A stretch of 64,000 nt of DNA, from the NCBI RefSeq assembly GCF_000585495.1, contig NZ_CP007264.1:1736001-1800000 (forward strand), read 5' to 3'. Shown piece by piece: positions 1-64,000 of this stretch. How positions within the stretch are numbered: the first letter of the stretch is position 1; every line of letters begins with the position of its first letter. The translations under genes were made by a program, and so were the position numbers. The DNA comes from Thermococcus nautili (GTDB lineage: Archaea > Methanobacteriota_B > Thermococci > Thermococcales > Thermococcaceae). The notes beneath the pieces are model-generated. The model had not been told where the DNA came from, made no database searches, and saw nothing but the letters and a program-made list of their open reading frames with translations.

Positions 1-243
1 CCTCCCGACGAGGGACGTGAACTTCCCGAGGGGAGCAACCGCGACGAGGTACTCGGCTTCCTTAATCCTGTCGCTCGTGTCCCTCATGCCGTACTTCGAG
101 GGCACGAGGATGTTGTTGGAGTTCAGTTTTTCTTCGATAATCTCAACGATTGCCCTCTCGGTTCGGGTGTGGTAGAGGAAGGTGGGCTCCGTCAGGTAAA
201 CGAAGGGCCCGTAGGTTTTCTTCCTCCTCAAAAAGCCCAGCAT
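1..243 (-). CDS. Conserved hypothetical protein, 3' part outside window
   Basis: Reading frame open from an ATG at 243 to the window edge (81 codons visible). The protein begins MLGFLRRKKTYGPFVYL and continues through a TEPTFLYHTRTERAIVEIIEE segment and a DTSDRIKEAEYLVAVAP segment. The alternation of beta-strand and helix, with an early acidic/aromatic motif, recalls Rossmann-like nucleoside-processing folds such as the 2-deoxyribosyltransferase superfamily. This is only a resemblance and the function is unknown. The start is supported by an AGGTGG ribosome binding site a few bases upstream on the minus strand. The C-terminus is not visible. Confidence 0.6.
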   Translation of the reverse strand, partial: MLGFLRRKKTYGPFVYLTEPTFLYHTRTERAIVEIIEEKLNSNNILVPSKYGMRDTSDRIKEAEYLVAVAPLGKFTSLVGR

Positions 244-563
244 TGGACCACCTCAGGTGGGGATAATGTCATCATCTTGGCATCAGGAGGGATGACACTC
301 CTCATCGGTTCGCAACCTAAATCTTCCCTCTCAAGCCTCCTTTCGGCCAAAGGAGTATTTTCAGCGGAGCGGGCGTCATCGGTTAAAGAGGCCCTGTCAT
401 CCAACCCCGTGAGAGTTGTGAAGGAAAATAGTGTTAATTAAGCTTTTGTTTTTGAATGGGTAAGGTTCCCACCTCATGACAACTGGATGGGGGAATCCTC
501 GTGAAAATCTCGTAATCCGATGGTGCTTTAAACTCTTATTCAACATCCCGTGGGGGAGAAAAC
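244..563. other. Intergenic region with no convincing gene
   Basis: About 320 bp lie between two divergently read genes. The only signal I can support is a TATA-like TTTAAA stretch near 526, followed by a GGGGGAG ribosome binding site at 552-558 that serves the DUF3800 gene. A plus-strand ORF can be read across 169-441 but it starts inside the upstream minus-strand gene, has no ribosome binding site and an unlikely composition. No tRNA, repeat array or box C/D structure was seen. Confidence 0.5.
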
Positions 564-1160
564 GTGACTCAAGTGTTCGTGGACGAGAGCGGGGACCTCG
601 GTGGCAGTAGGAGTAACAAGCGATACTTTGTAATTGCAGCTGTGCTCTGCGAGGAGGCTGCAATAAAAACCACGATACAAGACATATCTAAGAAATTTGG
701 ACTACCGGAACTTAAGTTCAGCGAGCTATCTTACGACGAGAAGGTTGAAGCCGTGAAAATGCTCTCCCCTTTGGAATTCAAAGTTGCATACGTGGTCCTT
801 TCAAAGAACGATAGGAAACTGAGGGATTGGCTGGACAAGAGCAAACGCAACAAGAGCTTAGCGGCCATGAAGCTACACGGGGCGTTGGTTCAAGGTCTGC
901 AATCATATGGTGCTCCGCAAATTATCGTTGTGGATAGGAGTCAATACTCAAAGGATATCTCGGGATTTCTCTCAAGAAGGTACTCCCTAGCTGTTGCCCC
1001 GGGCGATTCTCAGAAAAGGGCTGGTCTCCAGCTCGCCGATGCAATGGCTAATGTCATCTACCTCCACTATCAGTACAAAAACGGTGAGCTAATCGATGAA
1101 ATACGGGATAAAATCATCTTCGGAAGGTTCATCAACGAGAGAGAACTCAGAAGGTTATGA
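564..1160 (+). CDS. DUF3800 family protein
   Basis: A 198-residue protein with the hallmarks of DUF3800: an N-terminal VDESGDLG motif (acidic residues 7, 8 and 11), a central IIVVDRS strand with a conserved Asp, and a C-terminal QLADAMANVIY helix. The family has a predicted RNase H-like fold with a metal-binding acidic cluster. It is often found alone near mobile or defence genes and its biochemical role is not established. The start is GTG at 564 behind GGGGGAG. Base composition is visibly more A+T-rich than the genes on either side and the codon choice is less biased, which suggests acquisition by transfer. It stands alone, with no partner gene. Confidence 0.8.
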   Translation: MTQVFVDESGDLGGSRSNKRYFVIAAVLCEEAAIKTTIQDISKKFGLPELKFSELSYDEKVEAVKMLSPLEFKVAYVVLSKNDRKLRDWLDKSKRNKSLAAMKLHGALVQGLQSYGAPQIIVVDRSQYSKDISGFLSRRYSLAVAPGDSQKRAGLQLADAMANVIYLHYQYKNGELIDEIRDKIIFGRFINERELRRL

Positions 1161-1275
1161 GGAGTCGGGTGGCTAGTCCCCTTCCGGGCGACCCCCACCC
1201 TCATACCTCTGAGAGACACTTTGATGGCAGATTTTATTAAACTTTCGGCAGATTTTTGAGTGGTAGGTGATATCC

Positions 1276-2175
1276 ATGCGACTCATTCCGCTCGCCTCTG
1301 AAAGCCTCGGCGTTAGGAGCCTGGCGACGTTCGTGGAAGCTGCTGGCTTAAAAATCCTCATCGACCCCGGCGTCGCCCTCGGGCCGAAGCGCTACGGTCT
1401 CCCGCCGGCAAAAATCGAGCTCGAGACCCTTCAAAAGATGAGGGGGAAGGTACAGGGCTACGCGAGGAAAGCGGACCTCGTGACGATTTCCCACTACCAC
1501 TACGACCACCACACTCCTTTCTTCGAGGGTCTCTACGAGAGCTCCAGCGAAGCCTTTGCGAGGGAAATCTACGAAGGAAAGCTGATATTCACCAAACACC
1601 CCACCGAGAACATCAACTTCAGCCAGAGGAAACGGGCCTGGGCCTTCCTCAAGAAGGCGGAGCCAATAGCTAAGAGGGTGGAGTTCTCGGACGGGAGGAG
1701 CTTCGACCTCGGTGGCGTTACACTGGAGTTCTCGCCGGCGGTTCCGCACGGTAGCGAGGGCTCAAGGCTTGGCTTCGTGGTCATGGCCCTCATAGACGAC
1801 GGAACCAGGCTAATCCACGCCAGCGACATCCAGCTCCTCAACAGGAAGGCCGTCGAGTGGATAATCGAGAAGAACCCCGACGTCCTCATAACGGGTGGAC
1901 CGCCAACTTACCTTGGAAAGCGCGCCGAGGGGAGCTGGGAAACGGGAATTAAAAACCTCAACGAGATAATCCGCGAAACGAACGCCCAAATAATCCTCGA
2001 CCACCACATCGTCAGGGACAGGAACTACCCGCGCTTCTTCGACGAGCTTGAGAAGAGACCGAAGACCTTCGCTGGATTTCTGAAGGTCGAGGACAGACCG
2101 CTGGAGGCCTACAGGAGGGAGCTCCACAAAATCGAGAGGGGCGAGAAAGCGAAGGTCCCGTTCAGGTTAGGTTGA
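1276..2175 (+). CDS. UPF0282 family metallo-beta-lactamase-fold hydrolase
   Basis: A 299-residue metal-dependent hydrolase of the archaeal UPF0282 family. The zinc-binding signature HYHYDHH lies at residues 73-79. Further likely ligands are His in AVPHGSEG, Asp in LIHASDIQ and His in ILDHHIVRD. The architecture is that of the metallo-beta-lactamase superfamily, but the substrate is unknown; nucleic acid or phosphoester hydrolysis is a guess from the superfamily. A GTG nine bases upstream could also be read, but GGTGAT at 1266-1271 places the start at ATG 1276. A TATA-like TTTTATTAAA lies near 1232. The last nine bases overlap the convergent SDR gene. Confidence 0.82.
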   Translation: MRLIPLASESLGVRSLATFVEAAGLKILIDPGVALGPKRYGLPPAKIELETLQKMRGKVQGYARKADLVTISHYHYDHHTPFFEGLYESSSEAFAREIYEGKLIFTKHPTENINFSQRKRAWAFLKKAEPIAKRVEFSDGRSFDLGGVTLEFSPAVPHGSEGSRLGFVVMALIDDGTRLIHASDIQLLNRKAVEWIIEKNPDVLITGGPPTYLGKRAEGSWETGIKNLNEIIRETNAQIILDHHIVRDRNYPRFFDELEKRPKTFAGFLKVEDRPLEAYRRELHKIERGEKAKVPFRLG

Positions 2176-2958
2176 GAGGAAGCCGCCGTCGACTGGAATC
2201 ACCGCCCCGTTCACGTAGCTTGCCAAATCACTAGCCAGGAAGAGAATAACCCTCGCCACCTCGTCAGGCTCGCCGAAGCGCCCCATGGGAAGCCGGGCGT
2301 TGAAGTGGAAGGATATTCCTATCTTTTCCATGTCGAACTTCATTATCGCCTCCTTCTTAAGTTTCTTCACGCCCTCGGTCTCTATCCCGCCGGGAACTAT
2401 GACGTTCGCCCGTATTCTCTTCCCGTACTCCCTCGCGATGGCCCTCGTGAGGGCTACCACGCCGAGCTTCGCGGTGTCGTAGTGGGCCAGGCCCCTCGCA
2501 AAGGGGAGGAACGCCTCTATGGAGCTCACGTTGATTATCACGCCGCCCCGTTCTTTCCTCGTCCTGACGAAGTGCTGGCACATCCAGAACACCGAGTGGA
2601 GGTTTATCGCCATGACCCTCTCGTAGAACCCCTCGTCCACCTCCTCGAAGTCCCTGAACCAGTAAACTCCCGCGTTGTTCACCAGTATATCCGGCTCCCT
2701 GCCCTTCAGGGCCTCCCACAGCGCGTCTATCTCCACCTTCCGCGAAAGGTCCACACGGTGGACGTTCACCTCGACGCCGAACTCCCCGGCGAGTTCCCCC
2801 GTCGCCTTCAGGCCGAACTCGTCAACGTCCACAAGCTCGAGGTCCGCCCCGGCCTCGGCGAAGCGAAGCGCCGTTGCGCGGCCTATTCCCGAAGCGGCGC
2901 CCGTAATCAGGGCCCTCCTTCCCGAGAGGGAAATCAGCTCAGATAGAGGAGCGGCCAT
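2167..2958 (-). CDS. Short-chain dehydrogenase/reductase (SDR)
   Basis: A 263-residue classical SDR oxidoreductase. The nucleotide-binding motif TGAASGIG is at 19-26, NNAG at 94-97, catalytic Ser at 145/146, and YxxxK (Tyr160, Lys164) follows. An acidic residue (Asp) sits at the end of the second beta strand, a position that in SDRs usually favours NAD(H). The C-terminus ends in the usual VNGAVIPVDGG cofactor/substrate loop. The substrate cannot be told from sequence. It lies 40 nt downstream of the TetR gene on the same strand and is probably the last gene of an MMPL-tetR-SDR transcript, which would link it to lipid or hydrophobic-compound metabolism. Confidence 0.88.
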   Translation of the reverse strand: MAAPLSELISLSGRRALITGAASGIGRATALRFAEAGADLELVDVDEFGLKATGELAGEFGVEVNVHRVDLSRKVEIDALWEALKGREPDILVNNAGVYWFRDFEEVDEGFYERVMAINLHSVFWMCQHFVRTRKERGGVIINVSSIEAFLPFARGLAHYDTAKLGVVALTRAIAREYGKRIRANVIVPGGIETEGVKKLKKEAIMKFDMEKIGISFHFNARLPMGRFGEPDEVARVILFLASDLASYVNGAVIPVDGGFLST

Positions 2959-2998
2959 TGGAATCCCCTAATGTAATACGGCACAGGGGCTCTAAACA

Positions 2999-3550
2999 CT
3001 ATCGGCACAGCACCATCCTGAGGGTCTCCCTCTTCGCCTCCTCCACGGAGACGTTTCCGTCGAGGAAAAGGTAGTCGAAGGCGAAGCCGTCTATGAGTGA
3101 GACGAGAAGGAAGGCCCTTACCCGCGGGTTTTCTACGCCGGCATCGCGGAGGAGGCCTTCAATCATCTCAAGGTACCTCTCGGCCATCTCGCGCCACTCC
3201 TCCTCCCACTCGCCCCGCTTCAGGCTCTCCTCGTAGAACTCAAGGAAGAACCGGTAGAGCTTCTGGTTCTGGCTCACGAAGTCGAACATCGCTCCGACCA
3301 GCACCCGGAGCCTCTCCTCGGGGCCATCGGCTTTTTCCATGACCTCCCCGAGCTCCCGCTCCCACTGGGTGAGGTAGTGGAAGAAAACGGCCTTAGCGAG
3401 CTCGTACTTGCTCGGGAAGTGGTGGAAGAGCCCTCCCTTTGAGACGCCGGCTTTTCTGGCTATCTCCTCGACCGATACCTCATGGTATGAGCGTTCGCTG
3501 AAGAGCTCAAGGGCAGCTTCGATTATCCTCGTCCGCGTGTCCCTCGCCAT
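2999..3550 (-). CDS. TetR/AcrR family transcriptional regulator
   Basis: A 183-residue one-component regulator. The N-terminal HTH (about residues 8-55: TRIIEAALELF, then VEEIARKAGVSKGGLFHHF) is typical TetR; the rest is a helical ligand-binding domain. A longer reading from GTG 3580 adds ten residues, but the sequence before ATG 3550 (GGGGGAT) looks like the real ribosome binding site. It sits directly downstream of the MMPL transporter gene and upstream of the SDR. The perfect palindrome in front of the transporter gene (5965-5978) is the obvious candidate operator, so the operon is probably autoregulated. Hydrophobic or lipid-like ligands are likely because the target is an RND/MMPL exporter; that is inference. 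Confidence 0.88.
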   Translation of the reverse strand: MARDTRTRIIEAALELFSERSYHEVSVEEIARKAGVSKGGLFHHFPSKYELAKAVFFHYLTQWERELGEVMEKADGPEERLRVLVGAMFDFVSQNQKLYRFFLEFYEESLKRGEWEEEWREMAERYLEMIEGLLRDAGVENPRVRAFLLVSLIDGFAFDYLFLDGNVSVEEAKRETLRMVLCR

Positions 3551-3607
3551 GCCATCCCCCGGCCTTCCTTGGTGGGCCACCTAAAAATACTTTGTGAAAA
3601 AATGAAA

Positions 3608-5953
3608 TCACCGGAGGAGCCTCACCATGGCCGGCAGGAGAACCACGGCCCCGAGGAAGCTGTAGACGAGGCCGAACAGCACGGTCGCCGCGAACTGGGT
3701 CACTACAGGTATGGGGATTGTGACGAGGACTCCAAAGGCTATCAGCGTCGTCAGCGCCGAGTAGAGCACCTCCCTGCCCGCGGTTGAGACCGCAGTCGAG
3801 TAGGCCTCCCGGAACCCTTTTCCTGTCCTTCTCTCGATGACCCAGCGGTTGGCGACGTGGATTGGGTAGTCTATGCCTATTCCGACTATTATCGCACCTA
3901 CCATGGCCGTCATCGCGTTGAGCGGGATGTTGAGGAGCTTCATCGTGGCGAAGAGCCAGCCGAGGACCGCGAGGGGGACGAGCGCCGCGAGGAGCCCTTC
4001 CAGGGGGGCGCGGTGCGCAACGGCGAACGAAACGGGCAGTACGGTTAGGGTAAAGGCCAGACACAGGAGGATTGAGAGAATCATGGCGTTCCTCATGTCG
4101 TCGAGCCCCTTGGCCCATATTATCGGGTCGCCGGTTATCGTGGCGTTCAGCCCCCTGAAGTCCTCCCTCAGCTCCCTCAGGAGCTCCTTCCCGTGGTAGC
4201 CGAAGTCCGTCCTTGAGGGGACGACGAGGAGAAGGCCGTCAAAGTGTCCGTTGCTCTCGTGAAGGTAAAAGCGCCCTGTTCTTGTCTCGTATGCCTCCTT
4301 CAGAAACTCCTCGAGCTCGCGGGGTGTCACGTTTGAGTCAATCCAGCCGTCCCCGTTCCTATCAACGAGGGCGTAGGCTTTACTGACCCCCGGGTTCTCG
4401 GCGGCAATTATGGGTAGCGCACTCAGGAGCCACTCAACGGCCGGTTTTCCGCCGGATTTGACCACGTACCTGTCGTCGGCCATTCTCTGCACGGCAATCT
4501 GGAGCCTCCTCCAGAGGGCTGGGTCCGTCAGGTTCCCATCAACGCGGACGTAGACCCTCTCGGTCCCGATGTCGAATTTGCTGTTCAGGAGCTCGTAGGC
4601 CTTTGTAACGCGCAGGTCCTTCGCGAGCTCACCTGTGGGGTTGTACGAGGCCTTCATTCCGAGGCCGAGGGACCAGCCAACCGCCGCCACAAGGAAAGCA
4701 GAGATGACGAGCAGGCCCGCGAACCGTTTGTCCGAGAGCGCCCCGATGGCAAGGCGGGCCCGTCCCTTCCTTCGCGCGGGGGGAGCGGAAGGGCGGAGGA
4801 CCTTAAGGGCCGGAACGAACGTCACGTTGAGAACGAAGACCGAGAGGATTGCAAAGGCCGAGAGGAACCCGAAGCGCCTCATGCTCGGGAGGCTTGAGAT
4901 GGCGTTTGAGGAGAAGCCGACGACGGTCGTGACCATAGCAAGGAGGAGAGCCACGCCGACGGTCGAGAGCACGGCCTTCATGGCATCCTTCGGTCCGAGG
5001 TTCAGCTTCTCGCGGTAGCCCATGAGGACGTGGAAGGAGAAGTCTATGCCGAGGCCGAGGACGAGAATCGGCACCATGCCTGCCATGAGGTCCAGCTTCC
5101 AGCCGAGCGCGCCCGCGAGGCCGAACGTCCACACCACCGCGAGGAACAGCGTGATGAGCGATATGGCAACGTCCCCGAGGCTCCTGAAGTTCAGGTACAT
5201 GAGGGCGAGGATTAGGACAAGGGCGAGCAGGAAGGCGGGCGCGAGGCGCTCCTCGGTCTTGACGTAGTAGTAGTTCATCAGGTGGAACCCGTAGGTGAGG
5301 GAGTCGTTGTCAACCGAGAGGGCGTCGCCCTCTATCTCGAGCTCGGCCTTTTCAAGCTCGTCCTCCGGGTAGCTCGCGTTGAGGAGGACGTAGATTGCCA
5401 TTGAGGGGCTCTCCATCCTTTCCCGGTTGAAGTCCCTGGGGAGGAGCGAGAGGGCGTAATCCTTCATCTGCTCCGGGACAGAGGGGTCGCTCAGGAACTC
5501 CCTCAGCGTCTCGCGGATTTCGGCGGCCGTTTTGAAGGAGCGCATCTCCTCGAGAACCCGGTCCGGGGTGGGGCTTACTCCCTCCTTCGCGAGCCTGTAA
5601 GATGCGAGAACCGCGGGAAGGGACGTCACGGCGTTTTCCTTCGGCTCAATGAGGAATTCCCCCGCACTGCCGTCCATTATTTTCTCCGTCAGTTCGGCCG
5701 TTTTGGAGAAGTACTCAGGTGTCAGCACGTTGCTCCCCCTGAAAACGACCACAACTGGCTCCACATTGCCGAAGTCCCTTTGAATCTTCTCAAGGGCCTT
5801 CACCTCCGGGTAGTTGGGAAATAAAGCGTTCAGGCTCGTTTCCTCCTTGAGCTGCGAGGCGAAGGCCATGAAGACCAGCGTGACGAGCAGAATTACTGCA
5901 ATCGTTCTCTTCGGCTTCTCAACCACGAGGTCTGCAAAGCCCATCCGGTTCAC
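3608..5953 (-). CDS. RND superfamily transporter, MMPL/HAE3 type
   Basis: A 781-residue membrane protein with the internal duplication of RND transporters. There is one N-terminal transmembrane helix (about 16-33), a large extracytoplasmic loop (34-235), a block of five helices (about 238-390), a helix near 410-430, a second large loop (430-635) and a final helix block (640-781). MMPL/HAE3 proteins move lipids, hopanoids or other hydrophobic molecules across or out of the membrane using the ion gradient; in an archaeon an isoprenoid lipid or xenobiotic is a plausible cargo. ATG 5953 lies 11 nt upstream of the palindrome at 5965-5978. The tetR and SDR genes follow on the same strand. Confidence 0.88.
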   Translation of the reverse strand: MNRMGFADLVVEKPKRTIAVILLVTLVFMAFASQLKEETSLNALFPNYPEVKALEKIQRDFGNVEPVVVVFRGSNVLTPEYFSKTAELTEKIMDGSAGEFLIEPKENAVTSLPAVLASYRLAKEGVSPTPDRVLEEMRSFKTAAEIRETLREFLSDPSVPEQMKDYALSLLPRDFNRERMESPSMAIYVLLNASYPEDELEKAELEIEGDALSVDNDSLTYGFHLMNYYYVKTEERLAPAFLLALVLILALMYLNFRSLGDVAISLITLFLAVVWTFGLAGALGWKLDLMAGMVPILVLGLGIDFSFHVLMGYREKLNLGPKDAMKAVLSTVGVALLLAMVTTVVGFSSNAISSLPSMRRFGFLSAFAILSVFVLNVTFVPALKVLRPSAPPARRKGRARLAIGALSDKRFAGLLVISAFLVAAVGWSLGLGMKASYNPTGELAKDLRVTKAYELLNSKFDIGTERVYVRVDGNLTDPALWRRLQIAVQRMADDRYVVKSGGKPAVEWLLSALPIIAAENPGVSKAYALVDRNGDGWIDSNVTPRELEEFLKEAYETRTGRFYLHESNGHFDGLLLVVPSRTDFGYHGKELLRELREDFRGLNATITGDPIIWAKGLDDMRNAMILSILLCLAFTLTVLPVSFAVAHRAPLEGLLAALVPLAVLGWLFATMKLLNIPLNAMTAMVGAIIVGIGIDYPIHVANRWVIERRTGKGFREAYSTAVSTAGREVLYSALTTLIAFGVLVTIPIPVVTQFAATVLFGLVYSFLGAVVLLPAMVRLLR

Positions 5954-5964
5954 CCCCTTTACCT

Positions 5965-5978
5965 ACCGACCGGTCGGT
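5965..5978 (-). promoter_or_regulatory. Probable TetR operator (ACCGACCGGTCGGT)
   Basis: A perfect 14-bp palindrome, ACCGACCGGTCGGT, lies between the TATA box (5986-5995) and the MMPL start codon at 5953, where the transcription start should be. The layout is that of a repressor site. The TetR gene two genes down is the natural candidate to bind it. The sequence is close to the CCGACCGGTCGG-type sites of several TetR-family lipid regulators. Confidence 0.7.
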
Positions 5979-5985
5979 TTGCAAC

Positions 5986-5995
5986 CTTATAAGCT
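5986..5995 (-). promoter_or_regulatory. TATA box of MMPL-tetR-SDR operon
   Basis: On the minus strand the sequence AAAAGCTTATAAGG precedes the palindrome. Its core GCTTATAAGG is a normal archaeal TATA element and predicts a start of transcription inside or just after the 14-bp operator. Confidence 0.6.
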
Positions 5996-6049
5996 TTTCT
6001 CTGGAAACCCTTAAATCGGTTCGTGAGAAGTCCATTTCAGGTGAGACCG

Positions 6050-7222
6050 ATGAGGAACTTCTACATCGCCCACGAGGAGGATATAAAGGCTGGAAAGACG
6101 ACGGACGTTTACTTCATTCGAACGAAGAAGATACTGACCGAGAAGGGAATCCACAGGAAGGTTTTCGCCGACGTCACCACGACTTCCCTCCCCAAGGGAT
6201 GGAAGTGGGGCGTTCTCGCGGGAATTGAGGAGGTCGCGAAGCTCCTCGAAGGTCTGCCGGTGAACGTCTACGCGATGAGAGAGGGCACTATATTCCACCC
6301 CTACGAGCCGGTTCTCCAAATTGAAGGCTACTACGAGGAGTTCGGAGTCTATGAAACGGCCCTACTCGGAATGCTCAGCCAGGCGAGCGGGATAGCGACG
6401 GCCGCCCTGAGAATCAAGATAGCGGCCAACTTCAAGCCGGTTTACTCATTCGGAATAAGGCACATGCACCCGGCCATAGCGCCGATGATTGACAGAGCGG
6501 CCTTCATAGGCGGCTGCGACGGCGTTAGCGGCGTCCTAGGAGCGGAGATGATAGGGGAGAAGCCCGTTGGAACTATGCCCCACGCGTTAATACTCACAGT
6601 CGGTGACCAGGTGAAGGCCTGGAAGTACTTCGACGAGGTCGTCGAGCCCGAAGTACCGAGGACAGCCCTCGTTGACACGCTCTGCGACGAGAAGTTCGAG
6701 GCGCTGATGGCGGCCGAGGCTCTGGGCGAGAGATTAACTGCGGTTAGGCTTGACACTCCGGGCTCGAGGAGGGGCAACTTCAGAAAGATAATCGAGGAGG
6801 TCCGCTGGGAGCTCAACTTAAGGGGCTACGACTGGGTGAAGATTTTCGTGAGCGGTGGGCTGAACGAGGAGAGCATAAAGGAAATTGTTGACGTGGCAGA
6901 CGCCTTCGGCGTCGGTTCTGCCATAGCGAGCGCAAAGCCGGTAGACTTCTCGCTCGACATCGTTGAGGTTGAAGGGAAGCCGATAACGAAGCGCGGGAAG
7001 CTGAGCGGGAGGAAACAGGTCTATCGCTGTGAGAACGGCCACTACCACCGCGTTCCGGCCGATAAAAAGCTCGAACGCTGTCCAGTCTGCGGCGCCAAGG
7101 TTGAGCCGCTTCTCCAGCCCCTCATCGAGAACGGTGAGATAGTGGCCGAGCTCCCGAAGGCAAGGGAGATAAGGGAGTACGTCCTCGAGCAGGCCGAGAA
7201 GTTCAAACTGAGCCTTGAATGA
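6050..7222 (+). CDS. pncB: Nicotinate phosphoribosyltransferase
   Basis: A 390-residue enzyme that joins nicotinate and PRPP to give nicotinate mononucleotide in the NAD salvage (Preiss-Handler) pathway. The type II phosphoribosyltransferase barrel carries the SFGIRHMHPA segment with the catalytic-type His, LDTPGSRRGNF, and IFVSGGLNEESI near the end of the barrel. The C-terminal part holds a zinc ribbon (Cys327, His331/His333, Cys344, Cys347 in CPVC), as in the archaeal members of the family. A GTG 27 nt upstream is in frame, but GGTGAGA immediately before ATG 6050 fixes the start. It is divergent from the MMPL operon and convergent with ferredoxin. Confidence 0.92.
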   Translation: MRNFYIAHEEDIKAGKTTDVYFIRTKKILTEKGIHRKVFADVTTTSLPKGWKWGVLAGIEEVAKLLEGLPVNVYAMREGTIFHPYEPVLQIEGYYEEFGVYETALLGMLSQASGIATAALRIKIAANFKPVYSFGIRHMHPAIAPMIDRAAFIGGCDGVSGVLGAEMIGEKPVGTMPHALILTVGDQVKAWKYFDEVVEPEVPRTALVDTLCDEKFEALMAAEALGERLTAVRLDTPGSRRGNFRKIIEEVRWELNLRGYDWVKIFVSGGLNEESIKEIVDVADAFGVGSAIASAKPVDFSLDIVEVEGKPITKRGKLSGRKQVYRCENGHYHRVPADKKLERCPVCGAKVEPLLQPLIENGEIVAELPKAREIREYVLEQAEKFKLSLE

Positions 7223-7293
7223 GCTCCTCTCCAATATCTTGTTTTTCAGATAGCTCGCAGAAAAGTCCGACAAGGAATAGGAAAGAGAGGCCT

Positions 7294-7503
<210 letters not shown>

Positions 7504-7628
7504 TCACCGGGCTTAAGTGCGCTCGGACGAATATAAACTTTTCGTTCCTAAAACCGACGGTTTGAAACGATAGTCTGTGGAAAGGGAAGCGAAAGAAAGC
7601 GACGATGAACAGGAAAAGGCAGGATGGG

Positions 7629-8159
7629 TCAGTAAAGGCCCAGCCTCTTCTTGTACTCCGGGCTGATTCTGTCCGGCGTCCACGGCGGGTCGAAGGTAAG
7701 TTCAATCTCGGCATCCTTAACGCCCGGAATCTCAAGGATTTTGTCCTCAACTGCCCTGAGAATCCACATTGTCAGCGGACAGCCGGGGGTCGTCATCGTC
7801 ATTTTGACGTAAACGGTGTTGTCGGGGTTAACCTTCACCTCGTAGATGAGGCCGAGGTTGACGACGTCTATTCCAATCTCGGGGTCTATGACCTCCTTGA
7901 GCTTCTCAAGTATCATCTCCTCGGTTATCTTGACGTCGCCCGCTTCCTTCACTTCCCTCTCGCGGTTGATGGTTATCAAGCCGACCCCCTCGAGCTTTCC
8001 GAGCTCGGAGTGGAGCTTTATGAGAACGTTGTCTATATCGGGGGTGTCCTTTGCAAGAGTAACCGTGACGTTGCCCTTATCGTCAACTTCGATTGAGCGG
8101 ATGAACTTCTCGTCAACGACCGATTTCACGACCTTCTCAACCTCTTCCTTCGTGACCAT
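7629..8159 (-). CDS. MIP18/PaaD-family Fe-S assembly factor (DUF59)
   Basis: A 176-residue protein. The C-terminal two thirds (about 75-170) are a MIP18/DUF59 domain with IDPEIGIDVVNLGLIY and the conserved TTPGCPLT cysteine (Cys127). The first 70 residues form an extra alpha/beta unit of unknown role. Homologues (SufT, CIA2/MIP18) help load Fe-S clusters onto target proteins. The neighbouring ferredoxin gene is a sensible companion but lies about 130 nt downstream behind its own TATA box. A GTG nine nt upstream is in frame; GGTGGTGAG just before ATG 8159 favours the ATG. Confidence 0.85.
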   Translation of the reverse strand: MVTKEEVEKVVKSVVDEKFIRSIEVDDKGNVTVTLAKDTPDIDNVLIKLHSELGKLEGVGLITINREREVKEAGDVKITEEMILEKLKEVIDPEIGIDVVNLGLIYEVKVNPDNTVYVKMTMTTPGCPLTMWILRAVEDKILEIPGVKDAEIELTFDPPWTPDRISPEYKKRLGLY

Positions 8160-8219
8160 ACTCACCACCGCTCCAACTTAAGAACTACACATTTAAACCT
8201 TTTGGGCCAAAGTTGTGAA

Positions 8220-8954
8220 CTAACGGAGGAGGACGTCCCTCATCAGCTCGACGGCCATTTCGGGGCTCAACGCCCTCGCCCGCGTCTCCCTCAGAATCCT
8301 CTGGATGGCCAAACGCTTGGTCGAAGGCGCCCTCCTAAACAGCTCCCAGAGAAGGGGACAGCCGAAGCTCAGCCTGTAAGGCCCGATTATCTCGATAATC
8401 TCTCCCTTGTCGAGGGCGAGAAAGGCGGGAAAGTTAAGGATAACGATGCCGTTCTTTTCGTAAATCGAAATCAAACCTGAACTCAGCATGTCGCCCGTCG
8501 CAAGGATTCTCACGCCAAGCTCCCTCGCCTTCCGCTCAACCGCTTCCATGACCATTGAGTGACAGCGGCCGCAGATTGGTGCCCCTTTCTCAATCAGCTC
8601 CCGCATCGTCTCCTCGTAACCCGGCACCTCGACGAGTACTGCGTTCTCGGAACGAACCTTTTGGAGGGTTTTTTCGCCCATCTGGGGCAGTTTCGCGGTT
8701 ACTGGAACGACGTCAAAGCCTGCCCAGCGGAGGATTTTCAGCGTTGCCGTGCTGTCGGAGCCAGCGGAGAAGGCCACAGCGACCTTGGCATCAGTGGGAG
8801 TCCTTTCGAAGTCTCTTCCTTCGAGGCGGAAGAGGACGAGCTCCCTCAGCCTGGAATACGCGCTCTCGCCTATCGCTTCCCTCACGCGCTCGAGGGCTTC
8901 AAGGTTGTAGCAGAGGCGGTAGCGCTTGACAGGGTCTTGGGTGGGGGTGAGCAT
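8220..8954 (-). CDS. PP-loop superfamily ATPase
   Basis: A 244-residue adenylating enzyme of the PP-loop (AANH) class. The pyrophosphate-binding loop FSAGSDST is at 62-69. A CxxC pair (Cys128, Cys131) and a later Cys199 resemble the cysteines of tRNA-thiolating and sulfur-transferring members such as TtcA/NcsA, but no full THUMP or rhodanese domain is present. It belongs to an archaeal group annotated only as predicted ATPase. It is translationally coupled to the upstream nuclease: the TAA of that gene (8955-8957) touches its ATG, and the GAGGAGGT ribosome binding site lies within the upstream coding sequence. A joint role of the two in modification and recognition of nucleic acid is inferred. 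Confidence 0.78.
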   Translation of the reverse strand: MLTPTQDPVKRYRLCYNLEALERVREAIGESAYSRLRELVLFRLEGRDFERTPTDAKVAVAFSAGSDSTATLKILRWAGFDVVPVTAKLPQMGEKTLQKVRSENAVLVEVPGYEETMRELIEKGAPICGRCHSMVMEAVERKARELGVRILATGDMLSSGLISIYEKNGIVILNFPAFLALDKGEIIEIIGPYRLSFGCPLLWELFRRAPSTKRLAIQRILRETRARALSPEMAVELMRDVLLR

Positions 8955-9905
8955 TTAAACCTCCTCCAGCCGTATTTTCCCGAGCAGTTCTTCGTAGGTG
9001 TAAGTTGCTTCTCTCGTGATATTCCCAAACCCGTAACTCCAGAATTTGATATCGGGCTCTTCCTCGATGTTCTTCTTGAAGGATTTGACAATCAGCACTC
9101 CCCCCACAGTCTCGGGGCCGCTTTCCTTTATGTACGCCTTCAGCTGTTTCAAGTCTTCTTTTCCGGCGCTTCCGAGCTTTACTTCCACAAGAATCCTCGG
9201 AGCCCTGCCGAGGGGGTGTTTGGGCTTTATCAGGAGGTCCACATGCCCGGAGGGGAGAGCCTTTTCGCCGAGAACCTCAAAATCCTCCGGGTTCCCGTCT
9301 ATTTTAAACGTCTCCAAAAGCCCATCCAGAAAATTCCGCTCAATGGCCTTTCGAAGGAGGGACTGGAGGAGGACTTCCCTCATCGGGAAAACCCTCGGTG
9401 GGTCTATGAGTTCCCGTGAAAAGGTGATTTTTGGCATGAACGCTTTCCATTTTGAGGTTTCATGTTGAAATTCTTCGCTCACTGGGATTCCCATTCCCGA
9501 AACGTTGTAGAGTGTTACCTCATCGGCCTGGAAATGAGTCTTTCTATACCCTCCTCTCAACAGAAGGTTTTCAGCTACGTAAGAAAACTCCGGTCTTATC
9601 ATTGACTCGGAAAGCTCACGGAGGGGCGTCAGCAGGAGCCTGAAGGGGAAAGAATACACCCTCCCAGAGGGCAGTTTTATCGGCTCCCAGGGGCCGACTT
9701 CGTCGGGGTTCTCAATTGCGACTTTCTTTTTCACGCGATAGAGGTTGTAAACCTTCGCTCCGTGCAGGAACGAGACGTAGTCCCCAACATCAATATCGAC
9801 AAAGGCCCAGTACCCGTTTACGCTACTTGTGAACCCTGCAACGTTCATCTGAGTGCATTTTTCAAGGTTCTCCATCGTCGCGACCGAGATGAGGAAGTAT
9901 GACAT
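8955..9905 (-). CDS. EVE/PUA-like domain fused to PD-(D/E)XK nuclease
   Basis: A 316-residue protein (ATG 9905 behind GGTGAGAGG; an earlier in-frame codon at 9956 lacks a ribosome binding site). Residues 1-95 (SYFLISVAT, NGYWAFVDIDVGDYVSFLH, YNLYRVKKKV) look like an EVE/YTH-type PUA-superfamily domain, which binds modified bases. Residues 205-290 carry a PD-(D/E)XK core: Asp223 in SGHVDLLI, then Glu241-Val-Lys243 in RILVEVKLG, followed by a QLKAY helix. This arrangement is that of modification-dependent (type IV-like) endonucleases. The downstream gene is a coupled PP-loop ATPase. DNA or RNA specificity is unknown. TATA-like CTTTTAAGG lies near 9965. Confidence 0.68.
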   Translation of the reverse strand: MSYFLISVATMENLEKCTQMNVAGFTSSVNGYWAFVDIDVGDYVSFLHGAKVYNLYRVKKKVAIENPDEVGPWEPIKLPSGRVYSFPFRLLLTPLRELSESMIRPEFSYVAENLLLRGGYRKTHFQADEVTLYNVSGMGIPVSEEFQHETSKWKAFMPKITFSRELIDPPRVFPMREVLLQSLLRKAIERNFLDGLLETFKIDGNPEDFEVLGEKALPSGHVDLLIKPKHPLGRAPRILVEVKLGSAGKEDLKQLKAYIKESGPETVGGVLIVKSFKKNIEEEPDIKFWSYGFGNITREATYTYEELLGKIRLEEV

Positions 9906-9963
9906 CCTCTCACCAAACATGAAGGCGAGGGTATTGGTTAAAACTTTCACGTTCACGGGAAAA

Positions 9964-9972
9964 CCTTAAAAG
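9964..9972. promoter_or_regulatory. Shared TATA element between nuclease operon and bpsA
   Basis: CCTTAAAAG can be read as a TATA box in both directions. To the right it sits about 58 nt before the bpsA ATG, and to the left about 60 nt before the nuclease ATG. The two divergent units therefore have very close or shared core promoters. Confidence 0.45.
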
Positions 9973-10025
9973 AGGCCCTTACTAACCCCGTTCACGAACC
10001 AAAAATCCTTCTGGAGGGATTCAAA

Positions 10026-11081
10026 ATGAGGGAGATAGTTGAGAGGGTTAAGGCCAGAACGAGCATCCCCGTTTACGAGAGGACGATAGAGAACGTCCTT
10101 TCGGCGATTCAGGCCAGCAGTGACGTGTGGCGCATCGTGGACCTCAGCGAGGAACCGCTCCCGCTCGTCGTGGCGGTTCTTGAGGCGCTCCACGAGCTCG
10201 GCCACATAGCCTTTGACGGCCCGAACGTCATTCTCACCGAGAGCGGTAAACAGCTTGTCGAGAAGTACGGAATCGGGCCGAGGAGGGACTACACCTGCTC
10301 CCACTGCGAGGGCAAGACCGTCGAGCTTTCAGCGTTCAGCGACCTGCTCGAGCAGTTCAAGGAGATAGTCAAGGACAGGCCCCAGCCGAAGCACGACTTC
10401 GACCAGGCCTACGTCACCCCGGAGACGACCGTCGCGAGAGTCGCTCTGATGCACAGCAGGGGTGACCTTGAGAACAAGGAGGTCTTTGTTCTGGGCGACG
10501 ACGACCTCACGAGCGTTGCTCTGATGCTCTCGGGCCTCCCCAAGAGGATAGCGGTCCTCGACATTGACGAGAGGCTCATGAAGTTCATCGAGAAGACTGC
10601 TGACGAGCTCGGCTATTCCGACATCGAAATATTCACCTTCGACCTTCGCGAGCCACTTCCCGACTACGCGCTCCACAAGTTCGACACCTTCATCACCGAC
10701 CCGCCCGAAACCGTTGACGCAATAAGGGCCTTCGTCGGAAGGGGAATCGCGACCCTCAAGGGCCCCGGTTGCGCCGGCTACTTCGGCATAACGAGGCGCG
10801 AGAGCTCCCTCGACAAGTGGCGCGAGATTCAGCGCTTGCTCCTCAACGAGTTCAACGTCGTCATAACTGACATCATCAGGAACTTCAACGAGTACGTCAA
10901 CTGGGGCTACGAGGAGGAAACGCGCGCCTGGAAGCTCCTCCCCGTCAAGGTCAAGCCGTCCTACAACTGGTACAAGAGCTACATGTTCAGGATTCAGACC
11001 CTTGAGGGCTCGAAGGGCTTCGAGGAGAGGATTACCGTCGGCGACGAGCTCTACAACGACGAAGAGGCTTCTACAACCTGA
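10026..11081 (+). CDS. bpsA: N4-bis(aminopropyl)spermidine synthase (branched-chain polyamine synthase)
   Basis: A 351-residue aminopropyltransferase. It adds two aminopropyl groups from decarboxylated S-adenosylmethionine to spermidine to make the quaternary branched polyamine needed for growth at the highest temperatures. Signature elements are GDDD at 157-160, the VLDID strand end at 177-181 for nucleotide binding, and DPPE at 225-228. A short N-terminal winged-helix-like region ends in a CSHC zinc pair (Cys91, Cys94). The sequence matches the Thermococcus BpsA family over its full length. The flexible acidic C-terminus (DELYNDEEAS) is also typical. The ribosome binding site is GGAGGGAT. 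Confidence 0.95.
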   Translation: MREIVERVKARTSIPVYERTIENVLSAIQASSDVWRIVDLSEEPLPLVVAVLEALHELGHIAFDGPNVILTESGKQLVEKYGIGPRRDYTCSHCEGKTVELSAFSDLLEQFKEIVKDRPQPKHDFDQAYVTPETTVARVALMHSRGDLENKEVFVLGDDDLTSVALMLSGLPKRIAVLDIDERLMKFIEKTADELGYSDIEIFTFDLREPLPDYALHKFDTFITDPPETVDAIRAFVGRGIATLKGPGCAGYFGITRRESSLDKWREIQRLLLNEFNVVITDIIRNFNEYVNWGYEEETRAWKLLPVKVKPSYNWYKSYMFRIQTLEGSKGFEERITVGDELYNDEEASTT

Positions 11082-11153
11082 TTTTCCTTTAATTCTCTTT
11101 TCTGGAAGTTGCTTTTATGCAGAATCAACAAATTGGAAACGAAAGGCAAAAAC

Positions 11154-12896
11154 TCAGCGCTTCTTCCAGACCGCTATCGCGACCAGGAGGAGTGCACCTG
11201 CGAGGGCAATGTAAACGTAGTTAATGCTTCTCCCGTTTTCCCTGGCAACTGCTTTGAAGCCGTTTACCTCCCTGGCCATTACTGTGAGAGGGCTTTTTGA
11301 GGGATAAATCACGACGTAGCCGTCCAGACCGTTTGTGCATACCCTTCCCGTGGTGTTGCCGAGGTAGGTCGAGTTCTTAATGAGCAGGAACGTTGCGTTC
11401 GCAAGAACGACCGCCGTTCCGTTGGTTTCGGGCTCTGGAATATCGGCGTAGAGAAGCGACCTTAGGAACGCGGTGCCCCTCTCGTATATCTCAGTTTCGG
11501 TTAGGTCTGCCTCCTGGAGGGCCCAGAGAACCTTGGCCGTGGAGGTTATACCTGCTATCGAGCCCTGGGTGTATGGAAAGGCCCCGTTGGGATACTGTCT
11601 ATCCTTCAGGATTTTGAGGGTCTCGTTCAGCTCTCTTTCCATTCCGAACTCTTTGAAGACAATCACCGCGTAGGCGAAGTAGTAGGTGGGCACGTTGTAG
11701 TAAACCGGGTTCCCGGTCTTCGCCTCGGTGGTTTCGAGCATCCATGTAAGGTTCTCGCTGAGGTAGCGGAGCGAGGAGCTGTAGTTGTAGCTCACGTTTA
11801 ACCCTTTGAAAACCCAGACGACGTACTCGGTGTTGTAGAAGTCCCTCCACACCCCGTCTCTCTCGGTTGAGAGGAGGTAGCTGACCTCTTCACTGTAATC
11901 CTCGCCGAGAAGGGATTTGACCCTCGCGAGCTCGGCCACCTGCCAGGGAAGCAGACCGGAGAGGTTTGAGGGCAGTGAAGGAGTTCTGTTGCAGGTTAAG
12001 TAGTAGTCCGCGAGTACAACCTCCTCCCAGTTGCTTCCGGGCGTGATTTTCTGAAGGTAGGGGCACGCGATTGTTCTCATCTCCGAAAAACCGTTGACCT
12101 TTGAAACGCTCAGGAGGTCGAGAACGCGGTAGTGCAGGGTTCCCCAGAAGCCAAAGTGCTCCCTTTCGATGAGCTCCTTCCGGTATTTCTCGTTTCCAGT
12201 TGCGTAGAGGGCCATTGCAATTGAGAGCGTGTCGTTGAAGTCGTCATCCAGTTCCACCCTTTTACCCAAGTAGGCCAGAGCAAAGGCCCGATAGGCTTTC
12301 AGCCTTCCCTCGACCTTCATCTTTTCGAGGTCCTCCGTGTCCCCTAGGGCGAGGTAACCAAAAATCCTTTCAACGTCGTTCTCTGGCTTTGCCGAGAGGA
12401 GGTAGCCCTCGCCCCTGCTTATCGCTTCCTGTACCTGCTTCTTGAAACCGATGAGTTTGTCGTTGATGTAGTTTCCCTTCAGGAACTCCTTGAGGGCCAG
12501 AACCGCCAGTGACGTTCCTAGGTAGTCCTCCCATGAGCCGTCGGGGTTCTGCTTGTAGATAAGCCAGTAGGCGGCGCTGTTTATCGTTGAGTTGTACCTG
12601 CCCCTCGCTATCCTCTCTCCCCTCATCAGCGCCATCATGGCCATGGCCGTGTACTTGGCCTCGTGCTCTTCCCCGTACTTGTATCCCCAGGAGTCAAAGG
12701 GAGTTCTCAGCGCCATGAGCCACTCGCATCCCTCAAGAACGCGCGCATAATCGGCGGTTTCATAGAGGGCCAGAACGGCAAAGGCGGTCTCGGGAACCGT
12801 TGGGGTGTAAACGTAGGGCTGGATTTTAGCGCTCGCGGGAACGGATGACGCCATGAGCGCGAGGATGAAAACCACTGCCAGAACCTTCTTCCTCAT
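11154..12896 (-). CDS. Secreted alpha/alpha-toroid (prenyltransferase/squalene-cyclase-like repeat) protein, membrane anchored
   Basis: A 580-residue protein with an N-terminal signal peptide (1-23, ending SVPASA), an extracellular body, and one C-terminal transmembrane helix (about 556-575) followed by WKKR, so it is anchored with the body outside. The body contains repeats such as NPDGSWEDYLGTSLAVLAL and YPNGAFPYTQGSIAGITST. These are the QW-like helical-hairpin units of alpha/alpha toroids, also found in alpha-2-macroglobulin-type and terpene-cyclase-fold proteins. No cyclase catalytic Asp motif is evident, so a binding role is more likely. It is 39 nt downstream of the subtilase gene on the same strand and probably co-transcribed, which suggests a partner or regulator of the protease. 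Confidence 0.75.
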   Translation of the reverse strand: MRKKVLAVVFILALMASSVPASAKIQPYVYTPTVPETAFAVLALYETADYARVLEGCEWLMALRTPFDSWGYKYGEEHEAKYTAMAMMALMRGERIARGRYNSTINSAAYWLIYKQNPDGSWEDYLGTSLAVLALKEFLKGNYINDKLIGFKKQVQEAISRGEGYLLSAKPENDVERIFGYLALGDTEDLEKMKVEGRLKAYRAFALAYLGKRVELDDDFNDTLSIAMALYATGNEKYRKELIEREHFGFWGTLHYRVLDLLSVSKVNGFSEMRTIACPYLQKITPGSNWEEVVLADYYLTCNRTPSLPSNLSGLLPWQVAELARVKSLLGEDYSEEVSYLLSTERDGVWRDFYNTEYVVWVFKGLNVSYNYSSSLRYLSENLTWMLETTEAKTGNPVYYNVPTYYFAYAVIVFKEFGMERELNETLKILKDRQYPNGAFPYTQGSIAGITSTAKVLWALQEADLTETEIYERGTAFLRSLLYADIPEPETNGTAVVLANATFLLIKNSTYLGNTTGRVCTNGLDGYVVIYPSKSPLTVMAREVNGFKAVARENGRSINYVYIALAGALLLVAIAVWKKR

Positions 12897-12935
12897 GGAA
12901 CCACCCCAGAAAAAGAGGGAGAATGGAGTTAAAAA

Positions 12936-14936
12936 TCAACCGTAGTAGACCTTAACGTCGAGCTGGTAGCTGGCGGTCCAGTAGTAGGTGTTGTAGGCAT
13001 AGACGAGGAAGTACCAGGTTCCCGGAGCGGGGTTGCTGTACTCAACGTGCTCGCTTGAGCCGTAGTTCTCGGAGCGGTCAACGAGGTTCTTGTTCGGGTC
13101 GTAGAGATAGAGGTCGAGGTCGTCGTAGCTGCTTCCGCTGAGGTCGCCGGTTATCTTGGTGGCACCGCTGTTAACGGTCATCTGGTGGACGTTGTAGTCG
13201 TGGTAGCTGACGCTTCCGGTGAAGGTCTTCTCATCGACGGTTGGCTGCGGCTCGGGCTGTGGCGCGGGCTCGGTTCCTCCGTTGTCACCGCTGCTCGGCT
13301 GGCCAAGGCTACCGTCGCTGACGACGTCAACCTGGTAGTTGGCGCTTCCGGAGTAGCTGACGACCTTGAGCGTCCAGGTTCCAGCGCTCGGGTTGTAGTA
13401 GCCGACCTTTTCGAAGCCGTAGTAGGCGGTGTAGGAGTAGTCCACCTGGTTGCCGTTCGGGTCGTAGAGATAGAGGTCGAGGTCGCTCTTGGAGTTGTCC
13501 CAGTAGAGGGTCGCGGTGACGAAGGAGGCTCCGCTTATGGTGAACTGGTGGGTTGCGCTTCCCTTGTCTGCAACGTAGCCGGTGAAGGTGAGCTTGGCGT
13601 AGCTGTCGTAGTGGGCAGCCTTGTAGGCGTTGACCCTACCGGCACCGTATGCGATGTCGGCAATCTCGTCGGGCTTGACTATGTCTGCGGTCTCAATGAG
13701 GGCCTTCTTGACTTGGTCAGGAGTCCAGCTCGGGTGGGCCTGGAGGATGAGGGCGGAGATTCCAGCGACGTGCGGGGTGGCCATCGAAGTTCCCGGAGCG
13801 GCAACGTAGTAGTCGCCTATGGTGACGTCGGTGAGCTGGGTTCCGCTGGCACGCGCGGCGATAATCCAGTTGCCCGGAGCGACGACCTCGGGCTTGAGCC
13901 TTCCATCGGCGGTGGGACCCCTGCTGGAGAAGTCGGTTATAACGTCGTTCTTGTCAACGGCGCCGACTGTGATAACCTTGCTGGCCGCGGCAGGGGAACC
14001 AACGGTGTACTTGTCAGGCCCGCTGTTTCCGGCGGCAACACAGACGACTATTCCCGCATCCCAGGCGTTGTTGACGGCCTGGCTGAGGGAGTCGGTACCG
14101 TCGGAACTCTGGCTTGAGCCGAGTGAGAGGTTGATGACCTTGATTCCGTACTTGTCCTTGTTCTCGACGGCCCAGTCAACACCTGCTATTATGTCGGATA
14201 TGCTTCCCGAGCCGTCGGCACCGAGAACCTTAATGCCGACGAGCTTCGCTCCAGGGGCCATTCCCTTGTACTTTCCGTTGCTTGCGGCACCGGTTCCGGC
14301 CGCTATGCTGGCGACGTGGGTTCCGTGGCCCTGGTCGTCATAGGGGGTAGTTTTTCCGTTGACGAAGTCCTTCCAGCCGATGACCTTGCCCTGAAGGTCG
14401 GGGTGGGAGGCGTCGATACCGGTGTCTATGATGGCTATGGTTATTCCTGAGCCATCGTAGCCGAGGTTCCACATGTTGGTGGCCATAACCTGGGCGGCGG
14501 ATTCGTCAAGACCCTCTGTATCAACGGCTACCTGAACCTTGTAGTCCTCCTGGATGAACTTGATTCCAGACATCTGGCTGTTGCCGAAGAAGCCCGTATC
14601 AATCATGCCCGCGATGAGAAGAAGGTCATGAACCTTGAGCTTGACCGCTACTGCGGGTATGACGTTGTACTTGTACTTTATTTTAGTGCCCATAAGCTTG
14701 AGAACCTGAACCGCCTTCCTCTGGTCGTAGCTGTTGTCGAACATTATGACTACGTTGACCTCCTTGTTCCAGTCCATGTTCTGAACCTTCTTAAAGAGGC
14801 CAGGTGTGAGGAGACCGTAGTTCTTCTCCTGATAGGTGTTCCTAACTGGTACCGGCTTGGAAGGCGCGGCAAAGACGCTACCCGCCATTAAACCAACAAG
14901 TAGCAGTGCAACCACTACCATACCCCACTTCTTCAT
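12936..14936 (-). CDS. Extracellular subtilisin-like serine protease with two C-terminal beta-jelly-roll domains (Tk-SP-like)
   Basis: A 666-residue secreted protease. It has a signal peptide (1-23), a propeptide of about 110 residues, and an S8 catalytic domain with Asp171 (AIIDTGID), His204 (GHGTHVAS), oxyanion Asn304 and Ser384 ([11 protein letters not shown]). After it come two related PPC-type beta-jelly-roll domains (about 450-540 and 565-665), each with an [11 protein letters not shown] or [11 protein letters not shown] calcium-type motif, joined by a Pro/Glu linker (APQPEPQPT). The layout matches Thermococcus kodakarensis Tk-SP, a highly heat- and detergent-stable protease. GGAGGTG precedes the ATG. 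The upstream region contains two inverted repeats described separately. Confidence 0.95.
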
Positions 14937-14957
14937 GGTGGCACCTCCTTGTACAGT

Positions 14958-14976
14958 ATGCCCATTATATGGGCAT
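14958..14976 (-). promoter_or_regulatory. Inverted repeat upstream of the subtilase gene
   Basis: ATGCCCAT-TAT-ATGGGCAT, two perfect 8-bp arms around a 3-nt spacer, starts 22 nt before the subtilase ATG. The centre reads CATATAAT on the gene's strand and could itself be the TATA box, so a protein bound here would block TBP. It could alternatively form a 5'-leader hairpin if transcription starts further up. Confidence 0.55.
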
Positions 14977-15035
14977 CCTAGACGTTGAATGGTCTTTAGT
15001 TAAAAACTTTGCGCAACAATATACTTTTCGTATCA

Positions 15036-15054
15036 GTACATTGGCTCAATGTAC
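15036..15054 (-). promoter_or_regulatory. Second inverted repeat of the same geometry upstream of the subtilase gene
   Basis: GTACATTG-GCT-CAATGTAC is again two perfect 8-bp arms around a 3-nt spacer, centred 78 bp from the first repeat in an A+T-rich region. No gene lies between. The identical architecture suggests a regulator dimer, although arm sequences differ. A smaller ATAC-ttttc-GTAT hairpin lies just beside it at 15021-15033. Confidence 0.45.
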
Positions 15055-15209
15055 ATGTATTGGTCACACTATTGCAAAAATCCGTAACTAAATGCACGGT
15101 ATAACCGATGAATATTCTACAAAATCGACTCAGATTCAAGCCAAAAGAAACAACATGCCCTCGTGCGGAGTAATCAAAGCAAAAAAGAATATGTAACAAA
15201 TTGGAAAAA

Positions 15210-17027
15210 TTACAACTCGTCCAGGCCGAGCTCCTTGAGCTTCTCCTCAGGTATCTTGCCGTCCTCGGTCCAGCCGCGGAACTTGTAGTACTTCGGAAGC
15301 ATCAGGTGGAGCCTGACGACGTGGCCCTTGTTCGGTCCGTTCTTGACGGGCTCCTCGAGGAGCCTCTTCGGCAGGGTGTCCTCCTTGAGCGGGTCAAGGC
15401 CCGCTTTCAGGTTGAACAGCCTCTCGGCGTTCCAGATGCGCTCGCCTATCTTGAGGTACTCCTCGGTCGAGAGGTCCCAGCCGAGGGCCGCGTTGAGCAT
15501 GTCGCGGTAGTCGTCGGCACCGAGACCGAAGGTGGTGAAGACACACAGACCGGCGGCGTCGATGAGCGCTGTAAGGTCCTGGAAGAGTATGACCATCTTG
15601 ACCTTCTCGTCGCTTATGTCGTGCGGGTCCATCTTGTACGGGTAGCCGAGAATCTCGGGGCTAATCATGTACTGCTTGATGTGACAGCCACCGCGGTTGT
15701 TGGTGGCGTAACCGAGACCGTGGCCCTCGGCTCCACGCGGGTCGTAAGCCGGAAGCTCCTGCTTCTTGACACCCATGAAGTACTCGACGCCGTTGTACAT
15801 CTCGGCGAGCCTGTAGCCACCCTCGGCCAGCTTGTCACCGAAGCCCTCTCTCTTGGCAATCTTCTCGATGTAGTAGTGGAGCACCTCCGTGTTGCCCCAC
15901 CTGAAGGGCGGAGCGTCCTCGCCGAGGTCCTCCTGCTTGAGCAGGCCCTTCTCGTAGAGCTCCATGGCAGTTGCCAAAGTTCCACCGAGGCTTATGGTGT
16001 CCATACCGTACTCATCGGCAAGGTGGTTGGCCTCGATGATGCTCGCGAGGTCGTTTATGCCGTTGTGAGCTCCCAAAGCCCAGATGCTCTCGTACTCCGG
16101 TCCCTCGGTGATGCCGAGCGTTGGAAGCCTGTTAACCCTTCCACAGCCGATTGGACAGGCGTAACAGGGCTTGTTTCTGACGAGGTACTTGGCGGCCATA
16201 GCTTCACCGCTCTGCTCCTCCGCGTACTCGAACTGGCTGTACTGGAAGTTCCTCGTCGGGTAAAGGCCGTTCTGGTTGATTATGTTGACGAGAACTGCTG
16301 TTCCGTACTTGGGCAGTCCACCGCCGGCAGTTGGGTCGTTCCTGAGCTTGTCGGTCTTCTCCTTGACGACGCTCGTGAACTTCGCCCTGTCGGCAACTTC
16401 AACGCGCTTGTGACCGCGGACGACTATCGCTTTAAGCTTCTTGCTTCCCATGACCGCTCCAACGCCACCCCTACCGGCGGCACGGTGCTCGTCGTTCATC
16501 ACAGCGGCAAAGCGGACGAGGTTTTCGCCGGCAGGTCCTATGAGGGCCGCACGTATGCGCTTGTCGCCTATCTCCTCCTTGAGGGCCGCCTCTGTCTCGC
16601 TTGAGGTCTTGCCCCAGAGGTGGCTAGCGTCGCGAATCTCTACGCTCTCGTCGTTGATGTAGATGTAAACCGGGTGGTCGGAAGCGCCTTCAACTATTAT
16701 CGCGTCCCAGCCCGCGAACTTGAGCTCCGCTCCGAAGAAGCCGCCGGAGTTGGCCATTGCAATGTATCCCGTCAGCGGGCTCTTGGTTATCACCATGTAC
16801 CTTCCGCCCGTTGGAGCGGTGGTTCCGGTCAACGGACCGGTGGCAAAAATCATCTTGTTATCTGGACTGAACGGGTCAACGGTCGGGTCCATCTCCTTGA
16901 GGAGGTAGTATATGCCGAATCCCCTCGTGCCGAGCCACTTCTTGGCGAACTTCTCATCGAAGTGCTCTTCCTTTATGGTTCCATCGGTCAGGTTCACCCT
17001 CAGAATCTTACCCCAGTAGGCGTACAT
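15210..17027 (-). CDS. aor: Tungsten-containing aldehyde:ferredoxin oxidoreductase
   Basis: A 605-residue enzyme that oxidises aldehydes from amino-acid catabolism to acids and reduces ferredoxin. The N-terminal tungstopterin-binding region (TGPLTGTTAPTGGRY at 64-77; NDEHRAAGRGGVGAVMGSKKLKA near 178-200) and the [4Fe-4S] ligands Cys288, Cys291, Cys295 and Cys495 match P. furiosus AOR, including its 605-residue length. A reading upstream of ATG 17027 adds 23 residues with no homology; GGAGGCATC before 17027 sets the start. A TATA-like AGTTTATTAG lies at about 17070-17080. The radical-SAM maturase gene just upstream on the same strand is its expected assembly partner. Confidence 0.96.
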   Translation of the reverse strand: MYAYWGKILRVNLTDGTIKEEHFDEKFAKKWLGTRGFGIYYLLKEMDPTVDPFSPDNKMIFATGPLTGTTAPTGGRYMVITKSPLTGYIAMANSGGFFGAELKFAGWDAIIVEGASDHPVYIYINDESVEIRDASHLWGKTSSETEAALKEEIGDKRIRAALIGPAGENLVRFAAVMNDEHRAAGRGGVGAVMGSKKLKAIVVRGHKRVEVADRAKFTSVVKEKTDKLRNDPTAGGGLPKYGTAVLVNIINQNGLYPTRNFQYSQFEYAEEQSGEAMAAKYLVRNKPCYACPIGCGRVNRLPTLGITEGPEYESIWALGAHNGINDLASIIEANHLADEYGMDTISLGGTLATAMELYEKGLLKQEDLGEDAPPFRWGNTEVLHYYIEKIAKREGFGDKLAEGGYRLAEMYNGVEYFMGVKKQELPAYDPRGAEGHGLGYATNNRGGCHIKQYMISPEILGYPYKMDPHDISDEKVKMVILFQDLTALIDAAGLCVFTTFGLGADDYRDMLNAALGWDLSTEEYLKIGERIWNAERLFNLKAGLDPLKEDTLPKRLLEEPVKNGPNKGHVVRLHLMLPKYYKFRGWTEDGKIPEEKLKELGLDEL

Positions 17028-17138
17028 ACTTCGATGCCTCCAAACGCTTTGTGAATCATTTTTGTACATTGATGCTAATAAACTTGACGAAAGCAAAAAA
17101 AGGGAACAAGAATGGACATCGAAAGCACATCTGTTTAA

Positions 17139-18263
17139 CTACCAGAAGCCCTTCATACCCTTCTCCGGAATCGGGCAGAGCACTATTCTCCTTGCCCAAA
17201 GACAGTCCGCACAGCTCGGCGTGTTGCCCCAGCAGTCGTAGTTGGTGTCCTGCACGAAGGAGCAGGACTCGTTCAGCGGGCAGTCGGTGCAGCTCGGATA
17301 GAGGGCGTTTTTGACAACGTAGCGGAACCAGCTGTATTCCCTGCTCGTCCATATCTCCGCCAGGCTCTTCTCGCGGACGTTGCCGAAGGAGTGAGCGTAG
17401 ACCTTCTTCTCCCTGCCGAAGACTATCTCGGGATAGGTGTGGAGGAAGCGGTAGCAGGGAGCAACTTCGCCATCCCAGCGGACGACGGCCACCTTTTTGT
17501 CAACGAACTCGCACTTTCTCTCTGTCCTCAGGGAGAACTCGGCTATCTTGTGGAGGTAGCCGTGATATATCGCTTCCAGCTTGTCAACGATGGGCTTCAT
17601 GTCAACGGAACCGTCGTAGACTATCAGCTCCGCGTGCTCCTTGGTGATTGGAATCAGGTTTGAGATGAGCAAAGTGTCAACGCCGAGGGAACCGACGTAG
17701 TGAGCTATCTCGGGCAGTTCCTTGTAGTTCTCCTTGGTCGCAACCACCTCGACGCCGATGTGGGGAACGTCGCTTCCGAGCTTCTTCTTTACCTCCTGAA
17801 TCTTCCTTATGCGCGAGCTGGTGTAGTCTGGCTTTATGTGGCCGATGTCAACCGGCTGAGTCGGCACGGAGTCAATGGAGAAGTATATGAGGTCGAGGCC
17901 GAGCTTCACCAGCTCTTCGATGCGCTTGTCGGTGAGGAGGAAGCCGTTGGTGCTTATTCCAAGGGCGAAACCGCGCTTTTTGACCTCTCGCGCCATGTCC
18001 ATGAAGCGCGGATGAACGGTCGGCTCTCCGATTCCGCCGAAGTAAATCATTTCGAGCTCGGGAAGCTCTTCGGCGTCGTCGAGAATCTTGAGGAACAGCT
18101 CCCAGTCCATGTCGCCCTCGGGGTCGTCCCAGTACTGCTTGAAGCACATCTCACAGCGAAGGTTACAGCGGTTGGTTATCTCTATGTAGAGGTAGTGGAT
18201 GTCCGGCTTCTTGGGGATTAGAACCTTGTAGTCCGACAAATCGAAAAGGTGGTAGTTCTCCAT
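17139..18263 (-). CDS. cmo: Radical SAM maturase of tungsten oxidoreductases (SPASM type)
   Basis: A 374-residue radical SAM protein. The [4Fe-4S]/SAM motif CNLRCEMC has Cys33, Cys37 and Cys40; YFGGIGEPT follows as the SAM-binding strand. The C-terminal third is Cys-rich (CTDCPLNESCSF, then CWGNTPSCADC and a final Cys), a SPASM/twitch-like auxiliary-cluster domain. Proteins of this form are always next to tungsten AOR-family genes and are thought to mature the cofactor or enzyme; the chemistry is not settled. ATG 18263 sits behind AGGTGT, with TATA box CGTTATAAGC at about 18299-18308. An inverted CCGCTTATAACGG-like symmetry surrounds that TATA box. Confidence 0.9.
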   Translation of the reverse strand: MENYHLFDLSDYKVLIPKKPDIHYLYIEITNRCNLRCEMCFKQYWDDPEGDMDWELFLKILDDAEELPELEMIYFGGIGEPTVHPRFMDMAREVKKRGFALGISTNGFLLTDKRIEELVKLGLDLIYFSIDSVPTQPVDIGHIKPDYTSSRIRKIQEVKKKLGSDVPHIGVEVVATKENYKELPEIAHYVGSLGVDTLLISNLIPITKEHAELIVYDGSVDMKPIVDKLEAIYHGYLHKIAEFSLRTERKCEFVDKKVAVVRWDGEVAPCYRFLHTYPEIVFGREKKVYAHSFGNVREKSLAEIWTSREYSWFRYVVKNALYPSCTDCPLNESCSFVQDTNYDCWGNTPSCADCLWARRIVLCPIPEKGMKGFW

Positions 18264-18371
18264 ATTCGACACCTAAGGGAGGGGTTAAGCGGAACCGCTT
18301 ATAACGGTTGGTGGGCAGAAGTGGGTAAGGAGCAAAGCTTATAAGGGCTCCCCCAGTTATCCCGTCGGGAT

Positions 18372-18449
18372 GGGCCGGTAGCTCAGCCTGGTTAGAGCGC
18401 GGGGCTTTTAACCCCGTGGCCGCGGGTTCGAATCCCGCCCGGCCCGCCA
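18372..18449 (+). tRNA. tRNA-Lys (anticodon TTT), CCA encoded
   Basis: The full cloverleaf can be drawn: acceptor GGGCCGG/CCGGCCC with discriminator G and encoded CCA, D-arm with TAGCTCAG, anticodon stem GCGGGG-loop-CCCCGT with loop CTTTTAA (anticodon TTT), and T-arm GCGGGTTCGAATCCCGC. A TATA box (CTTATAAGG) at about 18338-18346 precedes it. Confidence 0.97.
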
Positions 18450-18451
18450 TC

Positions 18452-18476
18452 GAAACTTTTGCCAAGCAAAAGTTTC
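18452..18476 (+). terminator. Perfect hairpin immediately after tRNA-Lys
   Basis: GAAACTTTTGC-CAA-GCAAAAGTTTC, 11-bp perfect arms with a 3-nt loop, begins 3 nt after the encoded CCA. It may be a terminator or a processing/stability element of the tRNA trailer. Similar though weaker hairpins follow tRNA-Asp (55687-55711) and tRNA-Pro. Confidence 0.55.
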
Positions 18477-18512
18477 ATCAAAGTTTGTGATTCTCTCTTT
18501 GAGTTGCTGTTC

Positions 18513-18547
18513 TTTGAGTGGATTTCTTTTTGAGTTTGCTTCTTTGG
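18513..18547 (+). repeat. tRNA-trailer motif, copy 1 (after tRNA-Lys)
   Basis: Contains TTTGAGTGGATT (18513-18524), identical to 55744-55755, and TTGCTTCTTTGG (18536-18547), the one-base-longer form of the TTGCTCTTTGG motif found exactly at 55766-55776, 18924-18934 (minus) and 18790-18800 (minus). The motif starts 87 nt after the CCA of tRNA-Lys. Confidence 0.7.
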
Positions 18548-18580
18548 AGAGTGAATTCATTTGAGTGCGCCTTTGTAGAT

Positions 18581-18630
18581 GGGTTCAAGCCTTTTTTGCG
18601 CTCCTTTGGAGCGCGGTTCAAGCAGAACCC
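18581..18630 (+). other. Nested hairpin of the tRNA-Lys trailer
   Basis: The inner stem GCGCTCC-TTT-GGAGCGC (18598-18614) is perfect. It is enclosed by GGGTTC (18581-18586) pairing with GAACCC (18625-18630). No protein is encoded here. The same pair of elements, GC-rich hairpin plus GAACCC/GGGTTC pairing, recurs after tRNA-Asp. Confidence 0.55.
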
Positions 18631-18725
18631 GGGTGAAAATGCCTTAGTCCAGTGGATTCAATATCTCAAATACCCGTCGATTTTAAAATCCCCTGCAAAG
18701 AAACCTTAAAGAGGAATCACGAACC

Positions 18726-18773
18726 TTGGTCAAACTTCGCGTAGGCGAACAAGCTTTAAGAAAGCTTGACCAA
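18726..18773. other. Three-way-junction-like inverted repeats
   Basis: An outer stem TTGGTCAA (18726-18733)/TTGACCAA (18766-18773) encloses two hairpins, TTCGC-GTAG-GCGAA (18736-18749) and CAAGCTTT-AAG-AAAGCTTG (18750-18768). The outer and second inner stems share three bases, so they compete. Either strand could fold. No ORF or known RNA family was recognised. Confidence 0.5.
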
Positions 18774-18789
18774 ACAAGTGCCCTTCTCC

Positions 18790-18800
18790 CCAAAGAGCAA
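18790..18800 (-). repeat. tRNA-trailer motif, extra copy
   Basis: Exact TTGCTCTTTGG on the minus strand, 124 nt downstream of the tRNA-Pro copy. On that strand it is followed within about 20 nt by the junction-like fold at 18726-18773. Confidence 0.55.
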
Positions 18801-18886
18801 GAAGTCACTCGTGCACTCTCGAATTGGGAAATTCAACACGAGTTTAGCATTAAAGGAGCCCCTTGAACTAGTTTCAACTCATTTTT

Positions 18887-18903
18887 GGCGTCCTTCGGAC
18901 GCC
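18887..18903 (-). other. GC-rich hairpin of the tRNA-Pro trailer
   Basis: GGCGTCC-GAA-GGACGCC on the minus strand is a perfect 7-bp stem with a 3-nt loop. It lies 20 nt after the TTGCTCTTTGG copy at 18924-18934. Confidence 0.55.
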
Positions 18904-18923
18904 TTCTCAGAGTGAAACACTCA

Positions 18924-18950
18924 CCAAAGAGCAAATCAAAAGAAACTCCC
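18924..18950 (-). repeat. tRNA-trailer motif, copy 2 (after tRNA-Pro)
   Basis: On the minus strand the sequence GAGTTTCTTTTGATTTGC runs into an exact TTGCTCTTTGG at 18934-18924. The motif begins 84 nt after the encoded CCA of tRNA-Pro, the same distance as in the other two tRNA trailers (81 and 87 nt). Confidence 0.7.
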
Positions 18951-19017
18951 CCACAATTGTTGAATTTCAAAAAGGCACATCAACTTCCGCCAGCGCTTTC
19001 GTCAGAAAGGGCTGCAA

Positions 19018-19095
<78 letters not shown>

Positions 19096-19122
19096 ATGCC
19101 CGCTCTTAAGGACTTCGCAGGG

Positions 19123-19130
19123 CTTATAAA
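19123..19130 (+). promoter_or_regulatory. TATA box for the glycosyltransferase gene
   Basis: CTTATAAA 39 nt before GTG 19162 predicts transcription from about 19150. This excludes the in-frame ATG at 19096, which abuts the tRNA-Pro gene and lies upstream of the TATA box. Confidence 0.65.
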
Positions 19131-19161
19131 GTTTACGGACTACTACGGCGGGGTGTGTGGA

Positions 19162-20217
19162 GTGAAGGTCAGCGTCATCGTCCCAACGTACAACGAGCGC
19201 GATAACCTTCCCGAGCTCTTCGAGAGGATTTCAAAGGCGCTAAAAGGCTACGATTACGAGATAATCGTAGTTGACGACGACTCTCCCGACGAAACCTGGA
19301 AGCTCGCCGAGGAGCTCTCGAAGGATTATCCCGTTAAGGTAATCAGGAGAACCGACGAGAAGGGCCTCTCATCCGCTGTAATAAGGGGGTTTAAGGAAGC
19401 AACAGGCGACGTTTTCGTCGTGATGGATGCGGATTTACAGCACCCTCCTGAAGTCATCCCCGAGCTTCTGAAGGCGATAGAGGAAGGTGCTGACATCGCG
19501 ATAGCCAGCAGATACGTTCCAGGGGGCGGTGTTAAGAACTGGTACTGGTACAGAAAGCTCATCTCGAAGGGCGCCATAATGCTCGGCCGCCTCGCCCTCC
19601 CCAAAATCCGGGACGTTAAAGACCCCGTGAGCGGTTTCTTTGCCCTCAGGCGGGAGGTTGTAGAGGGCGTTGAGCTGAACCCGGTTGGCTTCAAAATCCT
19701 CATGGAGATTCTAATCAAGGGCAACTACCGGAAGGTTGTGGAGGTTCCCTTCGTCTTCGGCCTGAGGAAGGCCGGCGAGAGCAAGCTGAGCGGGAAGACG
19801 ATGCTGAACTACCTCAGACACCTCTACCGGCTCATGCGCTGGGAGGGCGAGCTCGACAGGCTGATAAAGTTCTCGCTCGTGGGTCTCTCCGGAGTCCTCG
19901 TCAACGAGGGCTTCCTCTGGCTCTTCGTTCACCTCGGCCTCAACCGCTACGTTGCCAACATCCCTGCAACGGAGCTCGCGATACTCAACAACTTCCTGTG
20001 GAACGACCTGTGGACATTCAAAGACCTCAAGAGAAAGCCCCTCTGGAAGAGACTTGTCAGCTTCCACGTCGCGGCCTTGACCGGCGCCGTTGTCCAGTGG
20101 GCGATATACGTGCCCCTCGTGTGGCTCGGCCTGCACTACCTCATAGCCAACCTGATAGGCATCGGTGCCTCCTTCGTCGTCCGCTTCGCCGTCAACAGGC
20201 ACGTCACGTGGGGTTGA
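19162..20217 (+). CDS. Family 2 glycosyltransferase (dolichol-phosphate mannosyltransferase-like) fused to GtrA-like membrane domain
   Basis: A 351-residue protein. Residues 1-215 are a GT2 domain beginning MKVSVIVPTYNERDN, with VVDDDSPDETW and MDADLQHPPE as nucleotide-sugar/metal-binding motifs and SGFFALRREV near the acceptor site. It resembles DPM1, which transfers mannose or glucose from GDP/UDP-sugar to dolichyl phosphate. Residues about 225-351 form four transmembrane helices of the GtrA type (FSLVGLSGVLVNEGFLWLFV, then NNFLWNDLWTF), thought to flip or hold the polyprenyl-linked sugar. The product would feed N-glycosylation or glycolipid synthesis. GTG 19162 is chosen from the TATA box position and the GGGGTGTG ribosome binding site. 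Confidence 0.88.
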   Translation: MKVSVIVPTYNERDNLPELFERISKALKGYDYEIIVVDDDSPDETWKLAEELSKDYPVKVIRRTDEKGLSSAVIRGFKEATGDVFVVMDADLQHPPEVIPELLKAIEEGADIAIASRYVPGGGVKNWYWYRKLISKGAIMLGRLALPKIRDVKDPVSGFFALRREVVEGVELNPVGFKILMEILIKGNYRKVVEVPFVFGLRKAGESKLSGKTMLNYLRHLYRLMRWEGELDRLIKFSLVGLSGVLVNEGFLWLFVHLGLNRYVANIPATELAILNNFLWNDLWTFKDLKRKPLWKRLVSFHVAALTGAVVQWAIYVPLVWLGLHYLIANLIGIGASFVVRFAVNRHVTWG

Positions 20218-20280
20218 ACGTTCCACGATGGTTAACCTTTAATACTGGCTTTTCTCTAATTTTACGGGGGTGCGCGGAAA

Positions 20281-20994
20281 ATGTACGTAGGCGAGCTACT
20301 CAAGGGACTCGACAGACTGCCAACGGGCGTCCCGGGGCTCGACAACTTAATCGGCGGCGGCTTCCTGCCGGGCAGGGTTTACCTGATTACAGGGCCACCG
20401 GGTAGCGGTAAGACTACCCTTGGAATACAGTTCCTCGTCGAGGGTGCCAACAACGACGAGAAGGGTCTCTTCATATCGCTCTTTGAGACCCAGGACGTTA
20501 TCCTGCGCGACATGCTTCGCTACAACTTCGGAATCCTTGAGCACTTCCAGTCCAAGAGGATAGCCTTCTACGACCTCGGCGAGATTCTGCTGAGCACGAA
20601 CCGCGAGCTCACCTGGGACGAGCTTTTCAAGCTCCTCATCGAGATTATCAAGCGTGAGAAGGCCAAGCGCGTTGTTATTGACTCATTCAGCCTCTTCGAG
20701 TCATTCGTCAGCGACCCTGCGGGAAAGAAAAAGGCCCTCGGAAGGTTCGTCAGGCTCCTCCGCTCCCTTGAGGTCACGACCCTTCTCCTCGCCGAGATGC
20801 TCAGCTCTGAAAAGTACACAGACGAGTACTACCTTGCCGATGGGGTGATAGTGCTCCACCACTTCATGCGCAACTACCAGATGGTCAGGGCGCTCCAGAT
20901 ACTCAAGATGCGCGGCGTTCCGCACGACAGCAACCTGAAGAGGCTTCGCTTCACGACAGACGGAATAAGGGTCTATCCGGAGGCCCCGCTATGA
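20281..20994 (+). CDS. KaiC-like RecA-superfamily ATPase
   Basis: A 237-residue single-domain ATPase. The N-terminus has the KaiC-family lead-in TGVPGLDNLIGGGFLPGRVYLITG, Walker A GPPGSGKTT at 38-46, Glu-rich ETQDV after the second strand, and Walker B VVIDSF at 131-136. It is half the length of cyanobacterial KaiC and lacks the second repeat, as in many archaeal signalling ATPases of unknown role. It overlaps the next gene by ATGA, so the two products are probably made together and act together. Target and signal are unknown. Confidence 0.82.
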   Translation: MYVGELLKGLDRLPTGVPGLDNLIGGGFLPGRVYLITGPPGSGKTTLGIQFLVEGANNDEKGLFISLFETQDVILRDMLRYNFGILEHFQSKRIAFYDLGEILLSTNRELTWDELFKLLIEIIKREKAKRVVIDSFSLFESFVSDPAGKKKALGRFVRLLRSLEVTTLLLAEMLSSEKYTDEYYLADGVIVLHHFMRNYQMVRALQILKMRGVPHDSNLKRLRFTTDGIRVYPEAPL

Positions 20995-21416
20995 CCGAGG
21001 AGAAAAAGAACCTCCTGAAGGAGGCATATCAGTTCGGCTACTTCGTTGGCTTCAGGGGCCACAGCGAGTGGGCGGAGTGGGTGAGGCAGAAGAGGGAGGA
21101 GCTCTATCAGAGGGCTGAAGAACTCGGCATCTACGAGCTCGTCAAAGACGCCTACAGGAGAGGGAAGGAGCTCGGGAAGCGGGACAGGGAGGAGAAGCTT
21201 TACGAAAGCCTCGTGGCAAAGGTCGAACGGGAGGAGGCAAAACCCCGGCCAAAGCGCGCCGTTTCTGTAGTGGCCAGCGCCCGACCGGAGGAATCCTCCG
21301 AACTCGAGCGCGAGTACGTTGAGTTCCTTCAGAGCACGAAGCTCACGATGCCTCCGGAGCTTTTGGATACCCTTAAGCACCTCGAGCCACCGAAGATGCT
21401 CCGGCTCGGGGATTAG
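20991..21416 (+). CDS. Hypothetical charged helical protein, coupled to KaiC-like ATPase
   Basis: A 141-residue protein whose ATG overlaps the stop of the ATPase gene (ATGA). Residues 1-85 are strongly helical and charged (EEKKNLLKEAYQFGYFVGF, REELYQRAEELGIYELVKDAY). A flexible Pro/Arg/Ser stretch follows (about 80-105) and then a short C-terminal tail. No enzyme motif, membrane segment or known domain was recognised. The coupling suggests it is an adaptor or effector of the KaiC-like ATPase. Confidence 0.7.
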   Translation: MTEEKKNLLKEAYQFGYFVGFRGHSEWAEWVRQKREELYQRAEELGIYELVKDAYRRGKELGKRDREEKLYESLVAKVEREEAKPRPKRAVSVVASARPEESSELEREYVEFLQSTKLTMPPELLDTLKHLEPPKMLRLGD

Positions 21417-21456
21417 CCTTTTATAGTTTCTTCTCCACGTTAATACGGTGGTCTTC

Positions 21457-23127
21457 ATGAAGTTGCCCGACGTCCGGCTCAGCCCGGAGCGCGTTCTGAA
21501 GGAGATTTCTGAGATAGCGGAGTTCCACAGGATTCAGGGCTCGCGGGAGCTCGTTGAGAGCGTCGAGATGATTAAAGAGAGGCTCGATGAGCTCGGCGTT
21601 GAGAACAGGCTTTTACGTTCCGCCTACGACGGAAAAACCTGGCACGGGACGCTGGCCTCACCAATAGCTTGGAACCCCGTTCGCGGGGAGCTGTCCTACG
21701 GCGAGAGGAAGCTGACGACGGAGGAAAGCCCGCTCCTTATAATGGCCCACTCACCCGATGGAGAGGCCAAGGCCGAACTCCTGCCGGTTTTCCGCGACGA
21801 GGACTGGGAGAAGGCCGAGGGGAAAATCGTCCTTGTTGGGAGGAACTGGAGAGACGCCTATAAAAGGGCCAACGAGGCCGGCGCCAAGGCCTTCATAGCC
21901 TACCGCGAGGGAACCGGCGAGTTCTATCCCTACATCGGCCTGTTCCTGACGAGGGACGACCTTGAGTGGGCGAAGATTCCCGCGCTGGCAGTTCCTGAGA
22001 GCGTGGCAAAGGATATGATTTCAAAATCCCTTAAAGGTGGCGTTGAGGTAAGCGTTTCCGTCCAGGTGGAAACTCCTGAAAGAGAATACCTCCCGATGCT
22101 CTACGCTACAATCGGAGAAGCCCCTTACATCGTCTTCTCGGCCCACATCTGCCACCCCAAGCCCGGGGCCAACGACAACGCGAGCGGGAGCGCGATGCTC
22201 ATAGAACTCGCGAGGAAGCTCAGCGAGGCCTATAATGACTCCTTCCGCTTCGGCTTCGCCTTCCTCTGGATTCCCGAGTACCACGGCACGCAGGCCTTCT
22301 TTGAAAGGGTGAACCCTGAGGAATTCTACGCCAACGTAAACCTCGACATGGTTGCGGGAAGTTCCGACAGGAGCGGCTCAACGCTGATGCTCGTCAGAAC
22401 GCCATTCTCACGCTTCTCCATTGTTTCCGGCCTGCTCGAACACTTCATCGGGCTGACCAACAGGAGGGGGAAGAGCTTCTCGGGAAGCGAGCTTCCGGCG
22501 ATGGCCTTCAAAGCTTATCCCTACGAGATGGGGAGCGACCACGACATCTTTAACTTCTTCGGTGTTCCCGGAACGATGCCGATAACTTGGCCTGACAGGG
22601 TTTATCACTCGAGCGGGGACACCGTTGAGAAGGTGGGCCTTGAGACAATCGCGATAATCGGAAACGCGGTTCTGGCGGCGGCTCTTACTCTGGCAAAGGA
22701 GGACAGGGAGAAGCTGAGGCGCTTCGCGAGGGGCTACGCCATGAAGGTCCTCGGAGAGGTTTCAATGAACACCGAGACGGAGGAGAGCGAGAGACTCGTA
22801 ATGAGGGGCCTCGCGAGGGATTCAAAGTTCCTCGGCTTTGAGCTCGGTTATGAGTTTGAGAGCGAACCTTGGCTCGAGTGGAAGCTCAGGGGAATCCTCA
22901 ACGAGAGGCTGATTAGGCGGAACGGTGGCAACGCCGAGGAGTTCAAGAAGCTCACAGAGGACAGGAAGGTCTACGCCCAGCTTCACGAACTGCTCATGCT
23001 CTCGGAGCTGCTGCCGAAGGAGAGGGCCTTCAAAGCCCTTGAGGAGGAGTACGGCAGAGCGGATAAAGAAAAGCTTGAAAGACTCGTCAGTGTCCTTGAG
23101 GGAGCGAAAATCGTCACTCTTTCCTGA
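21457..23127 (+). CDS. M28-type zinc aminopeptidase with PA-like insert (DUF4910-type)
   Basis: A 556-residue predicted metallopeptidase. Residues about 95-200 form a PA-like domain (GKIVLVGRN, AYKRANEAGAKAFIAY). The catalytic M28-type core follows with His230/His233 in SAHICHPKPGANDN, Asp240, Glu274 (WIPEYHG), Asp297 (NLDMV), GSDHDIF and His384 (YHSSGDT). The C-terminal 150 residues are helical and may be a dimerisation or winged-helix domain as in DUF4910 proteins. No signal peptide is present, so it acts in the cytoplasm, probably in peptide use. ATG 21457 lies behind GGTGGT; CTTTTATAG at 21418-21426 is the TATA box. Confidence 0.78.
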   Translation: MKLPDVRLSPERVLKEISEIAEFHRIQGSRELVESVEMIKERLDELGVENRLLRSAYDGKTWHGTLASPIAWNPVRGELSYGERKLTTEESPLLIMAHSPDGEAKAELLPVFRDEDWEKAEGKIVLVGRNWRDAYKRANEAGAKAFIAYREGTGEFYPYIGLFLTRDDLEWAKIPALAVPESVAKDMISKSLKGGVEVSVSVQVETPEREYLPMLYATIGEAPYIVFSAHICHPKPGANDNASGSAMLIELARKLSEAYNDSFRFGFAFLWIPEYHGTQAFFERVNPEEFYANVNLDMVAGSSDRSGSTLMLVRTPFSRFSIVSGLLEHFIGLTNRRGKSFSGSELPAMAFKAYPYEMGSDHDIFNFFGVPGTMPITWPDRVYHSSGDTVEKVGLETIAIIGNAVLAAALTLAKEDREKLRRFARGYAMKVLGEVSMNTETEESERLVMRGLARDSKFLGFELGYEFESEPWLEWKLRGILNERLIRRNGGNAEEFKKLTEDRKVYAQLHELLMLSELLPKERAFKALEEEYGRADKEKLERLVSVLEGAKIVTLS

Positions 23128-23440
23128 GCTCCTTCTCTATTTCGTTTATCCTCTCAAGGATGTGCCTCTTGAGGTTCTCAAGGAGCTCGCTCGGGGAAAC
23201 GGCGGTGTAGGTGTAGCCGAGCCAGCCCTGCTGTATTAGCTCCCTCCTGAGCATTCCCCTGCGGTAAAGGCTGAGGACGTGCTCCCGAACGGAGCGCTCG
23301 CTTATGCCGAGCTCCTTGACTATCTCAGTAACGCGCATCGGTCTCTTCTTCTCCAGGAGCAGGCGGTAGATTCTGAGCTCGGTTTTCTTGACTCCCAGGG
23401 AGCGGAGCAGGGTTTCGAGCCTCTCGTAGACGTCGCTCAT
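23114..23440 (-). CDS. Small winged-helix transcriptional regulator (TrmB/MarR-like)
   Basis: A 108-residue DNA-binding protein. A first helix (MSDVYERLETLLRSLGV) leads into a winged helix (TELRIYRLLLEKKRPMRVTEIVKELGISERSVREHVLSLYRRGML) and a C-terminal amphipathic helix (ELLENLKRHILERINEIEKELRKE) that probably makes the dimer. There is no ligand domain. The start at 23440 is given by GGTGAGAG; an earlier codon at 23464 lies in the promoter. A 7-bp inverted repeat between the TATA box and the start (23463-23488) is a candidate autoregulatory site. Its 3' end overlaps the peptidase gene by 14 nt. Confidence 0.78.
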   Translation of the reverse strand: MSDVYERLETLLRSLGVKKTELRIYRLLLEKKRPMRVTEIVKELGISERSVREHVLSLYRRGMLRRELIQQGWLGYTYTAVSPSELLENLKRHILERINEIEKELRKE

Positions 23441-23462
23441 CTCTCTCACCACTAATGTTCTC

Positions 23463-23488
23463 ACCTATGAAGTTCTTTGTGCATAGGT
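23463..23488 (-). promoter_or_regulatory. Candidate autoregulatory inverted repeat
   Basis: ACCTATG (23463-23469) and CATAGGT (23482-23488) are perfect inverted arms with a 12-nt spacer. They lie between a TATA box (CTTATTAAG on the minus strand, 23489-23497) and the regulator start codon, over the expected transcription start. Confidence 0.45.
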
Positions 23489-23504
23489 CTTAATAAGGGT
23501 TTTC

Positions 23505-24152
23505 CTAAAGTTCTAGCCTCCCGAGGTAGAGGCCCTCAGGGAGGAAGAGCTCAATCTCCCTCGCTTTCCTGAGGAACGGGACGAGTTTAATTCCTTCCCT
23601 CACGTCGAAGCCCTCAATGTAAGGATTGACCGTCGGGAGGACGAGGAATTCATTAACCCTCGCGAAGACCTTCACCTTCCTCGCAACACCGCCGGACTTC
23701 AGGGTGTAAGCAGGATGCGCGTGGCCGAGGAAGGCCTCCTCGAACTCTATCTTTGGCAGTCTCGTGTGGCCGTGGAGGAAGAGCTTCCCGTCGAGCAGTA
23801 AGTGCTCCCGAACCTCGACGTTGGGGAACTTCCCGGTTACCTCCTCGATTCTTCCGTCGTGGTTGCCCCTGGTCACAATTATCCTAACGTCCTTCAGCGC
23901 CGAGAAGAAGCGCAGGAGCATTTCCTTCAGGCGGAAGCTCAGGCCGAGTGGTTCTTTCACGTCGCCGAGGATTATCAAAGCGTCGGCACCGCTTTCCACG
24001 ATGAACCGAGCCAGACTTTCCTCGAAGCCCGTTTTAATCCTTAATCCCCGGGAAAGCTCGAAGCCTATATGCGGGTCAGCTATCAGAAGGGTTCTTCCGA
24101 GGGAGGTGTCGAGCAAAAGGGATAAACTCTCAAAGTCGGAAAAAGGAGACAT
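23505..24152 (-). CDS. Metallophosphoesterase (archaeal COG1407 type)
   Basis: A 215-residue calcineurin-fold phosphoesterase. All the dimetal motifs are present: DPHIGFE (Asp26 region), GDVKE, GNHDG, HGHT and GHAHPAY. The group is usually annotated as an archaeal predicted phosphoesterase and often linked to DNA-repair helicases, but no such partner is next to it here. The substrate may be a phosphodiester or nucleotide. The start at ATG 24152 has GGTGATTCT before it. The gene lies 14 nt from the L41e gene on the same strand, so the two are probably co-transcribed. Confidence 0.85.
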   Translation of the reverse strand: MSPFSDFESLSLLLDTSLGRTLLIADPHIGFELSRGLRIKTGFEESLARFIVESGADALIILGDVKEPLGLSFRLKEMLLRFFSALKDVRIIVTRGNHDGRIEEVTGKFPNVEVREHLLLDGKLFLHGHTRLPKIEFEEAFLGHAHPAYTLKSGGVARKVKVFARVNEFLVLPTVNPYIEGFDVREGIKLVPFLRKAREIELFLPEGLYLGRLEL

Positions 24153-24166
24153 AGAATCACCGGGCT

Positions 24167-24280
24167 TCAGATGAGCCCGCGCTCCTTCCTGCGCTGCCTC
24201 TTGAGGCGCCTAATCCTCTTCTTAATCCACTTCCACCTCATCCTTCCCTTCTTCTTCCATTTCCTTGGGCGTCTCTTCAT
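24167..24280 (-). CDS. rpl41e: Ribosomal protein L41e
   Basis: A 37-residue, extremely basic peptide beginning [18 protein letters not shown] and ending RKERGLI. It is the smallest ribosomal protein, a single helix at the subunit interface. A longer frame can be read from 24373, but GGTGAT at 24286-24291 on the minus strand sets ATG 24280, and a TATA box GCTTAAAAAG lies at about 24330-24340, inside that longer frame. Confidence 0.92.
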
Positions 24281-24622
24281 GAGCATCACCCCTGAGTTTC
24301 TCTCCGGGGTTAGCTCCGGGAGTCCCTTTTTAAGCTTTTCCCATCGGGTCGAGAAGCCCTCTCGGCCCTCCAATCGGGGCGTGAGCGGTTCAGAAACTCC
24401 TCTTGGTTCGCGGTATTTTTCTCACATCTATCATGTTTGTTTGAATTTTTGACTTCGTTCCACCGTGTGTTCTATCTTTGCGTTGTTGAAGCTATCGCAT
24501 TCATTGAATAGGCTGTTTTTGCATGGATTATAAAAAGTTTGGCCCATAAACGTCTCGGACACGCTTCGTTTCCGCCTCCGCTAAGCTTATCTATTCCGGG
24601 GCGAACTTTATGGGGTGGTATC
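24281..24622. other. A+T-rich divergent promoter region
   Basis: About 340 bp separate L41e from the nitrilase gene. I see the L41e TATA box near 24335, a strong plus-strand TATA-like ATTATAAAAAG at about 24524-24534, and a weaker GCTTATCTATT at 24582-24592 that is better placed for the nitrilase. The first of these might start a longer leader or a small RNA; no RNA family could be recognised. A short GAGA-agccc-TCTC hairpin lies near 24350. Confidence 0.4.
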
Positions 24623-25417
24623 ATGAAGGTCGCCTACGTCCAGATGGAGCCGGCTTTCCTCGACCCCGAAAAGAACTACTCTAAGGCCGAGAAGCTCATC
24701 GGCGAGGCTGTTAAGGAGGGGGCAAAGCTCGTCGTTCTGCCCGAGCTCTTCGACACCGGCTACAACTTCGAGAGTAAAAGCGAGGTATCTGAAGTTGCCG
24801 GCGAGATTCCCGACGGGCCGACGACCGAGTTCCTCGTCGAGCTCGCAAGGGAGAATGAAGTCTTCATAGTTGCAGGAACGGCCGAAAAGGACGAGCGCGG
24901 GAACCTCTACAACTCGGCGGTTGTGGTTGGTCCCGTCGGCTGGGGCTACATCGGGAAATACCGGAAGGTTCACCTCTTCAACCGCGAGAAGCTCTTCTTC
25001 AGGCCCGGGAACCTCGGCTTCCACGTCTTCAACATCGGGGTCGCGAAGGTTGGTATTATGATATGCTTCGACTGGTTCTTCCCGGAGAGCGCGAGGACTT
25101 TAGCTTTGAAGGGAGCTGAGATAATAGCGCACCCGAGCAACCTCGTCATGCCCTACGCCCCGAGGGCAATGCCGATTAGGGCCTTGGAGAACCGCGTTTA
25201 CACGATAACGGCCAACAGAATCGGTGAGGAGCGGGGCTTGAAGTTCATCGGCAAGAGCACGATAGCCTCGCCGAAGGCCGAGGTCCTGGCGATGGGAAGC
25301 GAGGATAGGGAAGAAGTGGGAGTCGTTGAGATAGACCTTGAGCTGGCGAGGGACAAGAGGCTGAACGAGCTCAACGATATCTTCAAGGACAGACGGCCGC
25401 AGTATTACGTCCTGTAA
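24623..25417 (+). CDS. Carbon-nitrogen hydrolase (nitrilase superfamily)
   Basis: A 264-residue amidase of the nitrilase superfamily with catalytic triad Glu41 (VLPELFD), Lys115 (YRKVHLF) and Cys148 (ICFDWFFPE). It matches the structurally known Pyrococcus homologues in length and motifs; these hydrolyse small amides or nitriles, and the physiological substrate is uncertain. A frame open from 24539 adds 28 residues with no homology; ATG 24623 follows GGGGTGGT. The 3' end overlaps the convergent methyltransferase gene by 13 nt. Confidence 0.9.
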   Translation: MKVAYVQMEPAFLDPEKNYSKAEKLIGEAVKEGAKLVVLPELFDTGYNFESKSEVSEVAGEIPDGPTTEFLVELARENEVFIVAGTAEKDERGNLYNSAVVVGPVGWGYIGKYRKVHLFNREKLFFRPGNLGFHVFNIGVAKVGIMICFDWFFPESARTLALKGAEIIAHPSNLVMPYAPRAMPIRALENRVYTITANRIGEERGLKFIGKSTIASPKAEVLAMGSEDREEVGVVEIDLELARDKRLNELNDIFKDRRPQYYVL

Positions 25418-26169
25418 GGCTTCCCGAGGTAGATTATATCGCCGACGTTCACAACGCCGTGCTCGCTTTTCCTTATTATCCTCGCCTCCTCGAAGAGGGC
25501 CTTACCGATGCCGGCTAAGCCAGCTAAATCCCAGTAGCGCGTCTCGATTTCTCCAATCCTCTCCCAGCCTGGCAACTTGTAGTAGCCCCTCTTGATGACT
25601 CCCCTCACAGGATTATAGCCTTCATCAAGCGAGATTACCGTATAGTCCTCGCCCCGAACTTCCGGCACAATCTCGCGGTAGGCTCTCCTGTAGAAGAACG
25701 TCCCAAAGCGGTCCATCTCTTCAAGCAGGAAGACCCCGTCGCCTTCGAGAACCCTCGCGACGTTCCTGAAGAGTTCGGCCGTTTGAAACGGGTCGAAGTG
25801 GGGCATCGTGTATCCAAAGATTAGGGCTATATCGAACTTCCCGAGCCTTCTCAAATCGTCGAGGCAGTCCATAACGGCTCCGTAAACCTCCCCGCTCACC
25901 CACTCCTCGACGAGGAGCAAATCTTCTTTCCTCTTGTCGACAACGGTCAGGGAAGCCCCGTAGCCCCACTCTCGGAGCGTCTCATAGAGTGCTCCACCGG
26001 CTATACCCGTTCCGGCGCAGAGGTCGAGGATTCTAAGCTTCCTCCTCTCTGGGAACAGGCCCTCCTTGACGGCCCAGTTGAAGAAGGAGCGCAGTCCGAT
26101 GAAGCGGTTTTGAGCGGCCTCGCTCTTGGGGTCCATGAAGGTTCTCAAATAGCGGTAGAGCTCCTCCAT
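25405..26169 (-). CDS. Class I SAM-dependent methyltransferase
   Basis: A 254-residue methyltransferase. Motif I is ILDLCAGTGIAGG (about 47-59), an acidic strand end follows in LTVVDKRKED, and ALIFGYTMPHFD occupies the motif IV position. The substrate is not evident: there is no NPPY or DPPY nucleic-acid motif and the C-terminal YYKLPGWERIGEIETRYWDLA segment is unfamiliar. A small-molecule or protein target is possible. The TATA box GGTTTAAAACC (about 26198-26208, minus strand) gives a short leader. It is divergent from the membrane-protein cluster that follows. Confidence 0.8.
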   Translation of the reverse strand: MEELYRYLRTFMDPKSEAAQNRFIGLRSFFNWAVKEGLFPERRKLRILDLCAGTGIAGGALYETLREWGYGASLTVVDKRKEDLLLVEEWVSGEVYGAVMDCLDDLRRLGKFDIALIFGYTMPHFDPFQTAELFRNVARVLEGDGVFLLEEMDRFGTFFYRRAYREIVPEVRGEDYTVISLDEGYNPVRGVIKRGYYKLPGWERIGEIETRYWDLAGLAGIGKALFEEARIIRKSEHGVVNVGDIIYLGKPYRT

Positions 26170-26229
26170 CGTCCCACCGTTGAACGTTCTCGCGGATTGG
26201 TTTTAAACCCATCGAAAGGCTTAAGAGCT

Positions 26230-26253
26230 TTGTCAACTTACATAAGTTGACAA
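26230..26253 (+). promoter_or_regulatory. 24-bp perfect inverted repeat before the tandem membrane-protein operon
   Basis: Two 11-bp arms, TTGTCAACTTA and TAAGTTGACAA, flank a 2-nt centre (CA). The repeat covers the predicted transcription start (TATA-like GGCTTAAGAGC at 26218-26228) and ends 9 nt before the first ATG, against the GGTGGTGGT ribosome binding site. It is best explained as an operator for the HTH protein encoded last in the operon, and could also act as an RNA hairpin that hides the ribosome binding site. Confidence 0.65.
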
Positions 26254-26262
26254 GGTGGTGGT

Positions 26263-26919
26263 ATGAAGCTCGACTGCTTTCCATTTCCATCGACCGGAAA
26301 ACCTCTGGTTCTGAGAGTGGTCGGGTGGCTCCTGATAGTGGTTTCCCTCCTGTCGAAATCTGGAAGTGCGTTCCTCGCTGGGGTTGCCCTTGTAATAGCC
26401 TCCACAGGGAGGGACGTCGTAATCGACGGGGGTCTGGTTCTGAGGTATGCCCTCTTCAAAGTCCGGGTCTCTGACGTTGACGAAATCCTCTGCCTGAGCG
26501 AGCTTGAGCGGGGGAGGCTGGTTAAGTGGGCGGCTCCCCTGATTCTGGAGCCCTTCTTCCTCGTCCTGAGTCTGCTGATTCTTTTGAGGAGGGGGACTGA
26601 AGCTTCCATCCTTCTTCCCGCTCTCCTCTACTGGATAGCCATGTACTCCGAGATTATACTCCTCCCGCTGAAGGTGCTGAAGGAAAGGCCTGGCCCCTCG
26701 GTTCTCGTTCCCCTCCTGGTGTCGCTTCCACTTGTTCTCGTTAACAGAGAAGCCCTGCCCGCGATGTTCTTCGTCTGGGGTACTGGAACACTCTCGCTCA
26801 TGAACCTGCTTCTGAGGGATGGCGTTGTGATACGGGCGGGAAGAAGGAGCTATCTGCTCCTCTGTGGGGATTCCAGAAAGTTGATGGGGGTGCTGGTCAA
26901 TGCCCCTCATGATGATTGA
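26263..26919 (+). CDS. Membrane protein with central beta (bPH-like) segment, copy 1
   Basis: A 218-residue membrane protein. Two N-terminal helices (about 15-47) are followed by a beta-rich cytoplasmic stretch (DVVIDGGLVLRYALFKVRVSDVDEILCLSE, about 51-80), then four to five helices to residue 185 and a basic tail (RSYLLLCGDSRKLMGVL). The helix-helix-beta plan, with LxxxxVxxxDVDEI at the end of the beta part, is shared with the next two genes and resembles bacterial PH-like membrane domains. Function is unknown. It overlaps the next gene by 20 nt. Confidence 0.7.
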   Translation: MKLDCFPFPSTGKPLVLRVVGWLLIVVSLLSKSGSAFLAGVALVIASTGRDVVIDGGLVLRYALFKVRVSDVDEILCLSELERGRLVKWAAPLILEPFFLVLSLLILLRRGTEASILLPALLYWIAMYSEIILLPLKVLKERPGPSVLVPLLVSLPLVLVNREALPAMFFVWGTGTLSLMNLLLRDGVVIRAGRRSYLLLCGDSRKLMGVLVNAPHDD

Positions 26920-27193
26920 CCATCCCCTTCTGCTCCTTCCATTTATCCTGCTTGCGGTCTCCTTCCTCTTGGGTGATAACGTCGGCTGGGCACTCATGGC
27001 CCTCGCCTTCTGGCTCGTGGTTTACACCTCCCTGACCACCGACACCAGAATCGAGCGTGGCCGGATAGTTGTGAGGATTAGCCGGCCTGTTCCGCTTTCG
27101 AGGAAGGAAGTCCCTCTCGATGAGGTTGACGAGGTGATTATATGGTTCGCTTCGGCGGGCATTGGAGTGAGTGGCTACTCACGGGAACCATAG
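26900..27193 (+). CDS. Short membrane protein with bPH-like segment, copy 2 (half length)
   Basis: A 97-residue relative of its neighbours that contains only the N-terminal half: two helices (about 8-46), then the beta part TRIERGRIVVRISRPVPLSRKEVPLDEVDEVI. The protein ends where the others go on to further helices. GGGGGTG at 26886-26892 precedes the ATG; in-frame ATGs also exist at 26909 and 26912. It is either a naturally short paralogue or a copy truncated by deletion against the start of the next gene, with which it overlaps by 52 nt. Confidence 0.6.
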   Translation: MPLMMIDHPLLLLPFILLAVSFLLGDNVGWALMALAFWLVVYTSLTTDTRIERGRIVVRISRPVPLSRKEVPLDEVDEVIIWFASAGIGVSGYSREP

Positions 27194-27849
27194 GAGGGTT
27201 GTACCTCTGCTCACTGCTGACCGGGATTGAAACTCTCGCAACCATAGCGGGAGCTCTCTTCTGGCTCAGCCTGCCGACCCTGCTTTTCGGTAGACGGGTG
27301 AAGGTCGATGGAAAGAGGCTGGTTCTTGAAATCGGGTGGCCCGTTACTTTGTTCCGGGTTGAAATAGCCCCGGAGGAGATTATAGAAGTCGTTGACCTTG
27401 AAAGGGCTGAGGGCGTTCTCCCACTGAGATACTCCAAGCCCGCTATTCCCCTAACGCTCCTCTGGATTGGTGTGGGAACACTCGGATTTATTATCGACCC
27501 CCGCTGGTCTTTCGTGTGGTTCGGGTGGGTGTACTGGGGGCTCATGACACTCCTACCGTTTCTGTTCCCCAAGAAAGCCAAGAGGTGGTGCGTGCTTACA
27601 ATCTTCGCCCTTGGTATCGTAATGTCTGGCTTGGCTCGGTGGATTGGGGTTGAGGATTACCCCCTCTACGTTCTCATGACCATCGTGATAGGGTTCTTCT
27701 ACCTCACGGACTTCAGGGAAAGGACTGTCGTCATTGTAACGGAAACTGGCACTTACTTTGTCGCCTCCCTCTACGAAAGCGAAATAGAAGAGTTCATGGA
27801 AAGCCTGAAACGGCTCATGAGCGGTGATGGGAATGTTCCGGCTCCCTGA
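27142..27849 (+). CDS. Membrane protein with central beta (bPH-like) segment, copy 3
   Basis: A 235-residue membrane protein with the same plan as the first copy: two helices (12-48), the beta stretch RRVKVDGKRLVLEIGWPVTLFRVEIAPEEIIEVV (about 51-85), four more helices (100-190) and a soluble tail (GTYFVASLYESEIEEFMESLKRL). The start is well fixed by GAGGTGAT at 27131-27138, which lies inside the preceding gene. Function is unknown. Its 3' end overlaps the regulator gene by 17 nt. Confidence 0.7.
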   Translation: MVRFGGHWSEWLLTGTIGGLYLCSLLTGIETLATIAGALFWLSLPTLLFGRRVKVDGKRLVLEIGWPVTLFRVEIAPEEIIEVVDLERAEGVLPLRYSKPAIPLTLLWIGVGTLGFIIDPRWSFVWFGWVYWGLMTLLPFLFPKKAKRWCVLTIFALGIVMSGLARWIGVEDYPLYVLMTIVIGFFYLTDFRERTVVIVTETGTYFVASLYESEIEEFMESLKRLMSGDGNVPAP

Positions 27850-28225
27850 GGCGATGGAGCGAGTCTGGCTCATGAAAGCTCGTGGTATGCGCGAGGTGGA
27901 TATAGCGAGGGAACTCGGGGTTTCAAGGCAGGCAGTCAACAAGGCCCTGAAGGACGCCCGGGTGAAGCTCTTCGAGGCCTTCTTTGGCCTGGCTGAGGTC
28001 TTCTCATGGGAGATAGTTAGAGTCAACGCTGAGAAGGGTTTCATGGTCGCGAGGGGCCGGTGCGCCGGGAAGAACGTACGCGTTTACGCCTTCTACCTTC
28101 CGGGAAAGGGGGTCAGGGCTTTCTTTGGGGAAGATTTCCCGGACTACATTCTGAAGCACGCGGTCGAGCTGGGAATCGTTGACGAACCCGAGCCGAAGAA
28201 GCTAATCAATGCCCTTGAGAGCTAA
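27833..28225 (+). CDS. HTH DNA-binding protein (Tfx-like N-terminus)
   Basis: A 130-residue regulator. Residues 5-50 form a helix-turn-helix (MERVWLMKARGMREVDIARELGVSRQAVNKALKDAR) of the sigma-70-region-4/Tfx kind; the rest (about 60-110) is an alpha/beta domain that may sense a ligand. GGTGAT at 27823-27828 selects ATG 27833 over two upstream codons. It is the last gene of the tandem membrane-protein operon and the probable binder of the inverted repeat at 26230-26253. Its stop overlaps that of the convergent SdpI-like gene by 4 nt. Confidence 0.75.
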   Translation: MFRLPEAMERVWLMKARGMREVDIARELGVSRQAVNKALKDARVKLFEAFFGLAEVFSWEIVRVNAEKGFMVARGRCAGKNVRVYAFYLPGKGVRAFFGEDFPDYILKHAVELGIVDEPEPKKLINALES

Positions 28226-28965
28226 TAGTAACCCTCCTCGTAGGCGCTCGTCAAAGCTATGAAGGCCGCGTAGAATACCGCGCCCAGGGAGACGAGGAGC
28301 ATGAGGATTAGGAGGAGTGGGCTCGCTCCGGGCTTTAACACAACAACCACCAGCTGAAGCGCTACCATCGCCGATACCACCGTCATCGCCCTCGCGAAGC
28401 CGAGCGCCATCTTCCCCTTGAACTTGGGAGCGAGCTGGAAGACGAGGGGCCGGGAAACGAGAACAGTAAGCGCAAGGAGGAAGAGCTGGATGCTGGCGAC
28501 CAGGAGAATCCCCGGGTCCCTCGGGACTTCCCCTGTGAGAATGAGCGTGAAGGAAACGCCGGCGAACATGAGCTGAAGGATGAGGTACTTTCCGACCCTC
28601 GGGGGTTCTATCCTCCTCCCGGGTTTCTCCGATGCCTCTTTGGAGAGCTCCTCAAGTTCGTACTCGCGCTTTGCCACGAGGTAAGCGAGCAGGACGGTTA
28701 CGCCGAGGCCGAGGGCTACAACGGCCATGAGCCAGGGCATCGGCAGGAAAGACGAGAGGACGATGAGTGCTATCCCCGTTAGAACAATCCCAATCCCTGA
28801 AACTCGGTTGGCTTTTCTCCGCGCCCTCTCCGAGAGGTAGGTGTAGCCTATCCTGAAGCCTATCCCTGGCTCGCCCTTGGACGTGAAAGTCAGGACTCCC
28901 GCGATTATAAGGAAAATGCCAAGGAACAGCCCATAGAGGATTCTTAGGAGCTCATATCCGTTCAT
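28222..28965 (-). CDS. SdpI-like membrane protein
   Basis: A 247-residue protein with about seven transmembrane helices. Residues 1-105 resemble SdpI: a first helix pair and the motif GFRIGYTYLSERARRKANR, then a charged linker (KREYELEELSKEASEKP) and a second four-helix block. SdpI in Bacillus is the immunity and signalling protein for the SdpC toxin. The last 14 nt of the upstream gene overlap its start. It is the final gene of the UPF0145-protease-PadR-SdpI operon. Confidence 0.72.
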   Translation of the reverse strand: MNGYELLRILYGLFLGIFLIIAGVLTFTSKGEPGIGFRIGYTYLSERARRKANRVSGIGIVLTGIALIVLSSFLPMPWLMAVVALGLGVTVLLAYLVAKREYELEELSKEASEKPGRRIEPPRVGKYLILQLMFAGVSFTLILTGEVPRDPGILLVASIQLFLLALTVLVSRPLVFQLAPKFKGKMALGFARAMTVVSAMVALQLVVVVLKPGASPLLLILMLLVSLGAVFYAAFIALTSAYEEGYY

Positions 28966-29776
28966 CCGGCCTCACCGTAAGGAGTCTGTAAACCGCGAAG
29001 AGAATGACGCCGAGGAAGAGGATTGCCCCGTAGGTTATTGCGTTGCTCGGGAGGAGTCCCGCGTTGTAGAGAAGGGCGAGCGTGAAAACGAAGACCATTC
29101 CGCCGCTCAGGAGCGTCGTGAATCCGCACCACGCCCTCAGGCTCTTCGGGTAGAAGGTGACCCTCGCGAAAAATCCCGGTTCCTTAGCCGGAATCGTGAG
29201 AACTAACGGAAGAAGCCATGCCAGTATCGGAACGCCAACCATCCCCCAGAACCTGCTCGAATAGCTGTCCGGTTCTCCTCTCGCGTTGAAGTGGCTGGCA
29301 ACCCTCTCCGGAAGTCTGTCCCACAGGAGGGCAACTAGTAGAAGGTAGAAGGTCAAAAAGCCGAGCTGAAGGAGGAGGTAAGACTTTACACTCGTTTCTC
29401 CCAACTCGTTCTTCACTTCACTTTCACCTGCCGTAGGGGGCTTTTCGGGGGCCTCCTTGGAGAGCTCTTCGAGCTCGTACTCGCGCCTCGCCATCCAAAA
29501 GCCGAGGAGAACTTCAGACACAACGAAAGCTACCATTATGAGGATAAACACGTTCATCGAAATGCCGTAGAGCGCCAGAACGAACAGGATTAGCGAATAC
29601 GCTATTGAAAAAACTCCCGCGAAGGTGTTCACCTTCTCCCAGACCCTCTCCGAGTGCCAGGTGTAGCCTATCCTAAATCCTATCAGAACGTTGCGCCTTC
29701 TTCGAAAGACAAGGGTCAGCAGTCCACCGAGGAGCAAACTCAGAGAAACAAACACCTCAAAGGCCTTCTCGTTCAT
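28952..29776 (-). CDS. SdpI-like/DUF1648 membrane protein
   Basis: A 274-residue membrane protein related to the next gene in its first half (LIGFRIGYTWHSERVWEKVN, then the nearly identical linker RREYELEELSKEAPEKP). Its second half has a DUF1648 signature (WDRLPERVASHFNARGEPDSY). Bacillus SdpI carries these two parts in the opposite order, DUF1648 first. The gene overlaps PadR by 4 nt and the next SdpI-like gene by 14 nt, so all are made from one transcript. Toxin immunity or an envelope-stress function is inferred from the family. Confidence 0.75.
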   Translation of the reverse strand: MNEKAFEVFVSLSLLLGGLLTLVFRRRRNVLIGFRIGYTWHSERVWEKVNTFAGVFSIAYSLILFVLALYGISMNVFILIMVAFVVSEVLLGFWMARREYELEELSKEAPEKPPTAGESEVKNELGETSVKSYLLLQLGFLTFYLLLVALLWDRLPERVASHFNARGEPDSYSSRFWGMVGVPILAWLLPLVLTIPAKEPGFFARVTFYPKSLRAWCGFTTLLSGGMVFVFTLALLYNAGLLPSNAITYGAILFLGVILFAVYRLLTVRPDERI

Positions 29777-30180
29777 TCCAACCCCTCCAGCCTCTCAAGG
29801 GTTCGTTTAATCCTCGTTACCTCCTCCCTCAGCTCCAGCAGAACTTCTCCCCCGAGGTCTGTGAGGCGGTAGTACTTTCTCGGCCTTCCGCCCACCTCCA
29901 CCCAGAAGTCCTCAACGAGCTTGTACTTCTTCAGGCTCTTCAAAATGTCGTACAGAGCCCCTTCGCTCGGGACGAGTTTGCCGTCGCTCAGCTCGCCGAG
30001 CTTTTTCCTTATAGCGTAGCCGTGAAGCTCGCCCTCCTTCTCAAGGAGCGAGAGGACTAGGTAGGAGTAAAGTCCGGAGCGCAGGTCCTTTTTGAGCTTC
30101 CGCAGGGCCTTTTCCTTACCGCCGCCGAGCAACTTACTGCCCCCTCGGGAGATGGGAGGAAAAATAAAAAGGTTCACCAC
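29773..30180 (-). CDS. PadR family transcriptional regulator
   Basis: A protein of up to 135 residues with a PadR winged helix (LRSGLYSYLVLSLLEKEGELHGYAIRKKL, then LVPSEGALYDILKSLKKYKLVED, and a wing GGRPRKYYRLTDLG) and a C-terminal dimer helix. The start is uncertain. GTG 30180 overlaps the stop of the protease gene (GTGGTGA) and fits translational coupling. A TTG at 30132 with GAGGGGG before it is an alternative that would remove 16 unconserved residues. PadR proteins often control membrane or antibiotic-export genes and sit in their own operon, as here. Confidence 0.82.
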   Translation of the reverse strand: MVNLFIFPPISRGGSKLLGGGKEKALRKLKKDLRSGLYSYLVLSLLEKEGELHGYAIRKKLGELSDGKLVPSEGALYDILKSLKKYKLVEDFWVEVGGRPRKYYRLTDLGGEVLLELREEVTRIKRTLERLEGLE

Positions 30181-31154
30181 CTTACTTCTGGCTCCTCGCT
30201 TTCAGTCCTTGCCAGCGGGAGGAGTTTCGGGAGTATCGCCAGGGCCGTGAGGAGCATCACCGCGTATCCTGCAACAAGGACAGCGGTCGAGGGATTAACG
30301 TGCCAGTAGGCCGCTATGCTGTCCGTTAGCCAGTGGACGAGCACCATCGCGAGCAGGGCCTTTCCACCCCAGCCGTTTCTGTAGGAGTATGCGAAGAGGG
30401 CCGTCGTGGAGGCATGGAAGAGGAGCGTGAGGGCCCTTTCGAGGAGGCCCAGAAGAGAGCCGCCGAAGAGGGCTGAGATTGTTGCCACGTAGATGGCTTC
30501 ACCGAGACCAAAGCCGGCCCCGATGTAAACTGCCCTTCCGAGGGTCTTGTCGCGGGAGAAGTAGTACTTGAGCTGTTCCTGAACCAGACCCGCAATCAGG
30601 CCGCTCCAGAGGACGGCAAGCACTGCGTTGCTTATCCCCGCGTATCCGGGAAGCATTTGCAGAGGGGGCTGGACGACCAGCACCGGGAGTATAAGGACGG
30701 CTCCAAGGATGAGCTCCCCAGCATGGAATTTCCTTAGGTAGGCCCAGAGGAGCAGTAAACCGAGCAGTCCGCCGAGAAGCGGGTAGAGGGCCTTCTCAGG
30801 GTTGAATTTGGGGGCAAAGTGGAAGCCTTCAACTTTTCCATCCTTTACCGTCACGCTCACCGTGTAGTTGCCTTTCTCGGCTATGACGCGGTAGTAGTAG
30901 ATTTGATAACCGCCCTTTTCCTCAGTTTTCTCAAGCTCGTAGCCTTTAACCGGTCCGTATTCCTTCACCATTCCTTCCCGGATTGTACTGAACGTCTTTT
31001 CGGTGAAGGCCTTCCTCATGTCCCCGCTGAGGTACGGCTCAACCAGGGAGTAGTTCCCAGTCTTCCAGGCTTCCATCATGGCCTCCTGCGGCGTCAGCGC
31101 CGAGACGTAGCCAAGGAAAAGCAGAAAAACGAGAACCGCCAGAAGGCGCTTCAT
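30174..31154 (-). CDS. DUF3887 domain fused to YhfC-type intramembrane protease
   Basis: A 326-residue exported membrane protein. It has a signal peptide (1-19), then an extracytoplasmic DUF3887-like domain (about 22-125: TGNYSLVEPYLSGDMRKAF, GNYTVSVTVKDGKVEGFHF), then seven or so helices. The helices carry YhfC/PrsW-like catalytic motifs: QEQLKYYF with Glu, GFGLGEAIY with a second Glu, HASTTALFAY with His, and LVHWLTDS with a final His. Such glutamic/metallo-proteases cleave within the membrane. ATG 31154 lies behind GGAGTGAT at the very end of the UPF0145 gene. Substrate candidates are the SdpI-like neighbours or an unseen peptide. Confidence 0.7.
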   Translation of the reverse strand: MKRLLAVLVFLLFLGYVSALTPQEAMMEAWKTGNYSLVEPYLSGDMRKAFTEKTFSTIREGMVKEYGPVKGYELEKTEEKGGYQIYYYRVIAEKGNYTVSVTVKDGKVEGFHFAPKFNPEKALYPLLGGLLGLLLLWAYLRKFHAGELILGAVLILPVLVVQPPLQMLPGYAGISNAVLAVLWSGLIAGLVQEQLKYYFSRDKTLGRAVYIGAGFGLGEAIYVATISALFGGSLLGLLERALTLLFHASTTALFAYSYRNGWGGKALLAMVLVHWLTDSIAAYWHVNPSTAVLVAGYAVMLLTALAILPKLLPLARTESEEPEVRW

Positions 31155-31159
31155 AAGCA

Positions 31160-31480
31160 TCACTCCGGCTCTATCACAACGGCCGTTCCAAAGGCGTAGA
31201 TCTCGGCCATCCTTTGACCGACGTTAGAGGTCATGAAGCGCATCCCAACTATCGCGTTCGCGCCCATTTCCTCCGCGCTCTGAATGAGTCTCTGCAGGGC
31301 TATCTCTCTTGCCTGGGCCATCATCTCGGTGTATTCCTTGACTTCGCCCCCAACGAGGTTTCTCAGCCCCGCCAGGATGTCCCTGCCCAGGTGGGTGGCC
31401 ATAACTACGCCGCCCCTCGCTATTCCCTTGACCTCCACAATCCGATATCCTGGAACGGTTTCGGTAGTTACAACAATCAT
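31160..31480 (-). CDS. UPF0145 (YbjQ) family protein
   Basis: A 106-residue protein of the YbjQ/UPF0145 family: MIVVTTETVPGYRIVEVKGIARGGVV, then the long helix with AREIALQRLIQSAEEMGANAIVGMRF. Members form barrel-like oligomers and have been called putative heavy-metal binding, but the role is not known. GAGGTGAT before ATG 31480 excludes the codon nine nt upstream. It is the first gene of the operon that continues with the intramembrane protease, PadR and the SdpI-like proteins. Confidence 0.85.
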   Translation of the reverse strand: MIVVTTETVPGYRIVEVKGIARGGVVMATHLGRDILAGLRNLVGGEVKEYTEMMAQAREIALQRLIQSAEEMGANAIVGMRFMTSNVGQRMAEIYAFGTAVVIEPE

Positions 31481-31490
31481 ACCCATCACC

Positions 31491-31526
31491 TCGATGCATC
31501 GAACTTCGAGGTATAGTTGAGCTCAA
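31491..31526 (-). promoter_or_regulatory. Two palindromes in the UPF0145-PadR-SdpI promoter
   Basis: TCGATGCATCGA (31491-31502) and TTGAGCTCAA (31517-31526) are both perfect palindromes. On the minus strand the TATA box GGTTTTTATG lies at about 31530-31539, so the second palindrome is between TATA and start site and the first is just downstream of it. The operon's PadR protein is the likely ligand for one of them. Confidence 0.45.
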
Positions 31527-31571
31527 GAACATAAAAACCTTGCGCCGGAAGAAAAAGAAGGGAATGGCCAT

Positions 31572-32186
31572 TCAGGCCTCGTCGTAGTAGATGGTGTAGG
31601 TCATGGGGTCGTCGTAAACCTCCTGGGGGGCGACGGCGTAGAAGTACTTCCAGCTCCAGGCCCCGTCGTTCTCGTCGAGGTTGACCTGGAAGTTGCTGGC
31701 GACGAGATAAGCCGCCCAGACGAGCTGGGAGCAGTAGTATTTGTCGTCGTAGACCTTCGGCTTGCTGAAGTAGTCGTAGTTGTAGGGCTTTCCAAGCTGC
31801 TGGTAGGCAAAGGCGACCGCCTTCTCCCTTATAGAGTCGTCAACCCTGACCCTCTGGAGGGCAACGGTTTGGTACCTGCTGAGGAAAACCCTGAGGGGAG
31901 TTATTATGACTCCCTTTCCGATTTTAGCCTCGATAACCATCCAGTCGTTTATGCTCTCGTTGTACCATGCCACTATAGCAACATGAACCCAGTAGCCGGG
32001 AATCAGGGCGTTGAAAAGGTCCGGGTTGTGGCCGTACACGAGGTCTCCGGGCTTCACGTCCGTTGGGTACGGGTGCTCGTAGGTCTTGGTGTTCCATATG
32101 TAGTTCACAAGGTCTCCGGCACTGGCCGCTGGCAGGCTGGCGAAGAGAACCAGAACCGCCAGGGCCATTATTCCAGCCCTCTTCAT
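31572..32186 (-). CDS. Secreted permuted papain-like (YiiX/NlpC-type) hydrolase, copy 1
   Basis: A 204-residue exported protein (signal peptide 1-23, ending PAASA). The fold is the circularly permuted NlpC/P60-papain type: GDLVYGHNP, catalytic His68 in GYWVHVAIV, acidic Glu86 in VIEAKIG, and catalytic Cys152 in YYCSQLVWAAY after a QQLGKPYNYDYF helix. Related enzymes are amidases or thioesterases that act on peptides or lipids. Thermococcus has no murein, so the usual NlpC substrate is absent. GGAGGTGG precedes the ATG and a TATA-like TTTTATTAAAACC lies at about 32229-32241. Confidence 0.78.
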   Translation of the reverse strand: MKRAGIMALAVLVLFASLPAASAGDLVNYIWNTKTYEHPYPTDVKPGDLVYGHNPDLFNALIPGYWVHVAIVAWYNESINDWMVIEAKIGKGVIITPLRVFLSRYQTVALQRVRVDDSIREKAVAFAYQQLGKPYNYDYFSKPKVYDDKYYCSQLVWAAYLVASNFQVNLDENDGAWSWKYFYAVAPQEVYDDPMTYTIYYDEA

Positions 32187-32323
32187 TCGACCACCTCCTG
32201 ATTGTTGCGTCTGTACTGGGTACCGAGGTTTTAATAAAATTATGTCGTCGTTTCGTACGGTTTTCCAGTTCCGGGCCTCAAAAACGTTGGGAAGAAACTG
32301 AAAAGTTGAAAGAAGATGTTTCG

Positions 32324-32911
32324 TCAGTCTGAGTGATAGTAAACGACATAGGTGTCTGAATCATCGTAGACCTCCTGGGGAGCCACACCGTTGAGGTACG
32401 TCCATGTCCAGCCCGGATTGGCGTCAATGTCGGGCCCTCCTGCAGCTATGTAGGCTGCCCAGACCAGTTCGGAGCAGTAGTAGCTGTCCCCGTAAACCTC
32501 CTTCGTCCACCAGCCCCAGTCGTAGGGCTTTCCAAGCTGCTGAAGCGCGAAGTACACCGCGTTCTGCCTCACGTAGTCCGAGGTTGCCACGCGGAGGACG
32601 GCAACGGTATCGTACCTTCTGAGGAAGTCCGAGAGGTAGACAAGCCTAACGGCGCTCGGGTCGTCCCAGGCCTCAACAACGACCCAGTCATTGGCGCTGT
32701 AGTCGAAGTATGCTATCATTCCCGTGTGGGTCCAGTACCCGGGGATGAACGGGTCGCTGTTGGGGTTGTGGCCGATAACTATGTCGCCGGGGATAACGTT
32801 CCCCGGGTATGGATGCCAGTAGTCGGCGTCGCCCTTGCTTCCCGAAGCCGCTACCGGGTTCAACATCGCAGTCAAAAACAGGAGCCCCAGTATTGCACCT
32901 ATCTTCCTCAT
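32324..32911 (-). CDS. Secreted permuted papain-like (YiiX/NlpC-type) hydrolase, copy 2
   Basis: A 195-residue paralogue of the neighbouring gene: signal peptide (MRKIGAILGLLFLTAML), GDIVIGHNP, His62 in GYWTHTGMIAY, Glu80 in VVEAWDD, Cys146 in YYCSELVWAAY and the shared ending APQEVYDD. ATG 32911 is taken because GGTGGTGGTCA precedes it; the frame is open 13 codons further. Both copies keep the His/Cys pair and so are probably active. Each has its own promoter region. The pair arose by tandem duplication. Confidence 0.78.
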   Translation of the reverse strand: MRKIGAILGLLFLTAMLNPVAASGSKGDADYWHPYPGNVIPGDIVIGHNPNSDPFIPGYWTHTGMIAYFDYSANDWVVVEAWDDPSAVRLVYLSDFLRRYDTVAVLRVATSDYVRQNAVYFALQQLGKPYDWGWWTKEVYGDSYYCSELVWAAYIAAGGPDIDANPGWTWTYLNGVAPQEVYDDSDTYVVYYHSD

Positions 32912-33116
32912 TTGACCACCACCTCGAGATTGTGAGAAAAACTTGGACATTAATGACTAATAAAGATTTTGGTTGCCCACTGTTGTTATACAATGCATGA
33001 ACTTGTTCACCAAGAGGTTGCACTCTTACGTCCACGGGGTGGATGTCCATTCGTGGGGAGCGAATCATTGCGATGCCCATTTAAACCCCCTTCGAGTATT
33101 ACCCCAAGGTGGTCGA

Positions 33117-34151
33117 ATGCACGAGGTTCCGCACGGCGAGATACTGAAGGAGCTGAGAAAACTCGGTGCGAGATGCGTTCTCATACAGTCCCCCGAAGGG
33201 CTGAGACGGGAAACCGAAGAGCTCGCTCGCTTCCTTGAGGAGAACGGTTTAGCCGTCATCCTGCACGGCGAGATAAACTACGGGGCCTGCGACCCCGCCG
33301 ATTCCGATGCCAAAAGGCTCGGCTGCGACGCCTTAATCCACCTCGGGCACAGCTACATGCGCCTGAACCTTGAGGTGCCGACAATCTTTGTCCCCGCCTT
33401 CGCGAAGGTCGAACTCGTTCCCGCCCTTGAAAAGAACATTGAGGAGATTCGGAAGCTTGGAAGGAGGATAGCGCTCGTAACCACCGCCCAGCACGTTCAC
33501 AGACTCGACGAGGCGCGGGAATTCCTCGAGGAAAACGGATTCGAGGTGCTCATCGGGAAAGGCGACTCGAGGGTAAGCTGGCCCGGCCAGGTGCTCGGGT
33601 GCAACTTCTCCAGCGCGAAGGTCGAGGCCGACGGCGTTCTCTTCATCGGGGCCGGCTACTTCCACCCGCTCGGCGTTGCGCTGGCGGTCAAGAAGCCGAC
33701 CCTGGCGATAAACCCCTACTCCGGCGACGCGCTCTGGATGGACGAAGAGGCGGAGCGCCTGGTAAGAAAGCGGTGGGCCCAGATAGCCAAGGCTATGGAT
33801 GCGAAGAGCTTTGGAGTCGTGGTTAGCACCAAGAAGGGCCAGCTGAGGCTTGCCGAGGCCAGGCGGGTAGTTGAGCTCCTTCGAGAGCACGGTAGAGAAG
33901 CGAGGCTCATAGCGATGGACCACATAAGCTATCCGAAACTTGAGGGCTTTCCCTTTGATGCGTACGTCGTCGTTGCCTGTCCGAGGGTTCCGATAGACGA
34001 CTACGAGAACTGGCGCAAGCCTGTTCTGACGCCGAGGGAAGTGGAGCTCCTCCTCGGTCTTCGCGAGGACTACGAGTTCGATGAGATACCTGGAGTTGAG
34101 CGGAGGGAGGACGAGCCCCTCGGCATAGCGGTTCACGGGGTGAGGGGATGA
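33117..34151 (+). CDS. dph2: Diphthamide biosynthesis enzyme Dph2
   Basis: A 344-residue enzyme that performs the first step of diphthamide formation on elongation factor 2: transfer of a 3-amino-3-carboxypropyl radical from S-adenosylmethionine to the target His. The three cysteines holding the non-canonical [4Fe-4S] cluster are Cys58 (NYGACDPAD), Cys162 (LGCNFS) and Cys288 (VACPRVP), matching the archaeal homodimeric enzyme. The frame is open 48 codons upstream, but TATA TTTAAA (33080-33085) and GGTGGT before ATG 33117 set the start. It overlaps the next gene by ATGA. Confidence 0.93.
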   Translation: MHEVPHGEILKELRKLGARCVLIQSPEGLRRETEELARFLEENGLAVILHGEINYGACDPADSDAKRLGCDALIHLGHSYMRLNLEVPTIFVPAFAKVELVPALEKNIEEIRKLGRRIALVTTAQHVHRLDEAREFLEENGFEVLIGKGDSRVSWPGQVLGCNFSSAKVEADGVLFIGAGYFHPLGVALAVKKPTLAINPYSGDALWMDEEAERLVRKRWAQIAKAMDAKSFGVVVSTKKGQLRLAEARRVVELLREHGREARLIAMDHISYPKLEGFPFDAYVVVACPRVPIDDYENWRKPVLTPREVELLLGLREDYEFDEIPGVERREDEPLGIAVHGVRG

Positions 34152-34759
34152 AGAAGAAGCACCTCGCAATGCTCCTCTCAAAGCTTGAGGGCTTTCCTGA
34201 ACCGAAACCAGAGCTGGAGCAGTACAGAACTCCCGGAAACGTCGCGGCGGAACTGCTGTGGCTGGCCTACTCAGCTGGAGACATCGCTGGAAAGGTCGTT
34301 GCCGACCTCGGCACCGGGACCGGCGTTCTCGCGATAGGGGCAAAGCTTCTCGGCGCGGAGAAGGTCTACGCCGTCGAGGTTGACGAGAAAGCCCTCGAAG
34401 TCGCGAGGAGAAACGCCGAACGGGCCGGTGTCGAGGTCGAGTTCATAAACGCCGACGTCTCTGAGTTCGGGGAGAAGGTTGACACCGTTGTGATGAACCC
34501 TCCCTTCGGGAGCCAGAGGAAGGGCGCGGACCGGCCGTTCCTGCTCAAGGCCTTTGAGGTCGCCGATAGGGTTTACTCAATCCACCTCGCGAAGCCTGAG
34601 GTAAGGAACTTCATCGAAAAGTTCTCTGCCGACAGTGGATTTACCTCGATTCGGCTGGCGACCGTTCCCTTCGAGATTCCGGCTCAGTTCTTTTTCCACC
34701 GGAAGAGACTGGAGAGGATTCTCGTTGACTTGTACCTCTTCGAAAGGTATTCCCCTTAA
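34148..34759 (+). CDS. METTL5-like N6-adenine methyltransferase
   Basis: A 203-residue class I methyltransferase with VVADLGTGTGVLAIGA (motif I) and the NPPFGSQ motif (motif IV) used by N6-adenine methyltransferases. The arrangement HLAMLLSKLEGFPEPKPELEQYRTP at the N-terminus is characteristic of METTL5, which methylates an adenine of small-subunit rRNA. It is translationally coupled to dph2, which links it to translation. Confidence 0.88.
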   Translation: MKKKHLAMLLSKLEGFPEPKPELEQYRTPGNVAAELLWLAYSAGDIAGKVVADLGTGTGVLAIGAKLLGAEKVYAVEVDEKALEVARRNAERAGVEVEFINADVSEFGEKVDTVVMNPPFGSQRKGADRPFLLKAFEVADRVYSIHLAKPEVRNFIEKFSADSGFTSIRLATVPFEIPAQFFFHRKRLERILVDLYLFERYSP

Positions 34760-34836
34760 ACCCAAGACTTTCGCCGAAAAAAATATATTTGGTTCAGACC
34801 ATAATCTAAGTGATATAATCAAGGTCGGTGACGTGA

Positions 34837-35757
34837 ATGCCCCGGGGTAAGCTGGATTCCCTGCTCAAAAAATGGGAGATGAGGGATTTAATCAGGCTCG
34901 CGAGGGAGAGCGACGAGGCTCTGATTGAGATTCTGCGGGCCGTTGAGTCAGATGACCCTGACGTTAAGCTCGCATCACTTTCAGCCCTTCTGGAACTCGT
35001 TCAGACCTCCAACTGGCGCGAGAGGAAGAGGATTCTTGAGTTTGGTTTTGATGCCCTCGTTGATGCTCTCTCAACGGATGACCCGCGCGTTCTCTGGAGG
35101 ACGCTCGCCATACTCTCAGCGCTCCTCAAGAACAATCCGCTCAACGGTGCCAGGTTGCTCAAGCTCGTGAGGGCAATAACGGGTCTGGCTGAGACGAAGA
35201 ACGCCGTCGTGTGGGACGAACTCCTCAACGTTGTTGACAACGTCATGGCGCCGTACATAGATGACGGGATTGCCGGCGAGTTAAGGGCCCTCCTCAAGTC
35301 TGGGACGGCGGGAGAAGCGATAATAGTGGCAATGGTTCTCCTTGAGACCGGTGCCATAGACAAGGACTGCTGGGTCACCCTCGTTGAAAGGGTTGCTGGG
35401 GCACTGCTGAGCGGGGAGCCGAGGCTCGTCGACGCCGGCCTGGTTGCATCAATGAAGATTTCGAAGCTCCCGCCGGTGTACTCGATGGACGTCCTCATAA
35501 AGGAGCTCCTCCCTGCGCTCAGGAAGACTATAGTTGACTGCGACGACCAGATTAGGAAGGCCAGGGCCGTTGAGGTCTTCGACAGGCTCAGGGAAACCCT
35601 GGTTCGCTACTACCGCGTCAGGCCGAGGGAGGCCCAGAGGGTCGTCGAGGAGCTCATGCGCCTTGGGCTCGTGGATGAGGCCTACATGATTTCCTCCGCT
35701 ATAGGGACAATCCCAACTGCACCCTGGGAGGCCTACGGAAACAGGGGTAGGCTCTGA
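34837..35757 (+). CDS. HEAT-repeat-like protein, copy 1
   Basis: A 306-residue all-helical protein made of repeated helix pairs, for example DPDVKLASLSALLELV and DPRVLWRTLAILSALLK, typical of HEAT scaffolds. The C-terminal segment RYYRVRPREAQRVVEELMRLGLVDEAYMI matches that of the HEAT protein at 37106-38710 in its central part. No enzyme motif is seen. A protein- or RNA-binding scaffold is likely. Its TGA overlaps the ATG of the NSUN methyltransferase, so the two products are made together. Confidence 0.78.
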   Translation: MPRGKLDSLLKKWEMRDLIRLARESDEALIEILRAVESDDPDVKLASLSALLELVQTSNWRERKRILEFGFDALVDALSTDDPRVLWRTLAILSALLKNNPLNGARLLKLVRAITGLAETKNAVVWDELLNVVDNVMAPYIDDGIAGELRALLKSGTAGEAIIVAMVLLETGAIDKDCWVTLVERVAGALLSGEPRLVDAGLVASMKISKLPPVYSMDVLIKELLPALRKTIVDCDDQIRKARAVEVFDRLRETLVRYYRVRPREAQRVVEELMRLGLVDEAYMISSAIGTIPTAPWEAYGNRGRL

Positions 35758-37079
35758 TGCCAAAGCTCAAGCTCTCGGACAGACAGCTCTACGCACTTAT
35801 TGAAGCGGTGAAGCTCGGCGAGGTAATTAAACCGAGCCAGAGCGCCAAGAGGAAGGCCTTCTCGCGCTACAAAATCGAGGGCTGGGAGAACTCCAAGCTG
35901 ACCGGAATCTTCTACTCGATTCAGAGGAGGCTCGGGTTGATAGACGAGGTAATCGAGGAGCTCGTAGGAGTTTCTCCCCTAATTCTCGACCCCTGGCTGA
36001 GGGCGGCGCTCAGGGTTGCGGTTGAGGTCGCGGTCTTCAGGAACCCTAACGAGAAAACCCTTCAGCACCTCAGGGGCCTCGCCAAGTTCCTCTCGGGCAA
36101 GACGCACCCGTATGTGGGCTATTACTACTACGAGCTACTGCCGAGAATCATAAACTACGTTCCTAAGCTCGACTCCGAGGAGAAGAGGCTTAAGTGGGAG
36201 TACCTCTTCCCCGAGTGGTTCATAGCGAGGATGAGGGAGCTTTTGGGAGAAGAAGCCGAGGAACTGCTGAAGGCCCTCAACGAGACCCTTCCCGTCAGCC
36301 TTCGCGTCAATCGCCTTAAGGCGAGCGTCAAAGACGTTGAGGACTACCTGAGGAGGAAAAACCTCCGCTTCGAGAGGAGCGAGCGCGTTGAAACGGTAAT
36401 CCGCGTTCTGGACCCCTTCAACCCCGGAAAGCTGATGGAGAAGGGTCTCGCGTTACCCCAGGAAGAGGCATCTGCCGTCGCTTCCCTGATACTCTCCCCC
36501 GAACCAGGGGAGACGGTTGTTGATTTGGCCGCGGCCCCCGGCGGAAAGACCGCCCACATGGCCGAGCTTATGGGAAACGAGGGAAAAATCTACGCCTTCG
36601 ACGTCGATTCCGAGAGGATTAAGCGCATGAGGCAAATCCTGAAGTGGGCCGGCGTTGAGATTGCGGAAGTTAGGAAGCTCGACGGAAGGAAGGCCCCGGA
36701 AGTTTTGGGCGAGGGAATCGCCGATAGGGTTCTCCTGGATGCACCGTGCACGAGCGATGGAACCATCGCTAAGAACCCCGAGCTGAGGTGGCGCCTTCGC
36801 GAGAAGAACATACCGAAGGTCGTCGCGCTCCAGAAGGAGTTGCTTGAAAGCGCGTGGAGGCTTTTGAAGGCCGGCGGGAGGTTGCTCTACTCAACCTGCT
36901 CTATGCTCCCGGAGGAGAACGAGGAGGTCGTGAGGTGGTTCCTTTCGAGGCACGACGACGCGAGGCTCGTTCCGCTCGGCGGGCCCTATGATGAGGGCTT
37001 CCTGCCCGGCACGATGAGGGCCTGGCCCCACAGGCATAAAACCATAGGCTTCTTCTACGCGCTGATTGAGAAAGCCTAA
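35757..37079 (+). CDS. NSUN/RsmB-family RNA 5-methylcytosine methyltransferase
   Basis: A 440-residue tRNA or rRNA m5C methyltransferase. Residues 1-130 form an N-terminal helical domain like the NusB-like domain of RsmB. The Rossmann domain has AAAPGGKT at 258-265, the catalytic pair Cys331 (DAPCTSDGT) and Cys381 (YSTCSM), and the ending GFFYALIEKA. It sits between two related HEAT-repeat genes and overlaps the first by one base, which suggests a complex. The RNA target is not determined by sequence. Confidence 0.9.
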   Translation: MPKLKLSDRQLYALIEAVKLGEVIKPSQSAKRKAFSRYKIEGWENSKLTGIFYSIQRRLGLIDEVIEELVGVSPLILDPWLRAALRVAVEVAVFRNPNEKTLQHLRGLAKFLSGKTHPYVGYYYYELLPRIINYVPKLDSEEKRLKWEYLFPEWFIARMRELLGEEAEELLKALNETLPVSLRVNRLKASVKDVEDYLRRKNLRFERSERVETVIRVLDPFNPGKLMEKGLALPQEEASAVASLILSPEPGETVVDLAAAPGGKTAHMAELMGNEGKIYAFDVDSERIKRMRQILKWAGVEIAEVRKLDGRKAPEVLGEGIADRVLLDAPCTSDGTIAKNPELRWRLREKNIPKVVALQKELLESAWRLLKAGGRLLYSTCSMLPEENEEVVRWFLSRHDDARLVPLGGPYDEGFLPGTMRAWPHRHKTIGFFYALIEKA

Positions 37080-37105
37080 TATAGGGGTTCGTCGTAAGGA
37101 CTACC

Positions 37106-38710
37106 ATGATGGACTACCGCGATGTTTTGCGCGAGATGCTTCTCGCGTGGAGAACCTCAAACGTGGTGGAGCTGGCGGTCTCGAACGAGGGGGCATTTTC
37201 TTCGCTCATGGTTCTCCTGCGCGATGGTGACGACCGCGTCAGGAGGCGTGCGCTCATAGCGCTAAGGGAAATCCTCCGGCGCAAGCCGGAACCGAGGTAC
37301 ACCCTTTCCGTCCTCAGGAACCTCAGAACCGTTCTTAGTCTTTTGAAGGACACCGATGAAGTTGCCATCGAGGCGCTTCGGCTTCTCGCGGTTCTGTTCT
37401 CGCTGGTTCATCCAGAGGAAAGGGACTACGTTGAAGTCGTTGATGCCCTTGTTTCCCTAGTACGCTCCAAAAGAAACGAGGTGGTTTTACTGGAAATTCC
37501 CCCGGTTCTTGAACGGCTGAGGCCCGCGAAGGCATCTTCTCTGGCCCGCTCAAGGGCAATGGCCCTGCTCTCCTCCGGCAACCCGAGGCTCCGGGCAATG
37601 GGTCTCAGACTGCTCGCCAACATGAGCGTTGGGGACTCGCGGGTTCTCTCGCTCCTGCTGGATGAGATTGATGAGGCCCTGCTCGGGGAGGACGTCCCCC
37701 TCCAGGATTTCACCCTCAACCTCCTCTCGGAGGTTCTTGTCCCCCCGAGTGAGGAGAACGTTGGCAAGTACTGGGAGCTCCTCCGGGCCCTTGAGGTTGT
37801 TTCCCACCGCTCACCTGTTCCCGGGGTCAGGAGCAAGGCGAGGGACCTGGCGTTTCGGGTTAAGAAGCTCCTCACCCTGTATTACTCTTCAAGACCCGGC
37901 GAGGCCATGAGAACCATAGCTGAGCTCCTGGCTGAGGGTAAGGTTGATGAGGCGATGGAGCTCGCCCTTGAGGTTGGGGAGGACGTTCCAAGGGGATTTT
38001 CAAAACTACCTTCCCGCGGGGGCTCCGTTGTTCTGGGGCCTAAGTATGTAGAGCACCCGAGGGGTTCAGGGCCGGGCGGTGGTTCGTCCTCGTGGGGAAC
38101 CGTGCGGAAAAAGAAGCCGGAACCGCCGGAGAAGCAAGAAACCCGCGTTCCCTTTGAGCGCGTGGCCGAGCTCGTGGATGCCCTCTCCGGGAGCATCGAG
38201 GAGAAGATGGACGCCCTGTGGGAGCTCCACAGGCTCGCGAAGGAGCTCCCTGAGAAGGGGCTCGTGGCATTAGAGCCCGCGGTTGAACCCCTGCTTGGCG
38301 TCCTCGCCTCCGAAAACAGGTGGGCAAGGGACAGGTCCGCGAGAATCCTTGCGAGGCTGGCGCTGAGGGCTCCCTACGGTGCCAAAATAGTGAGTTCCAT
38401 CATTGGACTGCTCGAGAGGCGGAAGGCGGTTCCGGGAGCGCTAACATTCCTCAGCTACTACTTCTCCAAGCGCTGGGATGGGGAACTCGCCGGAAGAGTG
38501 CTCCCGCTCCTGAGGGCCCTGCTCAAGGAGTATCCATTCGAGGTTCTTCTAACCCTTGAGGCCATGACGAGAACGGTTCCGAGGGAAGACGCGGTTCTCT
38601 TCGCGCAGTTCGTTCCCCTCCTGAAGGAGATAAAGAGAACAGAACTCGCGCCAATTGCGCTCAGGGTTCTGGAAAACATAGCGGAAAAGGAGCGCTCACT
38701 TGTCCTCTAA
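37106..38710 (+). CDS. HEAT-repeat-like protein, copy 2
   Basis: A 534-residue helical-repeat protein. The first part (1-300) consists of helix pairs such as DDRVRRRALIALREIL and TDEVAIEALRLLAVLF and ends in YYSSRPGEAMRTIAELLAEGKVDEAMELA, the same motif as in the 34.8-kb copy. A flexible basic, Gly/Pro-rich linker (about 305-350) follows, then a second helical array (355-530). It lies 26 nt after the NSUN gene. Codons 37106 and 37109 are both ATG. The 3' end overlaps the convergent MscS gene by 15 nt. Confidence 0.76.
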   Translation: MMDYRDVLREMLLAWRTSNVVELAVSNEGAFSSLMVLLRDGDDRVRRRALIALREILRRKPEPRYTLSVLRNLRTVLSLLKDTDEVAIEALRLLAVLFSLVHPEERDYVEVVDALVSLVRSKRNEVVLLEIPPVLERLRPAKASSLARSRAMALLSSGNPRLRAMGLRLLANMSVGDSRVLSLLLDEIDEALLGEDVPLQDFTLNLLSEVLVPPSEENVGKYWELLRALEVVSHRSPVPGVRSKARDLAFRVKKLLTLYYSSRPGEAMRTIAELLAEGKVDEAMELALEVGEDVPRGFSKLPSRGGSVVLGPKYVEHPRGSGPGGGSSSWGTVRKKKPEPPEKQETRVPFERVAELVDALSGSIEEKMDALWELHRLAKELPEKGLVALEPAVEPLLGVLASENRWARDRSARILARLALRAPYGAKIVSSIIGLLERRKAVPGALTFLSYYFSKRWDGELAGRVLPLLRALLKEYPFEVLLTLEAMTRTVPREDAVLFAQFVPLLKEIKRTELAPIALRVLENIAEKERSLVL

Positions 38711-39739
38711 CTTCACCCTGAGTTCGTTGGCAAACCAGTTGACCCTCTGCGGGAACGGTATCTCTATTCCCTCCCTGTCAAGGGCCTCCTTGATTCTTCT
38801 CACGACCTCTGTCCTGACGTCGAACCACCTCTCGCTCGGCGCCCACGCCCAGACCCTCAAAACCACCGAGCTGTCGCCGAGGCTCTCGACGTAAACCTTT
38901 GGCTCCGGCTCAGCAAGGACGAGGGGCATCTCATCGAGGGTCTTAAGTATGACCTCTATGGCCCTTCCCGCGTCCTCGGCGTACGCTATGCCGACGCTTA
39001 CATCTACTCTCCTCACGGGATACCTCTGGAGGTTGACTATATTGCTGTTGAAGAGGGCCTCGTTTGGAATCCTGACGAGTGTTCCGTCCCACGTTCTTAT
39101 TCTCGTCGAGAGAATTCTTATGTCCTCGACAACACCCTGGACGTCGCCGACCTGAACTGCATCCCCTATCTGGAGGGGCTTGTCAAAGTACATGAATATT
39201 CCCGAGACGAAGTTCGCGACCACGGTTCTCGATGAGAAACCGAGGACTATGCCCGTTATTCCAGCCGCCGCGAGCAGCGCCCCGAGCTCCCCCATGACGC
39301 CTGCGAAGCTAAGGGAGAGGAAGAACGCAACAGTAATGAAGAGGTAGTAGAAGAGCTTGGCCTTTATTATATCCTCTGGGCCCCTCTTCGTCTGGAGCAG
39401 GTAGTCCTTGGACTTCTTGGCTATCAGGTAGGAGATGTAGAAGAAACCAACGGCAAAGGTCAGGTTTCCTATCGTTGTGGGGCCGAGGGTGTATTTCATA
39501 ACTCCAAGGGCGTAGAGGGCTCCGATTATTCCCCCAAGAACGAAGAGCCTGAAGATGAGCTCGGCGGTGTCCTCGTTGAGTATCCAAGTCAAGTCTGTCT
39601 CCTTGGAAGCGCGGATTATGGCCTTCTTCGTGACTTCCCCCAGGAACGTAAGAACCACGAGGGTTACAACTGCCTTGAGCAGGCTCTCGAGTGTGATTCC
39701 CGGGACGAACGGAATCGGCAGAGTCGCCGTTGTGTTCAT
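38696..39739 (-). CDS. MscS-family mechanosensitive channel
   Basis: A 347-residue membrane channel. It has four predicted helices in the first 180 residues. The last is the pore-lining TM3 (ELGALLAAAGITGIVLGFSSR, Ala/Gly-rich), followed by the beta domain (QIGDAVQVGDVQGVVEDIRILSTRIRTWDGTLVRIPNEALF) that defines MscS, and a C-terminal alpha/beta domain. It protects the cell from osmotic downshock. ATG 39739 overlaps the stop of the DUF432 gene (ATGA), and GAGGTGGTGG precedes it, so the two are co-expressed. Confidence 0.92.
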   Translation of the reverse strand: MNTTATLPIPFVPGITLESLLKAVVTLVVLTFLGEVTKKAIIRASKETDLTWILNEDTAELIFRLFVLGGIIGALYALGVMKYTLGPTTIGNLTFAVGFFYISYLIAKKSKDYLLQTKRGPEDIIKAKLFYYLFITVAFFLSLSFAGVMGELGALLAAAGITGIVLGFSSRTVVANFVSGIFMYFDKPLQIGDAVQVGDVQGVVEDIRILSTRIRTWDGTLVRIPNEALFNSNIVNLQRYPVRRVDVSVGIAYAEDAGRAIEVILKTLDEMPLVLAEPEPKVYVESLGDSSVVLRVWAWAPSERWFDVRTEVVRRIKEALDREGIEIPFPQRVNWFANELRVKLEDK

Positions 39740-40383
39740 GGCCACCACCTCATCCTGAAGTTAGGTAGGGGCTCGGCCCGGTGGGTGGCCTTTAGCCTTC
39801 CGTCCGGTGGATTCCCCGTGTTGTTGACCTCGTAGGGTTCCTTCGTCGTGAGTATGATGAGGGGGTAGTATGCTTTCTCGTCCGAGTAGAACATGACGCT
39901 GTTCCTTATCGGGATTACAACCCTCTCGACAAGCTTCCACTCCTTCGTGGGGTTTCTAACGGCGAGCTTGATTACACCGAGGGAATCAGGTTCCTTCTCG
40001 TGGAAACAGCTGACGTGGTACCTCGCGATTATTCCAATGGAATGCTCGCCGTAGAGCGCGTACTTCTCCCTTCCGACGATGAAGCGGTCTATGGGTGCGT
40101 TTCCGGCTTTTACAACAACGTCCACGGGAGCGCTCAGGTAGCCGTGAACGGTTTCCCCAGGGGGCACCGCTAGTCTCTCCCTCAACTTCACCATGAGGAA
40201 CTTGACACCGTAACCCTCGGCTGGGGCGGGGAGAACCGAGAGGTACTTTCCACCGAGGATTTTAACCCTGAGGTCGTCCCGCCGGTACGTGAACGTCCCG
40301 TCCGGGTTCTCAACGACGTGAATCTTCCGCTCGCCGACGTGGATGAACTGCGTTCTGAGCTCGTGCTCGCCGAAGGTTTTCAT
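39736..40383 (-). CDS. DUF432 family protein
   Basis: A 215-residue archaeal protein of the DUF432 family, mainly beta-sheet with no membrane segments (KIHVVENPDGTFTYRRDDL, YGEHSIGIIARYHVSCF). Pairing with an MscS gene is common for this family, so a role in osmotic response is likely, but no activity is known. The TATA box CTTTAAAT at 40409-40416 places the transcription start about 5 nt before ATG 40383. There is no clear ribosome binding site, so the mRNA is probably leaderless. A TTG at 40404 is in frame but overlaps the promoter. Confidence 0.8.
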   Translation of the reverse strand: MKTFGEHELRTQFIHVGERKIHVVENPDGTFTYRRDDLRVKILGGKYLSVLPAPAEGYGVKFLMVKLRERLAVPPGETVHGYLSAPVDVVVKAGNAPIDRFIVGREKYALYGEHSIGIIARYHVSCFHEKEPDSLGVIKLAVRNPTKEWKLVERVVIPIRNSVMFYSDEKAYYPLIILTTKEPYEVNNTGNPPDGRLKATHRAEPLPNFRMRWWP

Positions 40384-40418
40384 GCTGAAAAATAGGGGGC
40401 CCAAAAATTTAAAGTTTC

Positions 40419-41534
40419 CTAAGAGGCCTTCGCGAGGTCGAGCTCCTCAACCTTGAAGTAGCCGTAGATTGTTAGGGGGTTCCCGTTTTCGTCTATGGAG
40501 GTGAAGTGGCCGTCAACTTCCAGAGGAATGAATATCTTCGGTGCGACCCTGGCTTTGCCCGTCATTGAAACCCCTTCGACCCCAGTATAGCTCCAGGTGC
40601 CCTCGACGACCCTGAACTTAATGCCGGAGAACTCAACGGTTCCGTCCGGTTTGGTGTCCCAGCTCCAAGCGTGGCCGAAGAAATCGCTCCAAGTTCCGCT
40701 CTGGGGCACGAGAAGATTTCTGCCGCTCCAGTCAGCCCATATTCCCACGTGGAGAACCGCGAACCAGCCGTAGTAGAGGTTCATCAGGTCGGTGTTCAGC
40801 TCGTCCATTATGTTCTGGTCGCCGCCCATATAGGGAATCGCGGACTTCCCAACGGCCATGGGGTTAGTGTAGAGGAGCTGTCTTCCCTGGTAGTCCATTT
40901 CAAAGCCAACAACCTGGTTCTCTCCGTAGTTGGCCGAAGCCCAGCCCATATCCCAGGGGTATATGAACGCGTCGCTTGCCCTCGTTGTGTACCACACCTT
41001 TATCGTGAGTGGCTCCTCCATCGCCGCCGCCTTTACCGGCGTTATGACGGTCTCGTACTCGTACACCTCAAAGGTTCCCACCTCGACCTTTGAGCCCGAG
41101 AAGTCCATTCCGTAAACTGTGATGTTCGCCTTCCTTTCCGTCTTCTCAATCCTGTACTCGTAGAGCGGGCTCGTCTCGTTGGGCCTGACCTTGTAGAGGA
41201 CGACGTAGTGTGTTATGACGTATTTTTCCCCGTTCACGTCTATCGGTGAGTACTCCCAGGGGTTCGTCCAGTACAGTTCCTCACTGGGGGTTGGGGTGGT
41301 AGATGTGGGGGTTTCCGTCTGGCTTGGAGTGGGGGAAGAGGTTGAGTGTGTCTCAGAGGGCGTTTCCGTCGTTCCCTGCGATGAGGTGGGCGTTTGAGAT
41401 GTTGAACTCTCCCATCCCTGTGAGTGTGAAGTCGTTTCGGGCGTTTCCGAAGAGGAGGTTCCGCCCGAGCCCGTGCATCCGCTCGCGAGCAGGACAACCG
41501 CCACGAGCAACAGGGCGAGTGCAAACTTTTTCAT
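40419..41534 (-). CDS. Hypothetical lipoprotein with Ser/Thr/Pro-rich stalk
   Basis: A 371-residue exported protein. The signal sequence ends in a lipobox LLASGC with acceptor Cys20. A long low-complexity stalk (about 21-85) of Ser, Thr, Pro, Glu and Gln follows, a typical site of O-glycosylation and spacing from the membrane. The remainder is a beta-rich globular domain with many aromatic residues (YWTNPWEYSPIDVNGEKYV, SWDTKPDGTVEF). No binding-protein family was recognised. ATG 41534 follows GGAGATG; TATA box GTATATAAAG at about 41587-41596. Confidence 0.75.
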   Translation of the reverse strand: MKKFALALLLVAVVLLASGCTGSGGTSSSETPETTSHSQGWESSTSQTPTSSQGTTETPSETHSTSSPTPSQTETPTSTTPTPSEELYWTNPWEYSPIDVNGEKYVITHYVVLYKVRPNETSPLYEYRIEKTERKANITVYGMDFSGSKVEVGTFEVYEYETVITPVKAAAMEEPLTIKVWYTTRASDAFIYPWDMGWASANYGENQVVGFEMDYQGRQLLYTNPMAVGKSAIPYMGGDQNIMDELNTDLMNLYYGWFAVLHVGIWADWSGRNLLVPQSGTWSDFFGHAWSWDTKPDGTVEFSGIKFRVVEGTWSYTGVEGVSMTGKARVAPKIFIPLEVDGHFTSIDENGNPLTIYGYFKVEELDLAKAS

Positions 41535-41609
41535 ACTAAACATCTCCTAACTCTTTGATTTAGGCCCAGAAAAGCAAAGGGCATCTTTATATACTCCGCG
41601 CTCATTCTA

Positions 41610-42284
41610 TTAAAACTTTTTTAGGGATTCAAGCAAACTTGAAGTTTTTAAAATATCGTGAAGCGGGACAGGTCCGGCACCTGCCAATCTTCCCGCAAAC
41701 TCCGCGAGGTCGAAGACATGCCCAGCTTTCTCAATAACCCCAACGTCGGCAGTCGCCACTGTTTCGAACGCCTTGAGCTCGTGGTCTGGACTTTTGACGA
41801 GCCTGACCTCTCCGGGAACCCCAAACTCGTCAAGGAGTTCCTCAGTGAGCTTCCTAACGACCCCGCTCCCCGGGTTGTTCTTCCCGTAGAAGAAGACCGC
41901 CCTCCCGGGTGAAAGCTCCGCCAGGGCCGAGACAATGAGCCTCAAGTTGTTCCCGGTCTCCCCGTGCGGTCTGTACTTTCCCCTATAAGCCAAGTCCCTA
42001 ATGAGGCCGTCCTCGCACAGGATAGCCCTCCCCGCGAGGAGCGATTCAAGGGTTATGAGAACGTTGAAGCCATCAACCCCGAGAACCCGGCCCCTAATCT
42101 CATCCGGCCGAAGGAGTTTTCGCTTAACTTCCTCAATCCAGGAATCCGGGAAGGCGCACCTTGCAAGAAGATGCCTCTCCTCCTTCCTCAGCCTGTAGTG
42201 GTTGGCCACGAAGTCCAACGCAACGCTCTTCCTGTAGCCCCTGTTGAGGAGGTACTTAAGGTCTCTGTACGCCTCAGCCAGCAT
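41610..42284 (-). CDS. DUF434/DUF5616 family protein
   Basis: A 224-residue protein. The N-terminal DUF434 part (MLAEAYRDLKYLLNRGYRKSVALDFVANHYRL) is helical. The second part begins VLGVDGFNVLITLESLLAGRAIL, with VDGFN, CEDG and further acidic residues, resembling a PIN/NYN-like nuclease core, though this is a structural guess. It lies 20 nt downstream of the HD-domain gene. ATG 42284 has no good ribosome binding site. The frame is open further up to 42443 but that part lies inside the upstream gene. Confidence 0.72.
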   Translation of the reverse strand: MLAEAYRDLKYLLNRGYRKSVALDFVANHYRLRKEERHLLARCAFPDSWIEEVKRKLLRPDEIRGRVLGVDGFNVLITLESLLAGRAILCEDGLIRDLAYRGKYRPHGETGNNLRLIVSALAELSPGRAVFFYGKNNPGSGVVRKLTEELLDEFGVPGEVRLVKSPDHELKAFETVATADVGVIEKAGHVFDLAEFAGRLAGAGPVPLHDILKTSSLLESLKKF

Positions 42285-42304
42285 GGTTAAAAATTGAGAA
42301 GGGT

Positions 42305-43081
42305 TCAGATAACCTTTTCGAGGGTCTCGCCGTCCTTGCCGGTGTGAATCCTTAGCCTGACCTTGCCCGCCAGCAGGGAGCTCTTGACCTTCTTCGTCAG
42401 AATCTCGTCCACCTGGAAGATTCCTGCCGGGTGCTTCATCCATATCTCGATGAGTATCGGCTGTCTCTCGTCGCCCTCCCTTATCTCCACGCGCTCTATT
42501 GCCAAGGCCGAGACGGCATGTATGTCAACGCGGTCCTTCTTGTGGACGAGCCTGCTCCTTCCCGCCTCCATGTCGCAGCCGTCCGCTATCGTGACGAGCG
42601 AGCCCTCTATCGTCGTGCACGGCACGTGCTCGTCGTGGGTGTATATCGCGTTGAGCGTCAGGGCCTTGAGGAGTAGCGGGTCGCGCCTTTCAAACTCCCC
42701 CACGAGCTTCTCAACTATCGGCTCGGCTAAGAAAACGCTGAACTCGTAGTGGTTTATCCTGTGTATCATGTTGCCGATGTCGTGCAGGAGCGCTCCGAAG
42801 GCGACGATGAACTTGCTCCACCAGAAAGGTTTACCGAGCTTCTCGGCCGTCGTCTGGATTCCGAACTTCCTGAGGATTCTCAGCAGTTCCAAGGCTCTCC
42901 TCGTCGTCAGGAGGACGTGGACCGGCCCGTGGTCGTTGAACTGGTAGACGTTGAGCACTATGTAGTTGGTGGTGTCGAAGTAGTAGTGGTACTCCCTGAA
43001 GGTTCTCTCGTAGGTCTCGAAAAGCCTGTCGTCGTCGAGGAGTTCTCTAATCTCCTTCAGAAGTTCCTCCTCGGTGTACAT
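42305..43081 (-). CDS. HD-domain phosphohydrolase
   Basis: A 258-residue metal-dependent phosphohydrolase. The HD signature is complete: NDHGPVHV with His, ALLHDIGNMIHR with His-Asp, YTHDEHVPC with His, and IADGCDME with the last Asp. A C-terminal alpha/beta part (residues 190-258) follows. The substrate is probably a nucleotide or cyclic nucleotide. GGGTGGGAG before ATG 43081 sets the start. The DUF434 gene is directly downstream and probably co-transcribed. Confidence 0.85.
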   Translation of the reverse strand: MYTEEELLKEIRELLDDDRLFETYERTFREYHYYFDTTNYIVLNVYQFNDHGPVHVLLTTRRALELLRILRKFGIQTTAEKLGKPFWWSKFIVAFGALLHDIGNMIHRINHYEFSVFLAEPIVEKLVGEFERRDPLLLKALTLNAIYTHDEHVPCTTIEGSLVTIADGCDMEAGRSRLVHKKDRVDIHAVSALAIERVEIREGDERQPILIEIWMKHPAGIFQVDEILTKKVKSSLLAGKVRLRIHTGKDGETLEKVI

Positions 43082-43179
43082 TCTCCCACCCAAGGGCCAA
43101 ACGGCGGGGAGAATTTAAGGGTTTTGAACGGGATTCGGTGAAAAAGGCTGGCGTTTGCAGGGAGGTTTTGACGTATCTG

Positions 43180-43198
43180 CTCAAACTCAATGTTTGAG
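43180..43198 (+). promoter_or_regulatory. Inverted repeat before hicBA
   Basis: CTCAAAC-TCAAT-GTTTGAG, perfect 7-bp arms and a 5-nt spacer, ends 2-3 nt before the TATA box (GTTTTTATAACC, 43200-43211) and so overlaps the TFB recognition element. It is placed to act as operator for HicB autorepression. Confidence 0.5.
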
Positions 43199-43244
43199 AA
43201 GTTTTTATAACCCCCCACGTTGAAACCTCACTGGGGTGTGTAGG

Positions 43245-43472
43245 GTGAAGCTGAAAGTTGTGCTTGAACCCCAGCCTGAAGGTGGATACGTCGCGTACGT
43301 TCCCGCGTTGCCCGGTTGCGTGAGTCAGGGTGAGACAGTAGAGGAGGCTCTCAAAAACATTAGGGAGGCAATAGAGCTGTACCTTGAGGTAGCTGAAGAG
43401 ATGAAGCTTCAAGAGACCCTGCGCGAGATAAAGCGCAAGAATAACGTCCAAATTGCGGAGGTTTCGGTGTGA
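43245..43472 (+). CDS. hicB: HicB-like antitoxin
   Basis: A 75-residue protein with the partial RNase H-like HicB fold: VVLEPQPEGGYVAYVPALPGCVSQGETVEEALKNIREAIELYLE. A short basic C-terminal tail takes the place of the usual HTH. HicB binds and inhibits the HicA ribonuclease and, with it, represses its own promoter. GTG 43245 is preferred because it is followed at once by the conserved strand; GTG 43236 is an alternative start. It overlaps hicA by GTGA. Confidence 0.88.
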   Translation: MKLKVVLEPQPEGGYVAYVPALPGCVSQGETVEEALKNIREAIELYLEVAEEMKLQETLREIKRKNNVQIAEVSV

Positions 43473-43696
43473 AACTTCCACGTGATGTTTCGGGGCTTGA
43501 GCTTATAAAAGCCCTCCAGAAACTGGACTACAAACCCGTAAGACAAAAGGGCTCTCACGTCGTTCTCGTCAACGATTCGGGCAAGATGGTCGTTGTTCCT
43601 CTCCACAAGCGTCTTAAAACTGGCCTCTTGAAGGCCATAATGCGCGAGGTTGGTATAACAACGGCCGAGCTGTTGGAACTGCTTGATGACCCGTAA
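43469..43696 (+). CDS. hicA: HicA-like mRNA interferase toxin
   Basis: A 75-residue double-stranded-RNA-binding-fold toxin with catalytic His in KGSHVVLVN and the basic VPLHKRLKTGLLKAIMREVG segment. It cleaves mRNA independently of the ribosome when not bound by HicB. The start is GTG 43469, overlapping the stop of hicB; antitoxin-first order is the less common arrangement. Its 3' end is directly adjacent to the convergent PIN gene. Confidence 0.9.
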   Translation: MKLPRDVSGLELIKALQKLDYKPVRQKGSHVVLVNDSGKMVVVPLHKRLKTGLLKAIMREVGITTAELLELLDDP

Positions 43697-44113
43697 TCAC
43701 TCAAGCATGCCTTCGAGCTCAAGTATCTTTTTCGAGCGGAGGTAAACCACTGGGATACCCCTCTCGCGGAGGCGCTTCTTCAGGCCCTTATCGTTGGTGC
43801 AGACTATTACCCTCTCGTTCTTGACGGCGAAGTCGTAAATCTGGTCGTCTATCGGCCTCTTCCCGAACTCCCCGATTTCAACGGTCTCGAAGCGCTCAGC
43901 TAATTTCTTCGCCATCCTGACCGCGAGCAAATCTCTTCCTCGCGTCTTCCGCTCTATGACGTCGAGTTCTTCGAGAACCACGTTTGGAACGACGATTTTG
44001 AACTTCACGTCGAGGATTCTGTTGAGCTCGGAAACTATGTCGACCCCGAACTGGCCGGGAACGAGGAGGAAGTTGGTGTCTGGAAGAACGAGCCATTCTC
44101 TCCTATGGGCCAT
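43697..44113 (-). CDS. PIN-domain protein (Fcf1/Utp24-like rRNA-processing nuclease)
   Basis: A 138-residue single PIN domain with the acidic active site: Asp in LPDTNFLLVP, Glu in VVLEELD, Asp in PIDDQIYDFA and Asp in CTNDKGLKKRL. It is located directly after aIF2-gamma, the conserved archaeal position of the Fcf1-like PIN protein thought to process pre-rRNA. This, and the lack of a VapB partner, argue against a toxin. ATG 44113 follows GGTGGT. Confidence 0.82.
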   Translation of the reverse strand: MAHRREWLVLPDTNFLLVPGQFGVDIVSELNRILDVKFKIVVPNVVLEELDVIERKTRGRDLLAVRMAKKLAERFETVEIGEFGKRPIDDQIYDFAVKNERVIVCTNDKGLKKRLRERGIPVVYLRSKKILELEGMLE

Positions 44114-44144
44114 CGCGACCACCGGGAAGAAAAGGGAAGAAGGG

Positions 44145-45371
44145 TCACTCCTTTATGAAGCCGTAGCCGATGAGGCGCCACCTTGAGCCAACCTGCCTGC
44201 TGATGGCAACCCTGTCTCCAACTTCAGCGCAGACCGGAATCTGGAGCTTGAGCTCGACCTCGTCCTTGCCGAGCCCGGTGACGAGGCCCATCGTTCTGGC
44301 GGTGCCAACGTTGAGGAGGAGCACTTCCTTCCTCTTGATGGGCTCGACCTTGAGCTCGTCCTCGGTTCCAACGACGCGCTCGAGCAGGTGGACTTCGAGG
44401 CGGAGCTCGTCCCACACCGGGGGTAACTTCCCGGGCTTTCCGACGACGTTTCCGGCCATGAGGTCGCCCTTGGTGAGGTAGGGGTCGAGTTTGGTTCCGA
44501 CGCCGACGAGTCCACCTGGGTAGGCCTCCTCGACGAACCTTCCTCCAGCCTGGAGCGAGACAATCTCGGTCGTTATCGGCTCGTACTTGATTCTGCCGTG
44601 CTCCTCGTAGGGAACGCCCGGGCGAATCTCTATCTCGTCTCCGACCCTGAGCTTGCCTTGGACTATCGAACCGCCGATGACACCACCGATGAGCTTCTCC
44701 GGCGGAGTTCCGGGCTTGTTGACGTCGAAGCTCCTAAGGACGAGCATCTTGGGCGGCTTGTTCGGGTCGCGCTCGGGAGTGGGTATGAACTTCTCTATTG
44801 CAGCGAGCAGAACGTCAACGTTCGCGCCGTGAAGTGCCGAAATCGGGATTATCGGGGCGTTCTCGGCGACGGTTCCAGCTACGAACTCCTTAATCTCCTG
44901 GTAGCGCTTCATAACGGTCTCCCTATCCACGAGCTCAATCTTGTTGAGCGCTATAACTATGTTCCTGTTGCCGACTATCTGCAAAGCCATCAGGTGCTCC
45001 CTGGTCTGGGGCATGACTCCCTCGTTCGCCGCAACGACGAGAACGGCACCGTCCATGAGCGAGGCGCCAGCGAGCATCGTCGTCATCAGCGCCTCGTGAC
45101 CGGGAGCGTCTATGAAGGAAACGCGCCTCTCAAACTCGGTCTCGGCGCCACAGTACGGGCAGACCGGAGAGGTTGAATACCTGCCACACTTCGGGCACTT
45201 TCTTATCTCCGCGTCCGCGAAGCCTATCTTTATCGTGATACCCCTTCTCAGCTCCTCGCTGTGCGTGTCGGTCCATATTCCGGTTAGAGCCTTGGTGAGC
45301 GTCGTCTTTCCGTGGTCAACGTGACCTACCATACCAATGTTAACCTCGGCCTGCCTAAACTTCTTGGCCAT
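44145..45371 (-). CDS. eif2g: Translation initiation factor aIF2 gamma subunit
   Basis: A 408-residue GTPase that carries initiator Met-tRNA to the ribosome with the alpha and beta subunits. G1 is GHVDHGKTT, the switch region has [10 protein letters not shown]3 is DAPGHE, G4 is NKIE. A zinc knuckle ([16 protein letters not shown]) lies near residues 60-75, and two C-terminal beta-barrels follow. GGTGAGAG before ATG 45371 gives the start. It is the middle gene of the S6e-aIF2-gamma-PIN operon. Confidence 0.97.
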
Positions 45372-45447
45372 CTCTCTCACCCCTAAGCTTAGAAAGCGGG
45401 GACGTTTATTAAGGTTACCGAGGGGAGAAGAGGAAAATCGAAGGAGT

Positions 45448-45828
45448 TCAAAGAACTATCTTCAGGTTGACCTGGACGATGTTCGGGCTTATGGTGTTGC
45501 CGTGGACGGTCTTCTTCCTCCTCTCACCCTTCTCCCTGGGCCTAAAGCCCGGTCCCTTTGAGAGGAGTATCTTGACCCTCCTCGGGCCGTGGACGTCGGG
45601 CCTCATGGGGAAGCCGTCCTTGTCGGTTCCGCCGGTTATCTTGAGCTTGGCATCCTCCGGAATGCTCTCGTCGCCGAATATCTCCCTGAGGTTGAGTCCG
45701 AGTTCCTTCGCTGAGATTTCCTCGCCTATGCGCTTTCCTACGAGCTTCTCTGCCTCTCCACGGGTTATCTCAACCTGCTTCGCTATACCGGTCTTCGGGT
45801 TCGATATAACGAGCTTGAAAGTGGCCAT
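45448..45828 (-). CDS. rps6e: Ribosomal protein S6e
   Basis: A 126-residue small-subunit protein beginning [14 protein letters not shown], with the diagnostic [25 protein letters not shown] centre and a basic C-terminus. ATG 45828 follows GGAGGT; five more codons are open upstream. It precedes aIF2-gamma, the order seen in most Euryarchaeota. Confidence 0.97.
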
Positions 45829-45958
45829 TCCTCCCACCTCCATTCATCAGCGGGATTCATTGGGCAGAGCCCTTTCCCGAGCGGTCTTGAACGGAGCGTT
45901 TAAAAACCTTACCGTGAAGCTTAAATATCATGGAGAAAACTCAAGGGCAGGTGATAGC

Positions 45959-46129
45959 ATGGCGAAGGAAAAGACCACACTTCCGCCGACCGGAGCGGGG
46001 CTGATGAGGTTCTTCGACGAGGACACGAGGGCCATAAAGGTCAGCCCGAAGGGCGTCATAGCGATGACCCTCATACTGGTTGCGATAGAGTTTCTGCTTC
46101 ACGCCTTCGGTCCGAGCATCTTTGGCTAA
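45959..46129 (+). CDS. Preprotein translocase Sec61-beta (SecG-like) subunit
   Basis: A 56-residue tail-anchored subunit of the SecYEG/Sec61 channel: MAKEKTTLPPTGAGLMRFFD, then one transmembrane helix (ALTLI-type stretch VIAMTLILVAIEFLLHAFG). It is short and is easily lost inside a longer frame that runs antisense to S6e. AGGTGAT before ATG 45959 and TATA GCTTAAATAT (45918-45927) mark the real gene. Its last 4 nt overlap the convergent CdvA-like gene. Confidence 0.93.
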   Translation: MAKEKTTLPPTGAGLMRFFDEDTRAIKVSPKGVIAMTLILVAIEFLLHAFGPSIFG

Positions 46130-46776
46130 AGGAAGCTCGTTTTCTTCAATCCCCTCGCGTTTAATTCCTCGTCTATTATCCCCCTGACAACTTCCTCAAG
46201 CTGTCTCTGGATGAGGGCTTCAACGTCGGCCTTAATCTTGTCTATGTCGCCCCTGAGACCCTCGAGGAGCCTTATGTACTCCCTCGCCATCTCGAGCTGG
46301 CCTTCCTGCCTCACCAGCTGTTCCTTGAGGTGCTCGAAGTCGTCTTTCATGACCTGGAACTTTCTGAGCTCGCGCTGTAGCTCGTCGAGCTCTCTCTTGA
46401 GGCGGTAGTTTTCTTCCTTGAGCTGTTCTATGAGCTTCTCCTTGGCCTCAAGCTCGGCCATCAGGTTGTTGTACTCCTCCGCTATCTGGTGGAGCCTCTC
46501 GATTTCCCTCAGCGGAGGCACCTTTCCGTCGCCGAGAATTATGACGTCCGGCCCAACGTTCACGATGTCGTTGGGGGTTATCTTGAGCTTTTTCTCGCTC
46601 GTGAATATGCTCTGACCCTTTCCAAGGTTCTCGACTTCCTTCATCTTCAGGATGAAGTAGAACTGGTCGCCCTCAACCTCGACGTTTATATCGGTGACGT
46701 AGCCGAGTATCTTGCCATCTGTAAGGGAAATCACGAACTTGTTTATCAGCTGGTTGGCCCGCGCTTCCTCAGACAT
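46126..46776 (-). CDS. CdvA-like protein (PRC-barrel plus coiled coil)
   Basis: A 216-residue protein. Residues 1-95 form a PRC-barrel-like beta domain (FVISLTDGKILGYVTDINVEV, KKLKITPNDIVNVGPDVIILGDG). Residues 97-190 are a long coiled coil (ERLHQIAEEYNNLMAELEAKEKL, EENYRLKRELDELQRELRKF). A short tail ends GLKKTSFL. This is the domain plan of CdvA, which anchors ESCRT-III (CdvB) rings to the membrane in Sulfolobus. Thermococcales divide with FtsZ and are not known for a full Cdv system, so the role here may differ. GGTGGTGAA precedes ATG 46776. Confidence 0.72.
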   Translation of the reverse strand: MSEEARANQLINKFVISLTDGKILGYVTDINVEVEGDQFYFILKMKEVENLGKGQSIFTSEKKLKITPNDIVNVGPDVIILGDGKVPPLREIERLHQIAEEYNNLMAELEAKEKLIEQLKEENYRLKRELDELQRELRKFQVMKDDFEHLKEQLVRQEGQLEMAREYIRLLEGLRGDIDKIKADVEALIQRQLEEVVRGIIDEELNARGLKKTSFL

Positions 46777-46868
46777 ATTCACCACCGCTGGATTTTGTCT
46801 CCCGGCATACTTAACCTTTCCGCCAAACCTTTTAAAGGCCCGAAAGAACTTCAGCCCGGTGAGGAGAG

Positions 46869-47417
46869 ATGATAATATTCGCCGGGCGCTCCAACGTGGG
46901 GAAGAGCACCCTCATATTCAGGCTGACCGGGAAGAAAGTTAGGCGAGGTAAGAGGCCCGGCGTGACGAGGAAGCCCGTCGAAATCGAGTGGCGGGGGAAG
47001 AAAATCGTCGATTTACCGGGTTTCGGTTTCATGAGCGGGCTTCCGAAGCACGTCCAGGAGCGGATAAAGGACGAGATAGTGCACTTCATCGAGGACAACG
47101 CCGATGAGATAGAGCTCGCCGTCCTCGTCGTTGACGGCAAGGCCGCTCCCGAGATTATAGAGCGCTGGGAGAAGAGGGGCGAAATCCCGATAGATGTGGA
47201 GTTCTACCAGTTCCTCAGGGAGCTGGAGATACCTGTTGTAGTGGCAGTCAACAAGGTTGACAAGGTCAAGAACGTCGAGCGGGTCGTCCACTTCCTCGCC
47301 GAGAAGTTCGGCGTCCCCTACTCCGAGATTCCCGAGACCTTCGTTCCAATCTCTGCCAAGTTCGGGAAGAACCTCGACGAGCTCAGAAGGTTGATGGAAA
47401 AGAAAATCCGCTCATAG
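46869..47417 (+). CDS. engB: GTP-binding protein EngB
   Basis: A 182-residue TRAFAC GTPase of the EngB/YsxC family, needed for large-subunit ribosome maturation in bacteria. G1 GRSNVGKST at 6-14, G3 DLPGFGF, G4 NKVDK and G5 ISAKFG are all present; the protein starts immediately with the first strand. GGTGAGGAGAG before the ATG is the ribosome binding site. It overlaps the convergent regulator gene by 6 nt. Confidence 0.93.
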   Translation: MIIFAGRSNVGKSTLIFRLTGKKVRRGKRPGVTRKPVEIEWRGKKIVDLPGFGFMSGLPKHVQERIKDEIVHFIEDNADEIELAVLVVDGKAAPEIIERWEKRGEIPIDVEFYQFLRELEIPVVVAVNKVDKVKNVERVVHFLAEKFGVPYSEIPETFVPISAKFGKNLDELRRLMEKKIRS

Positions 47418-47876
47418 AATCTCCAGAACGAGGTGGGTGTTGGTCTCCTTCACCCCGTCGAGGGAAGCTATCTCCTCAAGGATTTCGTCGAGCTTGGTCT
47501 TGTCGGCCTCGATTATTAAATCAACGTCGCCGGTGACGCGGTAGATTTTCTTTATCTTGAGCCTCCTTATCGCATCGTAGACTTGCCTCCTCTTGGTCGG
47601 CTCTATCTTGACGAAGACGAAGACGTCGCCCTTCTTCTCGCCGAGCAGTTCAAGGGCCTTGTCCGTCAAATCGATAAAGCCCCTGCCGGTCCTTATGTAG
47701 CCAAGCTCCTTGAGAACCTTGAGGTGGTTGCTCAGAGCCTGTCTCGTTATTCCGAGTTCCCTCGCAAGCTCGTCCTGGGTCTTCTCGACGGTGTGAACTT
47801 CTATGGTCTTTCCGTCCTCGTAGAGCTTCCTGAGAAGCTTAACCTGCCTCGGGGTGAGGGTGTTCCTCTCAACCAT
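47412..47876 (-). CDS. Lrp/AsnC-like transcriptional regulator
   Basis: A 154-residue regulator with a winged helix (KTQDELARELGITRQALSNHLKVLKELGYI, about 32-62) and a C-terminal alpha/beta RAM-like domain (KGDVFVFVKIEPTKRRQVYDAIRRL, TGDVDLIIEADKTKLDEILEEIASLDGVKETNTHLV) used for oligomerisation and small-molecule binding. The spacing between domains is unusual for classical Lrp, so it may belong to a related archaeal group. The target genes are unknown; Clp1 is divergent from it. Confidence 0.82.
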   Translation of the reverse strand: MVERNTLTPRQVKLLRKLYEDGKTIEVHTVEKTQDELARELGITRQALSNHLKVLKELGYIRTGRGFIDLTDKALELLGEKKGDVFVFVKIEPTKRRQVYDAIRRLKIKKIYRVTGDVDLIIEADKTKLDEILEEIASLDGVKETNTHLVLEIL

Positions 47877-48022
47877 GAGCCTTCACCTTACCGTTTTTCC
47901 AATTTGAGCGCGATAAACGTCAAACCTAACTTTTCATTTTCTCACTGGGAGTGATGCATCTTATAAGTTTTTCTAAGTTTCCCGGACTCAAGGTTTTTAA
48001 CTCCCGGCGGAAACCTTAAACC

Positions 48023-49084
48023 ATGAACAAGGCCATCTACACCCGCGATGTTCCACCGGACAGGCTTGAACTCCTCGCCGAACTCTCGTCCCGCGACGCG
48101 GTTAAGGTCATGGTCATAGGGGGCCTCGACGCCGGAAAGAGCACCCTTGTAACGTTTCTGGCCAACGAGCTCCTCAGCCTTGGGAGGAGCGTCGCGGTGG
48201 TTGATTCCGATGTGGGTCAGAAGGGCATCCTGCCACCTGCCACGATAAGCCTCGCCCTTCCGGATGAGAACTTCTCCAGCCTTTCTGAGCTTGAGGGGGT
48301 TGCCCACTACTTCATAGGCACCGTATCCCCTTCCCAGTTCACAGGTGAGATGGCCGTTGGGGTGAAGAGGCTCGTTGAGCTCGCCGAGAGGAGCGCCGAA
48401 ATCGTTCTGATAGACACAACCGGCTTTGTAACAGGGCCTGGCTTCGAGATGAAGCGCCTCAAGGCGGAGCTCGTGAGGCCAGACCTGATAGTCCTCCTCG
48501 AGCGGAACGGCGAGCTGGACTCCCTGGCGAGGGCTTTGAGCCCCTACGGCGAGGTCGTCAGGCTGACCGTTAGCGAGAACGCGAAAGCCGTTGCGCGGGA
48601 GGAGAGGCGGGAGATAAGGTTCGAGAAGTGGAGGACATACTTCTCCAATGCCAGGCTCGCCGAGTTCAGCCTTTCTGAGGTCACTTTAACTGGAACTTCG
48701 CTCTTCACCGGCCGTCCCCTCGATGAGAGGGAAAAGACCCTCCTCTCGCGGGCCTTCAGGTGGCTCGTTTTAGCGGGCTGGGAAAACGAGGGGCGCTACA
48801 CGGTCGTCAAGGCCGACGAGGAGAGCTTCCCAAGGGGCTACCGCTCGATTCACGCCGTTGACTTCGAAAGGCTAAGCAACCTGCTCGTGGGTCTCCTCGA
48901 CGGGGACGGGCTGTGTCTCGGCCTTGGAATCCTCAAGTGGGTGAACTTCAGCGCCGAAACGCTTCAACTGCTCACCCCGCTCGACGAGGTGGCACTTGGA
49001 GAGGTTAGGGAACTCCGCTTCGGCAGGATGAGGGTCCTTGAGACCGGCGAGGAACTTGGTCTCATGAGGAGAGACGAACTTTGA
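48023..49084 (+). CDS. clp1: Polynucleotide 5'-kinase Clp1/Grc3-like
   Basis: A 353-residue RNA/DNA 5'-hydroxyl kinase. The P-loop is GGLDAGKST at 33-41, followed by VVDSDVGQKG (Asp-rich metal site) and IDTTGFVTGPGFEMKRLK, typical of the Clp1 family; the C-terminal part is a beta domain. The Pyrococcus homologue phosphorylates 5'-OH ends and may act with the RNA ligase encoded at 56 kb in healing RNA breaks. TATA-like GGTTTTTAAC lies at about 47992-48001; no strong ribosome binding site is seen, so the mRNA may have a very short leader. Confidence 0.9.
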   Translation: MNKAIYTRDVPPDRLELLAELSSRDAVKVMVIGGLDAGKSTLVTFLANELLSLGRSVAVVDSDVGQKGILPPATISLALPDENFSSLSELEGVAHYFIGTVSPSQFTGEMAVGVKRLVELAERSAEIVLIDTTGFVTGPGFEMKRLKAELVRPDLIVLLERNGELDSLARALSPYGEVVRLTVSENAKAVAREERREIRFEKWRTYFSNARLAEFSLSEVTLTGTSLFTGRPLDEREKTLLSRAFRWLVLAGWENEGRYTVVKADEESFPRGYRSIHAVDFERLSNLLVGLLDGDGLCLGLGILKWVNFSAETLQLLTPLDEVALGEVRELRFGRMRVLETGEELGLMRRDEL

Positions 49085-49131
49085 ACCCATAAGGTTTTAA
49101 AGACTAACCATAACGGTTGGACGGTGGTAGC

Positions 49132-49965
49132 TTGGAGGCGAGGGCTTTCATCGAAATAACGAGGCCGCACAACTGCGTCCTGGCTGGGGTAGTCGGCCTG
49201 CTGGGTTCGATAGTGGCGGTGGGCCACTTCCCGGAGCCGGTAAAGGCGTTGCTCGTCTTCTTAGTGGTCACTCTCGGTTGCTCCGCCGGCAACACGATAA
49301 ACGACTACTTTGACTACGAAATAGACAGGATAAACCGGCCCGAGAGGCCCCTGCCGAGGGGTGCGATGAGCAGAAAAACGGCCTTCTGGTACGCGATGGC
49401 GCTCTTCGCCATTGGCCTAATCCTCGCCTCCCTGATAAACGTCTACGCCTTCCTGCTTGCTGTTGTCGCCTACACCACGATGTTCCTCTACGCCTGGAAG
49501 CTCAAGCCACTCCCCTTCGTCGGCAACCTCGTCGTCGCTGGCCTTACAGGGGCCACACCGCTCTACGGCGCGATAGCGGTCGGGAAGATAGGCCTTGCCG
49601 GTTATCTGGCCCTGTGTGCGTTCCTCGTTAACGTCGCGAGGGAGGTAATAAAGGACATAGAGGATGTGGAAGGCGACCTCGCCAAGGGCGCGAGAACTCT
49701 CCCGATAGTCATCGGGAAGAAGAAATCCGCCTACGTGGGGGCGTTCTTCGCTGTTCTGACGGTTATCGCGTCCTTCCTGCCGATTAAGGCCGGCGTCGGT
49801 CTCAGCTACCTTGCAATGGTTCCCGTCGATGCCATAATCCTATACTCGGCATTCCTAATCCTCCGCTCGCAGGACAGGGAAACCGCCCACCGCTCGCAAA
49901 AACTGCTCAAAATAAGCATATTCCTTGCCGTTATGGCCTTCATGATAGCTTCGCTCGTGAGGTGA
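49132..49965 (+). CDS. Digeranylgeranylglyceryl phosphate synthase (UbiA family prenyltransferase)
   Basis: A 277-residue membrane enzyme with eight or nine helices. It attaches the second geranylgeranyl chain to geranylgeranylglyceryl phosphate, the second ether-bond step of archaeal lipid synthesis. The two Asp-rich sites are NDYFDYEIDRINRPERPLPR and DIEDVEGDLAKGARTLP. The start is a TTG at 49132 after GGTGGT, giving MEARAFIEITRPHN as in homologues; the TATA box GGTTTTAAAGA (49091-49101) agrees. Confidence 0.9.
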   Translation: MEARAFIEITRPHNCVLAGVVGLLGSIVAVGHFPEPVKALLVFLVVTLGCSAGNTINDYFDYEIDRINRPERPLPRGAMSRKTAFWYAMALFAIGLILASLINVYAFLLAVVAYTTMFLYAWKLKPLPFVGNLVVAGLTGATPLYGAIAVGKIGLAGYLALCAFLVNVAREVIKDIEDVEGDLAKGARTLPIVIGKKKSAYVGAFFAVLTVIASFLPIKAGVGLSYLAMVPVDAIILYSAFLILRSQDRETAHRSQKLLKISIFLAVMAFMIASLVR

Positions 49966-49970
49966 TGGAT

Positions 49971-50351
49971 ATGGAGTTTAAGGACGAGATAGTTAAAGAG
50001 CTTGAAAACGATGAGCTCTGGACGGTGCTCACCTTCAAGACCCCGCACGGCCCGTCTAAAACGCTAAACGAGCTCGCTAAGGTCGTTGAAGAAGCGGGCT
50101 GGAAGGTGACCTTCAAGGCCAACTGGTGGACAGCTGATATACCCTACGGCCTCATAAGGCTCGACCTCCAGAAGGACGGGAGGGAGAAGATTCTCCTCGG
50201 GAAGTGGATACTCGGGAAGGACTGCGAGCTGATTAGGGTTGAGAGCCTTGACCTCGAGCGCGGAAAGGACGAGTTCTTCCGCATGGTGGACAGCATAACG
50301 TCGACGCTGATACACGACCCCGTGATAAGGACGATGCGCGAGCAGTACTGA
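49971..50351 (+). CDS. Conserved hypothetical protein (Thermococcales)
   Basis: A 126-residue soluble alpha/beta protein (MEFKDEIVKELENDELWTVL, AGWKVTFKANWWTADIPYGLIRLDL, LGKWILGKDCELIRVESLDL). No motif or known family was recognised. It is 5 nt after the prenyltransferase gene, with GAGGTGAT overlapping that gene's stop and ATG 49971 as start, so it is co-expressed with lipid synthesis. Confidence 0.7.
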   Translation: MEFKDEIVKELENDELWTVLTFKTPHGPSKTLNELAKVVEEAGWKVTFKANWWTADIPYGLIRLDLQKDGREKILLGKWILGKDCELIRVESLDLERGKDEFFRMVDSITSTLIHDPVIRTMREQY

Positions 50352-50398
50352 CGATGGGTTTTTATCCTTGCAACCCTTTATCCCCTTTGGGTGGTCCT

Positions 50399-50833
50399 GT
50401 GGGAATTGACCCGGATTTAGTTCTCCGTCGCCTGGAAGAGCTTGAAGATGCACTCACGGAGCTGGAGGAGATAGCCTTAATGGACTTAGAGAAGTTTTTG
50501 AGCGAAAAGTACGTCAAAGACGCCGCAAAATACCGTCTTATAACGGCCATCGAGGCCGCGATTTCGGTCTGCAATCATATCGTTGCCAAACTCGGAAAAC
50601 CCGCTAATACGTATTCCGAATGCTTTCTCAGGCTTTCTGAGCTGGGTGTAATAAGTGAAGACCTGGCACACAGGCTCTCGATGATGGCAAAGTTCAGGAA
50701 CATGCTCGTCCATATTTACTGGAGAATACGTGACGAGCGAGTCTATTCGATATTGAGAAACGACATTGGTGACCTCCGTCAGTTTGTGGACGAGGTGCTT
50801 GCGTATGTCGAGAGTACATCTAAACAAGGATGA
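50399..50833 (+). CDS. hepT: HepT-like toxin (DUF86)
   Basis: A 144-residue helical HEPN-type ribonuclease toxin. The active-site motif RX4HXY is RNMLVHIYW (Arg100, His105, Tyr107), preceded by the usual IEAAISVCNHIVAKLG helix. GTG 50399 is the start: GGTGGT lies just before it, and TATA GTTTTTATCC at 50358-50367 is within the longer frame that opens at 50354. It overlaps the antidote gene mntA by 29 nt. Base composition is lower in GC than the surrounding genes. Confidence 0.9.
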   Translation: MGIDPDLVLRRLEELEDALTELEEIALMDLEKFLSEKYVKDAAKYRLITAIEAAISVCNHIVAKLGKPANTYSECFLRLSELGVISEDLAHRLSMMAKFRNMLVHIYWRIRDERVYSILRNDIGDLRQFVDEVLAYVESTSKQG

Positions 50834-51215
50834 GGTCATCAAAGCCCTCATCGAATTCCTTATGGAGAAGGAGGAGATAATATTCGCCTACCTTCACGGT
50901 AGTTTCCTTGAGGGTGAGTTCTATCGGGACATCGACGTTGCCGTGTACGTTGACCCGGAGAAGGTCAAGGACTTTCTCAGCTACGAGCTCAAGCTCGCGG
51001 TGGAGCTTGAGTTGCTCCTCAAATACCCGGTTGATGTCAGGGTTTTGAACGACGCACCGCCGGCTTTCAGGTACCGGGTCCTCCACGGAAAGCTACTCTT
51101 CACCAGGGACGAGGAGAAATGGCTTGAGTTCTACGACCTGACGGTTAGAGAGTACCTCGACTTCAGGCACTTTGAAAGGGAAATGAGAAGGGAGCTCCTT
51201 CACAGGGGCTCGTAG
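50805..51215 (+). CDS. mntA: MntA-like nucleotidyltransferase antitoxin
   Basis: A 136-residue minimal nucleotidyltransferase. The active site GSFLEGEFYRDID (Gly32-Ser33 and Asp42/Asp44) has eight residues between GS and the first Asp instead of the more common ten. In HepT-MntA modules this enzyme silences the toxin by adding AMP to the Tyr of its RX4-6HXY motif. ATG 50805 follows GAGGTGC. The 3' end overlaps rpa32 by 16 nt on the other strand. Confidence 0.88.
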   Translation: MSRVHLNKDEVIKALIEFLMEKEEIIFAYLHGSFLEGEFYRDIDVAVYVDPEKVKDFLSYELKLAVELELLLKYPVDVRVLNDAPPAFRYRVLHGKLLFTRDEEKWLEFYDLTVREYLDFRHFEREMRRELLHRGS

Positions 51216-52006
51216 AAGCCTATCTCCGGCTCGTAGATTTCTCCATCGGCTAAGAGCTGGCTTATGGCTTCTTCAATGATTTCCTCGTCGAACTCCTTGG
51301 AGAGCTTCTTGACTATGAACTTGTGCGACAGGGCTTTGCCCTTCTCGCGGAGGAGGTTCATGACGGCTTCCTTCGCCTTCTCAAGCTCCGGGCTGACCGG
51401 TGTCTCTTCAGTCTCCTCGGTCGTTTCCTCCTCGATTAGCTCTTCCTCAAGGGCCCTCTGCTCAAGCATCATCGTGTACAGCTCGTCTATCGTCTGGAGT
51501 AGCTCCTCGTCAACGCCCTTGTTCTTGGCTATGACCTTGGCCTTTGCCGTTATGCCGTAGCGGTCGTAGATTTCGAAGGCTATCTTCGCCTTCTCGGCGT
51601 GCTCGACCTTGTCGCGGAGCGTTTCAAAGCGGTGGAGTATCCAGAAGTTCGGGCTCACCTTCGCAACTCCCTCGACGAGTATCTGCTTGTCATCGCGCCA
51701 TTCAGCAACTTTTCCGATTATCTGGACTATGTCTCCTTTCTTCACGAGCCTTATGAAGCGCGTGTCGTCTCTAAAGCCGAGAACCCAGATGGTTCCGGTT
51801 CCGTCGTCAATCTGGAACTTGCCGTAGGTCTCGTCGTCGCTTATCACCGGCTCCCTGACGACCGTAGCGACGACCTTGACGCGGTAGACCTTTCTGGCGT
51901 CGCGCGTTATGAGGTAGTTCGGCTCGAAATCACCTTCGCTCCTGACGTAGTAGCCGTCGAGGATGTCTTTGATGTAGACCCTGCTCGCTGGAAGGCGCTT
52001 CTTCAT
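51200..52006 (-). CDS. rpa32: Replication protein A, 32-kDa subunit
   Basis: A 268-residue subunit of the heterotrimeric single-stranded-DNA-binding protein RPA. An OB fold occupies about 35-130 (YRVKVVATVVREPVISDDETYGKFQIDDGTGTIWVLGF). Residues 195-268 are a winged helix (EKGKALSHKFIVKKLSKEFDEEIIEEAISQLLADGEIYEPE) for protein contacts, joined by an acidic linker. It is the last gene of the RPA operon and overlaps rpa14 by ATGA. Confidence 0.92.
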   Translation of the reverse strand: MKKRLPASRVYIKDILDGYYVRSEGDFEPNYLITRDARKVYRVKVVATVVREPVISDDETYGKFQIDDGTGTIWVLGFRDDTRFIRLVKKGDIVQIIGKVAEWRDDKQILVEGVAKVSPNFWILHRFETLRDKVEHAEKAKIAFEIYDRYGITAKAKVIAKNKGVDEELLQTIDELYTMMLEQRALEEELIEEETTEETEETPVSPELEKAKEAVMNLLREKGKALSHKFIVKKLSKEFDEEIIEEAISQLLADGEIYEPEIGFYEPL

Positions 52007-52380
52007 AGCTCCTCACCTCCGAAGAAGCTGATGACGTTCTCAACCTTCGGGAGCACTTTCCTCTCGAGCTCCCTTATCTCCTCCAGGGCCTCCAAATCGG
52101 CGTCGCTGAAGTCCTGTATGACCTCGCCGAAGATGTGAACGCTCTCCTCGCTCCTTATGACCCTGCCGATGACCCTGACGACCTGGCCGTTCTCGGGGAG
52201 GACGTTCTCCTCGCTCTCGACGAGTATAACTCCCGTCCCGTCGTCGAGCCAGAAGGTGTAGTCGAGCTTGTCAACCTTGAAGGCCTTACCGATTAGGGAA
52301 ACTCTGGTGTCGTCTTCCCTAATCTCGGCAATCTTCCTCTCGACGGCGGGCTTTCTGCGCCTAAACCTCATCTCCTCCAT
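52003..52380 (-). CDS. rpa14: Replication protein A, 14-kDa subunit
   Basis: A 125-residue OB-fold protein (RVSLIGKAFKVDKLDYTFWLDDGTGVILVE, ENGQVVRVIGRVIRSEESVHIFGEVI) with a C-terminal helix for trimer formation. ATG 52380 lies next to the stop of rpa41 (TGAAATG), with GGTGGTGAG as ribosome binding site inside that gene. Confidence 0.9.
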   Translation of the reverse strand: MEEMRFRRRKPAVERKIAEIREDDTRVSLIGKAFKVDKLDYTFWLDDGTGVILVESEENVLPENGQVVRVIGRVIRSEESVHIFGEVIQDFSDADLEALEEIRELERKVLPKVENVISFFGGEEL

Positions 52381-52381
52381 T

Positions 52382-53452
52382 TCACTCACCACCGAAGGCC
52401 CTCAAAACTTCCCTCAGCTCTCTCCTCGCGAGCTCTATCTCGCGCCTCTCATCAACGTCTTCCCATGTTCTGGCCTTGAGGAGCGTTCCGAGGAACTTAT
52501 CCTCGGTGACGTTGCCCCTGACGATTATCTCCCTGCCGAGGAGCGGGTAGTAGGTCTCCTCCGCGAGCTTTCTGCCGGCTTCCCTCATCGTCAGGCCCTC
52601 TTCGATGAGCTTCTTGAGTCTCTCATCTATTTCCTCGGGGTTCTCGCCGAGCAACTCGCTGGCATCGTCGCCGAAGAGCGTGACCCTGATGTAACCTGTT
52701 GAGTCGTCCAGGCCAAAGTCGAGGACGACCATCTTCACGGGCTTGACCGGACCGTGCTCCGGGCAGACCCAGCTCTCGCTCGCTGGGTCGTAGTCAACCT
52801 TCCTCCTGCACTCCGGGCAGGAATCGTAGGTTATGACGCGGTAAAGCCTCGCTATGGTTCCCCTGAGCTCGACGAAGCGCTCGCTTCCTTCGAGGTCCTT
52901 AATCTTCATCCTCCTGTAGTTGTAAGTTCTGACCTCCTCGATGGGCGGTATCTCCTCGACGCGCGGGTCTTCGGGGTCCTTGATGATTCTCGTCCTGTAG
53001 TTGGCGTGGAGCTCAACCCCGCGGAGTCCCTCCTTGACGAGGGGGTCTATGACCTTGATGACGTCGCCGGGGCTGAGCTCGTCGTAGTACTTGCTCACGA
53101 AGTTGTCCCAGAGGACGAGCCTCGCCTGGCCGGTGGAGTCGTAAATGATGAGGTTGGCAACCCTTCCGGTCGAGCCGTCCCTCTTCTTGTACTCCCTCGG
53201 CGGGAACTTCCTGAGAACCCTCGCGACGATGTTGACGTTGCTCATTCCCGGAACGAGGTCGGCTATGTGGAGGAGCTCCTCTCCCTCCTCGAGCTTGACG
53301 CCGAGCTCTTCGGCCAGCATTACGGCCGCGGCGTGCTCGGAAATTCCATGGGTTTTAGCCAGCTCGGCAATCCTCTCCTCGATTTCCTCTTTTGAGAGGC
53401 CCCGATGCCGGATGATTCGATTGATTATCTGCTCCTTTGTAAGGCCTACCAT
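52382..53452 (-). CDS. rpa41: Replication protein A, 41-kDa subunit
   Basis: A 356-residue DNA-binding subunit. An N-terminal helical segment precedes an OB fold (about 65-165: VNIVARVLRKFPPREYKKRDGS, ARLVLWDNF) and a second OB fold (190-310) containing a zinc finger CPECRRKVDYDPASESWVCPEHG. It binds single-stranded DNA in replication, repair and recombination. ATG 53452 follows AAGGTGAG. It starts the rpa41-rpa14-rpa32 operon. Confidence 0.94.
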   Translation of the reverse strand: MVGLTKEQIINRIIRHRGLSKEEIEERIAELAKTHGISEHAAAVMLAEELGVKLEEGEELLHIADLVPGMSNVNIVARVLRKFPPREYKKRDGSTGRVANLIIYDSTGQARLVLWDNFVSKYYDELSPGDVIKVIDPLVKEGLRGVELHANYRTRIIKDPEDPRVEEIPPIEEVRTYNYRRMKIKDLEGSERFVELRGTIARLYRVITYDSCPECRRKVDYDPASESWVCPEHGPVKPVKMVVLDFGLDDSTGYIRVTLFGDDASELLGENPEEIDERLKKLIEEGLTMREAGRKLAEETYYPLLGREIIVRGNVTEDKFLGTLLKARTWEDVDERREIELARRELREVLRAFGGE

Positions 53453-53570
53453 AGCACTCACCTTGATGGTAATTGGGACTCGGGGTATTTAAACTTTTTG
53501 TTCTCCGAACTCCTTTTGGCGAGAAGGGGCATTATTTCTGCGCTATCGAAGAAAAGAGATAACTGGGAGC

Positions 53571-54179
53571 TCAAGAAGTTCCATCGCTTTCTGAACGGTC
53601 TCCCTCAGTTTCGGCACCCTCGTCCCCTGCCTTGCCCTCGAGCTTCGCTATGAGGTCGCTGTACTCCGCGTGGACAACCTTCTTAAAGGCCTCCTTGATT
53701 ATCGCAGGGTCGTTCTCTGGGAAGCCGTAGAGCTCCGCAAACTTCTGGGTCGTTCCGAGGAGCTTCGTCCTCTCGTAGGGCTCGGCGTAGATTAGACCCA
53801 TCTCGATGAGCTTCTTTATGTGCTCGTAGGCCTGGCTTCCGCGGAGCTTTATGATTTTGCTCTGCTCTATCGGCTGGAGGTAAGCTATAAGCGCGAGGGT
53901 CTTCAGCTCGCCGGTCCTCAGGTCGGGTCTCGGCATGAGGTGGATAACCCTCTGGCTGTACTCCTGCTTGACCTGCATGACGTATTTGTCGCCCAGAACT
54001 TTGACGACCTCTATGGCGCTCTTTCTCTCCGCGTACTCAGCCGCTATGAGCTCGATGAGCTTTTCGAGGTAGTCTAGGGATTTTATCCCGAGGGCCTTCG
54101 ACAGTTCTTTGACGCTGAGCGGTCTTCCCGAAACGAAGAGGGCCGCCTCAACGAGGGCCTTGTCCTCCAGCAGTCCCAT
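53571..54179 (-). CDS. scpB: Segregation and condensation protein ScpB
   Basis: A 202-residue kleisin-associated subunit of the SMC complex: two winged helices (VEAALFVSGRPLSVKELSKALG; LIAYLQPIEQSKIIKLRGSQAYEHIKKLIEMGLI) with the diagnostic TTQKFAELYGF. An acidic tail (DEGAETEGDRSESDG) follows. scpA and smc are not in the window. It lies between rpa41 and the DUF835 gene on the same strand. Confidence 0.92.
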   Translation of the reverse strand: MGLLEDKALVEAALFVSGRPLSVKELSKALGIKSLDYLEKLIELIAAEYAERKSAIEVVKVLGDKYVMQVKQEYSQRVIHLMPRPDLRTGELKTLALIAYLQPIEQSKIIKLRGSQAYEHIKKLIEMGLIYAEPYERTKLLGTTQKFAELYGFPENDPAIIKEAFKKVVHAEYSDLIAKLEGKAGDEGAETEGDRSESDGTS

Positions 54180-54228
54180 GGTTCACACCTGTTGGGTGGT
54201 CTCGTTGAGGTTGGTTATTAAACTTCCG

Positions 54229-55263
54229 TCATTCGCTCGCGAAAATCCTCCTCAGCATGGACAGTTCCTTGGGGTTCCAGGCTCCTTCCTCTATGAAAAC
54301 GAGGAGGAGAGCTCTGTTCACAAGCGCCATGTCCCGGAGCGTCGCGAGGAACTTGAGAACCGGTTGGAGGCCGTTGTAGGTCACTAGGAACTCCACGCCG
54401 TCAATGACAACAACGCCCGTAACGCCCTGAGCAGAGGCCTCGCGTAGGTATCTGCTCACTATCTCGCTAATCCTGGCAAGGTTCGTGGGGTGAATCTTCA
54501 TCTCACCGCTTACTGCAGTCAGCATGTAGCCGGTCCAAGCTGGATACGGTGCCGGTTCCCTCAGAAACGCAAGGACAGGGTAGTCCTTCAGTCCGTCCAC
54601 GACGCTACCATAATTCTCACGTGTTAGCAGCTGGACGCCGGGCTTAACTTCAACGGTCGGTTTCCTCCCGATGAACCTCTCCGAGAGCACCATTCTTGCC
54701 ATTAGATAAGCGGAGAGCAGTGTTAGGAACGCACCTACGGTAAAACCGATTGGCGCAAACCAAGAGACGTCTCTAAGGATTGGGTAGTCCATTTCATGAA
54801 GGCCAAAGAGCGCCAAGGCGATTCCAGCCCTTCTTGCCGTGGGGAAGTCGGCCTCGGCTGAGGCTATGGTAACTCCGGCGAGGAAGACGTAAAAGGCCGA
54901 AACTCCGTAGGATATCCCCACGCGGGAGTCCCAGCCGCTGCCAAGGAGAAGGCCGTAAACAGTCCCAACGATTGGAGGAAGGGCCCACATCCAGGGGCGT
55001 TTAAGTGAAACCTGGCCTTCTTCAATGAGAAAGAGAAGGGAACCGTAAAAGAGCACCGCAGAAAAAAGAGCGTAGAAAATAACCACAAACGTTTCCTGTC
55101 CAAGCGCATCCATGAGAACGACTACAGCGGACACCAGCCAAGCGATGCCTAGGTGAAGGGATGAGAACCTCTCCGAAATTCGATACGCCCTCAGCAGGAA
55201 AACTGCAACAACAATTTTGGCCGTTAAGCTGAGCATCTGGCCGAGGAGTAGCAAGCTCTCCAT
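54229..55263 (-). CDS. Seven-helix membrane protein with C-terminal DUF835 domain
   Basis: A 344-residue protein. The first 200 residues contain about seven transmembrane helices. The cytoplasmic part (about 210-344) is DUF835 (LLTRENYGSVVDGLKDYPVLAFLREPAP, VVVIDGVEFLVTYNGLQPVLKFLATLRDMAL), which resembles the ATP-binding part of RecA/KaiC-like proteins without a P-loop. Thermococcales have many DUF835 proteins and their role is unknown; sensing with the output domain inside the cell is a reasonable guess. ATG 55263 is nine nt inside the longest frame. Confidence 0.75.
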   Translation of the reverse strand: MESLLLLGQMLSLTAKIVVAVFLLRAYRISERFSSLHLGIAWLVSAVVVLMDALGQETFVVIFYALFSAVLFYGSLLFLIEEGQVSLKRPWMWALPPIVGTVYGLLLGSGWDSRVGISYGVSAFYVFLAGVTIASAEADFPTARRAGIALALFGLHEMDYPILRDVSWFAPIGFTVGAFLTLLSAYLMARMVLSERFIGRKPTVEVKPGVQLLTRENYGSVVDGLKDYPVLAFLREPAPYPAWTGYMLTAVSGEMKIHPTNLARISEIVSRYLREASAQGVTGVVVIDGVEFLVTYNGLQPVLKFLATLRDMALVNRALLLVFIEEGAWNPKELSMLRRIFASE

Positions 55264-55443
55264 TCCAACCACTTACAATCCCTAGCCCAGTTGGGATTAT
55301 AACCTTTTTCCTCATTGTTACACATTATTGTCCATTGATGTTATGAACACGAATGCTACATGCTTTGGTGTATGTTGTTATGCATTGAGTCCCATGTATA
55401 ATGACTCCTCAAAACAGGATATGCCGAAAAATTCACCGCAAAA

Positions 55444-55451
55444 TTTATAAA
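55444..55451 (+). promoter_or_regulatory. TATA box of the 5S rRNA-tRNA-Asp unit
   Basis: TTTATAAA lies about 27 nt before the 5' end of the 5S gene and agrees with the predicted start near 55474. The 170 bp before it, back to the DUF835 gene, are A+T-rich with no gene. Confidence 0.7.
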
Positions 55452-55473
55452 CCCGCCACGACAGGTATGAATC

Positions 55474-55600
55474 GGCACGGCGGCCATAGCGGCGGGGTTA
55501 CACCCGGTCTCGTTTCGACCCCGGAAGTTAAGCCCGCCTGCGTTCCCGGGTGTACTGCCCTCCGAGAGGGGGCGGGAAACCGGGAACGCCGCCGGCCACT
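55474..55600 (+). rRNA. 5S ribosomal RNA
   Basis: The sequence from GGCACGGCGGCCATAGCGG to the CCGCCGGCCACT end matches archaeal 5S rRNA. The closing helix pairs CGGCGGC with GCCGCCG. The conserved loop CCCGGAAGTTAAGCCC region and the GCCCTCCGAGAGGGGGCGGGAAACCGGG arm are present. Ends are accurate to a few bases. It is not linked to 16S/23S genes, as is usual in Thermococcales. Confidence 0.95.
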
Positions 55601-55607
55601 ATCAAGC

Positions 55608-55685
55608 GCCCGGGTGGTGTAGCCCGGCCCATCATACGGGACTGTCACTCCCGTGACCCGGGTTCAAATCCCGGCCCGGGCGCCA
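55608..55685 (+). tRNA. tRNA-Asp (anticodon GTC), CCA encoded
   Basis: Acceptor GCCCGGG/CCCGGGC, discriminator G and encoded CCA; anticodon stem-loop ACGGGA-CTGTCAC-TCCCGT gives anticodon GTC; T-arm CCGGGTTCAAATCCCGG. It lies 7 nt after the 5S gene and shares its transcript. Confidence 0.97.
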
Positions 55686-55743
55686 AAGAACCTTTTCCCG
55701 GAAACGTTTCACCCAAGTGAGCATGCTTTTTTGAAGGACAGTT

Positions 55744-55776
55744 TTTGAGTGGATTCCTCTGTGAGTTGCTCTTTGG
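55744..55776 (+). repeat. tRNA-trailer motif, copy 3 (after tRNA-Asp)
   Basis: TTTGAGTGGATT at 55744-55755 equals 18513-18524, and TTGCTCTTTGG at 55766-55776 equals the two minus-strand copies at 18924-18934 and 18790-18800. The motif begins 81 nt after the CCA. The spacing between the two words (22 nt start to start) is nearly the same as after tRNA-Lys (23 nt). Confidence 0.7.
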
Positions 55777-55792
55777 TGGGGGATTCCTCTAA

Positions 55793-55840
55793 GAACCCCC
55801 TCCAAAAGGGTTCGAGTCTTTCACGCCCCTCCAGAGCGTG
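55793..55840 (+). other. Hairpins of the tRNA-Asp trailer
   Basis: GAACCC (55793-55798) pairs with GGGTTC (55808-55813), and CACGC (55822-55826) pairs with GCGTG (55836-55840). The words correspond to the GGGTTC/GAACCC and GCGCTCC/GGAGCGC stems after tRNA-Lys. The convergent RNA ligase gene ends 18 nt further on. Confidence 0.5.
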
Positions 55841-55857
55841 GGAAAATGGGAAAAAGC

Positions 55858-57000
55858 TCAGTCCACGAAGGCCAAGCCGTTCCACAGCTCCCTTATCTCG
55901 CGCGTCGCGTCGGGGTAGAGCCTCTTGAAGGTTATCCTCCAGTAGCCGTTCCCCAAGTCCTCTATGTCCTCGATGTGGATTTTGAGGCCGAGCCTCTCGA
56001 AGTGGTTCACCATTCTGTGGGCGGTGCTCACGTTCTTCACCCTCACCCTGAAGGTCTCCTCAACGTCGTGGCCCTGCGATACTTCTTCGATGCTCTCAAC
56101 GAGGGGCTTTAGGAGGGCCTCTCCGAGTGCCTTCGCGTAGTTCTCGAAGTCCTCGCCCCTAATCCTCCGCTCGGCTATGTGGAAGGCGAGCCGGCTTATC
56201 CTCCCCATGAAGTAGCCGCCGGGCAAGTCGAAGAAAATCCTGGAGCCTATCCTTATGTCGTTGATGTTCGCGTAGGGCGTCACGTACTTCGCTATTCTCT
56301 TCATGTCCGGCGTCTTCATGACGACGCCTTCTCGCTTCTCCTCGCTGAGCTTATCAACAAGCTCCCTCAGCTCGTCAATCCTTGACCTATCGTAGAGGCC
56401 GAAGACTTCAACCTGCGGAATCCCGTACTCCTCGGCGAGTTTATACCTCTCCTCAGCCGGAATGCTCCTGCCGGTTCCCTTCTCCTGAATGTCGAACAGG
56501 AAGAACTGGATATCCTCCTTAACGTAGGGTGGCCCCTCGACGAGATAGGGGCTCTCCGGCCCGGCCATCTCGCCGACGAGGACGAGGTTGGGGTAATCCC
56601 TGAAGAACTCCTCGTTGATGAAGTCAAGAATCCTCTCGGTCGTGAAGGGGCAGACGAAACCGCCCCTGGTGAGCGCTAAAATCCTGCCCTTAACTTTGAC
56701 GACGCGGACGTTGTAGCCGTCAACCTTCTCCTCGACGTAGAAGGGTTTGCCCTTGAATATCCTCTTTACACCGTTCTTGAGCTGGACGATTCGCTTTATG
56801 TGCGGAAATCCTAAAACGACCGTCCCGTCCTCAAAAACGGCCGTTCCTCTCCTGAAGCCCCTCGCCGAATCGCGGAAGCGGACGTAGCGAATTCCCTCGA
56901 AGGTATCTTCCTCTATCCCTCCTTTCCCCTCGAGTACCTCAAGTCTCCCCTCCGGCAGGCCGAGCTTCAGGAGAAGGTTTCGAAACCCCGAGCTGACCAT
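55858..57000 (-). CDS. ATP-dependent RNA ligase, Rnl3 (Pab1020) family
   Basis: A 380-residue RNA ligase. The nucleotidyl-acceptor motif I is KVDGYN with Lys92, followed by motif III (LVGEMAG), motif IV (EGVVMKTPD) and motif V (KYVTPYAN). The N-terminal beta segment and C-terminal dimerisation domain (GYFMGRISRLAFHIAERR onward) match the circularising archaeal RNA ligases related to Pyrococcus Pab1020. It seals 5'-phosphate and 3'-hydroxyl ends and may work with the Clp1 kinase. ATG 57000 after GGTGAGAGG is preferred over ATG 57018. Confidence 0.9.
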   Translation of the reverse strand: MVSSGFRNLLLKLGLPEGRLEVLEGKGGIEEDTFEGIRYVRFRDSARGFRRGTAVFEDGTVVLGFPHIKRIVQLKNGVKRIFKGKPFYVEEKVDGYNVRVVKVKGRILALTRGGFVCPFTTERILDFINEEFFRDYPNLVLVGEMAGPESPYLVEGPPYVKEDIQFFLFDIQEKGTGRSIPAEERYKLAEEYGIPQVEVFGLYDRSRIDELRELVDKLSEEKREGVVMKTPDMKRIAKYVTPYANINDIRIGSRIFFDLPGGYFMGRISRLAFHIAERRIRGEDFENYAKALGEALLKPLVESIEEVSQGHDVEETFRVRVKNVSTAHRMVNHFERLGLKIHIEDIEDLGNGYWRITFKRLYPDATREIRELWNGLAFVD

Positions 57001-57043
57001 CCTCTCACCGTAGTACATTGGGCGCTGGGGTTAAATAACGTTG

Positions 57044-57547
57044 TCATCCCGCCGTGACGTTCAGCTCGACCCATGCACGCCAGCCCTGGTCAGAGACCGC
57101 GACGACGTAAAGGTGGAACGTCCCGCTCTTCCGCGGGGTGATGCTCACGCTGATGTTCTCCTCTCCGTTCGGCTGAAGGTAGAACTCCTTGGGCAGGATG
57201 CTGACGGCTATCCCTTCCGGCGCGGTGAGATGAGGCTCAAGGGCTATCCACTGAGGAGTGTCCCTGGCAGGTCCCCCGTAGACTATCAGCGAGACCCGGC
57301 CGTAGTAGGGGTATTCCTCCCCGTTGATTCTGTAGTGCCCGCCCGCGAGTTCGCCTTTGACCGTGAGCGACTGGCCGACCTTGAGGTGAACGCTGGTGGC
57401 GTTCAGGTGAATAAGTTTGGCGTTGAAGTTCCCGAAGCCCGGTGGAACTGGCTGAGTCCGGGGCTGGGAGTTGTACGTCATGGCGTAGCCGAGAACCGAC
57501 AGCGCCAGCAGTCCTACCACAACGAGGAGCGCCTCAATTCGCTCCAT
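57044..57547 (-). CDS. Hypothetical membrane-anchored extracytoplasmic protein
   Basis: A 167-residue protein with one N-terminal transmembrane helix (ALLVVVGLLALSVLGYAM) and an outside beta-sandwich-like domain (KVGQSLTVKGELAGGHYRI, NGEENISVSITPRKSGTFHLYVVAV) that resembles an Ig-like or NEW3-type fold. No catalytic residues are evident. GTGATTG precedes ATG 57547. It is 43 nt upstream of nothing on its strand except the convergent-free gap to the RNA ligase gene and may be co-transcribed with it. Confidence 0.65.
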   Translation of the reverse strand: MERIEALLVVVGLLALSVLGYAMTYNSQPRTQPVPPGFGNFNAKLIHLNATSVHLKVGQSLTVKGELAGGHYRINGEEYPYYGRVSLIVYGGPARDTPQWIALEPHLTAPEGIAVSILPKEFYLQPNGEENISVSITPRKSGTFHLYVVAVSDQGWRAWVELNVTAG

Positions 57548-57609
57548 AGCAATCACTGATGGTACATAGAACGAAGTGCGTAAAAACGTGTTGGAATGAA
57601 AGAAAAGGG

Positions 57610-58158
57610 TCAGCGCTTCATAGTGGAGAGAACCTTGGTGGTGACGTCGTTGCCGTCCTTGTCGTAAATCCTGTAGTAGGCGCTGTAGGGGAGCTTCATC
57701 TTGGCCCTCTTCATGGCCTCGAGGGCGAACTTGAGGTGGTTCTCGTTGACCCAGACGGTGAGTATCTTCTGGTCCTTCCTGACGCGGGCCGCTAATCCAA
57801 TCGGCTTTCCGAAGGGCCTGCGCATACCGTTTCCGTAACGGTCGGCCTTCCTTCCGGTAGCCATCGGGTTCTCGCGGAGCACCTGGAACGGGTAAACACG
57901 AATCTTGAAGTGGTAGTTGCTCCTACCGACGTTCTTCTGGAGGTACCTGTTGACCTGAATACGAATGGCCTCAAGGGCGTTCTGCCTTATCTGCATCGCC
58001 TGCTCGGCGTGGAGGCTGACCTCGTACTGGAACTCGGCCGAGAGGTTGCCCATGTCGAATATCGTTATCTTCGGTCCGGGAGCACCGCGTATGTATTCCC
58101 TCCTCGTGTAAGCGGGCTTGTCAACGTCCCTATCAATCTTCGCTGGTCTAAGTCCCAT
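57610..58158 (-). CDS. rpl10e: Ribosomal protein L10e (uL16)
   Basis: A 182-residue large-subunit protein, the archaeal/eukaryotic form of bacterial L16: [63 protein letters not shown], and the P-site loop region before it. GGAGGTGAG precedes the ATG. It is transcribed alone. Confidence 0.97.
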
Positions 58159-58230
58159 AATCTCACCTCCAAATGAGCGTAACCGGTCTGAACTTAAGCC
58201 GTTTGAGCCCCTTATAAAAGTTTTGGACTT

Positions 58231-59391
58231 TCACCCATCTTTCACCCTCGTTCCCTCGATTATCAGCCCCAGCGAAAACGGCAGGAAAGTCAGGAGCGCA
58301 AGGTTCAGGGTCAGTCCAAAGTGGACCTCCCCGAGCGAATAGGCCAGGCCAAAGAGCATTCCGCCGATGAAGGTCGAGAGGTTCTGAACCGCGTTCACAC
58401 CGCCTATCGCGAGCGAGGAGCGGTGGTAGCTCGCTAAAACCTTCCGCGAAATCGGTCTGAAGCTCTGGAAGGCGAAGAGCGCGAGGAATATCCCGAGGAA
58501 AACTGTCGGCGCGGTCTTTATCGAAGCTAAAATCGGCGATATTCCCGCGAGCAACGCTGTGAGCTTCACCATCCTTGCCTCGCTCCTCACGTCTGCGAGC
58601 CACGAGACGAAGTAGCTGAGCAACGCCGAGAGGAACCCGGTCCAGCCGAGCAGAACGGCGGTTCTCTCCTTGCTCAGTCCCAAAGCCTCCGAGACGTAAA
58701 CGTAGGTTATCTCGCCCGAGGTGAAGGCCACTATAACCGCCATCAGCGAGGCAATCGTTAGAACCCTCTTCGGGTTCAGGCTCGGGCTCTCGCCGTCCGG
58801 CGTTTTCTTCTTCCTCGGCGTTATCAGGTCGAAGAGGAGGTAGTAGCTGAGGAGCATTATAAGGCCGGTCAGGACGAAGAACGCTGAGGAAATCCACATC
58901 TGGCCGGCCAAACCGAGCCCAACCGTGTAGGCATAGACGTAGTTGCCGAGGAGAGACGCTATGCTTCCGAAGAAGAAGTAGATGGCAGTAACGCGCGCCC
59001 TTATCTCCTTTGGAGTCGTTACAGCTAAAACGAACTGGGCCATCGGCCAGCTTATCCCGTTGAGGAAGCCGTTGAGGAGCTTTATTCCAACGACCTGAAG
59101 CCAGCTCGACGTGAGCGGGTAGAGCTGAACAGCTACCGCGTTCCCCATCATCGCTATCGCTCCGAGGTAGACGAGTTTCTTGCCCCTCTCAAGGACGAGA
59201 CCGCCGAGAACGGACGAGAAGGCCCTCGCGAGGACGAATGACATCGAGACGAGAGAAACAGCGAACATGCTCGCCCTGAGTATGTCGCGCGTGTAGAACG
59301 CTATCGCAGGAGTGGCCAAGCGGAAGGCTATCGTTCCGGTGAAGGCCGAGATGATGAGGAGCAGAATCCCGGCGAGTCTTCTGCGCTCCAT
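58231..59391 (-). CDS. MFS transporter
   Basis: A 386-residue permease with twelve predicted helices in two blocks of six and a central charged loop (LITPRKKKTPDGESPSLNPKR). A LVLERGKKLVYLGA loop follows helix 2, the position of the MFS signature. Substrate specificity cannot be told; the protein resembles the archaeal drug/sugar exporter group. It stands alone, divergent from the aminotransferase gene and downstream-adjacent to L10e. Confidence 0.85.
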   Translation of the reverse strand: MERRRLAGILLLIISAFTGTIAFRLATPAIAFYTRDILRASMFAVSLVSMSFVLARAFSSVLGGLVLERGKKLVYLGAIAMMGNAVAVQLYPLTSSWLQVVGIKLLNGFLNGISWPMAQFVLAVTTPKEIRARVTAIYFFFGSIASLLGNYVYAYTVGLGLAGQMWISSAFFVLTGLIMLLSYYLLFDLITPRKKKTPDGESPSLNPKRVLTIASLMAVIVAFTSGEITYVYVSEALGLSKERTAVLLGWTGFLSALLSYFVSWLADVRSEARMVKLTALLAGISPILASIKTAPTVFLGIFLALFAFQSFRPISRKVLASYHRSSLAIGGVNAVQNLSTFIGGMLFGLAYSLGEVHFGLTLNLALLTFLPFSLGLIIEGTRVKDG

Positions 59392-59553
59392 CAGACCACC
59401 TTCTGAGCGTTATGCACTTGACTTAAAAGGGTTTGGCCCCTGAAAGTTTTTCGAAAACCGAACCGATGGATGCGTCTAGTTTCAGGTTTTCCATCTACCT
59501 GTCGAGCGAAGACTTTTTACAGGGATGGGTTAACACGCTTCGAGGTGATTGGA

Positions 59554-60708
59554 ATGGAGCTCCGCTTCGACATGCAGTATGAGGACGCTTACAGGGAAGT
59601 TTACGAGATGGTGAAGCCGAAGTACAAGCTCTTTACGGCCGGACCGGTTGCGTGCTTCCCAGAGGTTCTCGCGATAATGAGCGTGCAGATGTTCAGCCAC
59701 CGCTCGGCCGAGGCGAAGGCCGTTCACGTTGACACCCTCGAGAGGCTCAAGAAGTTCCTTGAGGCCGACAAGGGCGAGATAATTCTCTTCCCGAGCTCGG
59801 GAACCGGCTTCATGGAGTCCGCCGTCAGAAACACCGTCCCGCGCGGTGGAAAGGTTCTCGTCACAATCATCGGCGCCTTTGGAAAGCGCTTCGCAGACGT
59901 CGTCGAGGCCAACGGAAGGAAGGCCGTAATCCTTGAGAAGGAGCCAGGACAGGCTATAAAACCCGAGGAACTGGACGACGCCCTCAGGAAGAACCCCGAC
60001 GTCCACGCGGTCACGATAACCTACAACGAGACCTCGACCGGTGTCCTCAACCCGCTCCCCGAGTTGGCTAAGGTCGTTCACGAGCACGACAAGCTTCTCT
60101 TCGTTGACGCCGTCTCGGCAATGGGCGGAGCTGACATAAAGTTCGACGAGTGGGGCATCGACCTCGTCTTCGCGAGCAGTCAGAAAGCCTTCGGCGTTCC
60201 GCCGGGGCTCGCGGTTGCGGCCGTGAGCGAGCGCGTTTTCGAGATAGCCGAGAAGATGCCCGAGCGTGGTTGGTACTTCGACCTACCGCTCTACAAGAAG
60301 TTCAACGAGAAGAAGAAGGGAACGCCCTCAACGCCACCGCTCCCGCAGATATTCGGCCTCAACGTCGTTCTCAGGATAATCGAGAAGATGGGCGGAAAGA
60401 AAGAGTGGCTCGACATGTACAGGAAGAGGAGCGAGATGATACGCGAAGGCGTCAAGGAGATGGGTCTCGGAATCCTAGCCGAGCCCGGCTACGAGAGCCC
60501 GACCATCACTGCCGTCGTCGTTCCCGAGGGAATGAAGGGAGTTGACGTTTACAACGCCATGCGCGAGAGGGGCTTTGAGCTGGCCAAGGGCTACGGAAGC
60601 GTGGCGGAGAAGACCTTCAGGATTGGAAATATGGGCTACATGACCTTCGACGACATTCGCGAGATGCTCGACAACCTCAGGGAGGTCATAGAAAAGCTTA
60701 AGGCCTGA
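59554..60708 (+). CDS. Class V aminotransferase (alanine-glyoxylate/serine-pyruvate type)
   Basis: A 384-residue PLP enzyme. The cofactor Lys211 is in ASSQKAFGVPPG and the ring-stacking Asp185 in FVDAVSAMGG; SSGTGFMESAV binds the phosphate. This is the alanine:glyoxylate or serine:pyruvate aminotransferase group, here likely used in glycine, serine or alanine metabolism. The frame is open 28 codons upstream, but GAGGTGATT before ATG 59554 marks the start, and a TATA-like GACTTTTTAC lies at about 59508. Confidence 0.9.
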   Translation: MELRFDMQYEDAYREVYEMVKPKYKLFTAGPVACFPEVLAIMSVQMFSHRSAEAKAVHVDTLERLKKFLEADKGEIILFPSSGTGFMESAVRNTVPRGGKVLVTIIGAFGKRFADVVEANGRKAVILEKEPGQAIKPEELDDALRKNPDVHAVTITYNETSTGVLNPLPELAKVVHEHDKLLFVDAVSAMGGADIKFDEWGIDLVFASSQKAFGVPPGLAVAAVSERVFEIAEKMPERGWYFDLPLYKKFNEKKKGTPSTPPLPQIFGLNVVLRIIEKMGGKKEWLDMYRKRSEMIREGVKEMGLGILAEPGYESPTITAVVVPEGMKGVDVYNAMRERGFELAKGYGSVAEKTFRIGNMGYMTFDDIREMLDNLREVIEKLKA

Positions 60709-60727
60709 TTCTCCCTTCTTTTTAACC

Positions 60728-61465
60728 ATGCGGAGGAGAACTGTTCTACTGGTTCTGTGGCTCGTCGGAAACGTCCTCGTCTTCTGGGCAGTTGCCTTAA
60801 CAGCGAGCGGTTACTCCCTGGAGGGCTATCTCCCCTGGGAGAGCTCCAAGGTCTTCGCCTACTCCCCGGTTCTCCACTCCAAGCCCGGCGACGAGCCGAC
60901 CGAAATCCTCTACATGGTCGGGCGGAACGGCGAGCTGTACTACTACATCGTCTGGCGCGACGAGTACTTCAGCAACGCCCTCCTCGACAGGCTCTACCGC
61001 GTCATGAGGGGCCTAATCTACGGCACCACTGAGGACATAGAGGTCTTCGAGATAGACCCTGAAAACGGCTCCTTCTACTTCCAGACCTACGACCACTCGC
61101 CCGTTCACGGGGAAATATTTCCGGACGGCTCGTGCCTGTGGCTCGAACGCGGGCTGAGCGTTCCCAACTGCACCGTCAACGGGACTCACGTGAAGCTCTA
61201 CGTGGTCACGTGGAACCACATGCTCTCACTCCTCCCAGAGAACGACACGGTTCGGGTCTCGCCCGAGATGAGACACATGACCCCCGAGGACTACGTGGCC
61301 CTCGGTATGGTGAAGCGGACGAAGTACAGCATCGCGGGCATAACCTTCGGCTCGCTAACGGCTTCCCTTGTCGTTACGGTTCTCCTGAACCTCATACTCT
61401 TCGCCCTCTGGAAGAGAAAGCTTCTCCTGAGGGGAGGAAGAAGAAACGTGAGAAACCGCTGGTGA
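60728..61465 (+). CDS. Hypothetical membrane protein with large outside domain
   Basis: A 245-residue protein with an N-terminal helix (LLVLWLVGNVLVFWAVALTA), an extracytoplasmic domain of about 165 residues rich in aromatic and acidic residues (GELYYYIVWRDEYFSNALLDRLYRVM) including a Cys pair (CLWLERGLSVPNC) that may form a disulfide, and a C-terminal helix (SLTASLVVTVLLNLILFAL) with a basic tail. No family was recognised. It lies 19 nt after the aminotransferase and its stop abuts that of the convergent ATPase gene. Confidence 0.65.
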   Translation: MRRRTVLLVLWLVGNVLVFWAVALTASGYSLEGYLPWESSKVFAYSPVLHSKPGDEPTEILYMVGRNGELYYYIVWRDEYFSNALLDRLYRVMRGLIYGTTEDIEVFEIDPENGSFYFQTYDHSPVHGEIFPDGSCLWLERGLSVPNCTVNGTHVKLYVVTWNHMLSLLPENDTVRVSPEMRHMTPEDYVALGMVKRTKYSIAGITFGSLTASLVVTVLLNLILFALWKRKLLLRGGRRNVRNRW

Positions 61466-62047
61466 CTAAACTATCGGTTCGAGCTCCCCGTTCTTAATTC
61501 TGTAAATCCTGTTTATCTTCTTCATCCCGGTTCTCCAGTCCCTGCTCAGCTCGACGAGAATGTCAAAGCGGTCGAAGGTCTTCTCGCCTATTCCGAGCCA
61601 GTGCATGACTTCGGCCTTCAGGTCGTCGCTCATCGCCAGCGAGGTGACGATGAAGGCGTAGTCGTCGATTAACCTGTCCAGAATCCTCGGGACGCTGACG
61701 GTGTGGAGGGTGTCTATCACGACGTAGTCTGGATTGAGCCTTCTGAGTTTCTCGATGACCTCGTCGGTCCTCTCCTCCGTCGAGCGCTGGTCGAAGGCGG
61801 TATCAATGACCTCGATGTTCGGTTTGAAGGGCTTGAACTCGCCGTATGCAGTTACGACCGCTATCTTCCAGTCGTCGGGGACGTAGTGGAGTAGCGCTTC
61901 CACGAGCTTCGTCTTTCCGCTCCTGCTCGTTCCGACGATTAGTATGTCCTTCTTTCCAAGGACCTCTTCCTTCAGGAGCTCCATCTGCTCCGGCCGTGCC
62001 GAGCCGTAGCGTATCAAATCCTCGGGCTTGAAGATGTAGACGCCCAT
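61466..62047 (-). CDS. Single-domain P-loop ATPase (VirB11/PilT-like)
   Basis: A 193-residue ATPase. The P-loop GTSRSGKT lies at about 39-46, then VVTAYGEF, VIDTLHTVSVPRILDRL (Walker B-like strand with a His as in VirB11-type motors) and a C-terminal strand pair. It resembles the C-terminal half of secretion/pilus ATPases but has no N-terminal domain and no pilin genes beside it, so the role is open. ATG 62047 after GGTGAAC is chosen; the frame opens at 62110, within the promoter. Confidence 0.7.
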   Translation of the reverse strand: MGVYIFKPEDLIRYGSARPEQMELLKEEVLGKKDILIVGTSRSGKTKLVEALLHYVPDDWKIAVVTAYGEFKPFKPNIEVIDTAFDQRSTEERTDEVIEKLRRLNPDYVVIDTLHTVSVPRILDRLIDDYAFIVTSLAMSDDLKAEVMHWLGIGEKTFDRFDILVELSRDWRTGMKKINRIYRIKNGELEPIV

Positions 62048-62363
62048 TCGGTTCACCGTAAGTATTTCTCGCCGGGGGTTATAACGGTATCCTTTGCTGG
62101 GTCTCAACATGGCGAGGGGAGAAAAAAACCTACTCTCAGTTTTCGACCGGTGAGCATTATCTTCTCCAAGATAATCTTTGGTGGGATACTAATCTCGGCG
62201 TCATCCCTTTAAAGTTAGTCGATGTTCTGCCAATAAATTTGACAAAACCTGTCTAATCTCCAAAATATCTCAAAAATTCATGTCAAAATTTGACTTTCGT
62301 CCCAAAATTTCTGCACAAAGGCAATAAACCCGAAGGCACTCTGACGAAAATTGGGTGATTGAT
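62048..62363. other. A+T-rich divergent region with two micro-ORFs and inverted repeats
   Basis: The region between the ATPase and asparagine synthetase genes holds a TATA-like GTTATAAC (about 62079-62086). Two tiny overlapping plus-strand frames are 62109-62153 (14 codons, ATG) and 62150-62212 (20 codons, GTG, coding VSIIFSKIIFGGILISASSL). A hairpin ATTATCTT-CTCC-AAGATAAT is at 62156-62175, and GTCAAA-A-TTTGAC at 62282-62294. The last is well placed as a regulator site before the asparagine synthetase gene. No known leader-peptide or riboswitch was recognised. Confidence 0.4.
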
Positions 62364-63266
62364 ATGAACGCTCTCCAAATCGTAAGCAGGAAAATTGACC
62401 CAATTGCCGAGGTTCAGACGAGAACTATAGCGTACCTCACGGGCGAGCTGTCCAAGAAGGGCTTCCGCTGGTTGCTCCCGATAGTGCTCAGCTCGATAAC
62501 CGACCCCCTCTGGCCTGACCCAGCGGCGGAAGAGGCATTAAGGCCACCGGAGGTCGAGGTCTATGGAGAAAGGCTCAGGCTGACGCACAGCATGATACTC
62601 CACAAGCAGATGGCCGTTGCGATGGGAATAGATAAGCTCTTCGTCCTCTCGCCCAACGTAAGGCTCGAAGGTAAAGAGGCGGACGACGGAAGGCACGCCT
62701 ACGAGTTCACCCAGCTCGACATGGAGATTGCCGGCGCGAGCATGGACGACGTTATGGGGCTGATAGAAGAGCTCATCGTTGGCCTGTTCCGCGAGTTGAG
62801 ACCAGTAGTCTGGGAGTCCTTTGAGAGGGAGCTTCCAAAGCCGAGGAGGCCCTTCAAGCGGTTTACCATTGAGGAAATCCGCGAGGAGTTCGGGAGCGAG
62901 GAGGAAGCCAGCAGAGCCCTCGAGGAGCCCTTCTGGATAACGGGAATCCCGAGGGAGTTCTACGACAGGGAAGTTGACGGAACATGGAGGAACTACGACC
63001 TCTATCTCCCTGAGGGCTACGGCGAGGTCTCGAGCGGTGGGGAAAGGGAGTGGGAGTACGAGAAGATACTCGCTAAGATGCGCTCGGCCGGTCTGAGTGA
63101 GGAAGCCTTCAGGCCCTACCTTGAGGTGGCGAAAGCCGGCCTCCTGCGTCCGAGTGCAGGAGCTGGAATAGGAATCGAGAGGCTAATCCGCTACATCGTC
63201 GGGGCGGAGCACATAGCAGAGGTCCAGCCCTTCCCGAGGATTCCGGGCGTTCCGGCTGTTATCTGA
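62364..63266 (+). CDS. Archaeal asparagine synthetase A (AsnRS-like catalytic domain)
   Basis: A 300-residue class II aminoacyl-tRNA-synthetase-like enzyme without an anticodon-binding domain. It carries motif 2-like and motif 3 elements of the Asp/AsnRS group (LTHSMILHKQMAVAMGIDKLFVLSPNVR, YEFTQLDMEIAG, GAGIGIERLIRYIVGAEHIAEVQPFPR). Pyrococcus homologues make asparagine from aspartate and ammonia with ATP, so amino-acid synthesis and not tRNA charging is the expected role. GGTGATT before ATG 62364 sets the start; a GTCAAAATTTGAC palindrome lies 70 nt upstream. Confidence 0.88.
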   Translation: MNALQIVSRKIDPIAEVQTRTIAYLTGELSKKGFRWLLPIVLSSITDPLWPDPAAEEALRPPEVEVYGERLRLTHSMILHKQMAVAMGIDKLFVLSPNVRLEGKEADDGRHAYEFTQLDMEIAGASMDDVMGLIEELIVGLFRELRPVVWESFERELPKPRRPFKRFTIEEIREEFGSEEEASRALEEPFWITGIPREFYDREVDGTWRNYDLYLPEGYGEVSSGGEREWEYEKILAKMRSAGLSEEAFRPYLEVAKAGLLRPSAGAGIGIERLIRYIVGAEHIAEVQPFPRIPGVPAVI

Positions 63267-63318
63267 ACACTTCGAAATTAATTTAAGCTCTTTTCATATT
63301 ATCCCTCCGGCGATGCCC

Positions 63319-64000
63319 ATGATGCGGAACCTCTTTCCGGCCCTTGAGAAGTTCAAGGCCTACCTCAACACCGCGAGCACCGGGTTGATGCCCTCGACGG
63401 CCCTTCTTGAGGCCACGAAGCTCCTGAGCGACGTGATAGAGTTTAACGGGGAAGTGAACTCCGTTGACTACATGGACGAGCTTGTCTTAAAGCCCCTCCA
63501 GAGGGAAGCTGGAAGACTAATGAAGGTCAGGCCCGAGAACGTCGGCCTCTCGATTCAGACCACCGAGGGGCTGAGGAGAATCCTGCTGGCCCTCGAGCCG
63601 AAGAGGGGGCAGAACGTGGTTTCCCTCGACACCGAGTTCCCCACGATTCCAGCGCTTCTCAAGAGCTATGCCAAGCGCTTCGGCCTCGAGCTCCGCGTTG
63701 TTGAGAACAGGAACGGCCTCCACAGCCTTGAAGATATTGAAAGGGCCATAGACGACAACACCTTCGCGGTCGTCCTCAGCTCGGTGAACTGGGTCATCGG
63801 CGAGCGGATTGACCTGGGCGAGCTTTCAAGAATCGCCCACGAGCACGGCGCGTGGCTGATAGTTGATGCCGTCCAGCACCTCGGCTCGCTGAGGCTCTTT
63901 CCTGAGAAGGAAGGCGTGGATGCCCTCTCTGCCGGCTCGGAGAAGTGGCTCATCAGCCCTGACACCGGGGCGGGTCTAATCTACGCCTCAGACGAACTCC
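63319..64000 (+). CDS. Class V aminotransferase / cysteine desulfurase-like PLP enzyme, 3' end outside window
   Basis: About 227 codons are visible. The protein begins MMRNLFPALEKFKAYLNTAS, has TTEGLRRILLAL near the phosphate-binding position, the PLP-stacking Asp in WLIVDAVQHLGSL, and the cofactor Lys in SAGSEKWLISPDTGAG close to the window edge. It is a fold-type I class V enzyme like cysteine desulfurases and related lyases; exact reaction unknown. In-frame ATGs also occur at 63313 and 63322. GGCGAT at 63310-63315 favours 63319. TATA-like AATTTAAG lies near 63279. Confidence 0.8.
   Translation, partial: MMRNLFPALEKFKAYLNTASTGLMPSTALLEATKLLSDVIEFNGEVNSVDYMDELVLKPLQREAGRLMKVRPENVGLSIQTTEGLRRILLALEPKRGQNVVSLDTEFPTIPALLKSYAKRFGLELRVVENRNGLHSLEDIERAIDDNTFAVVLSSVNWVIGERIDLGELSRIAHEHGAWLIVDAVQHLGSLRLFPEKEGVDALSAGSEKWLISPDTGAGLIYASDEL

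Follow-up and report, generated by a model that had tools for sequence, protein, structure and literature searches.

The window, by which we mean the whole stretch of 64,000 nucleotides of Thermococcus nautili DNA that was analysed, contains on its reverse strand an open frame that runs from an ATG at 9905 to a TAA and encodes a protein of 316 aa. Its neighbours in the window are the bpsA, PP-loop and SufT-like genes. The features of this locus are as follows.

8955..9905, (-) strand: coding sequence, 316 aa, EVE/YTH-like domain plus NucS-like PD-(D/E)XK nuclease (ORF, conservation, dN/dS, predicted structure)
9465..9905, (-) strand: predicted EVE/YTH-like domain (PUA superfamily), residues 1-147 (AlphaFold and VIA)
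9831..9839, (-) strand: codons of Ala23-Gly24-Phe25; A23 and G24 invariant, A23 putatively at the position of the Trp in the EVE motif 'NVWGV' (conservation, hhalign register)
8958..9398, (-) strand: predicted PD-(D/E)XK nuclease domain, NucS/EndoMS-like, residues about 170-316 (Pfam NucS_C, Foldseek EndoMS/NucS)
9237..9239, (-) strand: codon of Asp223, invariant catalytic-type residue (conservation)
9183..9185, (-) strand: codon of Glu241, invariant, EVK motif (conservation)
9177..9179, (-) strand: codon of Lys243, invariant, EVK motif (conservation)
9937..9946, (-) strand: putative TATA-like element AGTTTTAACC, upstream of the ATG (read by eye)
8220..8954, (-) strand: PP-loop ATPase gene, a core neighbour outside the system, in 89/94 Thermococcaceae; its ATG abuts the nuclease stop (TAAATG)
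10026..11081, (+) strand: bpsA, a neighbour outside the system, about 100 bp from the PP-loop gene where the nuclease is absent

An alternative start for this gene, a GTG at 9956 that lies 17 codons upstream of the ATG, is placed by the ORF listing. The N-termini of the related proteins have the form M-x-Y-F-(L/F), which matches a start at the ATG at 9905, and directly 5' of this ATG is the stretch GGTGAGAGG, which resembles a ribosome-binding site. The relatives, from Thermococcus and other archaea, show 46-97% identity to the window protein. Pairwise comparisons among the window gene and its two nearest relatives (G022 and G062) gave dN/dS values of 0.10-0.16, and the protein is therefore under purifying selection. 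The nuclease gene has a G+C content of 50.5%, compared with 58.5% in each of its two neighbours and 56% in the window. On the basis of the open frame, the homologues and the purifying selection, it is confirmed that 8955-9905 is a real gene, above chance, as had been proposed in a preliminary description made from the DNA.

In the C-terminal part of the protein, the residues D223, E241 and K243 (in the context G-H-V-D ... V-E-V-K) show no variation in any of the 14 Thermococcus or the 19 archaeal sequences compared, and Q254 is nearly invariant; the numbering of this core in the preliminary description was exact. The Pfam domain NucS_C matches 13 of the 14 Thermococcus members (best E 2e-5), the window protein itself being similar over residues 213-281 with E 0.008, and PDDEXK_9 and NA-iREase1 are further Pfam matches of members of this family. 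Sequence searches of the PDB yielded NucS at E 0.37 and otherwise chance-like matches. When the predicted model was compared with known structures by Foldseek, EndoMS/NucS (2vld, 5gke), MspJI and AspBHI were among the best matches. An intact PD-(D/E)XK core, and with it a predicted nuclease, is confirmed for the C-terminus by the Pfam matches, the invariant residues and these structural matches.

The N-terminal part was modelled in two AlphaFold runs. In the first, based upon an alignment of 14 Thermococcus sequences, much of this region was below pLDDT 50. The second, based upon a 19-sequence alignment that included distant archaeal relatives (46-50% identity) from profile searches, gave a mean pLDDT of 93.5 and a pTM of 0.90, the N-terminus being resolved because these distant relatives had been added. 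In comparisons by VIA-align, residues 1-138 aligned with the EVE protein MJECL36 (2p5d; Z 14.2, rmsd 2.4, 127 aligned), residues 1-140 with the EVE protein PH1033 (Z 13.5), residues 1-148 with YTHDC1 (Z about 11-12; 11.9) and residues 1-143 with the EVE domain of VcaM4I (Z 10.6 over 135). By these Z scores the EVE fold is therefore the closest and YTH the second, and YTHDC1 is the most numerous among the structural matches of the domain. At the sequence level, none of 17 N-terminal sequences matched the Pfam EVE family (PF01878) at E values up to 10, although a true EVE protein does match it. In hhalign, the N-terminal profile aligned with standalone archaeal EVE proteins with P 0.04, and six of 200 column-shuffled controls scored higher; P was 0.0078 once one extra EVE sequence was included. 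In the alignment so obtained, which we judged sensible, the NL that follows the N-terminal strand is paired with NW, GD with GD and FPFRL with YPLRV. While sequence methods alone fail to show an EVE domain, it is clear in the predicted structure, where a PUA-superfamily (EVE/YTH) fold is confirmed for residues 1-147. The AlphaFold-type modelling that the preliminary description had recommended thus upholds the EVE/YTH pattern which it had read in the N-terminus, but this domain extends from residue 1 to about 147 rather than over residues 1-95.

According to the account of VcaM4I (PMC7897488), the EVE domain of this enzyme flips the modified cytosine into a pocket made of P24, W82 and Y130, with contacts by T11, E15 and the carbonyl of W22. 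The counterparts of P24, W82 and Y130 in the window protein are uncertain. In the register of the hhalign alignment, F25 would be near the counterpart of P24, and W73 and Y120, which like W33 are invariant in the 19 archaeal sequences, may form the other walls of the pocket. With A23, in this register, in place of the EVE Trp, the pocket looks altered relative to the canonical one. In YTH readers an Asn contacts the adenine, and N13 may be at the place of this residue. The family also shares the near-invariant motif AENLLxRGGYxKTHFQAD. It is possible, if rather doubtful, that its members read a modification for which no EVE/YTH restriction enzyme has yet been identified; they would then be restriction enzymes of new base specificity, directed at archaeal viruses whose DNA contains unusual bases.

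Six genomes that do not contain the nuclease at this site (G043, G032, G019, G065, G057 and G024) have a gap of about 100 bp between bpsA and the PP-loop gene, and the nuclease cassette takes the PP-loop side of this gap, as far as the conserved CGGGAAAACCTTAAAAG block before bpsA. The empty sites carry the TATA-like box of the PP-loop gene, TTTAAAAG, which the insertion of the nuclease displaced. In view of this displacement and of the TAAATG junction, the core PP-loop gene in the window may now depend upon the nuclease promoter for its expression. A functional link between the two genes was considered and rejected; the PP-loop gene, given its presence in 89/94 genomes, is a core neighbour and not a partner, whereas the nuclease is an insertion. 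Neither McrBC nor a methyltransferase adjoins the nuclease in the window, in agreement with its earlier placement as a single chain outside an McrBC set, and no C5-methyltransferase match was obtained in the whole genome G000.

The nuclease gene is present in 18 of 94 Thermococcaceae genomes, and all of its carriers belong to one of six genera, viz. Thermococcus. At least three of the copies are broken (G048, G059 and G015), and those in G025 and G049 appear truncated or frameshifted. In other archaea its occurrence is sparse (5/28 genomes in the phylum of G127, 4/23 in the class of G253 and 2/34 in the phylum of G126). Two unrelated insertion sites are occupied within Thermococcus, and in the phylogenetic tree the two Thermococcus groups were strongly separated (support 100/99 and 100/100), with no order of these groups fixed among the other archaea. 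The two sites, the patchiness and the decay fit a history of horizontal gain and frequent loss. No relatives were found in viral contigs and phages, and a search of plasmids gave a single, chance-level match. The nuclease was not recognised by PADLOC, and its PHROGs matches were at chance level only. The architecture, the patchy distribution and the decay together suggest that the protein cuts modified foreign DNA, and we consider it likely that it is a single-chain, NTP-independent modification-dependent (type IV-like) DNA endonuclease.

Across the loci most neighbours are housekeeping genes, with no defence island, and some relatives are found in defence surroundings. An Mrr-type nuclease adjoins the copy in G389, and the relative in G426 (L089:4218-7716) is near a C5-cytosine methyltransferase (PF00145; about 1.4 kb) and an HhH-GPD glycosylase; this locus may combine restriction-modification with a mismatch-repair glycosylase. 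Heavy base damage is a feature of life in hyperthermophiles, and this glycosylase, together with NucS/EndoMS being closest to the nuclease domain by sequence, could indicate that the protein is a DNA repair nuclease, whose pocket would read a damaged (deaminated or oxidised) base and whose NucS-like domain would cut next to that base in the way that EndoMS/NucS cuts at mismatches. We regard such a role as unlikely, since a gene limited to 18/94 Thermococcaceae and often broken is unlike a core repair enzyme, and the catalytic half, NucS_C, is the sole part in common with NucS.

Some other loci of this family and of EVE genes are recorded here. In G235 (L076:1782-11260) the nuclease gene is interrupted at a point following residue 196 or so, by an insertion or through an assembly artefact, and the interrupting island encodes DISARM-like DrmA, DrmB and DrmE and a BrxP-like protein. 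The broken copy in G059 is adjoined by the gene of a standalone EVE protein in divergent orientation (L038:8453-8890; PF01878, E 2e-22). Standalone EVE genes were also observed no more than a few kb from matches to N6/N4-type methyltransferases (G015:C1 about 1398106-1399682; G020:C1 about 1629247-1632732; G051:C28 2007-5960; G068:C46 147182-152918). These loci are perhaps the COG1743-DUF499-helicase operons that are described in PMC7641849.

The second Thermococcus group, which we will refer to as clade B, is found at the other insertion site, near a P-loop gene and the tRNA-modification gene TYW3, and its copy in G039 adjoins an integrase. The presence of TYW3 is of interest for an RNase whose substrate would be modified tRNA, rRNA or mRNA, and in which the EVE/YTH-like domain would be a reader of RNA modification; YTH domains recognise m6A in RNA, and YTHDC1 is by number the commonest structural match. 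However, PD-(D/E)XK and NucS-like domains are mainly DNases, and TYW3 is near only one of the insertion sites and not at that of the window, so that an RNase appears improbable to us.

In clade B, a gene of 78-95 aa overlaps the stop codon of the nuclease by an ATGA-type junction (MRKRLFMFVTPDG...; examples L026:8923-9210, L024:9033-9290, L027:6759-7046, L032:9701-9955, and others). Among 201 genomes it was found in nine, exclusively beside the nuclease, and a Pfam search with it gave no meaningful match. This small gene is a possible inhibitor or accessory factor, and its overlap and exclusive association would fit a selfish or mobile cassette whose toxin-like nuclease is restrained in clade B by the smaller protein. 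The small gene is, however, absent from clade A, to which the window belongs, and from the other archaeal relatives, and in G024 and G063 it is broken next to intact nucleases; we therefore hold a toxin-like nuclease to be very unlikely. For this clade B gene, a suspected relationship to a small gene of L071 was not supported.

A modification-dependent DNA endonuclease of the kind favoured above can be compared with several known systems. MspJI and AspBHI combine an N-terminal PUA-superfamily reader with a C-terminal PD-(D/E)XK nuclease, which is the layout of the window protein (Foldseek E 5e-5 to 1e-3, with a whole-chain TM of only 0.13-0.19), but their reader is of the SRA type. NucS/EndoMS has in common with it a C-terminal PD-(D/E)XK catalytic domain (NucS_C), whereas the N-terminal half of NucS was not found in the window protein, which has the EVE-like domain instead. 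The McrB of Thermococcus gammatolerans (YTH-McrB, a 6mA reader) is from the same genus and likewise has a PUA-superfamily reader, but it works with a GTPase and the separate nuclease McrC, neither of which is at the window locus. A worked example of the mechanism is provided by the EVE-HNH enzyme VcaM4I, a modification-dependent endonuclease (PMC7897488), which resembles the window protein in its N-terminal EVE fold, C-terminal nuclease, lack of an adjacent methyltransferase and patchy distribution, and differs from it in having HNH rather than PD-(D/E)XK as its nuclease. Membership in the Pfam EVE family by sequence, a full NucS, an EVE-HNH enzyme and McrBC were each ruled out (no PF01878 match; NucS_C only; PD-(D/E)XK; no adjacent McrB/McrC).

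Bell, Wolf and Koonin in 2020 (PMC7641849) presented diverse putative type IV enzymes that have the EVE-PD(D/E)XK architecture, together with archaeal homologues of the YTH domain of T. gammatolerans fused to PD(D/E)XK nucleases, and it is with these that the correspondence is closest. This EVE/YTH-like-PD(D/E)XK class shows the same fusion of reader and nuclease in one chain, and in it, as in the window family, the EVE domains are divergent in sequence and visible to sensitive methods only. The portion of that paper available to us gives the class and not the window family by name; the family fits this class predicted in 2020, and the window nuclease is apparently an undescribed, well-conserved member of it.

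Both halves of the architecture put forward in the preliminary description, viz. a reader of EVE/YTH type joined in one chain to a PD-(D/E)XK core, are supported by the predicted structure, the NucS_C similarity and the invariant residues, and the function that it proposed is plausible. In the mechanism that we propose, a modified base would be flipped from the helix into the pocket of the EVE/YTH-like domain, and the NucS-like PD-(D/E)XK domain, probably in dimeric form, would make a metal-dependent cut in the DNA close by; DNA as the substrate, base flipping, dimerisation and defence are the parts that we infer. The targets would be viruses or plasmids whose DNA is modified, and the nuclease would be tolerated only as long as the DNA of the host does not carry the mark. 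Strong N6/N4-type methyltransferases are encoded by two of the carriers, G063 and G039, and together with the methyltransferase in G426 they speak against broad recognition of 6mA, 4mC or 5mC in those hosts. An enzyme that recognised 6mA or 5mC broadly would be harmful to them unless sequence context matters. No C5-methyltransferase above the cut-off was found in any Thermococcaceae carrier of the nuclease, which says little because only 2/61 Thermococcus genomes have one.

The EVE/YTH-PD-(D/E)XK architecture has been predicted in numbers, and neither an assayed enzyme nor a biochemical or structural study of it was found in the literature searched, most subscription journals being outside this search. 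The window protein, a compact and presumably thermostable single chain, is a candidate modification-dependent restriction enzyme. If active, it could be a tool for detecting modified bases, and its activity would be a sign that viruses or plasmids of hyperthermophilic archaea carry modified DNA.

Follow-up and report, generated by a model that had tools for sequence, protein, structure and literature searches.

The window, the stretch of 64,000 nucleotides of Thermococcus nautili DNA that was analysed, holds three tRNA genes, each of which is followed by palindromic, hairpin-rich, non-coding DNA. The features concerned, in window coordinates, are these:

18372-18449, plus strand: tRNA-Lys(ttt), dock of the first array (ARAGORN; Rfam RF00005)
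18452-18476, plus strand: left boundary hairpin GAAACTTTTGCCAAGCAAAAGTTTC with an 11-bp perfect stem, found in 13 identical copies and several compensated variants at related loci
18481-18729, plus strand: full-length type A1 cassette, an imperfect palindrome with ends GTTTGTGATTC ... GAATCACGAAC (nhmmer E 7.1e-70)
18536-18547, plus strand: one-T-longer variant of TTGCTCTTTGG in the A1 left arm (sequence)
18598-18614, plus strand: A1 central hairpin GCGCTCC-TTT-GGAGCGC, with loop alleles among the copies
18750-18768, no strand assigned: boundary hairpin CAAGCTTTAAGAAAGCTTG separating the Lys and Pro cassettes (sequence, fold)
18780-18996, minus strand: full-length type C cassette of tRNA-Pro (nhmmer E 3.7e-61)
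18790-18800, minus strand: TTGCTCTTTGG near the far (right) end of type C (exact match)
18887-18903, minus strand: type C central hairpin GGCGTCC-GAA-GGACGCC in minus-strand reading (plus-strand loop TTC)
18924-18934, minus strand: TTGCTCTTTGG in the type C left arm (exact match)
18991-19014, minus strand: type C left boundary hairpin CAGCCCTTTCTGACGAAAGCGCTG, beginning 3 nt past the tRNA-Pro CCA
19018-19095, minus strand: tRNA-Pro(cgg), dock of the second array (ARAGORN)
55608-55685, plus strand: tRNA-Asp(gtc), dock of the third array (ARAGORN)
55724-55842, plus strand: truncated type A1, model positions 11-136 of 252 (nhmmer E 2.3e-14)
55766-55776, plus strand: left-arm TTGCTCTTTGG of the A1 remnant at Asp (exact match)

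A C/D sRNA, sR55, is encoded elsewhere in the window (251-309, minus strand; Rfam RF01307, 69.9 bits).

The preliminary description, made from the letters alone, had centred on the word TTGCTCTTTGG. Its exact copies at 55766-55776 (+), 18924-18934 (-) and 18790-18800 (-), and the form with one extra T at 18536 (+), are reproduced, and the spacing given for the word, 81, 84 and 87 nt past the CCA of the Asp, Pro and Lys genes, agrees with the tRNA coordinates. The hairpins said to come first after CCA and again further on are all present, that of Asp being imperfect. The word itself is genuinely conserved but is not the unit. When the DNA 3' of every tRNA in the genome is printed out, TTGCTCTTTGG proves to be a small part of far longer repeats of 220-255 bp. 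It has seven exact occurrences in the genome (1.976 Mb, one contig), and all seven lie inside elements of a single repeat family that together make up about 9.5 kb of it, which places the word beyond chance. Three trailers had been described as sharing one layout. Those of Lys and Asp are of type A1 (truncated at Asp) but that of Pro is of type C, and the occurrence at 18790-18800 belongs to the distal end of that Pro element rather than to a further trailer. Since the two types dock at about 32 and about 22 nt respectively, the near-equal spacing of 81, 84 and 87 nt joins two different elements; what stands of the claim is a hairpin-rich, non-random layout at a constant distance from the tRNA. 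The earlier observation is real, yet it is one visible piece of a larger repeat family.

Five types of cassette, weakly related to one another, can be told apart: A1, A2, B, C and D. All are imperfect palindromes of 220-255 bp with small perfect hairpins at their borders. Aligned stretches measure 241-254 bp for A, 247-256 bp for B and about 216-227 bp for C, with D as a further type; one type B copy is internally deleted and is 193 bp long. The inverted ends are GTTYGTGATTC/GAATCACRAAC in type A, GTNNGTAGCTCCT/AGGAGCTACTAAC in type B and GCTGGCGGAA/TTCGCCAGC in type C. Each element contains nested inverted repeats and a GC-rich central hairpin, and is flanked by small, perfect boundary hairpins of 10-11 bp, such as CAAACTTCGCCTGCGCGAAGTTTG. 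The longest open frames are close to those of shuffled sequences in A1, A2 and C and somewhat longer in B and D; the cassettes are non-coding. A composite recurs in which a D cassette runs, from a junction near CTTGCTC, into a C cassette that lacks its first third (G000:C1:847364-847778; the His(gtg) and Leu(gag) arrays of genome G022; locus L089). Cassettes are in places separated or flanked by another, distinct GC-rich repeat (CTGTACTCTCAAACCCCCGGAGTGGGGCTTCGCCCCAC...), which has 97.7% identity over 86 bp between G000:C1:1617208-1617293 and 1900223-1900308, and also occurs between cassettes at L032, L041, L049, L082, L084 and L175.

The arrays are docked behind stable RNA genes. Among all loci collected, a sample gathered partly around tRNAs, 105 of 135 arrays start directly after a tRNA. 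Loci in other genomes found by A1 similarity alone give the less biased figure: a tRNA lies within 1.5 kb at 22 of 29, and about 7% of the genome would qualify by this measure. In the genome of the window itself, all significant A1 or B matches fall within these arrays. In 93 copies with a full start, A and B elements mostly lie 29-36 nt past CCA and C elements mostly 19-23 nt past it. Orientation is nearly absolute; of the elements within 60 nt of a tRNA in three congeneric genomes, 53 lie on the 3' side in the same orientation, one is opposite and none is on the 5' side. Many tRNAs of this genome and its relatives carry elements, those with introns included, but roughly half of the transcript-terminal tRNAs have none (occupancy 22/41, 19/40 and 11/39 in three congeners).

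Docks are also found at the H/ACA sRNA Pab160 and the C/D sRNA sR47. In two genomes an array begins right after the stop codon of a cbf5-like gene, as read by eye. The gene, which ends in ...PRDWYPKLW and is probably cbf5, is followed by its array from the stop codon at L053:954 (G000, about 1899953) and L205:1013 (G022, about 724512), one species having a type B array there and the other a type C array. Where arrays end beside a promoter, an RNA gene is in several cases missing on that side. At G000:C1:311486-312360 (L037), no recognised RNA gene adjoins either end of an array composed of B (+), C (-) and A2 (+); an unannotated sRNA is possible beside it, at about 312380-312460 (-).

A further kind of dock is a tRNA 3' fragment (L087, L166, L167), probably left over from integrated elements. 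At L087 (G000:C1:1017029-1017140), an apparent tRNA-His 3' fragment bears an A2 cassette about 25 kb from the intact tRNA-His (G000:C1:1042397-1042473), which has no cassette; it looks as if an integrated element displaced the array. Such fragments, and the fact that tRNA 3' ends are the usual integration sites, would suit a reading of the arrays as attachment scars or remnants of tRNA-using integrated viruses or plasmids. The arrays have no coding content, however, and 52 of them show no second tRNA 3' end at the far side, which disfavours attachment-site-type integration. Nor do plasmid or phage records contain a match (one element type against each), and the fragments fit ordinary integrations that displace a pre-existing array. 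We regard a scar origin as very improbable.

The content of a given dock turns over. Comparison of genomes G000, G022 and G018 often finds corresponding tRNAs with different cassette types or none. At tRNA-Val(cac), 2.3 kb of downstream sequence is 92% identical between G000 and G018, yet one of the two carries A1 and the other B; left hairpin and core have been replaced, whereas the right hairpin is identical. Similar exchanges are seen at Val(gac), where the flanks are 95.7% identical, and at Ile(gat), Arg(cct) and Val(tac). The exchange is not uniform, since G000 and G022 have the same truncated A1 at the Asp locus, within flanks of 95% identity. For 95 elements the nearest relative lies elsewhere in the same genome in 49 cases, at another gene of another genome in 43 and at the orthologous tRNA in 3. 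Recent copying is evident in two pairs: the C cassettes behind Leu(caa) and Leu(gag), which in G022 agree at 100% of 219 bp, and the A1+C arrays of Arg(ccg) and Lys(ttt) in G018 (99.5% identical over 428 bp). Mosaics of half-elements also occur, in which some tracts comprise the tRNA itself and one arm, and others one arm alone; two tRNA-Gly genes of G000 share a tract of the former kind (231 bp, 97.8%). The data show copying of cassettes between unlinked tRNA loci and, at individual tRNAs, replacement of one cassette by another within flanks that have not moved. Swaps between species and an occupancy of about one half make the cassettes look like mobile, recombining DNA and not like a signal needed by every tRNA. 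The comparisons yielded neither a clean pair of occupied and empty sites nor an insertion into a naive site, and we infer movement from copies and swaps. Breakpoints are enriched about twofold at hairpins, a figure confounded by the conservation of the hairpin sequence, and their clustering was dropped as proof of hairpin-driven exchange.

These properties invite comparison with miniature transposons. Prokaryotic MITEs (PMC10969869) are likewise short, non-coding, multicopy and intergenic, have inverted-repeat ends and include mosaic and truncated copies. At about 250 bp, with terminal inverted repeats, the cassettes could be classical MITEs, that is non-autonomous elements moved in trans by a host DDE-type or other transposase with a preference for positions 3' of tRNA and sRNA genes; identical copies recently made at unlinked places, and docks at non-tRNA RNA genes, speak for this. 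For inverted-repeat transposons, though, a near-absolute orientation and a constant distance to an RNA 3' end would be unusual, and exchange of half-elements is not transposition. The 52 arrays that lack a far-side tRNA 3' end, and plasmid and phage records that yield no relative with one element type against each, count against it too. The perfect boundary hairpins, the arrays of several types and the lack of a known mobilising transposase further set the cassettes apart from MITEs, and the text of the cited review does not mention Thermococc-, Pyrococcus or tRNA. On balance, we hold classical transposition to be unlikely.

The preliminary description had taken the shared layout as a sign of selection on an RNA, which might be a terminator, a processing signal or a stable small RNA. 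Position favours such a functional trailer, or an insulator, as the elements sit immediately past mature RNA ends in the orientation of transcription; their first 100 nt are T-rich (0.36 versus 0.29) and the predicted folds are strong, with median z of about -3 to -5. Single elements fold better than shuffles whichever strand is taken (median z -2 to -5.6, up to 14 copies per type), but the two strands do so about equally well. The sense strand does fold better in A1, B and C; same-composition shuffles show an equal difference, and the energy gap was rejected as an RNA signal because base composition explains it. In broad alignments RNAalifold yields a weak, indel-ridden consensus with pair frequencies barely above independence. 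The most telling result comes from an alignment-free arm-swap test, in which pairing between the two arms of one copy is no stronger than pairing of its left arm with right arms taken from other copies. There is thus no sign of a long hairpin kept by compensation, and palindrome arms that do not coevolve leave RNA selection unsupported. Compensated stems, proposed earlier as a check, do exist in the small boundary hairpins, whose several variants are nearly all perfect, but not in the arms of the main helix. The loops of boundary and central hairpins occur in both orientations (TTC/GAA, TTT/AAA, GGA/TCC); loop inversion, if that is the right reading, would be a DNA process. T-tracts, looked at as a terminator signal, are weakly and not clearly enriched relative to tRNAs without elements. 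No cassette matches Rfam above the curated score.

Distribution among genomes bears on the same question. A1 matches occur in 74 of 94 genomes of the family and B matches in 57 of 61 genomes of the genus, and none for A1 in the nine genomes of sister genus g3. The tRNA 3' flanks are bare in G005, one of these nine, and in G034, a congener without matches; a stem of at least 7 bp is present in 1 of 32 and 1 of 33 flanks respectively, both behind tRNA-Ala(tgc) in the rRNA operon spacer. In three genomes of genus g4, type C lies exactly 22 nt past Val(tac), Arg(ccg) and Val(gac). The tRNA-Pro locus of Thermococcus metagenome genomes bears other arrays or none. A trailer selected as RNA would have to be dispensable behind about half of the tRNAs, and behind all those examined in G034 and G005, and to vary freely in type at orthologous genes. 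Taken with the transfer of copies, the absent arm coevolution and the T-tract result, this leaves the proposed RNA function without support, and we consider it improbable. The fixed orientation beside a transcription unit could also point to a function; any effect on the host as terminator, insulator or spacer would be secondary.

We propose that the trailers are probably palindromic DNA cassettes, non-coding and bounded by hairpins, which dock just past stable-RNA 3' ends and are copied there by recombination or gene conversion. Copying would proceed mainly among cassettes with the same hairpins, boundary and central, and in many cases with tRNA 3' sequence in common as well. Breaks at extruded DNA hairpins may trigger the exchange and a tRNA-targeting integrase may assist; the symmetry of the palindrome would then be a DNA-level inverted repeat rather than a selected RNA fold. 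Some published data bear on this proposal: (i) inversion endpoints in Thermococcus lie in oppositely oriented pairs of tRNA genes (Cossu et al. 2017, PMC5495485); (ii) recombination by a pTN3 integrase takes place at tRNA and also, though with low specificity, at repeats of other kinds (PMC5495485); (iii) according to the S9 legend of that paper, one crossover falls within two tRNA-Gly genes together with the strictly conserved stretch that directly follows them (PMC5495485). These data fit the arrays as recombination substrates and are not proof that the pTN3 integrase moves cassettes; the text of the paper does not mention palindrom- or intergenic. The docks at Pab160, sR47 and cbf5 are unexplained by tRNA homology and need either recognition of RNA gene ends or rare accidents.

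A bolder reading is a site-specific system so far unrecognised in Thermococcaceae, in which a dedicated or co-opted putative recombinase would read the boundary hairpins and insert, stack and exchange gene-less units in one orientation, integron-like, at about twenty stable-RNA 3' ends per genome. We consider such a system doubtful. Integron gene cassettes are modular, form oriented arrays with hairpin-forming site borders and are exchanged at a fixed dock. The present cassettes are gene-less and have dozens of docks per genome, which makes the likeness an analogy only, and we know of no integron integrase in the archaea that bear them. REP/BIME and IS200/IS605-derived palindromic elements are likewise extragenic, with hairpins at both ends and oriented arrays. 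The cassettes differ from both in their 220-255 bp with a long internal palindrome. The Y1 transposase (PF01797) is absent from four array-bearing genomes (G000, G022, G032, G043), which disfavours IS200/IS605-type movement there; G018 has one copy.

The closest known elements are MITEs and palindromic repeats, from which the family is set apart by its orientation, the distance at which it docks, its boundary hairpins and the modular make-up of its arrays. As the preliminary description had supposed, it has no named counterpart, either in Rfam or in the open-licence literature searched; subscription papers could hold an earlier description. A recombinase reading the boundary hairpins, if one exists, would be a new DNA tool from a hyperthermophile. 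The arrays also carry a caution, in that hairpin-rich tRNA trailers with a common motif need not be RNA elements. For the organisms themselves, they would account for long unannotated gaps behind tRNAs. Chromosome rearrangement in Thermococcus is known to concentrate at tRNA genes, and related, sometimes near-identical palindromes behind about half of the tRNAs would offer substrates for recombination at these places.
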